The translations under genes were made by a program, and so were the position numbers. This document shows positions 1 through 36,493 of a DNA stretch of 36,493 nt, piece by piece; positions within the stretch are counted from its first letter, which is position 1; the number at the start of each line of letters is the position of its first letter. Origin of the DNA: Candidatus Shapirobacteria bacterium. GTDB taxonomy: Bacteria; Patescibacteriota; Microgenomatia; UBA12405. The notes under the pieces were generated by a model. It saw only the letters and a program-made list of their open reading frames with translations. It was not told where the DNA came from and did no database searches. The DNA is taken from the NCBI GenBank assembly GCA_018062705.1, contig JAGORQ010000009.1:1-36493 (forward strand), written 5' to 3'.

Positions 1-113
1 TTGGGGGTAGCTTGAGAATAATTTTCAAAGGAATCCTGGAGAGTTTCGTTTTTGAAAACGGACTGCTTTTGAAGTGTCTTTTGAGTTGGTTTTGGGGGAA
101 CCATACCGGTCAT
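1..113 (-). CDS. Partial hypothetical protein (N-terminus only)
   Basis: An open frame starts with ATG at 113 and runs off the left edge, giving 37 residues that begin MTGMVPPKPTQKTLQKQSVF. The piece is polar, rich in Gln, Lys and Pro, and has no signal peptide or membrane segment. A perfect TATAAT box (minus strand of 121-126) lies 7 bases before the ATG, matching the leaderless-promoter pattern seen across the window and supporting this start. The frame is downstream of, and on the same strand as, the trigger factor gene, but has its own promoter. No family is recognisable from so short a piece. Confidence 0.5.
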   Translation of the reverse strand, partial: MTGMVPPKPTQKTLQKQSVFKNETLQDSFENYSQATP

Positions 114-161
114 AGGCGCTATTATAACATTTAGGTTCAAAAAAAGCTACAGATTATAAGA

Positions 162-971
162 CTAAATCTTTTTGAGGAAATCGAAAACTTTTTGTTGGGT
201 CAGAAGGTAATAAACCAAGTTGGTGTTTTTGGCCAACTCAGGATTTTTGTCGGTTAAGGCTTTGACCTCTTCGGCGGTAATAGAGAGTTTGTTTTTAAGA
301 GCAATTTCGTTGATGGCTAGGTTGGTTATCCACTCATTTCTGACCTTAACTTCCAAGTCTTTTTGGTAATCTTCGAGAGTGGTATTTTTTGACTGGAGGT
401 ATTGCTTGACGGTAATACCGGCGTCTTTGGTCTGGTCGACCAATTGGGCTAATTTGTTATCAACATCGGCTTTGATTAAAATGTCGGGTAATTCCACTTG
501 ACTATGTTTGAGTAGTGATTCAAGAATTGAGTTTAGTTTTTGATTTTCATTATCTTTGGAGGCATTGATTTTTTTGACTTCGACTAGATATTTGTCGTCT
601 AAAATTATTTCGGGTAACTCTGAGCCGGTAATTTCAACAAACCATTCTTTGTCGAGAGTTACTGGAGGATTTAAAATCTTAATTTGAGGTTGGACGATAG
701 GGTGAAGGTCGTGTTCTTTGATTTTGTCGGCATAGATGTGAGAAACGCTGTGAGACATGACTTCTTCGATAACTGCCTGGGTAGATAGTTGGGAAGCGAC
801 GACTGATCGAGGAACCTTGCCTTTGCGAAAACCTTTGGAGCTAAAATCGGCGACGGCATGGTCAAGAACGTGTTCGTATTCATGCTTGATGGTGTCAATT
901 GAGACGGTGATGTTTAAAATAAAAGATTTATCCTTATTTTTGATGAAATCAGATGTATTTTTGCTTTTCAT
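162..971 (-). CDS. tig: Trigger factor, short form without PPIase domain
   Basis: Ribosome-associated chaperone that binds nascent chains at the tunnel exit. The N-terminal ribosome-binding domain is shown by the signature GFRKGKVP at residues 47-54. A helical C-terminal chaperone domain follows, with the typical pattern of ELPDILI, KNKLSITAEEV and a final LLTQQKVFDFL helix. The start is placed at ATG 971 (MKSKNTSDF); the frame stays open for about 100 more codons upstream, but those codons are the antisense of the divergent lysozyme-like gene. The product is about 269 residues, against roughly 430 in Escherichia coli. The missing part corresponds to the central FKBP-type peptidyl-prolyl isomerase domain, so it should keep holdase function only. 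Only 37 bases separate it from the divergent gene at 1009. Confidence 0.93.
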   Translation of the reverse strand: MKSKNTSDFIKNKDKSFILNITVSIDTIKHEYEHVLDHAVADFSSKGFRKGKVPRSVVASQLSTQAVIEEVMSHSVSHIYADKIKEHDLHPIVQPQIKILNPPVTLDKEWFVEITGSELPEIILDDKYLVEVKKINASKDNENQKLNSILESLLKHSQVELPDILIKADVDNKLAQLVDQTKDAGITVKQYLQSKNTTLEDYQKDLEVKVRNEWITNLAINEIALKNKLSITAEEVKALTDKNPELAKNTNLVYYLLTQQKVFDFLKKI

Positions 972-1008
972 ATTGGGATATATGATATCATGAATTTGGG
1001 AATAAATT

Positions 1009-1629
1009 ATGGAAAAAATCTTAATAAAGATTAGTCGGGTAGTGTTGGTCTCAACGATGTTGGGGGTAGTGTTTATGGGGTTGGTGGTAGAGATAAATCG
1101 GAAAAATAGTAACAAAATTGCCTCGGACAAAACTAAACCTTCGGTAATATCGGCTATGAACCAAGATGTGGCGGTGAATGTTGGCGAAGTGTTGGGGGTT
1201 GATGATGCAACAATGATAATAAAGGTAACCCCGGCAGATGCTCGACCTTTGTTGATCAAAAAATACTTGGAGAAATACAAATCGCCACTAGTACCCTATT
1301 CGGATTTGATTTTTGAATTATCTCAAACATATGGTTTTGATTATTATTGGATAATTGCAATTGGTCAGCAGGAGTCGAATTTGTGTAAAAAAATACCGGA
1401 GAATTCCTTTAATTGTTGGGGGTATGGGATTAACAGTGCCGGCACCTTGAGATTTGAAAGCTATGATCTGGCGTTGAAAAGTTACGCCGAATATTTAAAA
1501 CGAGAATATTTTGATAAAGGCTACAATACTCCGGAAAAAATAATGAAAAAATACTGTCCACACTCTAATGGTTCATGGGCTTATGGTGTCCAATATTTTA
1601 TAAACGAAATTGAATCGGGAAATTTTTGA
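1009..1629 (+). CDS. Membrane-anchored lysozyme-like (glucosaminidase/transglycosylase) protein
   Basis: Probable cell-wall hydrolase of 206 residues. An N-terminal hydrophobic segment (about residues 9-29) acts as membrane anchor or uncleaved signal. A polar linker follows, then from about residue 95 a lysozyme-fold domain with YGFDYYWIIAIGQQESNLCK, where the Glu of QQESN is in the place of the catalytic acid, and a C-terminal repeat of aromatic and Gly residues (CWGYGIN, SWAYGVQYF) typical of this fold. Two Cys (in LCKKIP and FNCWGYG) could form a disulfide outside the cell. It lies divergent from trigger factor and is followed by a terminator-like hairpin near 1690-1735. The fold call is by motif only; the exact bond cleaved cannot be told. 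Confidence 0.75.
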   Translation: MEKILIKISRVVLVSTMLGVVFMGLVVEINRKNSNKIASDKTKPSVISAMNQDVAVNVGEVLGVDDATMIIKVTPADARPLLIKKYLEKYKSPLVPYSDLIFELSQTYGFDYYWIIAIGQQESNLCKKIPENSFNCWGYGINSAGTLRFESYDLALKSYAEYLKREYFDKGYNTPEKIMKKYCPHSNGSWAYGVQYFINEIESGNF

Positions 1630-1688
1630 TGAGTGTGTATTTGTTTAGTATCTTGCAATGTATATAATATTTTGATATATTACACCTC

Positions 1689-1735
1689 AGATCCCGGGGT
1701 GGCTCCTCTAAAAAGCATGCTCTGGGATTTTTTTT
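1689..1735 (+). terminator. Probable intrinsic terminator after the lysozyme-like gene
   Basis: AGATCCC at 1689-1695 can pair with GGGATTT at 1724-1730 (one G-T pair), and the T run continues to 1735. The 28-base loop is long for a classical terminator, so part of it may fold further. A TATAAT box at 1661-1666 just upstream also allows the reading that this is the 5' part of a short RNA. Confidence 0.4.
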
Positions 1736-1760
1736 GTGGTTTTAATCCCGACCCACTCCC

Positions 1761-2174
1761 CTACCTTTCAATCCCTCTAAATCTCCCTTTGACAAGGGAG
1801 ACTTTCAGAACCGATCTTACTTTTTCAATATCATTTAACACCTCATCATTTGTAAATCTGATAGTATTGATGCCGATACATCTCAACCATTTATCTCTAA
1901 TTTCATCAGTTCCTTTCTTTTTATTATGTGAATCTCCATCTATCTCAATTACTAAACATAATTCAGAACAATAGAAGTCAGCAATAAACCGATAGAGTGG
2001 TTTTTGTCTTAAAAATAAATAACCTGTTTTTCGTTTCGACAAGACTTCGTTCCATACTTTCCTCTCAGCCTCAGTTGGGTTTTTGCGATTAATTCTCGCT
2101 ACTGTTTTTAAGTCTTTCCAGTATCTAACTACGTATCTTTTATCGTGGATTGCTTCTGAAACAATATCTTTCAC
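1761..2174 (-). CDS. DUF559 family endonuclease-like protein (Vsr-like fold)
   Basis: Small predicted nuclease of the DUF559 family, related to very-short-patch-repair endonucleases of the PD-(D/E)XK type. Diagnostic stretches are NPTEAERKVWNEVLSKRKTG, LFLRQKPLYRFIADFYC, LVIEIDGDSH (acidic active-site strand) and the end pattern IRFTNDEVLNDIEKV. The frame is open from a TTG at 2201, but a TAAAAT box lies 5 bases before a GTG at 2174, so 2174 is preferred (about 137 residues). The last dozen residues, SLVKGRFRGIER, and the stop are encoded by the flanking repeat, and the upstream frame starts in another palindrome. This makes gene and repeats one unit. Its biological role is not known; repair or element mobility are both possible. 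Confidence 0.8.
   Translation of the reverse strand: MKDIVSEAIHDKRYVVRYWKDLKTVARINRKNPTEAERKVWNEVLSKRKTGYLFLRQKPLYRFIADFYCSELCLVIEIDGDSHNKKKGTDEIRDKWLRCIGINTIRFTNDEVLNDIEKVRSVLKVSLVKGRFRGIER
1770..1800. repeat. Left palindromic repeat of the DUF559 cassette
   Basis: AATCCCTCTAAATCTCCC at 1770-1787 is the exact reverse complement of 2229-2246 on the other side of the nuclease gene. It runs into an internal palindrome, TCTCCCTTTGACAAGGGAGA. The repeat encodes the last residues and the stop codon of the nuclease gene (SLVKGRFRGIER). Confidence 0.85.
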
Positions 2175-2185
2175 AAATAATTTTA

Positions 2186-2246
2186 CTCCCCTCCTGGTCA
2201 AAGGAGGGGGTAGGGGGTGGATTGGGAAGGGAGATTTAGAGGGATT
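2186..2246. repeat. Right palindromic repeats of the DUF559 cassette
   Basis: Two repeat pieces lie together. At 2186-2223 there is a G-rich hairpin unit (CTCCCCTCC, a short loop, GGAGGGGG, then TAGGGGGTGGATT). At 2229-2246 is GGGAGATTTAGAGGGATT, the inverted copy of the left repeat. The first unit is also found inside the MtaB-like gene at 9309-9345. The region ends directly before the promoter of elongation factor P. Confidence 0.8.
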
Positions 2247-2267
2247 AACTGTGCTAAAATAGCCCTT

Positions 2268-2834
2268 ATGGGAATGATATCAACCGCTCAACTAAAAAAA
2301 GGAATTTATATTATCTTTCATGAAGAACCACACATGGTGGTGGACATTACTTTTGTGTCACCAGGCAAAGGTTCGGCGTTTTATCGAGTCAAATTGAAGT
2401 CGCTTTATACTGGCCGAGTAGTAGAATATACCTATAAATCGGGTGAAAAAATAGAAGAAGTGTTAGTTGAAACACATGAAGCGGAATATTCTTATTATGA
2501 TGGCGAAGCATATGTGTTTATTGAGCCAAGAACTTTTGAACAATACTCGGTGGCTTCAGAGATTATTGGTGACGACAAAGTTTACCTAAAAGAGGGAATA
2601 CTTTATCGAATTAAGTTTTATGAAGAAAAGCCAGTGGGGATTACTTTACCAAAAGCGATTGTATTAACGGTGGCTGAGTCGGAAAATTCGATTAAGGGTG
2701 ACACAGCCACATCGGCCATGAAACCAGCGATTATGGATACTGGAGCCAAGGTGTTGGTGCCACTATTTATCAAAGTGGGAGAAGAGATATCGGTGAGTAC
2801 AGAAACGGGGGCGTATTTGTCGAGGAAGAACTAG
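2268..2834 (+). CDS. efp: Elongation factor P
   Basis: Translation factor that binds between the P and E sites and rescues ribosomes stalled at proline runs. The order of three beta-barrel domains is visible: a KOW-like N-terminal domain with SPGKGSAFYRVKLKSL, whose Lys 34 is the position modified in many bacteria, then an OB domain with YSYYDGEAYVFIEPRTFEQY, and a C-terminal OB domain ending in VGEEISVSTETGAYLSRKN. The length of 188 residues is typical. ATG 2268 is chosen because a TAAAAT box at 2255-2260 is 7 bases upstream; ATG 2274 (MISTAQLK) is the alternative. In-frame codons upstream come from the DUF559 repeat and should not be counted. No EF-P modifying enzyme is in view. Confidence 0.96.
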   Translation: MGMISTAQLKKGIYIIFHEEPHMVVDITFVSPGKGSAFYRVKLKSLYTGRVVEYTYKSGEKIEEVLVETHEAEYSYYDGEAYVFIEPRTFEQYSVASEIIGDDKVYLKEGILYRIKFYEEKPVGITLPKAIVLTVAESENSIKGDTATSAMKPAIMDTGAKVLVPLFIKVGEEISVSTETGAYLSRKN

Positions 2835-2837
2835 TTT

Positions 2838-3221
2838 TTATTGTCTGCCGGTGGTGTCGTCGATTTCTGGTACAGGAATTAGGTCTGGTTGAGAAATTAG
2901 ATTCCGAATAGTGTCAAATTGGGGCTGAATGTTTTGTGGTATTTGATCTGGGTTGATAACTTGGGTGGGTCCAGACTGGACAGCAAGCGGAGTAGGTGTA
3001 GGAATGACGGTGACTTTTGGTTGATTGTTTTTGTTTGGGACCAGAAAGCTGAGAGGTAAGAGGATGGCAATTGTTACCCCCAGACCGATTAAAAGTTTTG
3101 TTTTGGGGTCTTTGGCTTTTTTGATTTTGGCTCCTTCTGTAGCTATTTCGGTGGCGATTGCCTCGGCTTGAAGCGGGTTGTCATTGCTGATATCAGGTGC
3201 TTGAATGGTGGTGTCGGTCAT
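2838..3221 (-). CDS. Single-pass membrane protein, hypothetical
   Basis: A 127-residue protein with a polar, Ala-rich N-terminal part (about 40 residues), one transmembrane segment at about 43-62 (LLIGLGVTIAILLPLSFLV), and an extracellular tail rich in Pro, Thr and Gln. Positive residues (KIKKAKDPKTK) before the membrane segment suggest the N-terminus is inside. It overlaps the secreted protein gene upstream by 4 bases (ATGA), so the two are translated together. No family is recognised; proteins of this design are frequent orphans in reduced CPR genomes. Confidence 0.7.
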   Translation of the reverse strand: MTDTTIQAPDISNDNPLQAEAIATEIATEGAKIKKAKDPKTKLLIGLGVTIAILLPLSFLVPNKNNQPKVTVIPTPTPLAVQSGPTQVINPDQIPQNIQPQFDTIRNLISQPDLIPVPEIDDTTGRQ

Positions 3222-4075
3222 GGTTGATAATACTTTATAACAATTATTTTGAGGTCATTACTAATGTCGGATAAATAATTTTGGGCTTTGGCGAGTTCTT
3301 TTTGAGAGTCGGGATAAAAATTGTTAAAACGGTTTTGGTTTTGTTTGATTCTGGTAATTTCCAGGGCATTGTTGAGACTGGCCACAGCTAAATCATTTTT
3401 GACGGCGAGTGAATTGACCCAGCTTTGATTGCTAGTTTTGGGTTGGATGGCATTGGCTAAAATCTTAATTTGATTTTGTGCCTCAATTTTGGTGTTGACT
3501 TCAATACGGACGAGGGTTGAATAAATTAGGCTTTGGATGTTGATGTATTTGGTTCTAAATTCTATGGCCCATTTGTCCATGTCGGTAACGTTGTTGATGG
3601 AAGAAATGATTTGGTTTTGTTCTTCAAAATAAGCTTCTTGTTTGCTTAGGTCAATCTTGTTGGCTTCAGTTTCAGTGGGGGCTGAGGATTGGTATAAATC
3701 AAGTTCGGTACGTAAAGCCATGAGGTAGCCTTTAAACATCTTGTTGCGACTGGTGAGGGCCACCTTGGCAGCATCAAGCTTATCTTTTTGGGTGGTGACG
3801 GTGCCGTATTTAGTGTAAACTCGGGATTTGTCAATGTAGGTGAGGTAATCGCGCTGGTAGTTATCACGTAAAAATAGGTAATCTTTTTTGTATTGATTGA
3901 ATAAACTGAGGCTAGGATGATCAGTGGGAAGAGGAAAACTAGTTGGGACTGCCGCCTGCGCCGTTGGCTCCGGCGAGCTAAAAGGCGTAATTGTTGTGGC
4001 TGAGGAAGTGGCGTCCTGGGCGTGAATTGGTGTGGTGATTAATGTCAGTAGACCAAGCAAAAGATGAACAAACAT
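3218..4075 (-). CDS. Secreted helical protein, hypothetical
   Basis: A 285-residue protein with a clear signal peptide (FVHLLLGLLTLITTPIHA, cleavage likely after HAQ or HA), a Thr/Ser/Pro-rich linker to about residue 55, and then a long, mostly helical region with many Lys, Asn, Gln and Tyr that may form coiled coils (for example YLFLRDNYQRDYLTYIDKSR). It sits first in a two-gene unit with the membrane protein at 2838. No catalytic motif is seen. A role at the cell surface is inferred from the signal only. Confidence 0.7.
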   Translation of the reverse strand: MFVHLLLGLLTLITTPIHAQDATSSATTITPFSSPEPTAQAAVPTSFPLPTDHPSLSLFNQYKKDYLFLRDNYQRDYLTYIDKSRVYTKYGTVTTQKDKLDAAKVALTSRNKMFKGYLMALRTELDLYQSSAPTETEANKIDLSKQEAYFEEQNQIISSINNVTDMDKWAIEFRTKYINIQSLIYSTLVRIEVNTKIEAQNQIKILANAIQPKTSNQSWVNSLAVKNDLAVASLNNALEITRIKQNQNRFNNFYPDSQKELAKAQNYLSDISNDLKIIVIKYYQP

Positions 4076-4102
4076 AATTAAATATAGCAGAAAAAAGAAA
4101 AT

Positions 4103-4432
4103 TTATTTAAAGATTACCTGAAACCATCTTAATACGAAAACAAACGATACTAAGGATAATAAAAACCAAAGTGTTGAAAGTAAAATGCGGACCAAAAAGT
4201 CTTTGATGTTCTTATAAGTGATTATATTTTTAACTAGGATAATAATTGCACAGATAATGGGAAGACCAATCAGCGCCATAAAAAAAATTCCAACGCCAGC
4301 TAAACCTGAGTCTGAAATCGAGTAAAGAATTATTTCTAATACGACCGCATCTATCGTCGCCAAAACAACTCCATCTTTTAATGTGCTAATTGCTCGCTCG
4401 TTTTTTGTTTTGTTAAGCAAAAGTGTGTACAT
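4103..4432 (-). CDS. Small membrane protein, paralogue of the next gene
   Basis: A 109-residue protein with about three hydrophobic segments (near residues 22-40, 45-68 and 82-105). It shares with its neighbour at 4435-4767 the arrangement of a helix, a short loop with D-S-G-x-A-G (here SDSGLAGVGIFF), and another helix, so the two look like old paralogues. The genes are two bases apart and probably cotranscribed. Pairs of small membrane proteins of this shape can form hetero-oligomers, but nothing here shows function. Confidence 0.65.
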   Translation of the reverse strand: MYTLLLNKTKNERAISTLKDGVVLATIDAVVLEIILYSISDSGLAGVGIFFMALIGLPIICAIIILVKNIITYKNIKDFLVRILLSTLWFLLSLVSFVFVLRWFQVIFK

Positions 4433-4434
4433 TT

Positions 4435-4767
4435 TTATTGAGGGAAAGTTCCAGATAATCGTAGTATTCCTGTAAAACGATATACGTATATAATTTGTCC
4501 TAGATATAGAAACAATATTATGTAAAACATTGGAAACAATTGAAGGAAAAAAGTTGGTAAGAATTTTTTGGTATTATTCCTTGAATAAATTAACGCATTG
4601 CCTGCTGACAACACCATGAATATTACAAAGCTAATAGGAAATACAGCACTAAAAGCATAGTCTCCTGCTCTGCCAGAATCGTCTGTTACTGAAAAAAGTG
4701 TGTACATTGATACGAGAAACATACCAATGTTAAGCAAAAAACTAGATTTGATATAAGATTTTTCCAT
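4435..4767 (-). CDS. Small membrane protein, hypothetical
   Basis: A 110-residue protein with about three transmembrane segments: FLLNIGMFLVSMYTLFSV, the segment around FPISFVIFMVLSAGNALIY, and the segment around LQLFPMFYIILFLYLG. The loop DDSGRAG after the first helix matches the DSGLAG loop of the downstream paralogue at 4103. The gene begins just after the minus-strand tRNA-Leu(TAG) gene and may be read from the same transcript. No homologue is recognised by eye. Confidence 0.65.
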   Translation of the reverse strand: MEKSYIKSSFLLNIGMFLVSMYTLFSVTDDSGRAGDYAFSAVFPISFVIFMVLSAGNALIYSRNNTKKFLPTFFLQLFPMFYIILFLYLGQIIYVYRFTGILRLSGTFPQ

Positions 4768-4777
4768 ACTTTATAGG

Positions 4778-4859
4778 TGCCGCTGAGAAGACTCGAACTT
4801 CCACGCCTTACGGCATACGCTCCTAAAGCGTACGTGTATACCAATTTCACCACAGCGGC
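4778..4859 (-). tRNA. tRNA-Leu (anticodon TAG)
   Basis: Class II tRNA on the minus strand. Acceptor strands GCCGCTG and CAGCGGC pair fully and are followed by discriminator A. The anticodon loop is TTTAGGA within the stem TACGC/GCGTA, giving anticodon TAG. The long variable arm ATGCCGTAAGGCGT is typical of Leu. CCA is not encoded. Confidence 0.95.
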
Positions 4860-4949
4860 TTCACGTGTATTTTACCAAGCTTGTTGATAAAATATGACAG
4901 TTCATTTTCATTTGACATTAGAAATTTGAAATTTGACATTTTTCTACAT

Positions 4950-5023
4950 GTCCTCGTAGCTCAGTTGGATAGAGCGCTTCCCTTCTAAGGAAGAGGTCAC
5001 TGGTTCGATCCCAGTCGAGGATA
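4950..5023 (+). tRNA. tRNA-Arg (anticodon TCT)
   Basis: Acceptor GTCCTCG pairs with CGAGGAT (first pair G-T). The D arm is regular, the anticodon stem CTTCC/GGAAG encloses CTTCTAA, and the T arm is ACTGG-TTCGATC-CCAGT. Discriminator A; no encoded CCA. It is followed after 6 bases by a second Arg tRNA. Confidence 0.95.
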
Positions 5024-5029
5024 CTCCGC

Positions 5030-5101
5030 GCGCCTATAGCTCAATGGATAGAGTAATAGTCTTCGGAACTATTGATGAGGGTTCGATTCCCCCTGGGCGC
5101 A
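5030..5101 (+). tRNA. tRNA-Arg (anticodon TCG)
   Basis: Acceptor GCGCCTA pairs with TGGGCGC, discriminator A. The anticodon stem ATAGT/ACTAT encloses CTTCGGA, anticodon TCG. The T stem GAGGG/CCCCC has one A-C mismatch. CCA is not encoded. Confidence 0.9.
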
Positions 5102-5104
5102 CTA

Positions 5105-5168
5105 GATTAATTACTAATTAATAATTACGAATTACCAATTATTAGGTGATTTTTGGTAATTGGTAAAC
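5105..5168. repeat. AT-rich degenerate intergenic repeat (TAATTA type)
   Basis: Tandem, imperfect TTAATTACTAATTAATAATT-like units follow the Arg tRNAs. Similar stretches stand at 19858-19905, 29309-29342 and 35312-35356, always between genes. They look like a low-complexity family spread through this genome; no coding potential is seen. Confidence 0.6.
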
Positions 5169-5191
5169 TATAATCAGTAGTTGATTTTTTT

Positions 5192-5243
5192 GGGTCGTTT
5201 CAGCCAGAGGCTGATCCGCCTGTGGCGGAAGCTCAGCTTGTAA
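5192..5243 (+). pseudogene. tRNA-Lys 5' fragment followed by two hairpins
   Basis: The first eight bases of the tRNA-Lys gene (GGGTCGTT) are followed directly by two palindromes, TCAGCCAGAGGCTGA and TCCGCCTGTGGCGGA. A TATAAT box stands at 5169-5174, 17 bases before the fragment. It is the leftmost, most degraded copy of the array that ends in the intact tRNA-Lys at 5735. Confidence 0.6.
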
Positions 5244-5268
5244 CTGGGATAGATTTACTTAACAATTT

Positions 5269-5319
5269 GGGTCGTCAGCTCAGTCGGTAGATCCGCCAGC
5301 TGGCGGACTCTTAAGCGAT
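5269..5319 (+). pseudogene. tRNA-Lys 5' half with hairpin, joined to GIY-YIG gene
   Basis: Acceptor strand and D arm of tRNA-Lys (GGGTCGTCAGCTCAGTCGG) are followed by the palindrome TCCGCCAGCTGGCGGA in place of the 5' anticodon-stem strand, then by CTCTTAAGCGAT of the anticodon loop and 3' stem strand. The next base begins the ATG of the GIY-YIG gene. No T arm or 3' acceptor strand is present, so it cannot make a tRNA. Confidence 0.85.
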
Positions 5320-5586
5320 ATGGAATTTGTTGTCTATGTATTAATTAATTCGGAAACAAATAAAATATATATTGGTCAAACGACTAATTTGGAAAAGAGA
5401 ATTGATCGACATAATGGGTTGTTGGCAAACCGAACAAAAAGCTATACTTCAAAAAATAAAAATATAGGAATTTGGCTTTTGGGATACAAAGAGGTTTTAA
5501 AAACAAGAAAAGAAGCTATAATACGAGAGAAAGAATTGAAAAGTTATCAGGGTAGGCAATTCTTGAAAATAAAGTTGGGTCGTTAG
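5320..5586 (+). CDS. GIY-YIG nuclease family protein nested in tRNA-Lys copies
   Basis: A single-domain GIY-YIG endonuclease of 88 residues. The signature is present as FVVYVLINSETNKIYIGQT (VYV and YIG), followed by NLEKRIDRHN with the conserved Arg, and by the metal-binding Glu in EAIIREKELKSYQ. The ATG directly follows a partial tRNA-Lys copy. The last three codons and the stop (Leu-Gly-Arg-stop) come from the start of the next copy, GGGTCGTTAG. The gene is thus fitted exactly between two tRNA fragments. Such small free-standing proteins cut DNA; homing into the tRNA gene is my inference. The frame is undamaged, so it may be active. Confidence 0.9.
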   Translation: MEFVVYVLINSETNKIYIGQTTNLEKRIDRHNGLLANRTKSYTSKNKNIGIWLLGYKEVLKTRKEAIIREKELKSYQGRQFLKIKLGR

Positions 5587-5734
5587 CTCAGTCGGTAGAT
5601 CCGCCAACTGGCGGACTCTTAAGCGATTACCTTGATATAATTTAATTCTTTGTATGGGTCGTTAGCTCAGTCGGTAGATCCGCCAACTGGCGGACTCTTA
5701 AGCGATTACCTTGATATAATTTAATTCTTTGTAT
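5577..5734 (+). repeat. Two tandem 79-bp units of promoter plus tRNA-Lys 5' half with hairpin
   Basis: Identical units start at 5577 and 5656, and the intact tRNA starts one unit later at 5735. Each has the tRNA-Lys acceptor and D arm, the 16-base palindrome TCCGCCAACTGGCGGA, CTCTTAAGCGATTA from the anticodon arm, and a spacer with TTGATATAAT that can act as the -10 box for the next copy. The palindrome replaces the bases GCAATCGC of the intact gene. Confidence 0.95.
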
Positions 5735-5807
5735 GGGTCGTTAGCTCAGTCGGTAGAGCAATCGCCTCTTAAGCGATTGGTCGTGAGTTCGAGTCTCACA
5801 CGACCCA
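5735..5807 (+). tRNA. tRNA-Lys (anticodon CTT)
   Basis: Intact cloverleaf: acceptor GGGTCGT/ACGACCC, anticodon stem ATCGC/GCGAT with loop CTCTTAA (anticodon CTT), T arm GTGAG-TTCGAGT-CTCAC, discriminator A, no CCA. It is the last member of an array of broken copies and the only complete one. Its -10 box probably lies in the preceding repeat unit (TATAAT near 5714). Confidence 0.95.
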
Positions 5808-5809
5808 CA

Positions 5810-7213
5810 TTAGATAAACAATGATTTAAAATAGCGGATTATGAAATTGAAGAGATTGTCCTTGGGACTGTAGATGGTGGCAGAAGAATTCAGCGGGGTG
5901 ATTTCGTACTCGGGTAAACCAATCCAGCCAATGATGGTGCGTTCGGGCTTGTCAGCACTACTATCAATTTTAAGTTTGTAGTCAAAAGAGGCTGTTTGGC
6001 CAGGTAAAACTTTATCGTTGCTGGTGCAAATAGCATCAAGGGTAACATTCTGAGTTGATTGGGGGTTGAGACAAAAGGTGGTCTTGAGTGTTTCGCCCCA
6101 AATAGATTGACCGGTATTTTTGAGAATTATACGACCACCAGTCTCGGTGTCGGGGGTGATGAGAAAGGGCAGAATATTTTGGACAACTTCAAAGGTGGTA
6201 GTTTGTTCGGGGGTATTTTTTGGTTTGGGTAAATCAATAACTGTTTGATAACTGGGGTACATTTTTTCGTCAGAATCAAGCCAGGAAAAATGATCAAATG
6301 GAACGCTAGGGTAGTTAAATATAAAGGGAGTAACAGCTTTTATTCGCGGATCCTCTCCCCAAATTTTGAAGGCGGTGGCCAAAAATTTAGCTGTAGTGTC
6401 GGTAGTGTAAAAACCATTATGGCGGTCGATTCCTTCACGATGAGGCCAGCCAGTTTCGGTGATAAATATGGGTAAATCTTTGGTGACGCCTAGTTTTTTG
6501 AGATAATTTAATTCCCAGATATAGCCTCGAATGCTGTGTTGGCCGGTGTCGGCTGGAGTGCCTATAAAACCGTGGTTAGGGTAAGAATGTGAAGCAATAC
6601 CATCAATTTTGTCAAAATATTCCGGTTTGTAGGCATAAATTTGTTGATAAATGGTGCTGGCAGACATAAAGTCACCAAGGTCTGGACTGGCAAGGTCCAA
6701 ACCAGAAGATAATATAAAGAAATTTGAATTGAGAGATTTGAACTTATCAATGGCATAGAGACTAAGGTCGGCATATCCTTTTGGATCAAGAATACCTCCC
6801 CATTCAGCAGCATGATTGATTTCGTTGAATAAAATTAGATGTTGGGTGGTGGTTGGCCAATTGAGAGAGTTTAGAAAACTGGCGAGATTGTCGATGTCGG
6901 AAATATCGGGCTTTTTCCAATTGCTACCATCAACTATTGTGGCTAGGCGAACAATGGGAATTAGGTGAAGAGTCCGACATTGATCAAAAAAATCTTGCCA
7001 GACATTACGATCGAGCTGGTTGGTACGAATAACGATGGTGACCCAGCCCCAATCACCATTGGAACTATTGATTATTTTTGAAGCAGGGGTGAGGTCGGAA
7101 GGTTGGGTGAGGTGAAGACCGAAGATGTTTTTGCTGGAGGCAAAAACATCTTGAGGTAAGAAGTAAGATGTAAGAAGTAAGAATAGGGCAAGAAAAAAGA
7201 AGAATTTTTTCAT
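5810..7213 (-). CDS. Exported glycoside-hydrolase-like TIM-barrel protein with C-terminal Ig-like domain
   Basis: Probable extracellular glycosidase of about 467 residues. A signal peptide covers about residues 1-25 (MKKFFFFLALFLLLTSYF...DVFA). The barrel domain follows to about residue 320; LILFNEINHAAEW (Glu 131) and PIFITETGWPH (Glu 253) are placed like the acid/base and nucleophile of clan GH-A enzymes. The C-terminal part (IILKNTGQSIWGETLKT, LPGQTASFDYKLKI) resembles an NBR1-type Ig-like domain, and a hydrophobic end (FNFIIRYFKSLFI) may hold the membrane. ATG 7213 is chosen over an upstream TTG because the signal peptide starts there. The substrate is unknown. The stop lies two bases beyond the end of convergent tRNA-Lys. 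Confidence 0.8.
   Translation of the reverse strand: MKKFFFFLALFLLLTSYFLPQDVFASSKNIFGLHLTQPSDLTPASKIINSSNGDWGWVTIVIRTNQLDRNVWQDFFDQCRTLHLIPIVRLATIVDGSNWKKPDISDIDNLASFLNSLNWPTTTQHLILFNEINHAAEWGGILDPKGYADLSLYAIDKFKSLNSNFFILSSGLDLASPDLGDFMSASTIYQQIYAYKPEYFDKIDGIASHSYPNHGFIGTPADTGQHSIRGYIWELNYLKKLGVTKDLPIFITETGWPHREGIDRHNGFYTTDTTAKFLATAFKIWGEDPRIKAVTPFIFNYPSVPFDHFSWLDSDEKMYPSYQTVIDLPKPKNTPEQTTTFEVVQNILPFLITPDTETGGRIILKNTGQSIWGETLKTTFCLNPQSTQNVTLDAICTSNDKVLPGQTASFDYKLKIDSSADKPERTIIGWIGLPEYEITPLNSSATIYSPKDNLFNFIIRYFKSLFI
7156..7184. repeat. TAAGAAGTAAGATG-type repeat inside a signal-peptide coding region
   Basis: The units TAAGAAGTAAGATG and TAAGAAGTAAGAAT lie in tandem and encode, on the minus strand, the hydrophobic stretch LLTSYFLP of the glycosidase-like protein's signal peptide. 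A related run, TAAGATTTAAGATGTAAGAT, lies outside the gene at 7243-7268. Confidence 0.6.
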
Positions 7214-7307
7214 ATAATAGGACAATTCGAAAAAAATAGATCTAAGATTTAAGATGTAAGATTTAAGAATAAAAAAAACGAAATAGTAGGCCTATTTTAC
7301 ATTAATT

Positions 7308-8408
7308 ATGATTGCAGAAGAAATTAGTAAAAAAATTGAGGCGGTGGAAAAGGAAATCCGCGACACACCGTATGACAAAAGTAGTCAATTTCATCATGGG
7401 GTGTTGAAGGCGAAATTATCCAAACTTCGGGATATGCTTGAGGTGAAAAATAGTAGCGGTGGCGGTGGGGTGGGTTATGCCATTAAACATTCGGGTGATG
7501 CATCAGTAGTGTTGGTAGGACTACCTTCGGTAGGAAAATCGACCTTACTTAACGCTATAACTAATGCTGAATCAAAGGTAGGTAACTATGATTTTACTAC
7601 CCTGGGAGTAATCCCTGGAATGATGGAATATAAAGGGATTAATATTCAGATATTGGATTTACCAGGAATTATTGAGGGGGCGGCAACAGGGAAGGGATTT
7701 GGACGGAAGGTGTTGTCGGTGGTCCGTGCCTCCGATTTGGTAATTTTAATGGCCGATGTAGATCGAATCAATTGGATTGGAAAGATAAAAAATGAAATGG
7801 AACAAGCAGGAGTCAGACCGAATCAGGAACCACCAAAAATAATTATTAATCGGGTGACCAAAGGGGGGCTCCGAATTTTGGATCCATTTAATGTGCTACC
7901 AATGGATCAAATGGAAACAATTGCTTTGGAAATGGGCTATGAAAGTGCGCTAATTCAATTGGTGGAAAAAATTGAGACGGTGGATAGATTTATTGATGGA
8001 TTGTCAAAATCGCGAACTTATATTCCCCTACTAGAAATAGTGACGAAAATTGACACAGTAAAAAATCTTCAATCTTCAAACTTCAAACTTCAAAAAAAAG
8101 AAGATAGGTTGTATATGAGCGTGGATAAAGGAATAGGGGTAGAAGAATTTAAAGAGGCGGTGTGGCGAAAGTTGGGGTTGGTTAGAGTTTATCTAAAGCG
8201 AGAAAGAACCGGTGAGCCGGATAAAAAAGAGCCGCTAATTATGCATCGAGGGCAAAATTTGCGGGATGTGCTCAATAAAATTTCGACGCAAATGAGTGAA
8301 GATGTGGCCCGAGGGTTTGTGTGGGGCAAGGGAGCCCGATTCCCTGGGCAGGAAGTGAGTTTTAAGTATGAGGTGTGGGATGAGATGGAAGTGTGGTTTG
8401 GGAGGTGA
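7308..8408 (+). CDS. DRG-type (Rbg/Obg-related) GTPase with TGS domain
   Basis: GTP-binding protein closest by motif to the DRG family of archaea and eukaryotes, thought to act in translation. Order: basic helical N-terminus with TPYDKSSQFHHGVLKAKLSKL, Gly-rich loop (residues 51-56), G1 GLPSVGKST (71-79), the family stretch VGNYDFTTLGVIPGMMEYKG, G3 DLPG (117-120), the DRG-specific region with ILDPFNVLP, G4 as TKID (246-249) instead of NKxD, and a C-terminal TGS domain from about residue 290 ending KYEVWDEMEVWFGR. The 366-residue length fits DRG. A low-complexity insertion (about residues 252-264, LQSSNFKLQKKE) lies after G4. Obg of ordinary bacteria lacks the TGS end and these motifs. Confidence 0.9.
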   Translation: MIAEEISKKIEAVEKEIRDTPYDKSSQFHHGVLKAKLSKLRDMLEVKNSSGGGGVGYAIKHSGDASVVLVGLPSVGKSTLLNAITNAESKVGNYDFTTLGVIPGMMEYKGINIQILDLPGIIEGAATGKGFGRKVLSVVRASDLVILMADVDRINWIGKIKNEMEQAGVRPNQEPPKIIINRVTKGGLRILDPFNVLPMDQMETIALEMGYESALIQLVEKIETVDRFIDGLSKSRTYIPLLEIVTKIDTVKNLQSSNFKLQKKEDRLYMSVDKGIGVEEFKEAVWRKLGLVRVYLKRERTGEPDKKEPLIMHRGQNLRDVLNKISTQMSEDVARGFVWGKGARFPGQEVSFKYEVWDEMEVWFGR

Positions 8409-8711
8409 TTAGTTGACCCAACCAGTAATCGCCCTAACTATTGGTTCATCATCAAGAGTTGCACTAGCTGTAACTCCTTTATATTCATGGGTTATTGGAC
8501 TATTTTGACGCGTTAGAACCATCTCCGGAGTACTTAAATTTCCACCTTTCTCGCCTGCTCCTATTTCAGAAAACCATACGTAACAAGTTCCGTCGTTTCG
8601 GACTCTGGCGCCAACTAGCAAGTTATTTTTATCATCGCGAGCAAAATTTTGCTGATTTAGATGTTTAATATTTGCTTCTGGACTTCCGCCACTTTTTAAT
8701 TTTACTGCCAT
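8409..8711 (-). CDS. Hypothetical 100-residue protein
   Basis: A soluble, probably beta-rich small protein (LLVGARVRNDGTCYVWFSEI, THEYKGVTASATLDDEPIVRA). It has no signal peptide, membrane segment or known motif. A TAATAT box (minus strand of 8718-8723) is 6 bases before the ATG, which supports this start and suggests a leaderless mRNA. Its stop touches the stop of the convergent DRG GTPase gene. The function is unknown. Confidence 0.65.
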   Translation of the reverse strand: MAVKLKSGGSPEANIKHLNQQNFARDDKNNLLVGARVRNDGTCYVWFSEIGAGEKGGNLSTPEMVLTRQNSPITHEYKGVTASATLDDEPIVRAITGWVN

Positions 8712-8804
8712 GTCGGTATATTATCACAAAATATTTTTTGTGGCTTGGGAGGTGAGATGGTTTTAGTGAATTGTGAGAAATGTAATTTTGAGGTAGGATA
8801 AATT

Positions 8805-9095
8805 ATGACTCAGAACGATTTGAAGTTGATACAAAAAATAGTTCGAGAAGAACTGAAAGCAAACAATCAAGTAATTGATGTCAAGATAAAAAATAGTGCA
8901 AACGAAGTTGAGGAAAAACTGACTCAAAAAATGTTAAATTGGAAATCAGAAATGTTTAATGCAATGGAAACTTTTATGATAGAAACAAAAGATCAGAGAG
9001 AGTTTAGAATTATTGGTAGCCATCAGATAAATTTAAATACTCAGAGAATTGAGGTGTTGGAAAAGAAAGTGTTTGGGGGAGTGACTCAGGTATAA
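8805..9095 (+). CDS. Small coiled-coil protein, hypothetical
   Basis: A 96-residue, almost fully helical, charged protein (LKLIQKIVREELKANNQVID and ETKDQREFRIIGSHQINLNT) with heptad-like spacing that suggests a coiled coil; the end, RIEVLEKKVFG, also repeats hydrophobic positions every three to four residues. It lacks a membrane segment. Short coiled-coil orphans with this motif order are common in CPR genomes, but their function is not known to me. It overlaps the convergent MtaB-like gene by 10 bases. Confidence 0.65.
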   Translation: MTQNDLKLIQKIVREELKANNQVIDVKIKNSANEVEEKLTQKMLNWKSEMFNAMETFMIETKDQREFRIIGSHQINLNTQRIEVLEKKVFGGVTQV

Positions 9096-10210
9096 GACAA
9101 ACTGCGAATTAGTTTGGAGCGGCGGGAGAGTTCAGTTTTGGGAATTTTGTCAGACTCTAAAAATAATTCGCGGGCGGAGGTGCCGGGACGGGGAGAGTAA
9201 GTAAAGGTGTGAATTTTTTGAAAACCAATTTCTTGGCATAAATCGTAGGTTTCTTGGAAATCGGATTCGGTTTCTAGAGGAAACCCAACTATTATATCTG
9301 TTCCAAAAAATAACCCACCCCCATCCCCTCCCGTTGGGAGGGGAGAATTTATATTTTTATATAAAGTATTCTTTTTATTTATAGAAACAGTTTTTAATTT
9401 ATCAAAAGTGTCAATTATTTTTTGTTTATTGTAGGGGCGGTGCATGAGCTTGAGGATTTTGTCGGAACATGACTGGAGAGGGATATGCAAGAAATTAGAA
9501 ACTCGATTCTGGAAACTAGAATAAAGCGAAAGAAACTTGTTGTCGATACATAAGACTGGGACGGAGCCGAAAGAGATTAATTTTATTTTAGTCTGAGTTA
9601 ATAGTGCCTCGATTAGATTGGAAAAACCGGGTATGTACTGAGCTAAGTTGACACCGGTGATAATCACTTCTTGGTAGCCATCGGCAACAGCTGAGCTAAC
9701 TGTGGCTGCTGCTTCTTCAATGGGGAGAGAATTTAAGTAAGGCCGACGAGAGGGAACGGTGCAAAAAGTACAATTGGTGGTGCAACCGGACTGGACACGC
9801 AAGATGTAACGTTCCGTATTGGAAAATTTGTCGTGGATATTTGAGGAATATTTGCCGGAGTTCTTTTTTAAAATGGATTCCTTGATTAAATTGTCAAAAG
9901 TGTAAACTCGGGGTAGATCGTCGACCTTGTCCAGATGAGCACAGCCGGTGGCTAGGACAATGACATCTGGATCTTCTTTGACCAACTTTTTGATTTTGGA
10001 GATGGATTCATATTCGCCTTTTTTGGTAATCGAACAAGTGTTGACCAAATAAACGTCGGGATGGTCGGTGTCGGGAGTGAGTCCATAGTCAACTAAAATT
10101 TGGGAAAGTTGGTTGGTTTCGGCGGCATTGGCCCGACAACCAAAATTTAGAGCCGAAAAAGTATGGCTACTGTGGGCAGAAATAGCGGTTTGAAGATCAG
10201 AGATTTTCAT
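9086..10210 (-). CDS. MiaB/MtaB-family tRNA methylthiotransferase, short form
   Basis: Radical-SAM enzyme that adds a methylthio group to a modified A37 of tRNA, most likely the MtaB (t6A) branch. The UPF0004 N-terminal domain carries the three cluster Cys, at 25 (NFGCRANAAE), 59 (VNTCSIT) and 90 (ATGCAH). The radical-SAM motif CTTNCTFC has Cys 143, 147 and 150. The start is set at ATG 10210 (MKISDLQ), one base after the epimerase stop. At 374 residues it ends soon after SPRPGTSAREL, so the C-terminal TRAM RNA-binding domain is missing. A repeat-encoded insertion, SPLPTGGDGGG, stands before the conserved GTDIIVGFP. It is third in the operon tgt-epimerase-this gene. Confidence 0.85.
   Translation of the reverse strand: MKISDLQTAISAHSSHTFSALNFGCRANAAETNQLSQILVDYGLTPDTDHPDVYLVNTCSITKKGEYESISKIKKLVKEDPDVIVLATGCAHLDKVDDLPRVYTFDNLIKESILKKNSGKYSSNIHDKFSNTERYILRVQSGCTTNCTFCTVPSRRPYLNSLPIEEAAATVSSAVADGYQEVIITGVNLAQYIPGFSNLIEALLTQTKIKLISFGSVPVLCIDNKFLSLYSSFQNRVSNFLHIPLQSCSDKILKLMHRPYNKQKIIDTFDKLKTVSINKKNTLYKNINSPLPTGGDGGGLFFGTDIIVGFPLETESDFQETYDLCQEIGFQKIHTFTYSPRPGTSARELFLESDKIPKTELSRRSKLIRSLSYT
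9309..9345. repeat. DUF559-cassette type palindrome inserted in frame in a coding gene
   Basis: On the minus strand this reads CTCCCCTCC-AACG-GGAGGGG, then ATGGGGGTGGGTTATT. The unit at 2186-2223 beside the DUF559 gene has the same plan: CTCCCCTCC, loop, GGAGGGGG, TAGGGGGTGGATT. In the MtaB-like gene it keeps the frame and adds about 12 residues. Confidence 0.85.
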
Positions 10211-10211
10211 A

Positions 10212-11084
10212 TTACTTTCTTGGATTTTGACTGACAAATTCCTTGATGTAATCGAGTATATCAACAGTAGTATCCCAACCCAATTCTTCACGAGCTCGAC
10301 TGGGGCCGTCTTCTGATTCACTGCGACCAGAATAACCGTCGATATAGCTGATAGGACCACCAAAAGCCTTGGCAATTTCGATGATAGAGTATTTTTTAGT
10401 GTTTGGAAGTGTAAAGTTGTCACCATGTCCCTTTTCGCCAACAAGTATCATTCCACGAGCAAGGTCTTTTACGTAAGTAAAATTACGTTTTTGAGTGCCA
10501 GGTTTGACGACAGTGAAAGCCTTGCCCTCAAGATAGATTTGTTCAAATTTAGCGATGACGGTGGCATATTCTGATATGCCTTTTTCGCGAGGCCCAAAAG
10601 CGTTATAAAAATAGCAAATTGCGTAAGGTAGATTATACCAACGCCCATAATCATTAATTAAATCTACATTGACAGCTTTAGTAAACGAATAGGGGTTTTG
10701 GTGTCGACCATCACCCTCAATAGCAAACTTAGTGCTGGAGGCGGCATAAACTAGTTTGCCAACTTTGCGATGGCGACAAAATTCGACTACTGCAAAGGTA
10801 CCAGCAATGTTCATGTCGTAAACTTTTTCTGGTTCGTTGAGTGATGGGGCTATACGAGCATATTCGCCAAGATGATAAATAATATCGGGAGTTTCGGGAA
10901 CTAGTTTTTCAATGTCTTTGGTGTGTCCTTTTCGGTAGTCTGCTTCTGGTAGATGATTCTGTTCACTACCATTAAAATAATTATCAAGGGAAATAATTTT
11001 GTTTCGTGAATCTTTGATTAATTGTTCAATTATATGGGAACCGACATGGCCGGCTCCACCGGTGACGAGGATGGTTTTTGTCAT
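10212..11084 (-). CDS. NAD-dependent nucleotide-sugar epimerase/dehydratase
   Basis: Extended short-chain dehydrogenase of 290 residues, like UDP-glucose 4-epimerases. The Rossmann motif TGGAGHVGSH (residues 8-17) binds NAD; DNYFNGSEQNHL follows as the cofactor-specificity loop. YAASSTKF supplies the catalytic Ser/Thr, and NPYSFTK the Tyr-x-x-x-Lys pair. NAFGPREKG and RNFTYVKDLARGM are typical downstream motifs of this superfamily. The start overlaps the tgt stop by 4 bases (ATGA), so it is in one operon with tgt, and a TATACT sequence 8 bases ahead could give a second, leaderless transcript. The sugar changed cannot be read from the sequence; a surface polysaccharide precursor is likely. Confidence 0.88.
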   Translation of the reverse strand: MTKTILVTGGAGHVGSHIIEQLIKDSRNKIISLDNYFNGSEQNHLPEADYRKGHTKDIEKLVPETPDIIYHLGEYARIAPSLNEPEKVYDMNIAGTFAVVEFCRHRKVGKLVYAASSTKFAIEGDGRHQNPYSFTKAVNVDLINDYGRWYNLPYAICYFYNAFGPREKGISEYATVIAKFEQIYLEGKAFTVVKPGTQKRNFTYVKDLARGMILVGEKGHGDNFTLPNTKKYSIIEIAKAFGGPISYIDGYSGRSESEDGPSRAREELGWDTTVDILDYIKEFVSQNPRK

Positions 11085-12199
11085 ATTAGGCTAGTATACA
11101 CTGAGCGTAATTTTTCCATCAGGATGGAGTAAAAGCGAAGGTTGTGAATGGTAGCTAGGCGACCGGCGGTCATGTCCCCTACCTGAAACAAATGGCGTAG
11201 ATAGCTACGATCATAGTGGGTGCAGAGCAGGCAGTCGCAGGCGGTACTGACCGGGTTTTGGTCATGATAATGAATTTCTTTGTCGGGAACAAAATAGGAA
11301 TAGAATTTTGGTGAGGTAACGTCGATATCATCGATGGTTTTGGCATTAAATGCATAGAGTCGTTTGTGTCGGGCATCGCGGGTAGGCAGGACACAGTCGA
11401 AAACATTCCAGCCCATTTGAACCATTTTGGTAATTTCTTGAGGTTTACCAACACCGAGGCCGTAGAGTAAATAATTGTCGGGAGTGTGTTCACCAATAAC
11501 CCTGGGGATATCAAAATTGAATTCGCCGTCATCGGTCATTGGCCAACCGCCGTAACCTAGGCCGTCAAAGCCAATTTCCACCAGTCTTTCAGTACATTCG
11601 CGACGGAGGTCAAGATTGTGACCACCTTGGACTACCCCCAAAAGATAAGGGCGTTTTTCCGGAGGTAATTTTTGCTCGGCACATTTTTTGGTAAAAATTT
11701 GTTTACATTCTTTGGCCCACAAAATTGTTCGCTCAACCGTTTCCCGCTGTTTAGCTTCATCGGCTTGAAGGTCAGTGAAATCGTCGAGCACTACTACCAT
11801 GTCAGTTTTTAAAAGCATTTGAAAATTGATAGAGGTTTCGGGGGTAAAAAGAATTTTTTTGGAAGTACCAGGAATTTTGAAATTGACACCTTTGTCGCTA
11901 ACCGGATTTTTGGTGTCGTCGTGGGTTTTAGCCAAAGACATAACTTGAAAACCACCAGAGTCGCTGATGGCTCCCCCACTCCAGTTCATAAAATTGCGAA
12001 CACCCTTATGCTCTTTGATGACCGAACCTCCAGGAAAATTGTTGAGATGGAAAGTGTTGACGAGAATGCCGGGAGTTTTTGTATTGACGATATCAACTGA
12101 ATCAAGGGTTTTTAAAACCGCTCGAGTGGCATCGGGAAAAAAGACGGGTAAAGGAATAGATTGGCCGGTGATGGTTTTAAAATTAGTTGGTTTTGGCAT
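11081..12199 (-). CDS. tgt: Queuine/preQ1 tRNA-ribosyltransferase-like protein (divergent pocket)
   Basis: Enzyme family that swaps guanine 34 of certain tRNAs for a deazaguanine. Seen: NTFHL (residues 48-52), DSGGFQVMSL (Asp 80), a double Asp at 139-140, VVQGG (Gln 191), the nucleophile region FDCVLPTRDARH (Asp 268), and the zinc site Cys 321, 323, 326 with His 352 (TIHNLRFY). The usual substrate loop GGL(A/S)VGE is replaced by GYGGWPMTDDGE (215-226), and DECTP by DDFTD, so the base used may differ. The length of 372 is normal. The start is put at ATG 12199, matching the family's N-terminus; an in-frame ATG at 12238 is possible. First gene of a three-gene operon. Confidence 0.87.
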   Translation of the reverse strand: MPKPTNFKTITGQSIPLPVFFPDATRAVLKTLDSVDIVNTKTPGILVNTFHLNNFPGGSVIKEHKGVRNFMNWSGGAISDSGGFQVMSLAKTHDDTKNPVSDKGVNFKIPGTSKKILFTPETSINFQMLLKTDMVVVLDDFTDLQADEAKQRETVERTILWAKECKQIFTKKCAEQKLPPEKRPYLLGVVQGGHNLDLRRECTERLVEIGFDGLGYGGWPMTDDGEFNFDIPRVIGEHTPDNYLLYGLGVGKPQEITKMVQMGWNVFDCVLPTRDARHKRLYAFNAKTIDDIDVTSPKFYSYFVPDKEIHYHDQNPVSTACDCLLCTHYDRSYLRHLFQVGDMTAGRLATIHNLRFYSILMEKLRSVYTSLI

Positions 12200-12249
12200 T
12201 ACTTGTTGGGAAAATAGATGTTTGATTATATAATACATTTGGACTTTTA

Positions 12250-12334
12250 GCCGCCGTGGCGAAACTGGTATACGCGCAAGACTTAAAATCTTGTGGTCTC
12301 AAAAACCGTGTGGGTCCGATTCCCGCCGGCGGCA
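12250..12334 (+). tRNA. tRNA-Leu (anticodon TAA)
   Basis: Class II tRNA with acceptor GCCGCCG/CGGCGGC and discriminator A. The anticodon stem CAAGA/TCTTG encloses CTTAAAA, anticodon TAA. The long variable arm is GGTCTCAAAAACCGT-like. CCA is not encoded. It is divergent from tgt. Confidence 0.95.
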
Positions 12335-12363
12335 CCCGATAGATAGTGTAGAATATGAAGCAA

Positions 12364-12437
12364 CGGGGATTGGCGCAATTGGCTAGCGCGCACGGTTTGG
12401 GACCGTGAGGTTGTTGGTTCGAATCCAATATCCCCGA
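12364..12437 (+). tRNA. tRNA-Pro (anticodon TGG)
   Basis: Acceptor CGGGGAT/ATCCCCG, discriminator A, anticodon stem CACGG/CCGTG with loop TTTGGGA, T arm TTGG-TTCGAAT-CCAA. The C at position 1 fits Pro tRNAs. CCA is not encoded. Confidence 0.95.
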
Positions 12438-12535
12438 CTGTTGGTTTCCGTAGTTTTAACGAAGGCACCCTACGAATATTATGTCGTGGTACAGCCTGTC
12501 GTTGTATTATTGGACAAGGTTTTGTAGAATCAAGA

Positions 12536-13339
12536 ATGGTAGACACACAACCAACTATAAATTATGAGAAGTTATCGCAACCAGGATTAAAGGATCTTTT
12601 GATAAACAGATCGTAAAAGTTTCGCAAGGATGCTTATGTATATGCTGGTGGAGTGCTTGCCTCAGCATTAGCTGAAGGTGTTGCTTTGTGGAGTGCTTTG
12701 AAAGATAGTAATTTTACTGCTTTAAATTACTCAAACTTGTTTGTGGTGCCAGTTATGGGAATAAACACAGTATTAATGCTCAACAGGTTTAATCTTGCTA
12801 GAAAATTTGCTGGCGCTGCTGAGTCTTTGGCCGAGTCAAAAATTGGTGGAAATGCAAATACAATTAATTTACCTGAGACACAGGCAGAATTGCTAAAAAT
12901 TTCCAAAATGGACAACAAAGAAACTGTTTCTGGTCATTTGTTGTTAGAGATTGCTCGAGAACAAGCCAAAAGAATGTCAGTAATTACTAAATATAGAAAC
13001 ACAAATGATTTACAAATGTTAGATACGCAAAGAGATGTGTTTCAGAAAGCATACATTGAGTTCAGATTGTCTGATAAGAAAGAATTTGAGGCACCAGAGT
13101 TGAAGACAGTTTCCAATGAACAGAGTGACAAAGGTTTGGCTGATTTCAAAAATGCCTGGATGGATGTGGCTAAAATTGAGTGTGAATGGGCATTGGCACA
13201 AGCCGATGGCAACAGACAAACTGATGCAGATAAATTTGATTTAGCTTATTACGCTACAACCTTAGATGATAGCCGTGGACTAGATGGGAATTTAGTAAAA
13301 CAAGTTGTAACTATTAAAAAGCAATTAATAAAGCAATAA
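12536..13339 (+). pseudogene. Membrane-associated hypothetical protein with an in-frame TAA at codon 27
   Basis: A frame starts with ATG 12536 (MVDTQPTINYEKLSQPGLKD), preceded by a TAGAAT box with 5-6 bases spacing. It stops at TAA 12614-12616, then continues in the same frame for 240 codons to 13339 without another stop. Codons right after the TAA (KFRKDAYVYAGGVLASALAE) look coding. Without the stop the product would be about 267 residues: a soluble start, two hydrophobic stretches (near AYVYAGGVLASALAEGVALW and NLFVVPVMGINTVLML), and a long charged helical end. A shorter product could start at GTG 12653 but would lose half of the first hydrophobic segment. Nonsense mutation, sequencing error or true shorter gene remain open. 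Confidence 0.55.
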
Positions 13340-13341
13340 AT

Positions 13342-13689
13342 ATGGAAAATTATATTGAAAAAATTGGTAAATTTATGGATAGGCTGGCAGAGATTGCCGG
13401 TATGAATGAGGTGGAGAAGAAGGATTTTTTTGATAATTACAACGAGGGATTAATGACCTATCTATTGGCTGATGGGCAAAAGTTCGTATCAACGGCTACT
13501 TTTGATGCTTTGAAAAATACGCCAGTAAAAGAGAATTTAGATAAATACTTTCAAGAAATGGCGACTAGTTCAGAGGGGTCGACAATTATCGAGCAGCGTG
13601 TTTTGGAAATGGTAGAAGATATTATTGATGCGGTTAGGGAAAAGTTGACAGATGACCAAAAAGAAGAATTACTGGGAATTTTGATTTGA
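13342..13689 (+). CDS. Hypothetical helical acidic protein
   Basis: A 115-residue soluble protein, acidic and fully helical by composition (VEKKDFFDNYNEGLMTYLL and EMVEDIIDAVREKLTDDQKE). It begins two bases after the stop of the preceding frame, so the two are probably one transcription unit. There is no Shine-Dalgarno sequence before its ATG. No known motif is seen. The genome carries other small helical orphans, but no clear paralogue in this window. Confidence 0.65.
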   Translation: MENYIEKIGKFMDRLAEIAGMNEVEKKDFFDNYNEGLMTYLLADGQKFVSTATFDALKNTPVKENLDKYFQEMATSSEGSTIIEQRVLEMVEDIIDAVREKLTDDQKEELLGILI

Positions 13690-13709
13690 TTTGGTAAAAT
13701 AGCAAAAGC

Positions 13710-13780
13710 GCGGGATTAGTTAATCGGTATAACTTCAGTTTTCCAAACTGATATGAGGGGTTCGACTCCCCTATCCCGCT
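13710..13780 (+). tRNA. tRNA-Gly (anticodon TCC)
   Basis: Acceptor GCGGGAT/ATCCCGC with discriminator T. The anticodon stem TCAGT/ACTGA encloses TTTCCAA, anticodon TCC. T arm GGGG-TTCGACT-CCCC. A TAAAAT box lies at 13694-13699. The last base overlaps the stop codon of the convergent gene. Confidence 0.95.
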
Positions 13781-14550
13781 CATTTAAAGCCGATTAATTG
13801 CATAGAGTTCCGTAATATGTTGGCACCTTCAATCATGGCTCCACGATTGATTTCACTCAAAGTACTGAGCAATTGAACTATTTTTGTGTTGGCGTATGTT
13901 CCGACTGCTTCAACAGCAGCACCAGCTTGGGCGGGATAACCAGCTGTGTACAGTAGTGATCCGGCTATTGCCACCACTCGAGCCACCCGAAGCGTTGCAT
14001 CGAGGATGTTATTATCAGGATCTAGTGGCAGAATACCGTTGAGGGCGTCTTCCATTTTTATGGCAATTAAATTTGACTGTTCACGGGTTCCAAAAGGGGT
14101 AAATTGGTTTTGAGTGTCATCGTCTAATACTAAATAGCGTTGACCGTTGTTGGCGAGCAAAATTCCTTTCATGACTAATACATCTCCTGGGATAATTGTT
14201 ACGGGATGTCCATCCTGAGCAAATAATTGGTTGACTTCAATTTGGTCCTTGAGTGGTTCCAATTTGCCGGAAGTAATTTTGTTAAGGAAGTTGGAGATGG
14301 CTTTGGCTACCCCTGGTTCAGTGAGATAGTTTATTTTTTGGACTGGAATTTGCCGAAGACCAACAGCAAAATTGGCCTCTTCCAGTTGATGGAGTTGATC
14401 TTTTTCTTGAACCGACCGATACAACATGTTGGCAAGTAAGTCGCGGAGGTAAGTATCTTGGGGAAGCCAGGCTTGATGGCTCATAATGTCTGTATTGGCA
14501 TATCCTCGAAGGGCACGTCGAAAGACGTTGAGTGGTGTTTCGAGCCCCAT
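13780..14550 (-). CDS. Hypothetical protein, in frame with the upstream lipoprotein gene
   Basis: A 256-residue frame from ATG 14550 (MGLETPLNVF). It has a polar first part, then a region with PVTIIPGDVLVMKGILLANN, and a hydrophobic Ala/Gly-rich end (VARVVAIAGSLLYTAGYPAQ) that may contact a membrane. It lies in exactly the same reading frame as the lipoprotein gene at 14635-15942. The codons between the two (after the TAA: EQLWDNWIPEVTNIIK and so on to the ATG) contain no further stop and read like protein. It is therefore either a separate gene or the second half of a 720-codon gene cut by one TAA. The function is unknown. Confidence 0.6.
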   Translation of the reverse strand: MGLETPLNVFRRALRGYANTDIMSHQAWLPQDTYLRDLLANMLYRSVQEKDQLHQLEEANFAVGLRQIPVQKINYLTEPGVAKAISNFLNKITSGKLEPLKDQIEVNQLFAQDGHPVTIIPGDVLVMKGILLANNGQRYLVLDDDTQNQFTPFGTREQSNLIAIKMEDALNGILPLDPDNNILDATLRVARVVAIAGSLLYTAGYPAQAGAAVEAVGTYANTKIVQLLSTLSEINRGAMIEGANILRNSMQLIGFK

Positions 14551-14634
14551 TTTTCCAATATACGACAGTCCTTTGGCTTGAGCGTCTTTAATTATATTGG
14601 TAACTTCTGGAATCCAATTGTCCCATAGTTGTTC

Positions 14635-15942
14635 TTAATATTGTCCAGGTATAAGCATGTCACGAATGGTCCGACCAAACGGAACTATCATTTTGTTTAG
14701 CGAATCTTTTGGTTGGTATGTCAGTCCTGGTACGAGGCGATCTTCCATTTTGCCGACAAGCTTATTGGGTACCACAAACCATTTGAGAGACCGTGGTGCA
14801 ATTTCACAAATTTCAACAACTCTGTCAGCTGGTAGACCGAATTGGTTGGCTATGTTGACTGCTTCTGGCGTAGCTTTGGTAGTCCAGCCATCTGGTGAAA
14901 ACGACTCCTTCGGTTCGAGGGTCATGAAATCGTGTTGGTAGATATTAAATAATCCATTATCCGGGTGAGATACCAGGAGCTTGCAGGTTTCCTCGGTACC
15001 GGAGGTGGCAATCTCTAGGTCTGTATTTTTTATTCGAGCATAGTAAACTTTTGGTGTGGGCGGAATCAACATAAACTCCTTGTCGATGAATTCTTGCAGG
15101 TAATCACGAACTGATCTGCCACGTAAATCGGTGCCGGCGATGTTTTCCAGTTTTGGAACAAACATTGCCATTATCAGATCACTTTTTATAGCTAACCTTT
15201 CGATGGTTTCACGGTTACCACCGACTTCGTCGAGGGTACCAGCTGATAGAGAAAACCAGATATCCATTAAAGTATCTACGGGTATCGTTTCGGGGATATC
15301 AAAAGCATTTGCGCGAAAGTGGGTTAATTTCTCCCTAAAGAGATTTGCTTTGTTTGGATCGACGAATTGATTGATAATGCTTTCAATAGCTTCTGGAGTA
15401 AGTGTAGGATTGGTGGCGGCTTCTATGAGGCTAACCGCCGCAAATTTTTGGCTGTCCTCCGGCAGATTTGGGTTGAGAAACCCTCCAACCCCCATTAGCT
15501 GTCTCATGATGTTTAGGTGGGCAATGGTACCGGGAAGGAGTTTGCTAATCCACTCATTTTGACCAGTAGTTTGGCTGTATTCTCGATGTTGAACTAGCTT
15601 GACGCTTGCGTATTTTGATAAATTGGCAGAAAAATCATCCACCCGACTGTCTAGAACGGGAATATTTGATCGATTTATTGGGGTTAGATAGTTAGGGTCA
15701 ATAGTGACAATTCTATATTCATCGTTGGGGGTTCCAAATATGGTTTCTCGTGCCTGTCCATTAGCAATAAGTTGATCGATGGTGCCACAAAATTGAAGGT
15801 AATTGTCGGGATCTTCACCTGGTGGTATTTCAACTCTTGATTCGGGTGGGGCACAACCGGTTACTAAAGTCGTAGTTAAAAATGTCAGAGAAGCAACCCC
15901 AACTACTTCAATAGCTTCGTGACGAGTAAACTTTTTGAACAT
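14635..15942 (-). CDS. Predicted lipoprotein, hypothetical
   Basis: A 435-residue exported protein. A basic N-terminus (MFKKFTRHEA) and hydrophobic stretch end in the lipobox LVTGC with Cys 30, so it is probably lipid-anchored. A Pro/Glu-rich linker follows and then a large soluble, mixed alpha/beta part (for example YRIVTIDPNYLTPINRSNIP and PNLPEDSQKFAAVSLIEAA). No catalytic signature is recognised. Its TAA stop at 14635-14637 is followed in frame by the next gene, which may originally have been its C-terminal part. Confidence 0.7.
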   Translation of the reverse strand: MFKKFTRHEAIEVVGVASLTFLTTTLVTGCAPPESRVEIPPGEDPDNYLQFCGTIDQLIANGQARETIFGTPNDEYRIVTIDPNYLTPINRSNIPVLDSRVDDFSANLSKYASVKLVQHREYSQTTGQNEWISKLLPGTIAHLNIMRQLMGVGGFLNPNLPEDSQKFAAVSLIEAATNPTLTPEAIESIINQFVDPNKANLFREKLTHFRANAFDIPETIPVDTLMDIWFSLSAGTLDEVGGNRETIERLAIKSDLIMAMFVPKLENIAGTDLRGRSVRDYLQEFIDKEFMLIPPTPKVYYARIKNTDLEIATSGTEETCKLLVSHPDNGLFNIYQHDFMTLEPKESFSPDGWTTKATPEAVNIANQFGLPADRVVEICEIAPRSLKWFVVPNKLVGKMEDRLVPGLTYQPKDSLNKMIVPFGRTIRDMLIPGQY

Positions 15943-16027
15943 AAATGTAACTAATGTTGCCCTGTAGTATCATACTCTATGATAAATAATACAAATTATT
16001 GTTAGCTGGGTGATGTAAAATGGTAGT

Positions 16028-16381
16028 GTGAACACGCAAATGACGGTTGAAGAATATTTGGAACAGTTTCCAGCAGATATTGGAAGAATATTGAAGCAAA
16101 TTAGAAGTTTAATTAAAAAACTATCAGCGGAGGCAGAGGAATCGATTGGTTATGGCATGCCGGCGTATAAACTGAAGGGTAAACCGTTGGTGTATTTTGC
16201 GGCTTTTAAAAAACATGTCGGTCTGTACCCGACACCGTCAGGGATAAAAGAATTTGAGAAAGAATTGGCTAATTATAAAAGTGCCAAAGGTTCGGTGCAA
16301 TTTCCTCTAGACAAACCAATCCCTTACGATTTAATTGAAAAAATAATTAGGTTTAGGGTAAACGAGAACGTAGGGCTTTGA
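16028..16381 (+). CDS. DUF1801 (YdhG-like) family protein
   Basis: A small soluble protein of about 117 residues with the DUF1801 pattern: VEEYLEQFPADIGRILKQIR, the motif EESIGYGMPAYKLKGKPLVY, FAAFKKHVGLYPTPSGI, and KGSVQFPLDKPIP near the end. Members are compact one-domain proteins, one linked to iron handling in Bacillus (frataxin-like Fra/YdhG), but their role here is open. The start is the GTG at 16028, or ATG 16040 (MTVEEY); a TAAAAT box at about 16016-16021 favours the GTG. It overlaps the convergent glycosyltransferase gene by 29 bases at its 3' end. Confidence 0.85.
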   Translation: MNTQMTVEEYLEQFPADIGRILKQIRSLIKKLSAEAEESIGYGMPAYKLKGKPLVYFAAFKKHVGLYPTPSGIKEFEKELANYKSAKGSVQFPLDKPIPYDLIEKIIRFRVNENVGL

Positions 16382-17909
16382 CTTTGTCATCAGCAATCTT
16401 TTTGAGTGGATTGGTTTTGTAGGCGACAAAAGCAATTTTATTATCAGGGTATTTTATTTCCCAAATCTTGGTCAAAAAATGCTCCTTGGCTTGAGAGTCG
16501 GAAATGGTGAGTGAATCCCCGACTATGACTAAATCTTGGTAAATATCTTTTTCCCAATTTATTGGATGGATGGAAATATTGTTGAGGGTGTAGTTGCCAT
16601 TGTATGGTGGGTTACGGTAATAATTTTTGACAAAATTAGTTGAAAAGTTTGACTGAAACTGGGCAGGCGGGTATTGAAGGGCATATAAAAATGACATGTA
16701 GGTGGCTGGGTTCCTGGTATTGTCAAAAACATAGAAGGTGTTGGGGTTTTGTTGGGAAATAGAAGCAACTTGATCGTAACCATAACTCCACCAGTAAGCG
16801 CGATTAATTGGGAAAAAAACAAAGTAGGAGCGCCACAACATAACAAGGGAAAAAATAAATAGGAAAGGAAAAAATATTTTTGGAATTGGTTTTAAGCCAA
16901 GAGAAATAATGAAGAAGATGGGAAAAATAAGTGGTATGGCCCGCTGGATGGAAATAAAGTGGCCCGAGAAGGCACCGGGGACTGGTGATAATAGAAAAAG
17001 GATGATTATAAATTTGCCCCAATCGGTTTTTTTTATTTTGTATAGCTGATATAGACCGATAAAAAAAGGAATTATTAACCAAGAATATAAAAGCGGAATT
17101 TCGGGAAGGGTGTGCTGAAGATTAATATCTGGTGATGGCCCAAAAATAAATTTTGGAGAAATATAGGTAAAATATTGGGAGATAAAGTCACTAAGAATAA
17201 AGGTGGTATTTTTGACCCAGAAGGCGGGGGTAAACAGTAGAATGAGGTTGGGAATTTGGCTAACAAGAAGTATTGTCGAGCCGATTATTATTTTTATGAA
17301 ATTGGTCTTGATAAATATTTGCCGATAAAAAACTATTGAGGTGACAACCAAAAAAATTGGCACCAAGTAGCGCTCTGGGTGGGCGACATAGGTAGAAAGT
17401 GAAAGTAAAAATAATCCGAGATAAGAAATTTTCGAGTGAACAAATTTTTGGTAAAAAAGATAAACACCTAAATAGAAGATGGTATAGCCGGCAGTAACTT
17501 CGTAGCCCAGCCGGGCATTGAAAACTACCCAAGGACAGATAGCAAAAAGGAGGGAGGTATATAAATTGTGGGTAAAAAGATAAATTAAGATAATACCAAC
17601 TAAAGTGAAAACTATGGATGGTAGGCGTAAGTAAAATGTATTGAGACCAAATATTTTAATAAGCGGAGCAACCAGGTAAACGTAAAGTGGTGGGGTGTAG
17701 GCACCAAAAAAGCGGAAAGCTATGGGGGCAGTTTGGCCATACTCGTCTTTGCCGGTAGTGGCAATAGAGTAGGCATTGTAACCAATGGTGGCTTCATCGG
17801 AATAGGTGCCAGATGGAATGGAGGCTAGTTTATATAAATAAATAAAACTGGCAAAAAATAGAATTAAAAATAAATAGAGGTAGTTAATTTTTGAGCCGAT
17901 AGATGCCAT
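16353..17909 (-). CDS. Membrane glycosyltransferase, GT-C fold (PMT/ArnT-like)
   Basis: A 518-residue integral membrane protein with about 10-11 hydrophobic helices and a soluble C-terminal domain. After the first helix comes the loop SIPSGTYSDEATIGYNAYSI; the Asp-Glu pair there is the usual catalytic acidic site of lipid-phosphate-sugar dependent GT-C enzymes. GAYTPPLYVYLVAP and LRLPSIVFTLVGI are also typical of the PMT/ArnT group. It probably moves a sugar from a polyprenyl phosphate donor to a surface acceptor. The upstream membrane gene overlaps its start by 26 bases, so they are coexpressed. The C-terminal domain (FYVFDNTRNPATYMSFLYAL) faces outside. Confidence 0.82.
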   Translation of the reverse strand: MASIGSKINYLYLFLILFFASFIYLYKLASIPSGTYSDEATIGYNAYSIATTGKDEYGQTAPIAFRFFGAYTPPLYVYLVAPLIKIFGLNTFYLRLPSIVFTLVGIILIYLFTHNLYTSLLFAICPWVVFNARLGYEVTAGYTIFYLGVYLFYQKFVHSKISYLGLFLLSLSTYVAHPERYLVPIFLVVTSIVFYRQIFIKTNFIKIIIGSTILLVSQIPNLILLFTPAFWVKNTTFILSDFISQYFTYISPKFIFGPSPDINLQHTLPEIPLLYSWLIIPFFIGLYQLYKIKKTDWGKFIIILFLLSPVPGAFSGHFISIQRAIPLIFPIFFIISLGLKPIPKIFFPFLFIFSLVMLWRSYFVFFPINRAYWWSYGYDQVASISQQNPNTFYVFDNTRNPATYMSFLYALQYPPAQFQSNFSTNFVKNYYRNPPYNGNYTLNNISIHPINWEKDIYQDLVIVGDSLTISDSQAKEHFLTKIWEIKYPDNKIAFVAYKTNPLKKIADDKVKALRSRLP

Positions 17910-18351
17910 AAAAAATACAAAGAGTAATTGATGGATAAAGACAAGCTGGGCCGACAGTAGATTGGTGGCCTATAAAAGTCAGCAAAATTATGGGGATGGA
18001 GAATGTAATTAAAAGCTTTGGATTGTTTGAATTGATTATTTTGAATAAGCCATATAAAAATAGAGGCAGGAAAATTGGCCAGTAGTATTCCTGGAATATA
18101 GTATTAATGTCAAATACGTCAATGAAGTTGGTTTGTAGTTTGGACAATATTACTGATTCGGGTCTAGCTTCAATAATGTGGGCCAAACGGTAAGTGGCGG
18201 GTGGGTATTGATTCATTCGGTCGAGTTGGTGGACTAACTCCATTTCGTTGAGTTGGTGAAAATTGGTCGGGGTGGTGTGCCGGTATTGATAAGCACAACT
18301 GCCGAGGGTAATTAGTAAAAAAGTAGTGACAAGCCATGATTGGTGCATCAT
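17884..18351 (-). CDS. Membrane protein, hypothetical, coupled to the glycosyltransferase
   Basis: A protein of about 155 residues: an N-terminal hydrophobic segment (VTTFLLITLGSCAY), a polar external loop (about 90 residues, with MNQYPPATYRLAHIIEARPE), then three hydrophobic stretches (YWPIFLPLFLYGLFKII, LLITFSIPIILLTFI, ITLCIFYGIYRL). The start MMHQSW at 18351 has a TATTAT box 4 bases upstream; a TTG at 18366 is less likely. It looks like the C-terminal part of PMT-type proteins (periplasmic loop plus terminal helices), so it could be the relic of a duplicated glycosyltransferase rather than an independent gene. Confidence 0.6.
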   Translation of the reverse strand: MMHQSWLVTTFLLITLGSCAYQYRHTTPTNFHQLNEMELVHQLDRMNQYPPATYRLAHIIEARPESVILSKLQTNFIDVFDINTIFQEYYWPIFLPLFLYGLFKIINSNNPKLLITFSIPIILLTFIGHQSTVGPACLYPSITLCIFYGIYRLKN

Positions 18352-18372
18352 TGGTATAATACACAAGGTTTT

Positions 18373-18388
18373 GCCGCCATGGTGAAAT
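18373..18388 (+). pseudogene. tRNA-Leu 5' fragment (duplicate of 18510-18525)
   Basis: GTTTTGCCGCCATGGTGAAA with its flanking T at 18368-18388 is repeated exactly at 18505-18525, where it forms the start of the intact tRNA-Leu(CAG). The copies enclose a GIY-YIG remnant. Confidence 0.85.
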
Positions 18389-18390
18389 AA

Positions 18391-18522
18391 AACCTTCTTC
18401 CTTTTGGTATTGTGTTTGTTCAGATTTGTAATAGTTATACTGAAGCCAGGAAATTAGAAAAATATTTAAAATCTGGAAGTGGACGTGAGATAATACATGA
18501 GATAGTTTTGCCGCCATGGTGA
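18391..18522 (+). pseudogene. GIY-YIG nuclease remnant (C-terminal end) between tRNA-Leu copies
   Basis: The frame reads NLLPFGIVFVQICNSYTEAR then KLEKYLKSGSGREIIHEIV and ends with LPPW-stop. EAR..EKYLKSGSGRE is the usual last helix of small GIY-YIG proteins and contains the metal-binding Glu. The N-terminal GIY and YIG strands are gone; the frame begins right after a TAA. The last residues and the TGA stop are encoded by the first bases of tRNA-Leu(CAG) (GCCGCCATGGTGA), the same joint as in the tRNA-Lys array. Confidence 0.75.
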
Positions 18523-18591
18523 AATTGGTATACACGTACGTTTCAGAAGCGTATGCCGTAAGGCGTGGAAGTTCGAGTCTTCTTGGCGGCA
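18510..18591 (+). tRNA. tRNA-Leu (anticodon CAG)
   Basis: Class II tRNA with acceptor GCCGCCA/TGGCGGC and discriminator A. The anticodon stem TACGT/GCGTA (one T-G pair) encloses TTCAGAA, anticodon CAG. The long variable arm contains ATGCCGTAAGGCGT, as in the Leu(TAG) gene. No CCA. Confidence 0.95.
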
Positions 18592-18594
18592 CTG

Positions 18595-19764
18595 GTGATT
18601 TATTTTGTTCTAATATCGACACTGTTATTGTGGCTATGCTTGGGTATTTTTTCGTATCTATGGGTAAACAAGGCGATAATAACCATGTTGGTTCCAGCAC
18701 ACCACAGTTTTGGTTTTATGCTGGATGTGGCCGATTGGGCAGTAGCTAACCGAGAGTCGTTGTGGCTAGTTTGGCCAATATTGGTGGTATTTCTAGCTGG
18801 TCTTCAAGTCTGGTGGTTATTGAGGGCAGATAAAAACTTGCTTACTAAAAAAGTTTGGTGGTTAATAGCAATAGTTGAGCTAGTGGCTTGTTTGGGATAT
18901 CCATTTATTTCAGACGATATTTTTAGTTATTTATATTCTGGCAAGATGGTGGTTGATTACAAAGTTAATCCGTATGTAGTCATGCCTAAGGAGTTTTTTG
19001 GAAAAGACCAGTGGTTATTTTTTGTTAAAAATGTGGATAATGTGTATTATAAATTACATAATATTCCGATAACCTATTATTACGGGCCAGTGTTTTTGGG
19101 ATATACAAGTTTGTTTGTAAAAATTGTCGGAGGTGGTAAATTTTTGGGATTATTTTTTGGTTGGAAATTGTTAAATTGGTGGTGGTTTTTGCTGACGGGG
19201 TGGTTGCTAATGAAAATTGTGGAAAAAAAGAACACGGTCTTGGCTATTTGGTTTTTTAATCCCCTACTGCAGTTTGAATTGTTGGTTAACAATCATAACG
19301 ACCTGTTGATGATTTGTGTGTTTTTGATGACTTTTATTGTAAGTCAAAAAAATAGGCTGTGGACCGGAGTGTTGTTGGGCTTGTCAGTATTGATAAAGTT
19401 TGTGACAGTGTTGGGGGTGCCGTTATATTTTTTGAACGAGAAATGGCGCCGTCAGGGATTTAAATTAATGGGGTTTGCGATCTTGTTGTTAAATGCGGTC
19501 AAACCACTTCACCTGTGGTATTACAGTTGGATTTATTTGTTTTTCCCTATTGGTGGGTTGAAGAAAAGTAGTTGGGCAATTATCTTTTTGGGTCAAATGT
19601 TGATGATGTTAAATTATTCTGGCTACATTAAGTATGGGAGATGGACCGGGGCACCGTTTTTGCCGTCAATGGAGACAGTTAGGTGGATACTGTTGGTGTT
19701 GGTAATTTTTTGGGAATACAAACGATTTTTGAAAATAAATCTGTTAAAATACAAATACTTCTAG
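18595..19764 (+). CDS. Multi-pass membrane glycosyltransferase (GT-C, mannosyltransferase-like)
   Basis: About 389 residues with about ten transmembrane helices. The hallmark is SDDIFSYLYSGKMVVDYKVN after the third helix, a GT-C motif seen in polyprenyl-phosphate-mannose-dependent mannosyltransferases (MptA/B- and GT87-like), with NPYVVMP following and YYYGPVFLGYTSLF further on. FNPLLQFELLVNNHNDLLM is a second family-like loop. The frame is open from inside the tRNA-Leu gene; GTG 18595, four bases after the tRNA, is the earliest start outside it. It may share a transcript with the tRNA. Together with the gene at 16353 it points to cell-surface glycan synthesis. Confidence 0.8.
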   Translation: MIYFVLISTLLLWLCLGIFSYLWVNKAIITMLVPAHHSFGFMLDVADWAVANRESLWLVWPILVVFLAGLQVWWLLRADKNLLTKKVWWLIAIVELVACLGYPFISDDIFSYLYSGKMVVDYKVNPYVVMPKEFFGKDQWLFFVKNVDNVYYKLHNIPITYYYGPVFLGYTSLFVKIVGGGKFLGLFFGWKLLNWWWFLLTGWLLMKIVEKKNTVLAIWFFNPLLQFELLVNNHNDLLMICVFLMTFIVSQKNRLWTGVLLGLSVLIKFVTVLGVPLYFLNEKWRRQGFKLMGFAILLLNAVKPLHLWYYSWIYLFFPIGGLKKSSWAIIFLGQMLMMLNYSGYIKYGRWTGAPFLPSMETVRWILLVLVIFWEYKRFLKINLLKYKYF

Positions 19765-19777
19765 TCCGCCTGTGGCG
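19763..19777. repeat. Palindrome of TCCGCC type before tRNA-Phe
   Basis: AGTCCGCCTGTGGCGAGACA contains TCCGCCTGTGGCG, nearly the same hairpin as 5215-5229 (TCCGCCTGTGGCGGA) in the tRNA-Lys array. It stands seven bases before the tRNA-Phe gene. Confidence 0.6.
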
Positions 19778-19783
19778 AGACAA

Positions 19784-19856
19784 GCCGAAGTAGCCAAGAT
19801 GGTCACGGCACTGGTCTGAAAAACCTGGGATGTTGGTTCGAGTCCAACCTTCGGCA
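19784..19856 (+). tRNA. tRNA-Phe (anticodon GAA)
   Basis: Acceptor GCCGAAG/CTTCGGC, discriminator A, T arm GTTGG-TTCGAGT-CCAAC. The anticodon arm CTGGT-CTGAAAA-ACCTG has one T-T mismatch; the loop gives anticodon GAA. The D arm is irregular with a three-pair stem. No CCA. Confidence 0.85.
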
Positions 19857-19952
19857 CAGAATTAATTAATAATTAATAATTACTAATTAAGAATTAAAAA
19901 AAATAATTCTTGATTTATAATAATTAAGTTTTTGATTAGTTTTTAACAATTT

Positions 19953-20106
19953 GCGAGAGTAGCTCAATTGGTTAGGCGCCCCGCTAAGCGGGGAGGTCGC
20001 AGTTTAAGCTATGATCGTTTTAACAATTTGCGAGAGTAGCTCAATTGGTTAGGCGCCCCGCTAAGCGGGGAGGTCGCAGTTTAAGCTATGATCGTTTTAA
20101 CAATTT
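19953..20106 (+). repeat. Two tandem 77-bp units with tRNA-Gly 5' part and hairpin
   Basis: Identical units start at 19953 and 20030; the intact tRNA-Gly starts one unit later at 20107. Each begins GCGAGAGTAGCTCAATTGGT like the tRNA, then carries the hairpin CCCCGCTAAGCGGGG where the anticodon arm should be, then AGGTCGC and a degenerate T-arm region. It ends TTTTAACAATTT, also the leader of the first unit. No 3' acceptor strand exists. Confidence 0.95.
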
Positions 20107-20179
20107 GCGAGAGTAGCTCAATTGGTGGAGCGTCTCCTTGCCAAGGAGAAGGTCGCGGGTTCGAGTCCCGTCTCTCGCT
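20107..20179 (+). tRNA. tRNA-Gly (anticodon GCC)
   Basis: Acceptor GCGAGAG/CTCTCGC, discriminator T, anticodon stem TCTCC/GGAGA with loop TTGCCAA (anticodon GCC), T arm GCGGG-TTCGAGT-CCCGT. It is the only full copy in a row of partial ones. The next gene's ATG is three bases after its end. Confidence 0.95.
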
Positions 20180-20181
20180 CA

Positions 20182-20433
20182 ATGTACTTTGTGTATGTGT
20201 TGCAAAGTTTAAATACCGGAAAGTATTACATAGGATTTACTGAAAATATTCAAAGAAGATTTCTAGAACATCAAAGTGGTAATTCGGTATTTGACCGAAC
20301 ATATGGACCTTTTTCCTTGGTACTTACCGAAAAATATTCGGATAAAAAGCTGGCGATGAAACGGGAGAAACAAATTAAAAGCTATAAAGGTGGAAACAGT
20401 TTTAAAGTGTTGATTGGTGGAGTGCCCCGCTAA
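20182..20433 (+). CDS. GIY-YIG nuclease family protein directly after tRNA-Gly
   Basis: An 83-residue single-domain GIY-YIG endonuclease: YFVYVLQSLNTGKYYIGFTE (VYV and YIG), NIQRRFLEHQ with the conserved Arg and His, and MKREKQIKSYKGG with the metal Glu. The start ATG is three bases after the tRNA-Gly 3' end. The frame also runs backward through the tRNA, but those codons are not protein-like. The last codons (Gly-Gly-Val-Pro-Arg-stop) lie in a second, hairpin-bearing copy of the tRNA middle part (GGTGGAGTGCCCCGCTAA). So both ends join tRNA sequence. The frame is intact and no helper gene is nearby. Insertion into the tRNA gene followed by repeat-driven duplication is the likely origin. Confidence 0.9.
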   Translation: MYFVYVLQSLNTGKYYIGFTENIQRRFLEHQSGNSVFDRTYGPFSLVLTEKYSDKKLAMKREKQIKSYKGGNSFKVLIGGVPR

Positions 20434-20469
20434 GCGGGGAGGTCGCGGGTTCGAGTCCCGTCTCTCGCT
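20413..20469 (+). pseudogene. tRNA-Gly 3' part with hairpin in place of anticodon arm
   Basis: From the D loop (ATTGGTGGAG) on, the sequence matches tRNA-Gly(GCC), except that the anticodon arm is CCCCGCTAAGCGGGG. The variable loop, T arm and 3' acceptor strand (CTCTCGCT) are intact. The 5' acceptor strand is missing. It overlaps the end of the GIY-YIG gene. Confidence 0.9.
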
Positions 20470-20471
20470 CA

Positions 20472-20609
20472 ATGTACTTTGTGTATGTGTTGCAAAGTTT
20501 AAATACCGGAAAGTATTACATAGGATTTACTGAAAATATTCAAAGAAGATTTCTATAACATCAAAGTGGTAATCACTTTAAGTTATTGATTGGTGGAGCG
20601 CCCCGCTAA
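20472..20609 (+). pseudogene. Deleted and nonsense-mutated copy of the tRNA-Gly GIY-YIG gene
   Basis: The first 84 bases are the same as in the gene at 20182, starting MYFVYVLQSLNTGKYYIGFT. At codon 29 GAA has become TAA (20556-20558). About 110 bases of the centre, including the metal-binding Glu, are deleted in frame, and the end again reads LLIGGAPR-stop inside a tRNA-derived hairpin. It is a non-coding deletion derivative with both ends kept. Confidence 0.9.
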
Positions 20610-20627
20610 GCGGGGAGGTCGCGGGTT
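20589..20627 (+). pseudogene. Third hairpin-bearing tRNA-Gly fragment
   Basis: ATTGGTGGAGCG, then CCCCGCTAAGCGGGG, then AGGTCGCGGGTT of the T arm; the match to tRNA-Gly is lost at 20628. It marks the right border of the array, 25 bases before the lipoprotein gene's stop. Confidence 0.85.
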
Positions 20628-20652
20628 GTTGCTTGTCTAACGCTTAGAATAT

Positions 20653-22383
20653 TTAGGGTAAAAAGGTGGCTGTTGGAGTGGTTGTGTAGGTTGGGGTTGG
20701 TGTAACTTGTGATTCATCGTAGTAGCGGAGTGAGGCGATATTGTGAATTGGAACAGCAATAGTTAGTTCAGAAAATTTTATTGAACCACTGGCTAAGGTT
20801 AGTGCATTATTTAGACTAGTCTCGTCATCGCCAGTTAGTCCAACCAACAAGATTTGGTTTTCCTCCCAACCGGTGTGGGCGATTACAACTGGCAGGTTGT
20901 TGTTCGACCAAATTGCCTCATAAGTAAGATATGTACCAGCTGGTAGGACTGTGGCATTAGTAAAAGTGAGGGTGTTGTCTGAACTGAATATGCCAACATT
21001 TATCATATTGTTTGTGGCTAATCCAAGTCGAGTGATGTTTTGCTGAAGATTGTCTACGGTTGTGTATGAATAAAAAGCGGTGGTAGTTTCCGGAGAAGCT
21101 AAGTAAAATCCACTATTATCTTTTCTGGTACCGGTAAAATAGGTCTGTTGGTCTCGCTTTAAGGTATCGTTAAGACTGCTGGCAGCCGACTGGTTTCCGG
21201 GTGTATTAAAAATAATATCAGCTAAATCTGTTTTACTTAATAAATCGGTAATAATAATATCTTGATTGTTGGGGTCAATGCCTATCATTCGGTGTAATGA
21301 TTTGAAAGGTAGCAACCTTACGTCGGTTAAAGTTTTGGTGTTGGCTGTAATGTCGCCAATTGTTTCTGCAGGGATTGGAGGAGCTAGTCCGAGTGCTGAG
21401 AGGATACTAATTTTAGCCATAGTTCTGGTTGGATGGTCGACTTGTTTTTGAGCTTCTTTAATAACTCCACTTATCGATTTTAAGTCTGGTGAAGGTTTAT
21501 TTAGTTCAAGTTTTAACTGTTGGTATAAATCCCCCTCTGGATCAAAATAAATTCTTAAAGTTTTTATTTTTTGATTGTTAATCAATGCCTTAAGTTCGGT
21601 GACCGGATTAACGGGAATTGATTCCAGACCTACAGGATTGTCGGTAACGTAGGTGTTTTGAGTGTAGTTGGTGCTTTTTTCGACTGTCGCTTGAGGGATG
21701 CTGGTTGGCTTGGGGGTTGATGTTCTAGTGGGTAAGCCATTTCTTAAATTAATTGTCTCTTGTTGGCTTAGTGTTATCTTATGTTCTGTTTTTATTATGG
21801 CTATTTGGTGTGTTTCGTTAGTCTCCTCAGACAAATTGGCTATAATTCTGGTTAATATTTGGTTAACCCTTTCTCCAGGTACAATTACCTGATTGCCGTC
21901 CGGGCTTGGTCTAAGCATGAGTGGGTCGCCATCAACTAATATGGGGATGCCTATGCCGTGGTCACGGCAATATGTTTGATCGGCATAAGGCGTATTCATG
22001 TCAGTGTGGTTGTCGCAAGCTAGGCTGACTGGGTCTATACGGATTGTTTTGGGTACGTTGATAGTGACAACGTGATTTGAACTGTTATCATCGATAACTT
22101 TTGTATCTACCACCGTGATACATCTGTTCACATCGAGATTTGTAGCACTTAAATCTGGTCGTATATAAAAGTCATACTTAATAGCTCCTGGTACAAAAAC
22201 TTCTTGATCTGCGTAAACTTGACGTAGGTTGGGTAAATTAGCATCAACACAAGGTGAAGTGGCTGGGGTCATGGTTTGAACCTCTCCTTGTGAATTAACA
22301 ATGGAGTTTGGATTGTAGGTACAGGCCGCAATAAAAAAAATAGTTGAAAGGAATGGTATTAATCTGTTTGGTCCGTGTCGCAT
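20653..22383 (-). CDS. Predicted lipoprotein, hypothetical, with Thr/Pro-rich linkers
   Basis: About 576 residues, exported and probably lipid-anchored (hydrophobic start LIPFLSTIFFIAAC with lipobox Cys). Three parts follow: a first domain with several Cys that could pair (SPCVDANLP, NRCITVV, LACDNHTD, TYCRDHG), a Thr/Pro/Ser linker (NGLPTRTSTPKPTSIPQ), and a second large domain (from about residue 245) without known motifs. It ends in another Thr/Pro tail. The start ATG 22383 has a TATAAT box (minus strand of 22392-22397) 8 bases upstream. No enzyme motif is seen; SEETNETHQIAIIKTEHKIT resembles beta strands. Possibly a surface protein. Confidence 0.7.
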   Translation of the reverse strand: MRHGPNRLIPFLSTIFFIAACTYNPNSIVNSQGEVQTMTPATSPCVDANLPNLRQVYADQEVFVPGAIKYDFYIRPDLSATNLDVNRCITVVDTKVIDDNSSNHVVTINVPKTIRIDPVSLACDNHTDMNTPYADQTYCRDHGIGIPILVDGDPLMLRPSPDGNQVIVPGERVNQILTRIIANLSEETNETHQIAIIKTEHKITLSQQETINLRNGLPTRTSTPKPTSIPQATVEKSTNYTQNTYVTDNPVGLESIPVNPVTELKALINNQKIKTLRIYFDPEGDLYQQLKLELNKPSPDLKSISGVIKEAQKQVDHPTRTMAKISILSALGLAPPIPAETIGDITANTKTLTDVRLLPFKSLHRMIGIDPNNQDIIITDLLSKTDLADIIFNTPGNQSAASSLNDTLKRDQQTYFTGTRKDNSGFYLASPETTTAFYSYTTVDNLQQNITRLGLATNNMINVGIFSSDNTLTFTNATVLPAGTYLTYEAIWSNNNLPVVIAHTGWEENQILLVGLTGDDETSLNNALTLASGSIKFSELTIAVPIHNIASLRYYDESQVTPTPTYTTTPTATFLP

Positions 22384-22477
22384 ACACACCGATTATACAC
22401 CTATAATGCTAGTTATAGGGTATATTGAGTTAAAAAATAGTTTTATGGAGAGTTTTTGGTAGAATAGAGGTCAGAAA

Positions 22478-22550
22478 GGCTGCTTAGCTCAGTTGGTAGA
22501 GCATCCCGTTTACATCGGGGTTGTCGGGGGTTCGAATCCCTCAGTGGCCA
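22478..22550 (+). tRNA. tRNA-Val (anticodon TAC)
   Basis: Acceptor GGCTGCT/AGTGGCC (with T-G and G-T pairs) and discriminator A. The anticodon stem TCCCG/CGGGG encloses TTTACAT, anticodon TAC. T arm GGGGG-TTCGAAT-CCCTC has one mismatch or wobble. A TAGAAT box is at 22460-22465. Confidence 0.93.
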
Positions 22551-22552
22551 CC

Positions 22553-23215
22553 GTGACTTCATTAATTTCTTGGGTGAGAAATTGGAAAAGTATCCTCACT
22601 AGAACATACATAAAAAAGTTTTTTAAATGGCGATTTTGGGTTGGCATTGTTCAAAGATTATGGTTTGAAAAAAATAATCCCGGAGTCCCTTGGTTGACTC
22701 AGAATGTGGTTAAGCTGTTGAAAGAAAATGTAAGAAAGACTGATGTGTACTTGGAGTTTGGGAGCGGACAAAGTACTACGTGGTTTGCTAGCAGGGTAGG
22801 TAAAATTTATTCAGTGGAACATGACAAGTCGTGGTATTCAATTGTCAAGAACAAAGTAGGAAAAGTATCAGGGTTGGTTTACAAGTTGGCGCAGACTAAG
22901 AAAGATTATCTGAGTATAGTTGATGAGCTAAAAGATAAAACGGTAGATATTTGCTTGGTGGATGGTAATTGGCGTCGTGATTGTATGCTGGTGGCGATTC
23001 CCAAAATTAAGATTGGTGGCATGCTGATTTTGGACAATGCGGAAACAAAACTGCCGGCTTATTGGGATAGTCTGTCGATGCAAACTAGCTGGGAAGCAAG
23101 GGGTGGCCATGAACGGTCTAAAGTGGCTAAAATTATGAAACTTTTGAAAAACTTTGTGACAGTTTCAACATCAGAAGTTTCACAAGATACAATCGTCTGG
23201 ATACGAAAAGCTTAA
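22553..23215 (+). CDS. Class I SAM-dependent methyltransferase-like protein
   Basis: About 220 residues with the Rossmann-like methyltransferase order: motif I VYLEFGSGQSTTWFASRV (binds SAM), the acidic end of the next strand in IYSVEHDKSWYSIV, then VDICLVDGNWRRDCMLVAIP and KIKIGGMLILDNAE (strands 4 and 5). The pattern is closest to methyltransferases of small molecules or sugars with a class-24 type fold; the substrate is unknown. An N-terminal basic stretch may contact membrane lipids. The open frame extends back into tRNA-Val; GTG 22553, two bases after the tRNA, is the first acceptable start. The proximity suggests a joint transcript. Confidence 0.8.
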   Translation: MTSLISWVRNWKSILTRTYIKKFFKWRFWVGIVQRLWFEKNNPGVPWLTQNVVKLLKENVRKTDVYLEFGSGQSTTWFASRVGKIYSVEHDKSWYSIVKNKVGKVSGLVYKLAQTKKDYLSIVDELKDKTVDICLVDGNWRRDCMLVAIPKIKIGGMLILDNAETKLPAYWDSLSMQTSWEARGGHERSKVAKIMKLLKNFVTVSTSEVSQDTIVWIRKA

Positions 23216-23260
23216 AAATGAGTATTCTGGTAGATTGTTTGCTAAAATATAGTGCTTTGC

Positions 23261-23342
23261 GCCGCTGTGGTGAAATTGGTATACACGTACGCTTGAGGTG
23301 CGTATGCCGCAAGGTGTGGAGGTTCAAGTCCTCTCAGCGGCA
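23261..23342 (+). tRNA. tRNA-Leu (anticodon GAG)
   Basis: Class II tRNA with acceptor GCCGCTG/CAGCGGC and discriminator A. The anticodon stem TACGC/GCGTA encloses TTGAGGT, anticodon GAG. Long variable arm ATGCCGCAAGGTGT. With TAG, TAA and CAG this is the fourth Leu acceptor in the window. Confidence 0.95.
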
Positions 23343-23358
23343 CCTTAGTGATAATCAC

Positions 23359-23393
23359 TGCCCCATCGGTCGATGACATCGACACTTGGGGCC
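23359..23393 (+). pseudogene. tRNA-Gln-like fragment with hairpin
   Basis: TGCCCCATCG is the same as the first 10 bases of tRNA-Gln(TTG) at 23425. It is followed by the hairpin GTCGATG-A-CATCGAC and then ACTTGGGGCCA, which partly restores the acceptor 3' strand. This repeats the plan of the tRNA-Lys and tRNA-Gly fragments: tRNA end plus palindrome. Confidence 0.6.
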
Positions 23394-23424
23394 AAGTAAG
23401 GAACTTTTAAAAATTTGTAAATAA

Positions 23425-23495
23425 TGCCCCATCGTCTAATGGTAGGACAGCACCCTTTGGAGGTGTTTATTGTGGTTCAAATCCATGTGGGGCAA
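23425..23495 (+). tRNA. tRNA-Gln (anticodon TTG)
   Basis: Acceptor TGCCCCA/TGGGGCA with discriminator A. The anticodon stem GCACC/GGTGT encloses CTTTGGA, anticodon TTG. T arm TGTGG-TTCAAAT-CCATG with a weak last pair. First pair T-A, as common in tRNA-Gln. Confidence 0.92.
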
Positions 23496-23497
23496 CT

Positions 23498-23600
23498 GTT
23501 CGACTCGTCGCTCGTTACACTCGTGACTCGCTCACAGCTATAGCCTATTATTTAGGAATAAATGTTTGGATGTCTGGTCGAACATCCTGAGCGAAGTCGA
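23498..23600. repeat. Palindromic repeats between tRNA-Gln and a GIY-YIG pseudogene
   Basis: Two known-looking motifs are seen: GACTCGTCGCTCGTTACACT continuing CGTGACTCGCTCAC (self-complementary in part, 23502-23536), and TCGAACATCCTGAGCGAAG with TCGAAGGA (23578-23603), a palindrome of the CCTGAGCGAAGTCGAAGG class that I recall next to GIY-YIG genes in many uncultured bacteria. Confidence 0.6.
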
Positions 23601-23608
23601 AGGATAGT

Positions 23609-23813
23609 ATGTATTATGTCTATTTTTTACGAAGTTCCGATAACAGCCTTTATACTGGTCAAACGAATAATCTCGAGAAAAGGATTAAGGCTTGATGAAA
23701 GTTTTAAATTAGTTTACAAAGAGGAATTTTTAACAAGATTAGATTCGATGCGAAGAGAAAAGCAGTTAAAAGGTTGGACAAGAACCAAATTAGAGTTATT
23801 AAAGAAGCTATAA
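23609..23813 (+). pseudogene. Frameshifted, internally deleted GIY-YIG nuclease gene
   Basis: The ATG frame reads MYYVYFLRSSDNSLYTGQTN and NLEKRIKA-stop, the normal first half with GIY (VYF) and YIG (YTG) motifs and the conserved Arg. After the TGA, a different frame continues with FKLVYKEEFLTRLDSMRREK and QLKGWTRTKLELLKK, the normal second half with the metal-binding Glu. The residues usual between (HN...AKYT...RRP) are missing, so there was a deletion that also shifted the frame. It stands 113 bases after tRNA-Gln. Confidence 0.88.
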
Positions 23814-23819
23814 TGTTTT

Positions 23820-24269
23820 ATGCTTGCTTTTGGTTTTGAATTACCCGATCAAGATGGAGTTGTGAGGAAATTGTCTAATTATCGGGGTAAAATTGTGCTG
23901 GTTTATTTTTATCCCAAGGATGATACGCCAGGGTGTACCAAGGAAGCGTGTAATTTTCGAGATAGCTTTCATGAACTGGAAAAACTGGGTGTGCAAATTA
24001 TTGGAATTTCCAAAGATTCGGTTAAATCGCACAAAAAATTTGCCGAAAAATATAATTTAAATTTCCCAATATTAAGTGATGAAACTAAGGAAATTATAAA
24101 GGCTTATGGTGCTTTGGGTAAAAAGAAATTTATGGGTAGAGAATTTGAAGGTGTACTGAGGAAAAGTATTTTGATTGATAAAAATGGGGGAATTAAAAAA
24201 GTTTATGAGAATGTTAACCCGTTGGTCCATGCTAGTGAGGTGATCGGTGACGTCGCTCCATTAATTTAA
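23820..24269 (+). CDS. bcp: Peroxiredoxin, Bcp/PrxQ type
   Basis: Thiol peroxidase of 149 residues that reduces peroxides in the cytoplasm. The thioredoxin-fold signature YFYPKDDTPGCTKEACNFRD has the peroxidatic Cys 39 and a second Cys at 44, the CxxxxC arrangement of PrxQ, where the second is the resolving residue. VQIIGISKDSVKSHKKFAEK and FPILSDET follow as in the family. The -10 box TATAAT (23809-23814), inside the end of the GIY-YIG pseudogene, is 5 bases before the ATG, so the mRNA is probably leaderless. The reductase partner is not in the window. Confidence 0.95.
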   Translation: MLAFGFELPDQDGVVRKLSNYRGKIVLVYFYPKDDTPGCTKEACNFRDSFHELEKLGVQIIGISKDSVKSHKKFAEKYNLNFPILSDETKEIIKAYGALGKKKFMGREFEGVLRKSILIDKNGGIKKVYENVNPLVHASEVIGDVAPLI

Positions 24270-24462
24270 CTGCTTCTATTCCATCGATTTTGGTAAGGGT
24301 GGCTCGGCAGACTTTGCATTGATTTTGGTCTGTGGGCAAAATTTCGGCGATAGTTTTTCGTCTTAAGTCTTCAAGTGCTAGATCGGAACAGAAAATAAAG
24401 TAGGTTGTTGGATCAGGGTGTTGAATTCCTTCATGAGAGAGGGCAAAAAGATACTGCGTCAT
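24232..24462 (-). CDS. Small Cys-containing hypothetical protein
   Basis: A 76-residue protein: MTQYLFALSHEGIQHPDPTT, then IFCSDLALEDLRRKTIAEIL and QNQCKVCRATLTKIDGIEA. Three Cys (one CxxC) with a His-rich surround could bind one metal ion. A TATAAT box (minus strand of 24471-24476) lies 8 bases before the ATG, which argues for a real gene despite a 38-base overlap with the convergent bcp. No family is recognised. Confidence 0.6.
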   Translation of the reverse strand: MTQYLFALSHEGIQHPDPTTYFIFCSDLALEDLRRKTIAEILPTDQNQCKVCRATLTKIDGIEAVKLMERRHRSPH

Positions 24463-24501
24463 TTTGTGGAATTATATAACAGGATGATAAAATGTCTAGT
24501 A

Positions 24502-24756
24502 ATGTTTTTTGTCTATATTTTGAGAACAGCACGGGGGACACTTTATACTGGTCAGACAAATAATTTGGAGCGAAGATTAAAGCAACATAATGGAAAAAGT
24601 CAGGGGGCAAAATATACTAAGATTAATGGTGGTGGAGTGTTGGTGTATTCGGAAAAGTGGGGTACTCGAGCCGAGGTCTGTAAACGGGAGGCTGAGATAA
24701 AAAGAATGAGCAAAAATTTTAAGGAGAAGCTGGTTGTGGGGTGGCAGAAGTTGTAG
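24502..24756 (+). CDS. GIY-YIG nuclease family protein
   Basis: An 84-residue single-domain endonuclease: MFFVYILRTARGTLYTGQTN (VYI and YTG), NLERRLKQHN with the conserved Arg and His, KSQGAKYTKINGGGVLVYSE, and EVCKREAEIKRMS with the metal Glu. It is of the YhbQ/UPF0213 type. A TAAAAT box lies 8 bases before ATG 24502; the in-frame ATG at 24484 would be upstream of it. The gene is intact. Unlike the other copies, it is not next to a tRNA or palindrome. Its end overlaps the converging small membrane gene by 38 bases. The intact middle shows what the pseudogene at 23609 has lost. Confidence 0.9.
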   Translation: MFFVYILRTARGTLYTGQTNNLERRLKQHNGKSQGAKYTKINGGGVLVYSEKWGTRAEVCKREAEIKRMSKNFKEKLVVGWQKL

Positions 24757-24922
24757 CTGGAGTACCAAGAGACACCGGGACAGATACCGATTGCTGTTCA
24801 ACCCGTTTGAGTACATTCCAATCAATACTTTTATAAGACAGGTAGCCGGCGTAAGACAGACTGAATAAGAGTGTAAAAATTAGTAAATAACCAATTGGAT
24901 CGAGATGAGGAATTTTTTCCAT
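24719..24922 (-). CDS. Small single-pass membrane protein, hypothetical
   Basis: A 67-residue protein with one hydrophobic segment (IGYLLIFTLLFSLSYAGYLS, about residues 10-29) and an external tail ending in a Pro/Thr/Ala/Ser-rich stretch. The start at 24922 is three bases after the stop of the solute-binding protein gene, so it would be the last gene of that operon. A TAAAAT box (minus strand of 24928-24933) is 5 bases before the ATG, giving it a possible leaderless transcript of its own. The function is unknown. Confidence 0.6.
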   Translation of the reverse strand: MEKIPHLDPIGYLLIFTLLFSLSYAGYLSYKSIDWNVLKRVEQQSVSVPVSLGTPATTSATPQPASP

Positions 24923-24925
24923 AGA

Positions 24926-26296
24926 CTATTTTACCCTAGTAATAAAATAGGTGGTAGGGAATTTGAGAAAAATTGCGGGAGATTCTTCGAGCAGAAATCG
25001 TTGGAAATCCAAGTAAATATCGCGTCTTTCCTGCTGATCATAGACTCGTCGGCCCTCTTCGAGAAGTTTGTCGATTCGCGAATTGTTTAGCTGAGACAAA
25101 TTGGTTTTAGTTTGGGTTGAGTGCCAAAAAAAATACTGGTCAGGATCGCTAGGAATTGGAGCAAAAGTCAAGATGGCATCTGAGTTGTCTAAACTGTTGG
25201 AATTTGAAGTGACAGTGACATTGATTTTTAAATTTTGAGACCAACTTTCTTTGACTTGTTCGGCAATGGGTAGGAGTTTTCTATCGGTGACTAATAAATT
25301 TATTTTTTCAATTCGATTTTTGTCAAACAATTCTTTGGCTCGGGTGATGTTGAAATTGTATTCTTTTATTTGAGAATTGTAGGCCCAAGAGCTAGGTGAA
25401 ATAGGTCCAAGACAACGTTCATTTTTGTCGTCTGTTTTGGGGGTGGCGTAGGCTAGCGCCTGACGGGCTTGTTTGTTGTTAATTTTTTCGGTGTTGAGGA
25501 AAATGGCGATGTAGCTATTGGTGGTAATTTCTGGGTTTATTTTTGTTTTTGGCCAGGCAGAAAATTCACTAGCTAAAGCAGTCGTTTGAATTTCATCGAC
25601 CTCACCCAATTTATAGGCGTTGTTAATATCGTTTTCGTTCGGGTAAAAATGATAACTAATTTTTTGATATGTTTTAGATGACTGAATAGTGAGTGTTTTG
25701 AAAAAACCATCTTGATAAGTCGAGTTGATAACCTGATATTCACCCAAGCCAATGAGTGATTTTCCCAAAAATAAGGGTCGGGTCAGAATGTTGAATAGAG
25801 GGGAATAATTGTTGTCGAGAGTGACAACTAGTGTGTTTTTGTTTTTTGGCTCGGTTTTGATGCCATTGATACGGAGGTTGATATCGTAACTGGTTAGTTT
25901 TTGATCGTCGTGCCAATAGAAGTTGTCGTTGATGGTAAAAGTATAAACTAGATTATTTTCGGAAACTTCAACCGATTTGACTATGGATGAAGGAGTAATA
26001 TGGCTATTGTTGTTGGTGGTGGTTAGTCCATAACTAATCAACTGGGTAATTTCTAAGGGAAGAGTGTTGATGGTGTACAAACCTTCGAGCCCGATAGTTT
26101 TTTGGTTGGTAAAGTAGCGGTTGTATTGGCTAATTAAAAAATTTCTCTCAACAAACAATAAGGAGCCTATCAGGGTGCTGAGAATTATATAAACTAAGTT
26201 TTTCTTAAGATAATAGTAGAGATATTCACTAGTAAAACGAATTTTTTTGAACAATGGCAATTTAACTGATAGTTTGAATGACCGAAACAGCAACAA
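24926..26296 (-). CDS. ABC-type solute-binding protein, family 5 (peptide/nickel type), membrane-anchored
   Basis: A 456-residue protein: a basic cytoplasmic start and one anchor helix (LVYIILSTLIGSLLFV, about residues 35-50), then an SBP_bac_5-type domain. Seen are YTFTINDNFYWHDDQKLTSY (family signature, with WHDG changed to WHDD and DV to DI), ARQALAYATPK, and the C-terminal RRDIYLDFQRFLLEESPAIF. Such proteins usually bind oligopeptides for uptake. No permease or ATPase gene is visible here, so it may work with a distant transporter or as a signal receptor. Its start overlaps secG by 35 bases. The anchor replaces the lipobox normal for Gram-positive relatives. Confidence 0.85.
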   Translation of the reverse strand: MLLFRSFKLSVKLPLFKKIRFTSEYLYYYLKKNLVYIILSTLIGSLLFVERNFLISQYNRYFTNQKTIGLEGLYTINTLPLEITQLISYGLTTTNNNSHITPSSIVKSVEVSENNLVYTFTINDNFYWHDDQKLTSYDINLRINGIKTEPKNKNTLVVTLDNNYSPLFNILTRPLFLGKSLIGLGEYQVINSTYQDGFFKTLTIQSSKTYQKISYHFYPNENDINNAYKLGEVDEIQTTALASEFSAWPKTKINPEITTNSYIAIFLNTEKINNKQARQALAYATPKTDDKNERCLGPISPSSWAYNSQIKEYNFNITRAKELFDKNRIEKINLLVTDRKLLPIAEQVKESWSQNLKINVTVTSNSNSLDNSDAILTFAPIPSDPDQYFFWHSTQTKTNLSQLNNSRIDKLLEEGRRVYDQQERRDIYLDFQRFLLEESPAIFLKFPTTYFITRVK

Positions 26297-26474
26297 AAAG
26301 TACTAAAACAATGATGGAAAAATAAAAGATTATTTTTTCCCAACCTCGTTTTTGAGGTACTGTGGCGGACAGTAAATTACTTCGACCATCGGTGTCGCCA
26401 CTGGATTGAAGAAAAATCAGGGTGATCAGGCTGATGGCTAAGATTATTTGGAAAATGGTGATGGTGGTTTTCAT
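26262..26474 (-). CDS. secG: Preprotein translocase subunit SecG
   Basis: A 70-residue two-helix protein of the Sec translocon. Helix 1 is TIFQIILAISLITLIFLQSS; the loop GDTDGRSNLLSATVPQKRGW with its Gly and Ser residues fits the conserved GASLFG-type region; helix 2 is IIFYFSIIVLVLFVAVSVIQ. The length is typical. It overlaps the gene upstream by 4 bases and the solute-binding protein downstream, so the four minus-strand genes from 28644 down form an operon of membrane or export functions. Confidence 0.9.
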   Translation of the reverse strand: MKTTITIFQIILAISLITLIFLQSSGDTDGRSNLLSATVPQKRGWEKIIFYFSIIVLVLFVAVSVIQTIS

Positions 26475-26893
26475 TTTTTGCTTACCTTATTTGATTTTAA
26501 TATAAATTTAAAGAAACCGACAATAATGTTGGTAGAAAAGGAGTTTATCAGAAACGACAGAAAACCGCCAAATTGAATTTGGGGAAGGGCCAAACCGTAA
26601 ATACTTTGTGATGGCAAGTTGATGTCGTTGACGGCAAAATCGGCCAGGAAGAAAACTGCCAAATACAGCCCAACAGTGTTGATAACTAGTCGAAATAACC
26701 CCAAGGTTAATAAATTGATGGGGAGGAGCAATAGTTTGAGAATCGGTTTGAGAAATAATTCAAAAATGGTGTAAATGAGGGCGACTTTTATAATAGTTTC
26801 AACTCCGTGACTGAACTGAAAGTTTTGCCAGAATTGGTTTTGACAGACTAGGGCAAAAGAAAAAAGTAGGGTAAATTTGAGAATTTTTTTCAT
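26471..26893 (-). CDS. Holin-like 4-TM membrane protein (PF04020 type)
   Basis: A 140-residue protein with about four hydrophobic segments and the pattern of the 'phage holin family / YvlD-like' membrane proteins: FELFLKPILKLLLLPINLLTLGLFRLVIN is the family's conserved core (long run of Leu with two Pro and a final Asn; positions about 45-73). Bacterial members are chromosomal and not phage genes, and their function is uncertain. It abuts the transglutaminase gene (stop and start share one base) and overlaps secG by 4 bases. Confidence 0.8.
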   Translation of the reverse strand: MKKILKFTLLFSFALVCQNQFWQNFQFSHGVETIIKVALIYTIFELFLKPILKLLLLPINLLTLGLFRLVINTVGLYLAVFFLADFAVNDINLPSQSIYGLALPQIQFGGFLSFLINSFSTNIIVGFFKFILKSNKVSKK

Positions 26894-28644
26894 TATTTTT
26901 TTTGGGTTGTTAACATTATACCGCCAACACAGAGCAACAGGATGGAAACAGCGATAATTATAGTTAAATCAAGAAAGTGACTACTGTTTTGAAGGGTAGT
27001 GGTGCTGGTGCTGTAAAGTTCGTCACTGCTGACTTGGAAAACATAAGACCGGTTGGTGGGAAGTGCGTTTTGAAAAAAACTTATTTGAGGACGAGGAACA
27101 GTTGTTTTGCCAAACGGGGGCAGTGTATCAATTGATTCTGTCCAATTAAGTTTTTTGTTTACCACTTGAAGGTGGTTGAGGCTGTGGTTGTTGGGATTGT
27201 ATATTTGAATGGAGTCTTGGGATAAGGTAAAAGATGGCGGAACGGATATGAGGGGAATTTCTTCGGTGGCAAAATCTACATCAACCGTTTTGACGTCGTT
27301 TCCTGATTTGTAGGCACCAGGTGGTGGTGGGTAATCACTACTTAATCCGTGAATCACAAAGGTCAAATGATTAAGATCTAAATCGGTAAAATAATCAATA
27401 CCGTTGGTAGTATTTTCCCAAGTTGGATCGACAGAGTTCCAAGTTTTTGTGGTGGAATCGTAGTATTGAGCCCAAGAATGGAGGATATCAGAGTTGGGAT
27501 TGACTGGTTTGACTTTTTGGTTGTTGCTGAGGGCATAACCTTCGATTTCACGAGCGGGAATTCCGATGTTTCGAGTAAGGGTTACAAACAAATCAGAAAA
27601 TTCAGTACAAATAGAATTTTGAGGATTATTTAGGGCAAAAAGCGCTCCTTTTCTAGAGGAATTATTAATTTGAGAATAGTCGTAAGTTAAGTTTTTGACG
27701 GTGTAATTGTAGACTTGACGAGCAGTAGTAAAGTTGGTGGAAATAGCGGTAATTTGCGGGTCTTTGACCGGCCAAAAAGTTTGGGAAGTGAGATATTTGG
27801 CAGAATCAATATCAGTTTTAATTTGGCGTGAAGGGAAGATTTTGGCTTGACCACCAACATTAACTTCAATCTGTTCTCGAGAATTCAATTGGTACTCAGC
27901 CAGCCAATTACCGTCAGGGTCTATTTTAATATTTTTGGGTCGAGGCTGAATGTCTTTGAGATAAATACTTTGGTTGTTGGTGTCGGGAGGGATGGTAATT
28001 TCAGTGTTGGTAATTACTTGAGAATCGTTTTTGAGAAAATACTTTAATTTAAAATTGACGAGCTGGTGGTTGCCAAACACTAGTAATATTTTGTTGGAAA
28101 CATTTGATAAATTCAATTTTATTTCAATGGTGTCACCGAGGTTGTGGGTACTTAAAACAGGAACTGATGAGTAGGACAAATCGCCCAGATTGGCGGGGAC
28201 GACGATTGCGGCAGTGATACTGGCGGGTAGTAAGCTGTTTTGATAAGCAGGCAAAGATATTTCATTGGTTTTACCCTTAGTAGTGACAAAATCTTTGATG
28301 GTGTAATTTAGAGAAAAATTAGTTGACTGGTCTTTACCTATTCCTGGACGGACCAAGTGGAGATTAATATTTGACTGGTTTCCTGTTTGGTTAAATTTGG
28401 TTATCTGAAAATCAGGGTTAATTTGAGGTGAGGTCAGGGTTATAACTGGTCCAGTGAGGCTAAGTGAATAATCCTGAGGATAAATTTGAGAGAGGTTGTT
28501 AACTAGAGTGACTGATTGGGCCACGCTGGCAGATTTGTCGGAATTTACTCTAAATAAAATGGATTGGTTGACGGTAAATTCATTAGTCGCTAAAGCAGGT
28601 CTAAATTGACCGAACAGTAGGATAGTTAAAAAAAGGATGATCAT
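26893..28644 (-). CDS. Exported transglutaminase-like protein with C-terminal anchor
   Basis: A 583-residue surface protein. The signal peptide MIILFLTILLFGQFRPALA is followed by beta-rich domains (about residues 25-300) of unknown family. The transglutaminase/protease-like core has Cys 346 in NSICTEFSDLFVTLTRNIGI, His in SDILHSWAQYYD and Asp in WNSVDPTWENT, the usual Cys-His-Asp triad. A further beta domain and a final membrane helix (LTIIIAVSILLLCVGGIMLT) anchor it. It could crosslink, amidate or cleave cell-wall or surface proteins. It is the first gene of the operon with holin-like, secG and solute-binding genes, and its start overlaps the lexA promoter region. Confidence 0.87.
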   Translation of the reverse strand: MIILFLTILLFGQFRPALATNEFTVNQSILFRVNSDKSASVAQSVTLVNNLSQIYPQDYSLSLTGPVITLTSPQINPDFQITKFNQTGNQSNINLHLVRPGIGKDQSTNFSLNYTIKDFVTTKGKTNEISLPAYQNSLLPASITAAIVVPANLGDLSYSSVPVLSTHNLGDTIEIKLNLSNVSNKILLVFGNHQLVNFKLKYFLKNDSQVITNTEITIPPDTNNQSIYLKDIQPRPKNIKIDPDGNWLAEYQLNSREQIEVNVGGQAKIFPSRQIKTDIDSAKYLTSQTFWPVKDPQITAISTNFTTARQVYNYTVKNLTYDYSQINNSSRKGALFALNNPQNSICTEFSDLFVTLTRNIGIPAREIEGYALSNNQKVKPVNPNSDILHSWAQYYDSTTKTWNSVDPTWENTTNGIDYFTDLDLNHLTFVIHGLSSDYPPPPGAYKSGNDVKTVDVDFATEEIPLISVPPSFTLSQDSIQIYNPNNHSLNHLQVVNKKLNWTESIDTLPPFGKTTVPRPQISFFQNALPTNRSYVFQVSSDELYSTSTTTLQNSSHFLDLTIIIAVSILLLCVGGIMLTTQKK

Positions 28645-28681
28645 CTTCTTGACTTCGGGTAATGTTTGGTTAAACTTAAGT
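28645..28681. promoter_or_regulatory. Divergent promoter region between transglutaminase operon and lexA
   Basis: Only 37 bases separate the two starts. TTGACT at 28648-28653 is a possible -35 box for lexA. GTTTGGTTAAAC at 28663-28674 is an inverted repeat (GTTT/AAAC) that could be an autoregulatory operator. No match to the usual Gram-negative or Bacillus LexA boxes is seen. Confidence 0.3.
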
Positions 28682-29314
28682 ATGGCTAAAGTAATTTATA
28701 AACGTCAGAAACAAATTTTGGAATATATCAGTCAGAGCATTGCTCGATATGGTTATGCTCCTACATTAACAGAAATTGCTGAGTTTTTGGGACTCTCGTC
28801 GTTGGCGACAGTGCATGAGCATTTGGCAACTTTAGAGAAAAAAGGGATGATTAGACGTTATCGTGGGGCGGTTCGAGGAATTGAAGTGATTGGTTTGGAT
28901 GAACCAAACACCGCTAGCAGTAAATATGGAGGCAATTTGGAATTGCCCATTTTGGGATATATTGCTTGTGGTGAGCCTATAGAGGCTTATACTGACCCAG
29001 GAGCTACCCTAATGGTTAATTCGACTTATGTGAAGCCAGGGGAAGATTCGTTTGTACTGCAGGCTAAGGGTGACTCGATGGTGGATGATGGGATACTGTC
29101 GGGAGATTACTTGGTAATTAAAAAACAAATCAGTGCTTTGAATGGTGATATCGTGGTGGCAGTGCTGAAAAATGGCTTTGCGACACTGAAGCGGTTTTAT
29201 AAAGAAAAAGATCGAATTCGACTGCAACCGGCAAACTCTACCATGTCCCCCATTTATGTGACTGAGGTAGAGATTAAGGGGAAGGTGGTGGCGGTCATCA
29301 GGCAATTTAATTAA
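28682..29314 (+). CDS. lexA: LexA-type SOS repressor
   Basis: A 210-residue repressor and self-cleaving protease of the SOS response. The N-terminal winged helix-turn-helix has RQKQILEYISQSIARYGYAP, LTEIAEFLGLSSLATVHEHL and EKKGMIRR. The S24 peptidase domain has the cleavage region LGYIACGEPIEA, Ser 132 in AKGDSMVDDG and Lys 170 in ATLKRFY. The bond that is Ala-Gly in most LexA proteins is here Cys 96-Gly 97, as in UmuD. ATG 28682 (MAKVIYKRQK) is chosen; 15 in-frame codons upstream belong to the promoter region. No other SOS gene lies in the window. Confidence 0.95.
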   Translation: MAKVIYKRQKQILEYISQSIARYGYAPTLTEIAEFLGLSSLATVHEHLATLEKKGMIRRYRGAVRGIEVIGLDEPNTASSKYGGNLELPILGYIACGEPIEAYTDPGATLMVNSTYVKPGEDSFVLQAKGDSMVDDGILSGDYLVIKKQISALNGDIVVAVLKNGFATLKRFYKEKDRIRLQPANSTMSPIYVTEVEIKGKVVAVIRQFN

Positions 29315-29342
29315 TAATTACGAATTACGAATTACTAATTAA
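29309..29342. repeat. ATTACGAATTAC-type AT-rich repeat
   Basis: Tandem AATTACGAATTACGAATTAC with flanking TAATTAA between lexA and rsmI; the same family as 5105-5168, 19858-19905 and 35312-35356. Confidence 0.6.
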
Positions 29343-29362
29343 GGCGGAAAATTTTTTGATTT

Positions 29363-30001
29363 ATGCTCTACATAATTTCAACACCAATAGGGAATTTGAA
29401 GGATATTACTTTGCGGGCGGTGGAAACATTGGAACAATTGGATATTTTGCTTTGCGAAGATACCAGAAAAACTGGGTTGTTGTTGCAAAACTTAAAAATA
29501 GCCAATAAACCAAAATTGGTGTCGTTTTATGATGAAGTGGAAAGACAAAAAATTCCTCAAGTGATGGAATGGCTAAGAGAAGGATTGGAGGTGGGGCTAG
29601 TGACTGATGCTGGGACACCGTTGATTTCTGATCCGGGATGGTTGTTGGTTAAAAAATGCCATGACGAAGGCGTAAAATATACGGCACTGCCAGGTGCAAG
29701 TGCGGTGATTAATGCCTTGGTGTTGTCAGGCTTGCCAGTGGCAAGGTTTTGTTTTTTGGGTTTTTTGCCCAAAAAAGAGGGTGATATTAAAAAGCTTTTG
29801 GAAAAATATAAGGATTTTGAAGGGGTAAAGGTGGTTTACGACTCCCCGCTTCGAGTGGAAAAGTCAATAAAAATAATTCAAGAAGTTAATGGTGACAATA
29901 CGGATGTGCGGATAGTCCGGGAGATGACCAAGATGTATGAGTCGGTGGACCGAGAATTTGGGGGTGATACTCGGGGTGAGGTGGTGATTGTATTTATATA
30001 G
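29363..30001 (+). CDS. rsmI: 16S rRNA (cytidine-1402 2'-O) methyltransferase
   Basis: Tetrapyrrole-methylase-fold enzyme of 212 residues that methylates C1402 in the decoding centre. Typical motifs: STPIGNLKDITLRAVETL, CEDTRKTGLLL, LVTDAGTPLISDPG (SAM-binding), TALPGASAVINALVLSGL, FLGFLPKK and REMTKMYESVDREF. E. coli RsmI is about 286 residues, but short forms that end soon after the MYE region are common. The stop is directly followed by a palindromic repeat. A second, synonymously different version of the MYESVDREFGGD codons stands 0.7 kb downstream (30648-30688), so the present 3' end may have been brought by the inserted module. Confidence 0.95.
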   Translation: MLYIISTPIGNLKDITLRAVETLEQLDILLCEDTRKTGLLLQNLKIANKPKLVSFYDEVERQKIPQVMEWLREGLEVGLVTDAGTPLISDPGWLLVKKCHDEGVKYTALPGASAVINALVLSGLPVARFCFLGFLPKKEGDIKKLLEKYKDFEGVKVVYDSPLRVEKSIKIIQEVNGDNTDVRIVREMTKMYESVDREFGGDTRGEVVIVFI

Positions 30002-30084
30002 ATTCCCGCCTGCGCGGGAATGACTTTGGAGTAAAGCGCGGGAATGACTTTGGAGTAATACGCGAGATTGACGTTAGAGTTGAT
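30001..30084. repeat. Palindromic repeat array, left of the GIY-YIG gene
   Basis: GATTCCCGCCTGCGCGGGAA then TGAC forms a hairpin (30001-30023) beginning at the rsmI stop. Two shorter copies of its right half follow in tandem (TTTGGAGTAAAGCGCGGGAA and TTTGGAGTAATACGCGAGAT, each ending TGAC or TTGAC). Confidence 0.85.
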
Positions 30085-30103
30085 TGCAGGAATGATTTGA
30101 TAT

Positions 30104-30406
30104 ATGGTTCTAAAAACTAAATATTTTTCGGTTTATATAATGGCCAGTCAGAAAAACGGAACTTTGTATACAGGTGTTACCTCAAATTTAGCCAGAAGAG
30201 TTTACGAACATAAAACAGGAATAGTCGAAGGTTTTACTGATCGATATTCTGTTCACAATCTAGTTTATTTTGAAGTCCATGAAGATCCAATATCAGCGAT
30301 TATTCGAGAAAAACAAATTAAAAAATGGAAACGGGAGTGGAAAATAAAACTGATTGAAACAAAAAATCCAGAATGGATTGATCTATACAAAGATATTGTG
30401 TGGTGA
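30104..30406 (+). CDS. GIY-YIG nuclease family protein flanked by palindromes
   Basis: A 100-residue endonuclease of the YhbQ-like group: KYFSVYIMASQKNGTLYTGV (VYI and YTG), NLARRVYEHK with the conserved Arg and His, DRYSVHNLVYFEVHEDPISA, and IIREKQIKKWKREWK with the metal Glu; the end NPEWIDLY is typical of this subgroup. It lies inside a cassette of ATTCCCGC-type palindromes, bounded left by the rsmI stop and right by a displaced rsmI 3' end. The frame is intact. It is of a different subgroup from the tRNA-associated copies. It probably cuts DNA during spread of the cassette (inference); repair function is the other choice. Confidence 0.92.
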   Translation: MVLKTKYFSVYIMASQKNGTLYTGVTSNLARRVYEHKTGIVEGFTDRYSVHNLVYFEVHEDPISAIIREKQIKKWKREWKIKLIETKNPEWIDLYKDIVW

Positions 30407-30411
30407 CGTAA

Positions 30412-30645
30412 GGTCATCCCTGCGAAGGCAGGGATCCATGAATTTGAAGTTTGTTTATATAGATTCCCGTCTCCGCGGGAATGACTACTAAAAGTATGCA
30501 AAAATGACTGTTGTATTTTTTATTTAATGTTTGAAGACATCAGAGAGTCATCCCTGCGAAGGCAGGGATCCAGAGGTTGTAGAATGTTTGTATAGATTCC
30601 CGCCTTCGCGGGAATGACTTTGGAGTAATACGCGGGATTGACTAT
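30412..30645. repeat. Palindromic repeat array, right of the GIY-YIG gene
   Basis: Four hairpins in alternating orientation: GGTCATCCCTGCGAAGGCAG GGATCC at 30412-30437, AGATTCCCGTCTCCGCGGGA ATGAC at 30460-30484, GTCATCCCTGCGAAGGCAGG GATCC at 30547-30572, and AGATTCCCGCCTTCGCGGGA ATGAC at 30594-30618. The last is followed by TTTGGAGTAATACGCGGGAT TGAC. This REP-like family is widespread in bacteria. The 250-base stretch has no gene. Confidence 0.88.
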
Positions 30646-30647
30646 GC

Positions 30648-30688
30648 TTGTACGAATCAGTGGATAAGGAGTTTGGGGGGTGATACTG
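30648..30688 (+). pseudogene. Displaced 3' end of an rsmI gene
   Basis: The frame reads LYESVDKEFGG-stop against MYESVDREFGG in rsmI (29933-29965). Of the codons that differ, all except the first and one Arg-to-Lys change differ only at the third base (TAT/TAC, GAG/GAA, TCG/TCA, GAC/GAT, GAA/GAG). Homology continues as TGATACT after a one-base insertion. It begins directly where the palindrome array ends. Confidence 0.7.
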
Positions 30689-30725
30689 TTTACTTAGATT
30701 GTTTGAAGTGTTACAATATACTTTG

Positions 30726-31061
30726 ATGAAAGTAAATGTTAGAACACTTGAAGGATTAATTGAAATAGGTGAGGAGGTGTTTGAACCTATCACAGCGGGA
30801 GAAGATATTGCATCCAGAATTCAACGCAAAGATAATAGAGAAGTATTGGGAGGGCTACCGTTCAGTATGATTATGGCCAGAAAAAATGGATCGATGGGGA
30901 TCGACTTAGGATTTGGTGAGGTGAAGGTGGTGTCGACTAGTCCACAGACCTGCTTTAATGTGCGACTTGATGGATCAACCTGGATTACCATAGAAAGTGG
31001 TAAGTACGAAGTTTATAGTAAGAATCTTTTGGCAGCCATGGTAGAAGTTAGACAAAGTTAG
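30726..31061 (+). CDS. Small orphan protein 1 of the rsmI-ppsA island
   Basis: A 111-residue soluble protein starting MKVNVRTLEGLIEIGEEVFE. The second half looks beta-rich (GFGEVKVVSTSPQTCFNVRL, DGSTWITIESGKYEVYSKNL). A TACAAT box at 30712-30717 is 8 bases before the ATG. Its last strand pattern (VRLDGSTWITIESGKYEV) is loosely like that in the genes at 31105 and 31941, so the island may hold distant paralogues. No known family is recognised and no catalytic motif is seen. Confidence 0.65.
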   Translation: MKVNVRTLEGLIEIGEEVFEPITAGEDIASRIQRKDNREVLGGLPFSMIMARKNGSMGIDLGFGEVKVVSTSPQTCFNVRLDGSTWITIESGKYEVYSKNLLAAMVEVRQS

Positions 31062-31104
31062 TGTGTTTAGGTGATAATTTATACTTAGTGATATAATTTG
31101 ATAT

Positions 31105-31431
31105 ATGCCGTCAAGAACGGAAGGAGTTCAATTAACTAGAAAACTTAAGAAGGGGAAAATTGAGGTGACAAAATTAGATGGGGTTGCCGAGGCGATTGCT
31201 GTAGTGACTGATCTAGGTTGCGGTATTACCGTTACTCCTCCTGGGGGTAACCCACAAGATTGTTTAACGTTTTATCATGAAGGTGATGACTATTTTAGTC
31301 GAGGGCATGTGGTAACTTTAATACCTGGCCAACGGGTAATAGCATTTACTGATGAAGACAGTTTATTGATAAGTGGCCATCCGGTTAATGGAATGCCGGG
31401 ACTGAGAGTGATAAATACTTTTGGACAATAA
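31105..31431 (+). CDS. Small orphan protein 2 of the rsmI-ppsA island
   Basis: A 108-residue soluble protein, basic at the start (MPSRTEGVQLTRKLKKGKIE) and beta-rich afterwards (AIAVVTDLGCGITVTPPGGN, HVVTLIPGQRVIAFTDEDSL). TATAAT at 31092-31097 stands 7 bases before the ATG, a clear leaderless promoter. Two Cys are present (LGCG, QDCL). The gene is on its own promoter, like each gene of the island. Function unknown. Confidence 0.7.
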   Translation: MPSRTEGVQLTRKLKKGKIEVTKLDGVAEAIAVVTDLGCGITVTPPGGNPQDCLTFYHEGDDYFSRGHVVTLIPGQRVIAFTDEDSLLISGHPVNGMPGLRVINTFGQ

Positions 31432-31466
31432 TTTTAATTTTGATATAGTTTGTTGTATAATTCGGA

Positions 31467-31859
31467 ATGAGAGCTAAAAATACAGAATTGGTCTTTGATG
31501 TTTTTCCAGTTATTTTAGAGGATGGTAAAAACGTCAGAAGAGTTGGCAAATCCCCTTTGGTCAAAGGATTGAGAAGTATTGACATTCTTGAGTTAAGACA
31601 AAAACTAGACCCATCGTTTGTGCCAAGTGCTGTTGGGGATATAGAAGTGATAGGAGTGCGTGGTGCTCATGTCTATATCGCAATAGATTCTAGTGGAGGA
31701 CCTTTGAGAACAGAAATTAATGGTATTAAGTCGAGAGCGGTAGATTTTATTACTCTAAATGGTAATAACAGGAGGATTAATTTATTTGATTCCTTTGGTG
31801 CTACTTCAGGTAATCCGGTAAAGGGTATCGGCGTTTTAGTTAGAAACATAGCAAAATAG
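31467..31859 (+). CDS. Small orphan protein 3 of the rsmI-ppsA island
   Basis: A 130-residue soluble protein (MRAKNTELVFDVFPVILEDG...). TATAAT at 31456-31461 is 5 bases before the ATG. The stretch VGKSPLVKGLRS is encoded by CCCCTTTGGTCAAAGGATTG, which resembles the DUF559-type palindrome core and may be a repeat insertion. The stop is 5 bases before a displaced ppsA 3' end, just as the gene at 31941 stops at the real ppsA end. No family is recognised. Confidence 0.7.
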   Translation: MRAKNTELVFDVFPVILEDGKNVRRVGKSPLVKGLRSIDILELRQKLDPSFVPSAVGDIEVIGVRGAHVYIAIDSSGGPLRTEINGIKSRAVDFITLNGNNRRINLFDSFGATSGNPVKGIGVLVRNIAK

Positions 31860-31864
31860 TTTTT

Positions 31865-31909
31865 TTAAATTTTCTTTTCTGCCCAGGAGATAGTCTCTCA
31901 GGTGCGGTT
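31865..31909 (-). pseudogene. Displaced 3' end of a ppsA gene
   Basis: On the minus strand the codons read NRT-stop-ETISWAEKKI-stop, against DRTREIISWAEKKI-stop in ppsA (32303-32347). ACT/ACC, GCT/GCA, GAG/GAA, AAG/AAA and the stops TAG/TAA differ only at the third base. One Arg codon has become TGA and one Ile codon ACT. It is too short to be a gene and marks the former end of a ppsA homologue. Confidence 0.8.
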
Positions 31910-31940
31910 GTTTTTGATCTAGTTTGTTGTATAATTTGAA

Positions 31941-32306
31941 ATGTTTGAAAATTTGGCGGGTTTTATATTACCAGTATTTTATAAAGATGGTGAGTGGACG
32001 AGTATTAGAGTTGAAAGAGTAAATATACCGATCGAAGGGGAAATAAATGTTGATAATATTTTAAAGGGTGACATTAATTTACGTAAAATTTATAAAAGTG
32101 CAAGAGTTTCTACTGTTACGTCGACTGAAAAGGGATTGTTGGTTCGTGCTGTAAAGGGAAAAGAAATTAGAGTGGTTGGACCTGGAGAGGATATGGTTGC
32201 AGAGTCAGCAAGGGCTGTAACAATTAGACATATTGGTGTTGTTGCTTGCAATACTTTTGAGTTTAATGGCGAACTTGGTTTGTGGATTGTGAGAAGTAAA
32301 ACCTAA
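31941..32306 (+). CDS. Small orphan protein 4 of the rsmI-ppsA island
   Basis: A 121-residue soluble protein starting MFENLAGFILPVFYKDGEWT, beta-rich at the end (KGLLVRAVKGKEIRVVGPGE, AVTIRHIGVVACNTFEFNGE). TATAAT at 31930-31935 is 5 bases before the ATG. The 27 bases before the ATG are almost the same as those before the gene at 31467 (both contain TAGTTTGTTGTATAATT). Its TAA stop overlaps the stop codon of the convergent ppsA. Function unknown. Confidence 0.7.
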   Translation: MFENLAGFILPVFYKDGEWTSIRVERVNIPIEGEINVDNILKGDINLRKIYKSARVSTVTSTEKGLLVRAVKGKEIRVVGPGEDMVAESARAVTIRHIGVVACNTFEFNGELGLWIVRSKT

Positions 32307-34585
32307 ATCTTCTTCTCAGCCCAGGAGATTATCTCGCGAGTGCGGTCGATAGCGTCAGGAGACACCGAAATTGAGGTGACGCCCCATTTGACCAATTTTT
32401 CCACTAAATCAGGATGATTGCTGGGCGCTTGGCCACAAATTGAAGCATTTAGACCACGATTTTTAGCCTTGGTAATAGCTCGTTTGAGGCTCCAGAGTAC
32501 GGCCGGGTCAAGTTCGTTGAAGTCGCGGGCGACTTCACCATTGTCGCGGTCAAGACCAAGAGTCAGCATGGTCAGGTCATTGCTACCAATACTGATGCCG
32601 TCGATACCGACGTCGATAAATTTGTCTAATAAAATAACGTTGCTGGGAATTTCCACCATCATGTAAAGTTTGAATGAGGGGGAGCGAAGAAGGCCGTGGT
32701 CACTAATTATTTTTTTGACTAATTCAAGCTCACGAGGAGTGCGAACAAAAGGAATCATCAGCCAGAGATTTTTGAGATTGTATTTGTTGCGCACCATTTT
32801 GATGGCTTCTAGCTCCATGGCAAATACATCTGGTGAGTGAATATAGCGAGTGGCACCACGGAAGCCTAGAAGTGGGTTCGGTTCTTCTGGTTCATAGAGT
32901 TTTCCCCACTTAAGATAGCGATATTCGTTCGTCTTAAAATCAGTTGCCCGATAAATAACTGGACGAGGGTTGAAGTTTTTACAAAATTCCAATAGTCCTT
33001 TGGCAAGCTTTTCAATATATTCTTTTTGTTTGCCTTCGGTGATCATTTTTTTGGGGTGAACGCCAATGTTGGCAATCATAAATTCGGCGCGGAGAAGTCC
33101 GACACCGTCAACATGACGTTTGGAAATTTCCTTGGCCAATTCTGGTTCACCCAAATTGACAAACACCTTGGTGGCAGTAATTATTTTTTTGGTAGCAGTT
33201 TTTTTGAGGGAATTGTTGGCGATAAAATTGTCGGCGGATGAGGCTTTGTCGGTGGTGACTAAATTTCCCAACCAAACTTCGCCAGTGGTGCCATTGAGGG
33301 TGACTACCTGGCCTTCTTTTAAAAACTTGGTGGCAGTGGCGGTGCCAACAACACAAGGCACACCTAGCTCGCGAGAGACAATGGCGGCATGGGAAGTTTG
33401 ACCACCTTTGTCAGTAATGATTCCAGCGACTTTTTTCATAGCGGGGACAAAGTCGGGAGTAGTCATGGAAGTGACCAGAATTTGGCCGGGTTTGACTCGA
33501 CTGATTTCTTTGGGAGAGTGAATCAAAATAACTGGTCCAGAACTGGTGCCGGGGCTAGCTGGCTCGCCTTTTAAATCAGGCTTTTGATTAACAGTGTTTT
33601 GATGGTCAAGCGTTTTTTGATTGCTTATGGTAGTGGTAATGGGTCGTGTTTGGACAATAAAGATTTCACCCTTACTAATGGCAAATTCAATATCTTGAGG
33701 TTTGGCATAGTGATTGTGAAGTTTTTGGCCGATACGGGCAATTTTGATGGCGTCAGTGTCGGATAGTTTGACTCGGTTCTGTTTGTATTTTGGAACGGAC
33801 ACTTCCTTGGTTTCGTTAATAGATTTTAAAAGTTGGACGTCTTGATTAACAGTGTTTTTGGAGATGATGTTCCAATTGCTTTTGTCGATGACGAATTGAT
33901 CGGGGGTAACTCGGCCCTGAACAATGTACTCCCCTAGCCCCCAGATAGCTTCAACGACAATCTGATTTTTATTGTTGGTGACCGGATTCTGGGTGAACAT
34001 AATGCCCGAGACTTCAGAATTAATCATTTTTTGGACAGGGACAGCCACGCCAACTTTGAAATGATCGTAATGTTTTTTAACGCGATAGTAGATGGAGCGG
34101 GGGGTAAAAAGTGATGACCAACAACTCCGAACTCGGTGAACGACATTGGCTTCACCAACGACATGAAGATAAGTGTCTTGTTGACCGGCAAAGGAGGCGT
34201 CGGCACTGTCCTCGGCGGTGGCAGAGGAACGGACGGCGACTGGGGAATTGACGAGCCCGCCATAATCAGACAGTTTTTTGTATGCCTTCATAATCTCTTG
34301 GCTCAGATTTTGGTCGAGAGGTAACTCGTTGATAAGTTTGCGGATTTTTTGGGAGGCGTGATGGAGCTGGTCGGGCTTGTCAATATCAGTGGTTTTGAGA
34401 ATGTTGCTGATCTGGAGTTTGAGCTGGTGTTGTTTGATAAAGTCGAAGTAAGCCGAGGCAGTCACGACAAACCCATTTGGTACTGGAATACCAAGGTGGT
34501 ACATTTCACCAAGGTTGGCGCCTTTACCACCGACGATATTGACGTCGTCAAAACGAATATCTTTGAACCACAAAATATTATTCAT
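32303..34585 (-). CDS. ppsA: Phosphoenolpyruvate synthase
   Basis: Makes PEP from pyruvate and ATP (AMP and phosphate released), linking pyruvate to gluconeogenesis. Three parts are in order: N-terminal nucleotide-binding domain (VGGKGANLGEMYHLGIPVPN, VAVRSSATAEDSADASFAGQ, MINSEVSGIMFTQNPVT), central phosphohistidine domain (DKGGQTSHAAIVSRELGVPC with the catalytic His), and C-terminal TIM-barrel pyruvate domain (VDGVGLLRAEFMI, SIGSNDLTMLTLGLDRDNG, NASICGQAPSNHPD with the catalytic Cys). The ATG at 34585 (MNNILWFKDI) is preferred to an upstream one. The 760-residue length is normal. PEP made here can feed cell-surface sugar synthesis. Confidence 0.97.
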   Translation of the reverse strand: MNNILWFKDIRFDDVNIVGGKGANLGEMYHLGIPVPNGFVVTASAYFDFIKQHQLKLQISNILKTTDIDKPDQLHHASQKIRKLINELPLDQNLSQEIMKAYKKLSDYGGLVNSPVAVRSSATAEDSADASFAGQQDTYLHVVGEANVVHRVRSCWSSLFTPRSIYYRVKKHYDHFKVGVAVPVQKMINSEVSGIMFTQNPVTNNKNQIVVEAIWGLGEYIVQGRVTPDQFVIDKSNWNIISKNTVNQDVQLLKSINETKEVSVPKYKQNRVKLSDTDAIKIARIGQKLHNHYAKPQDIEFAISKGEIFIVQTRPITTTISNQKTLDHQNTVNQKPDLKGEPASPGTSSGPVILIHSPKEISRVKPGQILVTSMTTPDFVPAMKKVAGIITDKGGQTSHAAIVSRELGVPCVVGTATATKFLKEGQVVTLNGTTGEVWLGNLVTTDKASSADNFIANNSLKKTATKKIITATKVFVNLGEPELAKEISKRHVDGVGLLRAEFMIANIGVHPKKMITEGKQKEYIEKLAKGLLEFCKNFNPRPVIYRATDFKTNEYRYLKWGKLYEPEEPNPLLGFRGATRYIHSPDVFAMELEAIKMVRNKYNLKNLWLMIPFVRTPRELELVKKIISDHGLLRSPSFKLYMMVEIPSNVILLDKFIDVGIDGISIGSNDLTMLTLGLDRDNGEVARDFNELDPAVLWSLKRAITKAKNRGLNASICGQAPSNHPDLVEKLVKWGVTSISVSPDAIDRTREIISWAEKKI

Positions 34586-34708
34586 AAAAACTCTAAACAC
34601 TAAACTCTAAATCCCAAAAATGGGTTGATATTAAAATAATACACTCAAAATGGTTGTAAATGGTAAATGATAAATGTCAAATTTTGTGAATGGGTGGTAT
34701 ATTTGGCT

Positions 34709-34936
34709 ATGGGAAGTTTGGGGTCGGGAATACTATTTGGAGAGAATAAAGTGCCGGAAAAGCCAGTGGGTTATGTTGAAAAAGACCAGGAGGAAATAGA
34801 AAATATTTTGGCAAAAATTAAGAATATCCCAATTGCTCCAGTAGCAATAAAAAAGAAAAAGCGTAAAAAGAAAGTATTTGAGCCGATAAAGAAAATGACG
34901 TTAATTGAACGGATTAAGTTTGTGTTGAAGGGTTAG
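34709..34936 (+). CDS. Small Lys-rich protein, hypothetical
   Basis: A 75-residue protein: a Gly-rich start (MGSLGSGILFGENKVPEKPV), an acidic middle (EKDQEEIENILAKIKNIP), a strongly basic stretch (IKKKKRKKKVFEPIKKM), and a helical end. ATG 34709 has a TATATT box 5 bases upstream; longer frames to 34667 are possible. The basic run could contact nucleic acid or membrane. It overlaps the end of the convergent cupin gene by 23 bases. No known family is recognised. Confidence 0.55.
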   Translation: MGSLGSGILFGENKVPEKPVGYVEKDQEEIENILAKIKNIPIAPVAIKKKKRKKKVFEPIKKMTLIERIKFVLKG

Positions 34937-35312
34937 ATTGCCAGCCACGGTTGGCGGTGGAACGGAGATCTTCGGTTTCGGTGGGACGGGAATAATCATC
35001 CTCTAGTCTGAAGGTTGAACCTAGCTCGGGAGTGGAGACTTCCACGGTGACACAGTTAGTGGTTGCGATAAAACGGTGGTGGGTGTTGGGGTTGACGGTG
35101 TAGCCAACATTTGGCATCATCTCGATGGTTTTGTCACCGAGAATGAATTTAGCTTGACCAGAGAGCAACATGATGGTTTCGGTTTTTTGGTCGTGGTATT
35201 GGAGTGACCAGCGCTTACCAGCTTGGGTAAAGGCCATTTTGCCAGTGTAGGGCAAATCCTCTTCGGTAAATTTTATTTCGAAACCCCAAGGTTTAACAAT
35301 TTTTGTAGTCAC
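34914..35312 (-). CDS. Cupin domain protein (mannose-6-phosphate isomerase type II-like)
   Basis: A 132-residue single cupin. It begins KIVKPWGFEIKF, the usual beginning of C-terminal mannose-phosphate isomerase domains; KRWSLQYHDQKTETIMLLSG carries motif 1 with metal ligands (His, Gln/Lys, Glu) and NPNTHHRFIATTNCVTVEVS motif 2 with the second His. A typical final EDDYSR is present. It may isomerise a hexose phosphate or bind a sugar; a single-domain enzyme of this type is less studied. It converges on the basic protein and stands upstream of no clear operon partner. Confidence 0.83.
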   Translation of the reverse strand: MTTKIVKPWGFEIKFTEEDLPYTGKMAFTQAGKRWSLQYHDQKTETIMLLSGQAKFILGDKTIEMMPNVGYTVNPNTHHRFIATTNCVTVEVSTPELGSTFRLEDDYSRPTETEDLRSTANRGWQSNPSTQT

Positions 35313-35356
35313 AAAAATTAATTAATAATTAATAGTTAATAATGGCTAATTAAATA
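35312..35356. repeat. AATTAATAATTAATAG-type AT-rich repeat
   Basis: Another member of the TAATTA-type intergenic family, between the divergent cupin and inositol-phosphatase genes; it may cover their promoters. Confidence 0.55.
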
Positions 35357-35409
35357 CAAAAACACAAGCGTTAAAAGCATTGTAAAAATTTCTTGTTATA
35401 CTGAAATTT

Positions 35410-36210
35410 ATGAACAATACAAGCTTTGTTACAAGTGTTCTGAGTGAATCTTCAAAAATTGCCAATCGTTATTTTGGTGAGGTATCAGGTATTGAAAAAG
35501 AAGGAGATAATAACCAAGTTTTGACACAAGCTGATTTGGATATAGGTCAATACATAATCAAAAGGATTTCAGAAGATTATCCTAGCTATAACATAATCGA
35601 TGAAGAAATGGGTGTAATTAATAATAATTCTGAGTACACTTGGGTTATTGATCCGATAGATGGAACCAGTAATTTTGCTGTTGGTGCACCAGGATACGGA
35701 ATAATTATCGGTTTGTTATTCAAAGATAAGCCAATTGCGGGTGGAGTTTCACTTCCTTTTTATGATGAAATAATAACTGCTGAGTCTGGAAAAGGAGCCT
35801 TTCTCAACAATAAAAAACTAGAAGTAACAAAAGAAACCCGCCTACTTTCTTGTTTAGTTACCCACGAAATAGATGGACACCAAGAAAATCCCGATATGAC
35901 TTTTGAAGAATGTAAAACTATCGCTAAGATTGTATTAGGTGTTAGAAATCTGCGAATTACTGGTAGTGTATTTGATGGAATGCTAGTTGCCAAAGGTAAG
36001 TATGGAGCTTTTATGGGGCGTACAAGCAAAATATGGGACAATGTCGGAACTCAAGTGATAATTGAAGAGTCTGGGGGGATTTTTACTGATTTTTTTGGCA
36101 GTCCGGTAGACTATTCAAATCCGTTATCAAAAGCTAAAGAAAACTTCACTCGCTGTATGGGTTCACCGACCATACATAAACAGTTGCAACAAATAATCCA
36201 TTCGAAGTAG
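35410..36210 (+). CDS. Inositol monophosphatase family protein
   Basis: Mg-dependent phosphatase of 266 residues. The metal-binding motifs are complete: DEEMG (residues 64-68), DPIDGTSNFA (81-90), and SKIWDNVG (206-213) as the final WD motif, with EESGGIFTDFFG following. Substrates in the family include inositol phosphate, PAP and fructose-1,6-bisphosphate; none can be chosen here. The short form of motif 3 (WDNVG for WDxAA) is a small departure. A TATACT box lies about 8 bases before ATG 35410. The gene is flanked by the cupin on the divergent strand, so sugar-phosphate metabolism is plausible. Confidence 0.92.
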   Translation: MNNTSFVTSVLSESSKIANRYFGEVSGIEKEGDNNQVLTQADLDIGQYIIKRISEDYPSYNIIDEEMGVINNNSEYTWVIDPIDGTSNFAVGAPGYGIIIGLLFKDKPIAGGVSLPFYDEIITAESGKGAFLNNKKLEVTKETRLLSCLVTHEIDGHQENPDMTFEECKTIAKIVLGVRNLRITGSVFDGMLVAKGKYGAFMGRTSKIWDNVGTQVIIEESGGIFTDFFGSPVDYSNPLSKAKENFTRCMGSPTIHKQLQQIIHSK

Positions 36211-36333
36211 TTTGTTTTTTGAGATCAGGCTAAGGCTAGGCTGAGTAGTATCTTTATCAGTAGATATGAATGAGTGCTAATGAATGTATCAAAATAGATT
36301 GTGCCTATCTTTACTATATAATAGTATATATTT
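36211..36333. other. Intergenic stretch without a recognisable gene
   Basis: AT-rich DNA between two converging genes. It contains GGCTAAGGCTAGGCTGAG, a small direct repeat, and CTATATAATAGTATATA at 36314-36330. I see no terminator with a T run and no coding frame. Confidence 0.4.
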
Positions 36334-36493
36334 CTACTTCAAAAGGTTGATTAAGAGGCGTTCCAAAGCTATTTCCCGAGGAATTACTAGCTGACCAGAT
36401 TTGTTTTGATAATCAAGCTCGATGAGGTAGAGATATGTGGTTTTGAGAAGTTGGGGGTTAAAGCGGGAAGTGGTTTGAAGCTGGCGACGGAGG
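36334..36493 (-). CDS. holA: Partial DNA polymerase III delta subunit-like protein (C-terminus)
   Basis: The final 52 codons of a minus-strand gene are visible: LRRQLQTTSRFNPQLLKTTY and LYLIELDYQNKSGQLVIPRE, then IALERLLINLLK-stop. The ending pattern (a helix with YLIELD.., 'K.G', then a helix ALE.LL..LL) matches the C-terminal collar domain of HolA proteins, which load the sliding clamp. The rest lies beyond the window, so the name rests on this short pattern only. Confidence 0.5.
   Translation of the reverse strand, partial: LRRQLQTTSRFNPQLLKTTYLYLIELDYQNKSGQLVIPREIALERLLINLLK

Follow-up and report, generated by a model that had tools for sequence, protein, structure and literature searches.

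What is a complete GIY-YIG gene doing among broken copies of a tRNA-Lys gene? The question is raised by a stretch of 36,493 nucleotides from a Candidatus Shapirobacteria bacterium (the window), which is contig C15 of a 1.07-Mb genome. A preliminary description had reported four 5' tRNA-Lys fragments ahead of one intact copy, a hairpin in three of the copies, two exact 79-bp tandem repeats and a complete GIY-YIG gene between copies two and three, touching one fragment with its ATG and sharing its TAG stop with the next. All of these features are recovered (Table 1). The open reading frame (ORF) is placed between fragments 2 and 3, its start codon abuts fragment 2, and its stop codon (5584-5586) is the TAG of GGGTCGTTAGCTC.

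Table 1. Coordinates of the tRNA-Lys locus and of further elements on the same contig.
Feature	Position	Strand	Remarks
tRNA-Arg(TCG)	5030..5102	+	conserved left neighbour; in empty relatives tRNA-Lys directly follows
tRNA-Lys 5' fragment 1	5192..5236	+	GGGTCGTT, two palindromes (5200-5214, 5215-5229) and AGCTCAG
tRNA-Lys 5' fragment 2	5269..5319	+	nt 1-23, palindrome, CTCTTAAGCGAT; left border of type A element
Palindrome TCCGCCAGCTGGCGGA	5292..5307		in place of tRNA nt 24-31; compensatory changes across loci
GIY-YIG ORF, 88 aa, single-domain, Lys clade	5320..5586	+	Pfam, tree, AF2 pLDDT 90
Tandem unit 1	5576..5654	+	79 bp; fragment 3 (5577-5628, palindrome 5600-5615) and leader
Tandem unit 2	5655..5733	+	identical to unit 1; fragment 4 (5656-5707, palindrome 5679-5694) and leader
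Intact tRNA-Lys(CTT)	5735..5808	+	
Decayed type A element at tRNA-Leu(CAG)	18373..18592	+	nt 1-16 fragment, truncated GIY-YIG C-terminus
Two 77-bp tandem units at tRNA-Gly	19953..20106	+	5' fragments, CCCCGCTAAGCGGGG in place of anticodon arm
Intact tRNA-Gly(GCC)	20107..20180	+	
GIY-YIG ORF, 83 aa, type B	20182..20433	+	ATG follows tRNA 3' end
tRNA-Gly 3' fragment	20413..20470	+	CCCCGCTAAGCGGGG in place of anticodon arm
Decayed second tRNA-Gly copy	20472..20630	+	truncated GIY-YIG and further tRNA-Gly/hairpin remnant
tRNA-Gln(TTG), then frameshifted GIY-YIG remnant (23609-23812)	23425..23812	+	

In fragments 2-4 a 16-nt palindrome stands in place of GCAATCGC, flanked by ..GGTAGA and CTCTTAAGCG. 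The sequence TCCGCC(AG/AA)CTGGCGGA occurs at 5292, 5600 and 5679 and is absent from the rest of the window (6 strand-matches against 0.04 expected; 0 of 100 shuffles). Both palindromes of fragment 1 differ from those of the other three copies and lie within GGGTCGTT/AGCTCAG without any loss of tRNA sequence; the same design is found upstream of tRNA-Lys in genome G002 (locus L183). The letters of a TATAAT box, noted earlier, are literally present in the 79-bp unit, but a promoter scan of the unit gave nothing above chance. The window array comes from a short-read metagenome-assembled genome (MAG), and the number of its tandem copies is uncertain; the architecture is secure, because it is seen again in about 100 independent assemblies, one of which is the single-contig 1.02-Mb genome G050. 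The exactness of the tandem units, and the N gaps inside the arrays of L010 and L221, might suggest an assembly artefact of short-read metagenomes, but against this recurrence such an artefact is extremely improbable.

The 88-aa protein matches Pfam PF01541 (E=1.3e-13), GIY-YIG being the only domain found, and its AF2 model has a pLDDT of 90. The catalytic residues Y6, Y17, G19, R27 and E70 are invariant in two family alignments, and purifying selection acts on the ORFs (pN/pS 0.12-0.27 in nine usable close pairs, the pair L048/L050 being left out of dN/dS owing to its odd reading frame). The nearest structures and profiles are UPF0213, Slx1, the I-TevI catalytic domain and phage homing endonucleases. 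Hits to PHROG homing endonucleases cover the GIY-YIG part only, and PADLOC gave weak similarity confined to the GIY-YIG domain. A search of 50,697 phage records with the window protein returned no match at E 1e-5 and viral contigs yielded six short weak matches, so carriage by phages is unsupported.

Queried with the window protein, 45 of 57 relatives give matches. Among the distinct small GIY-YIG proteins at the examined loci of these relatives, 45 of 74 are encoded within 200 bp of an intact tRNA gene, compared with an expectation of about 3.7% that is derived from tRNA density, the loci being phylogenetically non-independent and the binomial p-value indicative only. A scan of GTDB genomes identified 80 loci in Microgenomates, Parcubacteria, Saccharibacteria and WWE3, and also in MAGs labelled Omnitrophota, Nitrospiraceae, Deltaproteobacteria, Ignavibacteriae, Neomarinimicrobiota, Cloacimonadota and others; in this second set the proteins within 200 bp of a tRNA number 70 of 86. 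The tRNA-adjacent genes are small (80-100 aa) and occur in Patescibacteria (CPR) and some other phyla, and in the combined set every tRNA within 200 bp shares the strand of the GIY-YIG gene (110/110). The association can also be used for prediction: when pseudo-tRNA motifs were searched for in 380 genomes of the phylum, three new genomes were found with the Lys motif and seven with the Asn motif (one in both), and a GIY-YIG ORF adjoins nine of these ten hits, the tenth stopping at a contig edge. The link between GIY-YIG genes and tRNA fragments in other genomes, on which the preliminary description had staked its reading in advance, is present in many genomes.

The GIY-YIG protein tree tracks the tRNA species. 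In a tree of 154 proteins and 78 columns, the deep branching of which is weak owing to the short alignment, 25 of the 27 members of the Lys clade (SH-aLRT 96) are found at tRNA-Lys, and all 31 callable tRNAs of the Asn clade are tRNA-Asn. Ten further members of the Asn clade have no called tRNA; several of their loci lie at a contig edge, and others are tRNA-Asn genes with an intron, which ARAGORN misses. The Gln clade has a palindrome family of its own. The clustering of tRNA labels on the tree was matched by none of 200 shuffles.

Intron-split tRNA-Asn genes are found at L128, L153, L159 and L160, plus the new loci L220 and L221. Rfam recognises the group I intron in L128, L153, L159 and L220, and sequence similarity identifies it in L160 and L221. 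A tRNA-Asn with an anticodon-loop intron stands beside a GIY-YIG ORF at L002:1877-2128 (contig C8 of the window's own genome), L159, L220, L221, L128 and L153, and at some tRNA-Asn targets the separate group I intron lies downstream of the ORF. By analogy with collaborative homing, an intron in the anticodon loop could block the putative nuclease site.

A functional tRNA is retained beside the elements, as had been proposed, but it is not always downstream, for the elements occur in two orders. Type A runs from the tRNA 5' part through the palindrome, a tRNA stub, the ATG and the rest of the ORF to a short spacer and the intact tRNA, whereas in type B (the window tRNA-Gly, L010, L011, L094, L112 and L149) the intact tRNA comes first, followed by the ORF and a downstream tRNA 3' part with the palindrome. 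Similarity to the cognate tRNA in the far flank exceeds the threshold, set at the 95% point of the reversed flank, in 73 of 81 type A loci and 17 of 27 of type B. ORFs frequently borrow their stop codon from the tRNA (window 5584-5586; L010, L011 and L012). The first 13 nt of the fragment show a median of 0 mismatches to the host's own tRNA, compared with 3 to the same tRNA of other hosts.

The palindrome is GC-rich and either takes the place of the D or anticodon arm or breaks into it, at a position that depends on the clade, and TCCGCCAGCTGGCGGA is nearly constant across phyla. The type A junction of the Lys clade reads ..GGTAGA / TCCGCCAGCTGGCGGA / CTTTTAAGC.. and that of the Asn clade ..TAGCTC / TCCGCCAGCTGGCGGA / GGTAGAGC... 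The anticodon arm, earlier taken to be the site, is the disabled arm in the Lys clade, but in the Asn clade and others the D-arm is affected. The Lys clade holds both types, with the palindrome at the identical tRNA position in each. Across 14 palindrome variants, 98.8% of pairs hold and two-sided changes are seen at four of the six pairs (0 of 500 shuffles); these variants were picked as distinct types, and the figures show that pairing is kept and do not count events. RNA folding of the fragments is only weakly better than that of shuffles and therefore gives no argument for a structured decoy RNA. The palindrome cannot serve solely as a translation-control hairpin, as in the T4 seg genes, since it comes after the ORF in type B.

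Empty tRNA loci had been expected in relatives, and they are found in G024, G031 and G006. The tRNA cluster Leu(TAG)/Arg(TCT)/Arg(TCG)/Lys(CTT) is conserved in the family; in G024 Lys directly follows Arg, and G000 has the whole insertion at that place. G021 is filled and G031 of the same genus empty, the type B insert beginning at the tRNA end. In a further same-genus comparison, with G006, the event in G028 is ORF-less and consists of a palindrome and a tandem copy of the leader and tRNA 5' part. At the identical point of tRNA-Lys, an independent type B element is found in G002, its palindrome being a different one (CCCTCCGACTCGGAGGG). In these comparisons of filled loci with empty relatives, which are between species (within one genus for G021/G031), the GIY-YIG ORF is all that the insert contains besides tRNA copies. 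A homing endonuclease gene is expected to occupy a fixed site for which relatives have empty alleles, and this is the pattern observed.

Arrays are formed by the 79-bp and 77-bp units of the window and at L010, and by whole elements at L155 and L221, while solo insertions lacking the ORF are found in G028 (vs G006), L174, L183 and L192. On the window itself, the stop codon TAA of the ORF at tRNA-Gly lies inside the hairpin of the 3' tRNA-Gly fragment, and the decayed type A element at tRNA-Leu includes an intact tRNA-Leu at 18510-18592. Taken together, the empty sites, the arrays and the decayed copies are consistent with insertion that has occurred repeatedly. Upstream of tRNA-Arg(TCT) in G006 (L182) are two tandem tRNA-Arg fragments in which TCCGATGTTCATCGGA replaces the anticodon arm, with no ORF.

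We consider it probable that these loci are selfish homing elements that target tRNA genes, one tRNA species per clade, by means of a free-standing, single-domain GIY-YIG protein. The GIY-YIG protein presumably cleaves the DNA of the tRNA gene. In an element-free allele or cell it would break the uninterrupted gene at a point X that differs by clade, lying between nt 23 and 32 of tRNA-Lys and in the D-arm of tRNA-Asn. Recombinational repair templated by the element-bearing allele would then copy the ORF together with a second tRNA copy, leaving one tRNA gene whole and the other as a truncated pseudo-copy with the palindrome at X; which of the flanking copies is disabled would set type A or type B. 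The homology arms abut X on both sides, which fits a break at X that is repaired from the element allele, and the copied stretch would bring the tRNA half required to rebuild the gene. The palindrome would render the pseudo-copy uncuttable. The intact copy keeps X unchanged and is perhaps nicked occasionally; unequal repair of such self-inflicted damage would create further pseudo-copy units, and so arrays like those of 79-bp and 77-bp units, that of L010 and the whole-element ones of L155 and L221. The tRNA promoter would drive the ORF, RNase P/Z would release the tRNA from the transcript, and the element may be transferred between cells.

Some observations sit less easily with homing. According to Pfam, the predicted nuclease lacks a separate DNA-binding domain for long-site specificity, unlike I-TevI. 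The intact tRNA-Lys of G000 does not differ from the empty G024 allele in its first 49 nt and retains the presumed target, which rules out immunity through a recoded intact tRNA; protection by a changed leader or trailer alone is ruled out in the Lys clade, where types A and B keep opposite flanks. With the target kept in the intact tRNA and both types present in one clade, destruction of the site by insertion fails to explain self-immunity. The stub between palindrome and ORF likewise matches the host tRNA, where pure homing across species would have left donor sequence; this speaks against pure homing and needs within-species homing or gene conversion. GIY-YIG insertions in rRNA genes of CPR bacteria have been judged to lie outside the context of homing (PMC11270868).

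A different and rather unlikely explanation takes the palindrome as the mobile unit, which a hairpin-selective (Slx1-like) GIY-YIG nuclease would insert into hairpin-forming DNA, tRNA genes among it; the ORF-bearing tRNA loci would be the autonomous form and the dispersed palindromes the non-autonomous one. In REP/RAYT systems, which this resembles, a small nuclease gene is associated with dispersed palindromes. RAYTs, however, are Y1 (HUH-type) transposases, and the window family, being GIY-YIG with tRNA copies attached, does not belong with them. Such transposition would account for the dispersal of TCCGCCNNNNGGCGGA (12 copies in the window's own genome and up to 58) and for the ORF-less solo insertions, and Slx1 is among the nearest folds; TCCGCCNNNNGGCGGA is also commoner in genomes with the Lys or Asn clade (p=1e-4; within family 3e-4), although this correlation of counts is confounded by genome relatedness. 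A further point in its favour is that GTCAT(T/C)(C/G) palindromic repeats lie on both sides of a GIY-YIG gene in seven of the eight members of a separate clade, compared with 1 of 79 other GIY-YIG loci and 65 of 5000 random places; this clade may be the autonomous partner of a widespread palindrome family. The dispersed copies in the own genome, however, are not at tRNAs and share no target, and the Lys palindrome is found at one exact tRNA position in many genomes with a whole tRNA copy attached, so that simple palindrome insertion fails to explain the Lys-clade loci. A wider scheme can be put forward tentatively, in which a hairpin-recognising single-domain GIY-YIG protein transfers palindromes, as well as itself, to genes for structured RNAs (tRNA, possibly tmRNA and 23S rRNA), duplicating the target so that one copy survives; each clade would own its tRNA and palindrome family, and a sister clade would move the dispersed GTCATTCC-type palindromes.

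The restriction of each protein clade to one tRNA, and the tandem hairpin units that precede the ORF or tRNA (window, L010), could also recall a toxin-antitoxin or defence system, in which the protein would cut tRNA and the hairpin-bearing fragments would act as decoy or antitoxin RNAs in a type III-like array. We regard this as improbable: in type B the fragment can follow the gene, most loci have a single fragment and no array, a different tRNA stands beside the gene in each clade, and the characterised GIY-YIG families matched are DNA nucleases, the PADLOC similarity being weak and limited to that domain. Slightly less credible still is that the genes are by-standers that land at tRNAs for their promoter, with fragments and palindromes as debris of recombination at tRNA hot spots. 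tRNA genes are indeed common integration sites and solo fragments without an ORF occur, but clade-by-tRNA specificity, the constant position of the palindrome, the 110/110 co-orientation and the prediction of an ORF from the motif in 9 of 10 cases all disfavour chance residence.

Among known systems, the closest in setting is SegB of T-even phages, a free-standing GIY-YIG homing endonuclease in a tRNA cluster, which is reported to act on tRNA-containing DNA and has homologs near tRNAs in many phages, with no isotype preference (PMC2988022, PMC13096335). T6 SegB, near tRNAs, drives recombination-dependent tandem amplification of the tRNA locus (PMC13096335). The window family shares with SegB the free-standing GIY-YIG gene adjoining tRNA genes and the tandem arrays of tRNA segments. 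It differs in being chromosomal and single-domain (80-100 aa), with one tRNA species per clade, and in carrying a truncated tRNA pseudo-copy with a conserved palindrome; it is neither a multi-domain phage protein nor similar to SegB over its full length. With I-TevI and other intron-encoded GIY-YIG enzymes it shares the catalytic domain (1mk0, E=1.2e-4; NCBIfam TIGR01453, E=1.5e-6, below cut-off), but it has no intron around the ORF, no DNA-binding domain and other flanks; no intron was found at the window tRNA-Lys locus, and the gene there is not that of an intron-encoded endonuclease. Upstream of its own gene I-TevI has an operator, a copy of its site that it binds but cannot cut (PMC2988022). 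The type A pseudo-copy may be comparable, although pseudo-copies of the window family can also be downstream. Nor are these tRNA-targeted tyrosine-integrase elements, as the insert has no integrase in the filled loci set against empty relatives, and the repeat may be a 5' or a 3' tRNA part. Nearest in size, sequence and fold are the small UPF0213 GIY-YIG proteins (EF2693, BH0048), for which we know of no comparable association with tRNA fragments. In CPR bacteria, LAGLIDADG insertion elements have been described in rRNA genes, together with few GIY-YIG insertions, none of them in introns, in a study that did not treat tRNA genes (PMC11270868); those elements likewise show homing-type nucleases spread in structural RNA genes of these bacteria, but belong to another nuclease family and to rRNA genes.

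Searches of the open-access literature turned up no account of chromosomal GIY-YIG elements that are associated with tRNA genes and have pseudo-tRNAs, in agreement with the initial impression that no named element family has this form. The tRNA-gene GIY-YIG elements are best read as undescribed free-standing homing elements outside the SegB and intron-endonuclease families. Integrases that rebuild the tRNA end are the usual invaders of tRNA genes; at these loci the invader is apparently a nuclease of only 80-100 residues that brings its own repair of the target and a disabled decoy copy, and its hosts are bacteria about whose mobile elements very little is known. Homing of this kind would explain a large class of "hypothetical GIY-YIG" genes and pseudo-tRNAs, supply clade-specific minimal nucleases with predictable targets, and be a counterpart, on chromosomes, of the tRNA amplification driven by SegB. 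It also brings within reach of a test the idea that the palindromic repeats strewn over these genomes are moved by GIY-YIG nucleases.

The separate GIY-YIG clade mentioned above (8 rows, SH-aLRT 98) comprises window 30104-30406, L145:845-1066, L056, L061, L077, L052, L076 and L074, and its members sit inside dispersed REP-like palindromic repeats (GTCATTCC..GGAATC / GATTCC..GGAATGAC). Other GIY-YIG ORFs lie in different surroundings. At L008 (contig C39 of the own genome) the ORF follows the tmRNA gene on the same strand, and structured RNA genes besides tRNA may thus be targets. The ORFs of L048 and L050 (G042 and G035) lie within a 23S rRNA gene, where no group I intron model matches. In L043 and L044, from the same order, the ORF is found between the inverted repeats ACCCTGTTAAATAA and TTATTCAACAGGGT at two different places, an arrangement like that of a small transposon. 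At L081 and L088 (C5 and C32 of the own genome), TCCGCCAGTTGGCGGA is inside another dispersed repeat (GTCATTGCGA..GGCAATC), seemingly replacing the loop of its hairpin. On the window itself, the near-palindrome TCCGCCTGTGGCGA (19766-19783) stands directly before tRNA-Phe.

Follow-up and report, generated by a model that had tools for sequence, protein, structure and literature searches.

Small GIY-YIG genes and palindrome-bearing tRNA halves beside intact tRNA genes: an apparent, little-described class of selfish DNA

tRNA genes are essential, and they are classic integration sites for large genomic islands. In fungal mitochondria, HEG insertions displace the 3′ end of genes; the element supplies or duplicates part of the gene, and the displaced part remains. 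Fungal mitochondria also harbor double hairpin elements, which are paired perfect hairpins inserted in RNA genes. As far as the available text of the respective reports goes, REP palindromes and RAYT have been described (PMC3733652), and the rRNA genes of CPR bacteria contain GIY-YIG genes in insertions that are not introns, the insertions lying mostly at the tops or bases of stem-loops (PMC11270868). The available text of the latter argues against homing for GIY-YIG. Among the papers listed by our searches of the open-licence PubMed Central literature, no title or abstract opening describes bacterial tRNA halves with hairpins and GIY-YIG genes.

Here, we analyzed a 36,493-nucleotide stretch of DNA from a Candidatus Shapirobacteria bacterium (the window) and related loci in other genomes. 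In these loci, an intact tRNA gene has a gene for a single-domain GIY-YIG nuclease as its immediate, co-oriented neighbor. A half of this tRNA is found on the far side of the nuclease gene or upstream, and one of its arms almost always contains a palindrome or is replaced by one. The arrangement has the appearance of selfish DNA of a poorly described class, whose members would enter essential tRNA genes and spare one intact copy.

tRNA loci of the window and their relatives

The tRNA-Gln site is one weak case of this large pattern. It comprises the following features:

23359..23368, +: repeat of tRNA-Gln nt 1-10 (5′ acceptor strand), TGCCCCATCG
23369..23383, +: perfect hairpin GTCGATG-A-CATCGAC, GTCGATGACATCGAC
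23384..23397, +: piece resembling an acceptor 3′ strand, palindrome ACTTGGGGCCAAGT
23425..23496, +: tRNA-Gln(ttg), intact
23499..23608, +: leader of a GIY-YIG element, with TTCGACTC...GCTCACAG and CCTGAGCGAAGTCGAAGG (23586-23603)
23609..23813, +: dead GIY-YIG gene with an internal deletion and a frameshift (N part 23609-23692, C part 23688-23813)

The sequence-only reading of this DNA had described a 10-base duplication of tRNA-Gln followed by a hairpin and an acceptor 3′ strand, and this arrangement is present at 23359-23397. The upstream copy of TGCCCCATCG begins 66 bases 5′ of tRNA-Gln(ttg), and the window contains the 10-mer at exactly two positions, 23359 and 23425 (the start of the tRNA). 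An accidental origin of the match was rejected, as a first-order model predicts 3.3e-5 occurrences per 120 nt, far from the chance level that the reading had proposed as a check. Three of the 13 tRNAs of the window (Lys, Gly-gcc, and Gln) have their own 5′ 10-mer within 120 nt upstream; 10-mers from other tRNAs, used as a control, match in 2/154 cases, both being the adjacent tRNA itself. Folding 23359-23393, the other check proposed, gave an acceptor helix with the hairpin (-19.5 kcal/mol, z -4.5), and none of 200 shuffles was equally stable. The hairpin could also serve as a terminator of tRNA-Leu(gag). We rejected the view that it is merely this, given the similar halves found before tRNA-Gln in the related genomes G028, G026, G015, and G017.

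Downstream of the tRNA, the palindromes and the frameshifted GIY-YIG gene that had been read from the letters were both recovered: the leader contains palindromic pieces, and the N-terminal and C-terminal parts of the gene are in different frames. The leader resembles those preceding F009 (G023, after tRNA-Gln-ctg) and F012 (G010). The dead gene matches that of G010 at 35/46 positions in its C part and 20/26 in its N part, and that of G023, which lies 99 bp after tRNA-Gln(ctg), at 32/44 and 20/25, respectively. The clade of the dead gene has a palindromic leader of its own, common to G023 and G010, so this gene is not necessarily the one that made the upstream half.

We searched for tRNA-Gln(ttg) in 34 genomes of the family and read 21 loci by eye. 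Hairpin-inserted halves precede the tRNA in G000 (the genome of the window), G026, and G028, and a degenerate one does so in G015. In G017, three parts stand in order: a 5′ tRNA-Gln half carrying a double hairpin, the C-terminal remnant of a GIY-YIG gene of the Gln-ctg clade (GREVLKDKIKYGL), and the whole tRNA. Other tRNA-Gln(ttg) sites are empty, with tRNA-Leu(gag) a few bases away; they include those of G009, G010, and G014, members of the same genus as G017. The tRNA-Gln feature therefore recurs and has an empty counterpart.

The window had been said to show GIY-YIG traces at four of its 13 tRNA genes, and this count is correct (Lys, Gly-gcc, Gln, and Leu-cag). The Lys and Gly-gcc loci are stronger cases than Gln:

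5191..5240, +: 5′ piece of tRNA-Lys with a double hairpin (5200-5214, 5215-5229) at tRNA position 8
5268..5319, +: 5′ half of tRNA-Lys with hairpin TCCGCCAGCTGGCGGA (5292-5307)
5320..5586, +: intact 88-aa GIY-YIG gene; it starts where the tRNA-Lys half ends
5576..5733, +: two tandem 79-bp units, each with a tRNA-Lys 5′ half, a hairpin (5600-5615, 5679-5694), and promoter-like DNA
5735..5808, +: tRNA-Lys(ctt), intact
18368..18388, +: 21-nt copy of the 5′ end and leader of tRNA-Leu(cag), with no hairpin
18418..18522, +: C-terminal remnant of a Leu-clade GIY-YIG gene, which overlaps tRNA-Leu(cag) (18510-18592)
19941..20094, +: two tandem 77-bp units, tRNA-Gly 5′ half with hairpin CCCCGCTAAGCGGGG
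20107..20180, +: tRNA-Gly(gcc), intact
20182..20433, +: intact GIY-YIG gene, its end running into a tRNA-Gly 3′ half with a hairpin (20425-20439)
20440..20627, +: what is left of the 3′ tRNA-Gly half, then an incomplete second GIY-YIG copy (20472-20594) and another 3′ half, with a hairpin (20601-20615)

Both tRNA-Gly 3′ halves carry the same hairpin as the 5′ halves, CCCCGCTAAGCGGGG. The Leu-cag remnant, which reads ICNSYTEARKLEKYLKSGSGREIIHEIVLPPW followed by a stop, is invisible to Pfam. On other contigs, tRNA-Val(gac) and tRNA-Gly(ccc) have neighbors of the same kind. The tRNA-Ile(gat) of G000 is accompanied by a 5′ half whose position 8 holds a double hairpin; a GIY-YIG gene is absent.

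Much of the family retains the tRNA order Leu, Arg, Arg, Lys. The Arg(tcg)-Lys spacing is 1-31 bp in many members and about 630 bp in G000. G011 and G017, which belong to one genus and have an identical tRNA-Lys (Lys-ctt), differ here by 55 bp; the difference consists of a 5′ half holding a 20-nt palindrome plus repeated upstream DNA, and no GIY-YIG gene is part of it. Palindrome-bearing Lys halves with no GIY-YIG gene in between were found in G008, G011, and G029. Close relatives thus carry empty and filled alleles at Lys (G011/G017, a half lacking GIY-YIG) and at Gln (G017 vs G009, G010, and G014). In L258 (G007) and L267 (G012), ARAGORN assigns Pyl(cta) to the tRNA that occupies the Arg(tct) position; this could reflect a mutated tRNA, one of suppressor type, or a wrong call.

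Two further palindromic sites were observed in the window. At 29993-30646, the palindromes ATTCCCGCC..GCGGGAAT and ATCCCTGC..GCAGGGAT, in several copies, flank an intact GIY-YIG gene (30104-30406) and form with it a cluster away from tRNA genes. A degenerate TCCGCCTGTGGCG palindrome (19764-19783) lies immediately 5′ of tRNA-Phe.

Small GIY-YIG genes, tRNA genes, and target specificity

Of the nine small GIY-YIG loci in the window's genome, five have a tRNA gene within 300 bp, where about 3% would be expected (P 2.6e-6); for this count, the two Gly-gcc hits were taken as one, likewise the two parts of the broken Gln gene, and neither UvrC nor the Leu-cag remnant was included. In the 34 family genomes, 67 of the 120 small PF01541 (GIY-YIG) hits examined, a set excluding UvrC-type hits with frames of at least 200 aa, are within 300 bp of a tRNA gene. 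A comparison with random placement had been called for, and GIY-YIG genes are indeed nearer to tRNA genes than random. At 0-100 bp, the tRNA is on the same strand in 22/23 upstream and 30/30 downstream cases; beyond 700 bp, each 100-bp bin contains 0-8 tRNAs per 103-110 loci. The other 53 of the 120 hits are more than 300 bp from any tRNA. Whole clades of small GIY-YIG genes in the family (L090, L091, L099, and similar ones) are found away from tRNA genes.

Among 67 loci with a same-strand tRNA within 600 bp, a fragment of that tRNA with at least 14 matched nt was detected in 37 and one with at least 20 in 33. Six control runs with tRNAs of other amino acids yielded 1-6 and 0-1 fragments, respectively. 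A palindrome with a stem of at least 6 is present in the fragment or within 22 nt of it in 35/37 cases, compared with 217/941 background 95-nt segments (23%). The fragment is usually a 5′ half immediately preceding the gene at loci with a downstream tRNA, and usually a 3′ half immediately following it at loci with an upstream tRNA. In 30 of the 67 loci, the automatic scan found no tRNA fragment. One group of the fragment-less loci, in which halves are absent and a tRNA-Ser(gct), Asp, or Met gene lies about 80-195 bp upstream, may represent another arrangement. In several genera, GIY-YIG genes of the KSGWG type, again with no halves, follow tRNA-Ser(gct) or Asp(gtc) at a distance of 109-194 bp (L149, L154, L165, L151, L159, and others).

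These elements are about 0.3 kb long, and the only gene seen in them is the small GIY-YIG gene. It encodes a single domain of about 85 aa, in open frames of about 80-160 aa. PF01541 scores above the cut-off for the Lys and Gly genes of the window. Six residues (Y6, Y17, G19, R27, H31, and E70) are invariant in 18 aligned proteins, a conservation compatible with an active nuclease. PF01541 and the catalytic Arg and Glu place the proteins in the GIY-YIG superfamily, and they also conform to the single-domain UPF0213/SLX1-like type: the closest solved relatives by profile are UPF0213 1zg2 (E 1e-14), SLX1 (E 7e-8), and I-TevI 1mk0 (E 3e-4). The matches to homing and intron endonucleases given by PADLOC and NCBIfam were all weak or below threshold.

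The phylogeny of 114 GIY-YIG proteins (88 columns, rows shorter than 60 aa left out) has many weak forks. The 25 isoacceptor labels of its 65 tRNA-near rows require 33 changes on the tree, against at least 51 in 200 shuffles; genome labels do not cluster (53 changes vs a shuffle mean of 53.7). A search of 379 genomes of the phylum with the Lys-clade protein gave 29 hits beyond the query, 22 of which have a same-strand tRNA within 100 bp: 12 Asn, 6 Lys, and 4 others. A self fragment together with a stem of at least 6 is found in 18 of these 22. Five of the seven remaining hits abut a tRNA-Asn start broken after the anticodon region (L197, L204, L205, L221, and L222). Rfam identified a group I intron in L197, L205, and L221, where it lies beyond the nuclease gene, and those of L204 and L222 were recognized by eye. 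The group I introns in tRNA-Asn follow the anticodon, and the displaced tRNA halves end near the same place. Rfam found no intron in the window, where the nuclease genes are thus not inside self-splicing introns.

As expected of homing genes, the elements are found at their own targets in target-specific clades, as in 18/22 loci of the Lys/Asn clade, but the prediction that Cys-clade relatives sit at Cys throughout the phylum failed. None of the 30 best phylum loci retrieved with the Cys-clade query is at Cys or Tyr, and 14 of them are at 14 different isoacceptors. Together with the family tree and the Lys/Asn hits, this indicates that specificity is clear within the family and the Lys/Asn clade, and not everywhere.

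Searching GTDB contigs with the Gly-clade protein yielded 31 loci, 15 of which have a tRNA, in each case co-oriented, at a distance of up to 200 bp. Palindrome-bearing halves were observed in Patescibacteria, Endomicrobiales, Neomarinimicrobiota, Verrucomicrobia, and Bacteroidetes, one of them in an isolate of Flavobacterium sasangense. Several contigs terminate at these loci. The presence of a half in the isolate F. sasangense shows that assembly error is not the cause.

Palindromes of the displaced halves

The hairpin of the Lys/Asn clade is TCCGCCAGCTGGCGGA and variants of it with paired changes. It replaces positions 23-31 of tRNA-Lys; in tRNA-Asn it is usually situated at positions 13-16, in the D loop. 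A 20-nt palindrome, CCTGCCTGCCGGCAGGCAGG, is found in halves of Asn (two genomes), Lys-ttt, and Arg, the last in the isolate Leeuwenhoekiella blandensis, and in a Lys-ctt half. CCTGCCTGCCGGCAGGCAGG joins the tRNA sequence without loss of bases, as do 30-nt palindrome-holding inserts (double hairpins) in Lys, Val, and Pro halves. In a third class, most of the anticodon arm is replaced by a hairpin (Gly, Glu, Ile, Lys-ttt, Val, and Thr). These joins come from loci with a recognizable anticodon, and the 65 of them are not independent, as some genomes contribute several.

The sequence-only reading linked GIY-YIG genes, hairpins, and tRNA fragments, and this association holds. It had also suggested that a hairpin is picked or made for each target, which we rejected. 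One GIY-YIG clade uses TCCGCCAGCTGGCGGA on both tRNA-Lys and tRNA-Asn in many families, and CCTGCCTGCCGGCAGGCAGG is found in several tRNAs. Related palindromes are dispersed genome-wide, like the TCCGCC palindrome (TCCGCC-N2-4-GGCGGA), with 26 copies in G000 vs 2 for the reversed control.

We compared 14 distinct Lys/Asn hairpins of the 16-nt type with 2-3 flanking bases; they were hand-chosen, other lengths (L195, L198, L214, and L215) being left out, and this choice favors pairing. Three of the eight pairs show two-sided changes, a value reached by 73/500 shuffles. The covariation score is 0.214, against 0.105 in shuffles, and was reached by 1/500. At the genome level, at least three copies of TCCGCCAGCTGGCGGA are present in 12/28 genomes with a Lys-clade protein hit vs 23/351 without. 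A similar enrichment was obtained with hits of the Cys-clade query (20/87 genomes vs 15/292). The match between palindrome and clade therefore exists at the genome level, but we rejected it as a specific link since the Cys query predicts the palindrome too.

Proposed origin and comparison with known systems

We favor a homing-like explanation: tRNA-targeting GIY-YIG elements resembling homing endonucleases would leave palindrome-disrupted tRNA halves beside one intact tRNA. We give it an even chance of being right, the mechanism of movement being inferred. In element-free cells or tRNA genes, the nuclease would cut the tRNA gene around the D and anticodon arms, and repair would copy the element into the cut gene, as in homing. 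The host would survive by keeping one complete, transcribed tRNA, and the displaced half would stay as a scar. The palindrome in this half may abolish the site of cutting and make recombination or misfolding with the intact copy less likely. In the window, scars alone would be left at tRNA-Gln, namely an upstream hairpin half devoid of nuclease and a dead downstream nuclease gene of another clade. That this locus is a decayed member of such a class of tRNA-gene parasites seems to us equally balanced. The homing-like explanation draws on the adjacency, the self fragments, the palindromes, the target specificity, the outcome of the Lys-clade prediction, the filled and empty sites, and the invariant residues. 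Against it count the failure of the Cys clade, the halves lacking GIY-YIG (Ile-gat in G000; Lys in G008, G011, and G029), the 53/120 hits away from tRNA genes, and the 30/67 loci without a fragment. The intact tRNA of an element locus should also be cut, and we found no clear protection or change in it.

The explanation that we rank second takes the palindromes themselves as the mobile unit. The GIY-YIG protein would act on them in a transposase-like manner, as tyrosine transposases do on REP, and the tRNA halves would be preferred or tolerated landing sites. Several results point in this direction: the hairpin type tracks the GIY-YIG clade and covaries while remaining paired, the 20-nt palindrome and the 30-nt double hairpins enter tRNA halves with no base lost at the join, TCCGCCAGCTGGCGGA is enriched in genomes with Lys-clade hits, and palindrome halves exist without a GIY-YIG gene. 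We nevertheless regard it as rather unlikely, because the genome link is not clade specific and the Leu-cag locus has a hairpin-less duplication with a GIY-YIG remnant. In addition, we know of no palindrome transposition by GIY-YIG nucleases.

Local tandem duplications of tRNA parts, free of selection, might instead gather unrelated palindromes, the nuclease genes being hitch-hikers of tRNA promoters. Tandem units of 65-79 bp do exist, and palindromes are common in these genomes. This explanation is already weakened by the frequency of palindromes at the fragments relative to background, by the identical hairpin at an identical tRNA position in several families, and by the match between GIY-YIG clade and isoacceptor, and we consider it improbable. 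Still less credible, in our opinion, is a toxin-antitoxin-like system in which the nuclease attacks the tRNA and the transcribed hairpin half, often in tandem, is a restraining RNA decoy, somewhat as in type III systems. The tandem repeats adjoin the nuclease gene and the halves mimic the target tRNA, but halves occur without a nuclease gene and nuclease genes without halves, and the closest solved relatives are DNA nucleases.

A broader proposal, which we put forward tentatively and with some doubt, is that of a new class of mobile elements widespread in bacteria. A minimal GIY-YIG nuclease with a cognate palindrome would invade tRNA genes, swap or extend an arm of the displaced half, and keep one intact tRNA; palindrome-only copies would be non-autonomous derivatives. 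Elements of about 300 bp appear to parasitize tRNA genes repeatedly in one phylum and several others without stopping the cell. If true, this would account for many short GIY-YIG genes, for the tRNA debris of small genomes, and for some of the palindrome load, and it would provide a simple, testable system for the entry of a selfish nuclease into an essential gene.

Like free-standing GIY-YIG homing endonucleases of the I-TevI and phage Seg type, these elements consist of a small gene beside a conserved target and form target-specific clades. They differ in that there is no intron or intein and no separate DNA-binding domain, that the target half is duplicated, and that this half holds a palindrome. 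As with HEG insertions in fungal mitochondria, the host gene stays functional and the displaced part remains; those insertions concern protein genes of organelles, whereas here tRNA genes are affected, either half can be displaced, and the displaced part carries a palindrome. The paired perfect hairpins in RNA genes recall the double hairpin elements of fungal mitochondria, but the present ones are bacterial, measure 2 x 15 nt, and are situated in tRNA halves. Short dispersed palindromes with an associated enzyme gene are also features of REP/RAYT, as described in the available text (PMC3733652); here, the enzyme is GIY-YIG and not a HUH tyrosine transposase, and the palindromes are sited in tRNA halves, which sets these elements outside REP/RAYT. 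Finally, the target is a tRNA, which the available text on the CPR rRNA insertions does not mention, and the two systems share GIY-YIG genes in non-intron insertions (PMC11270868).
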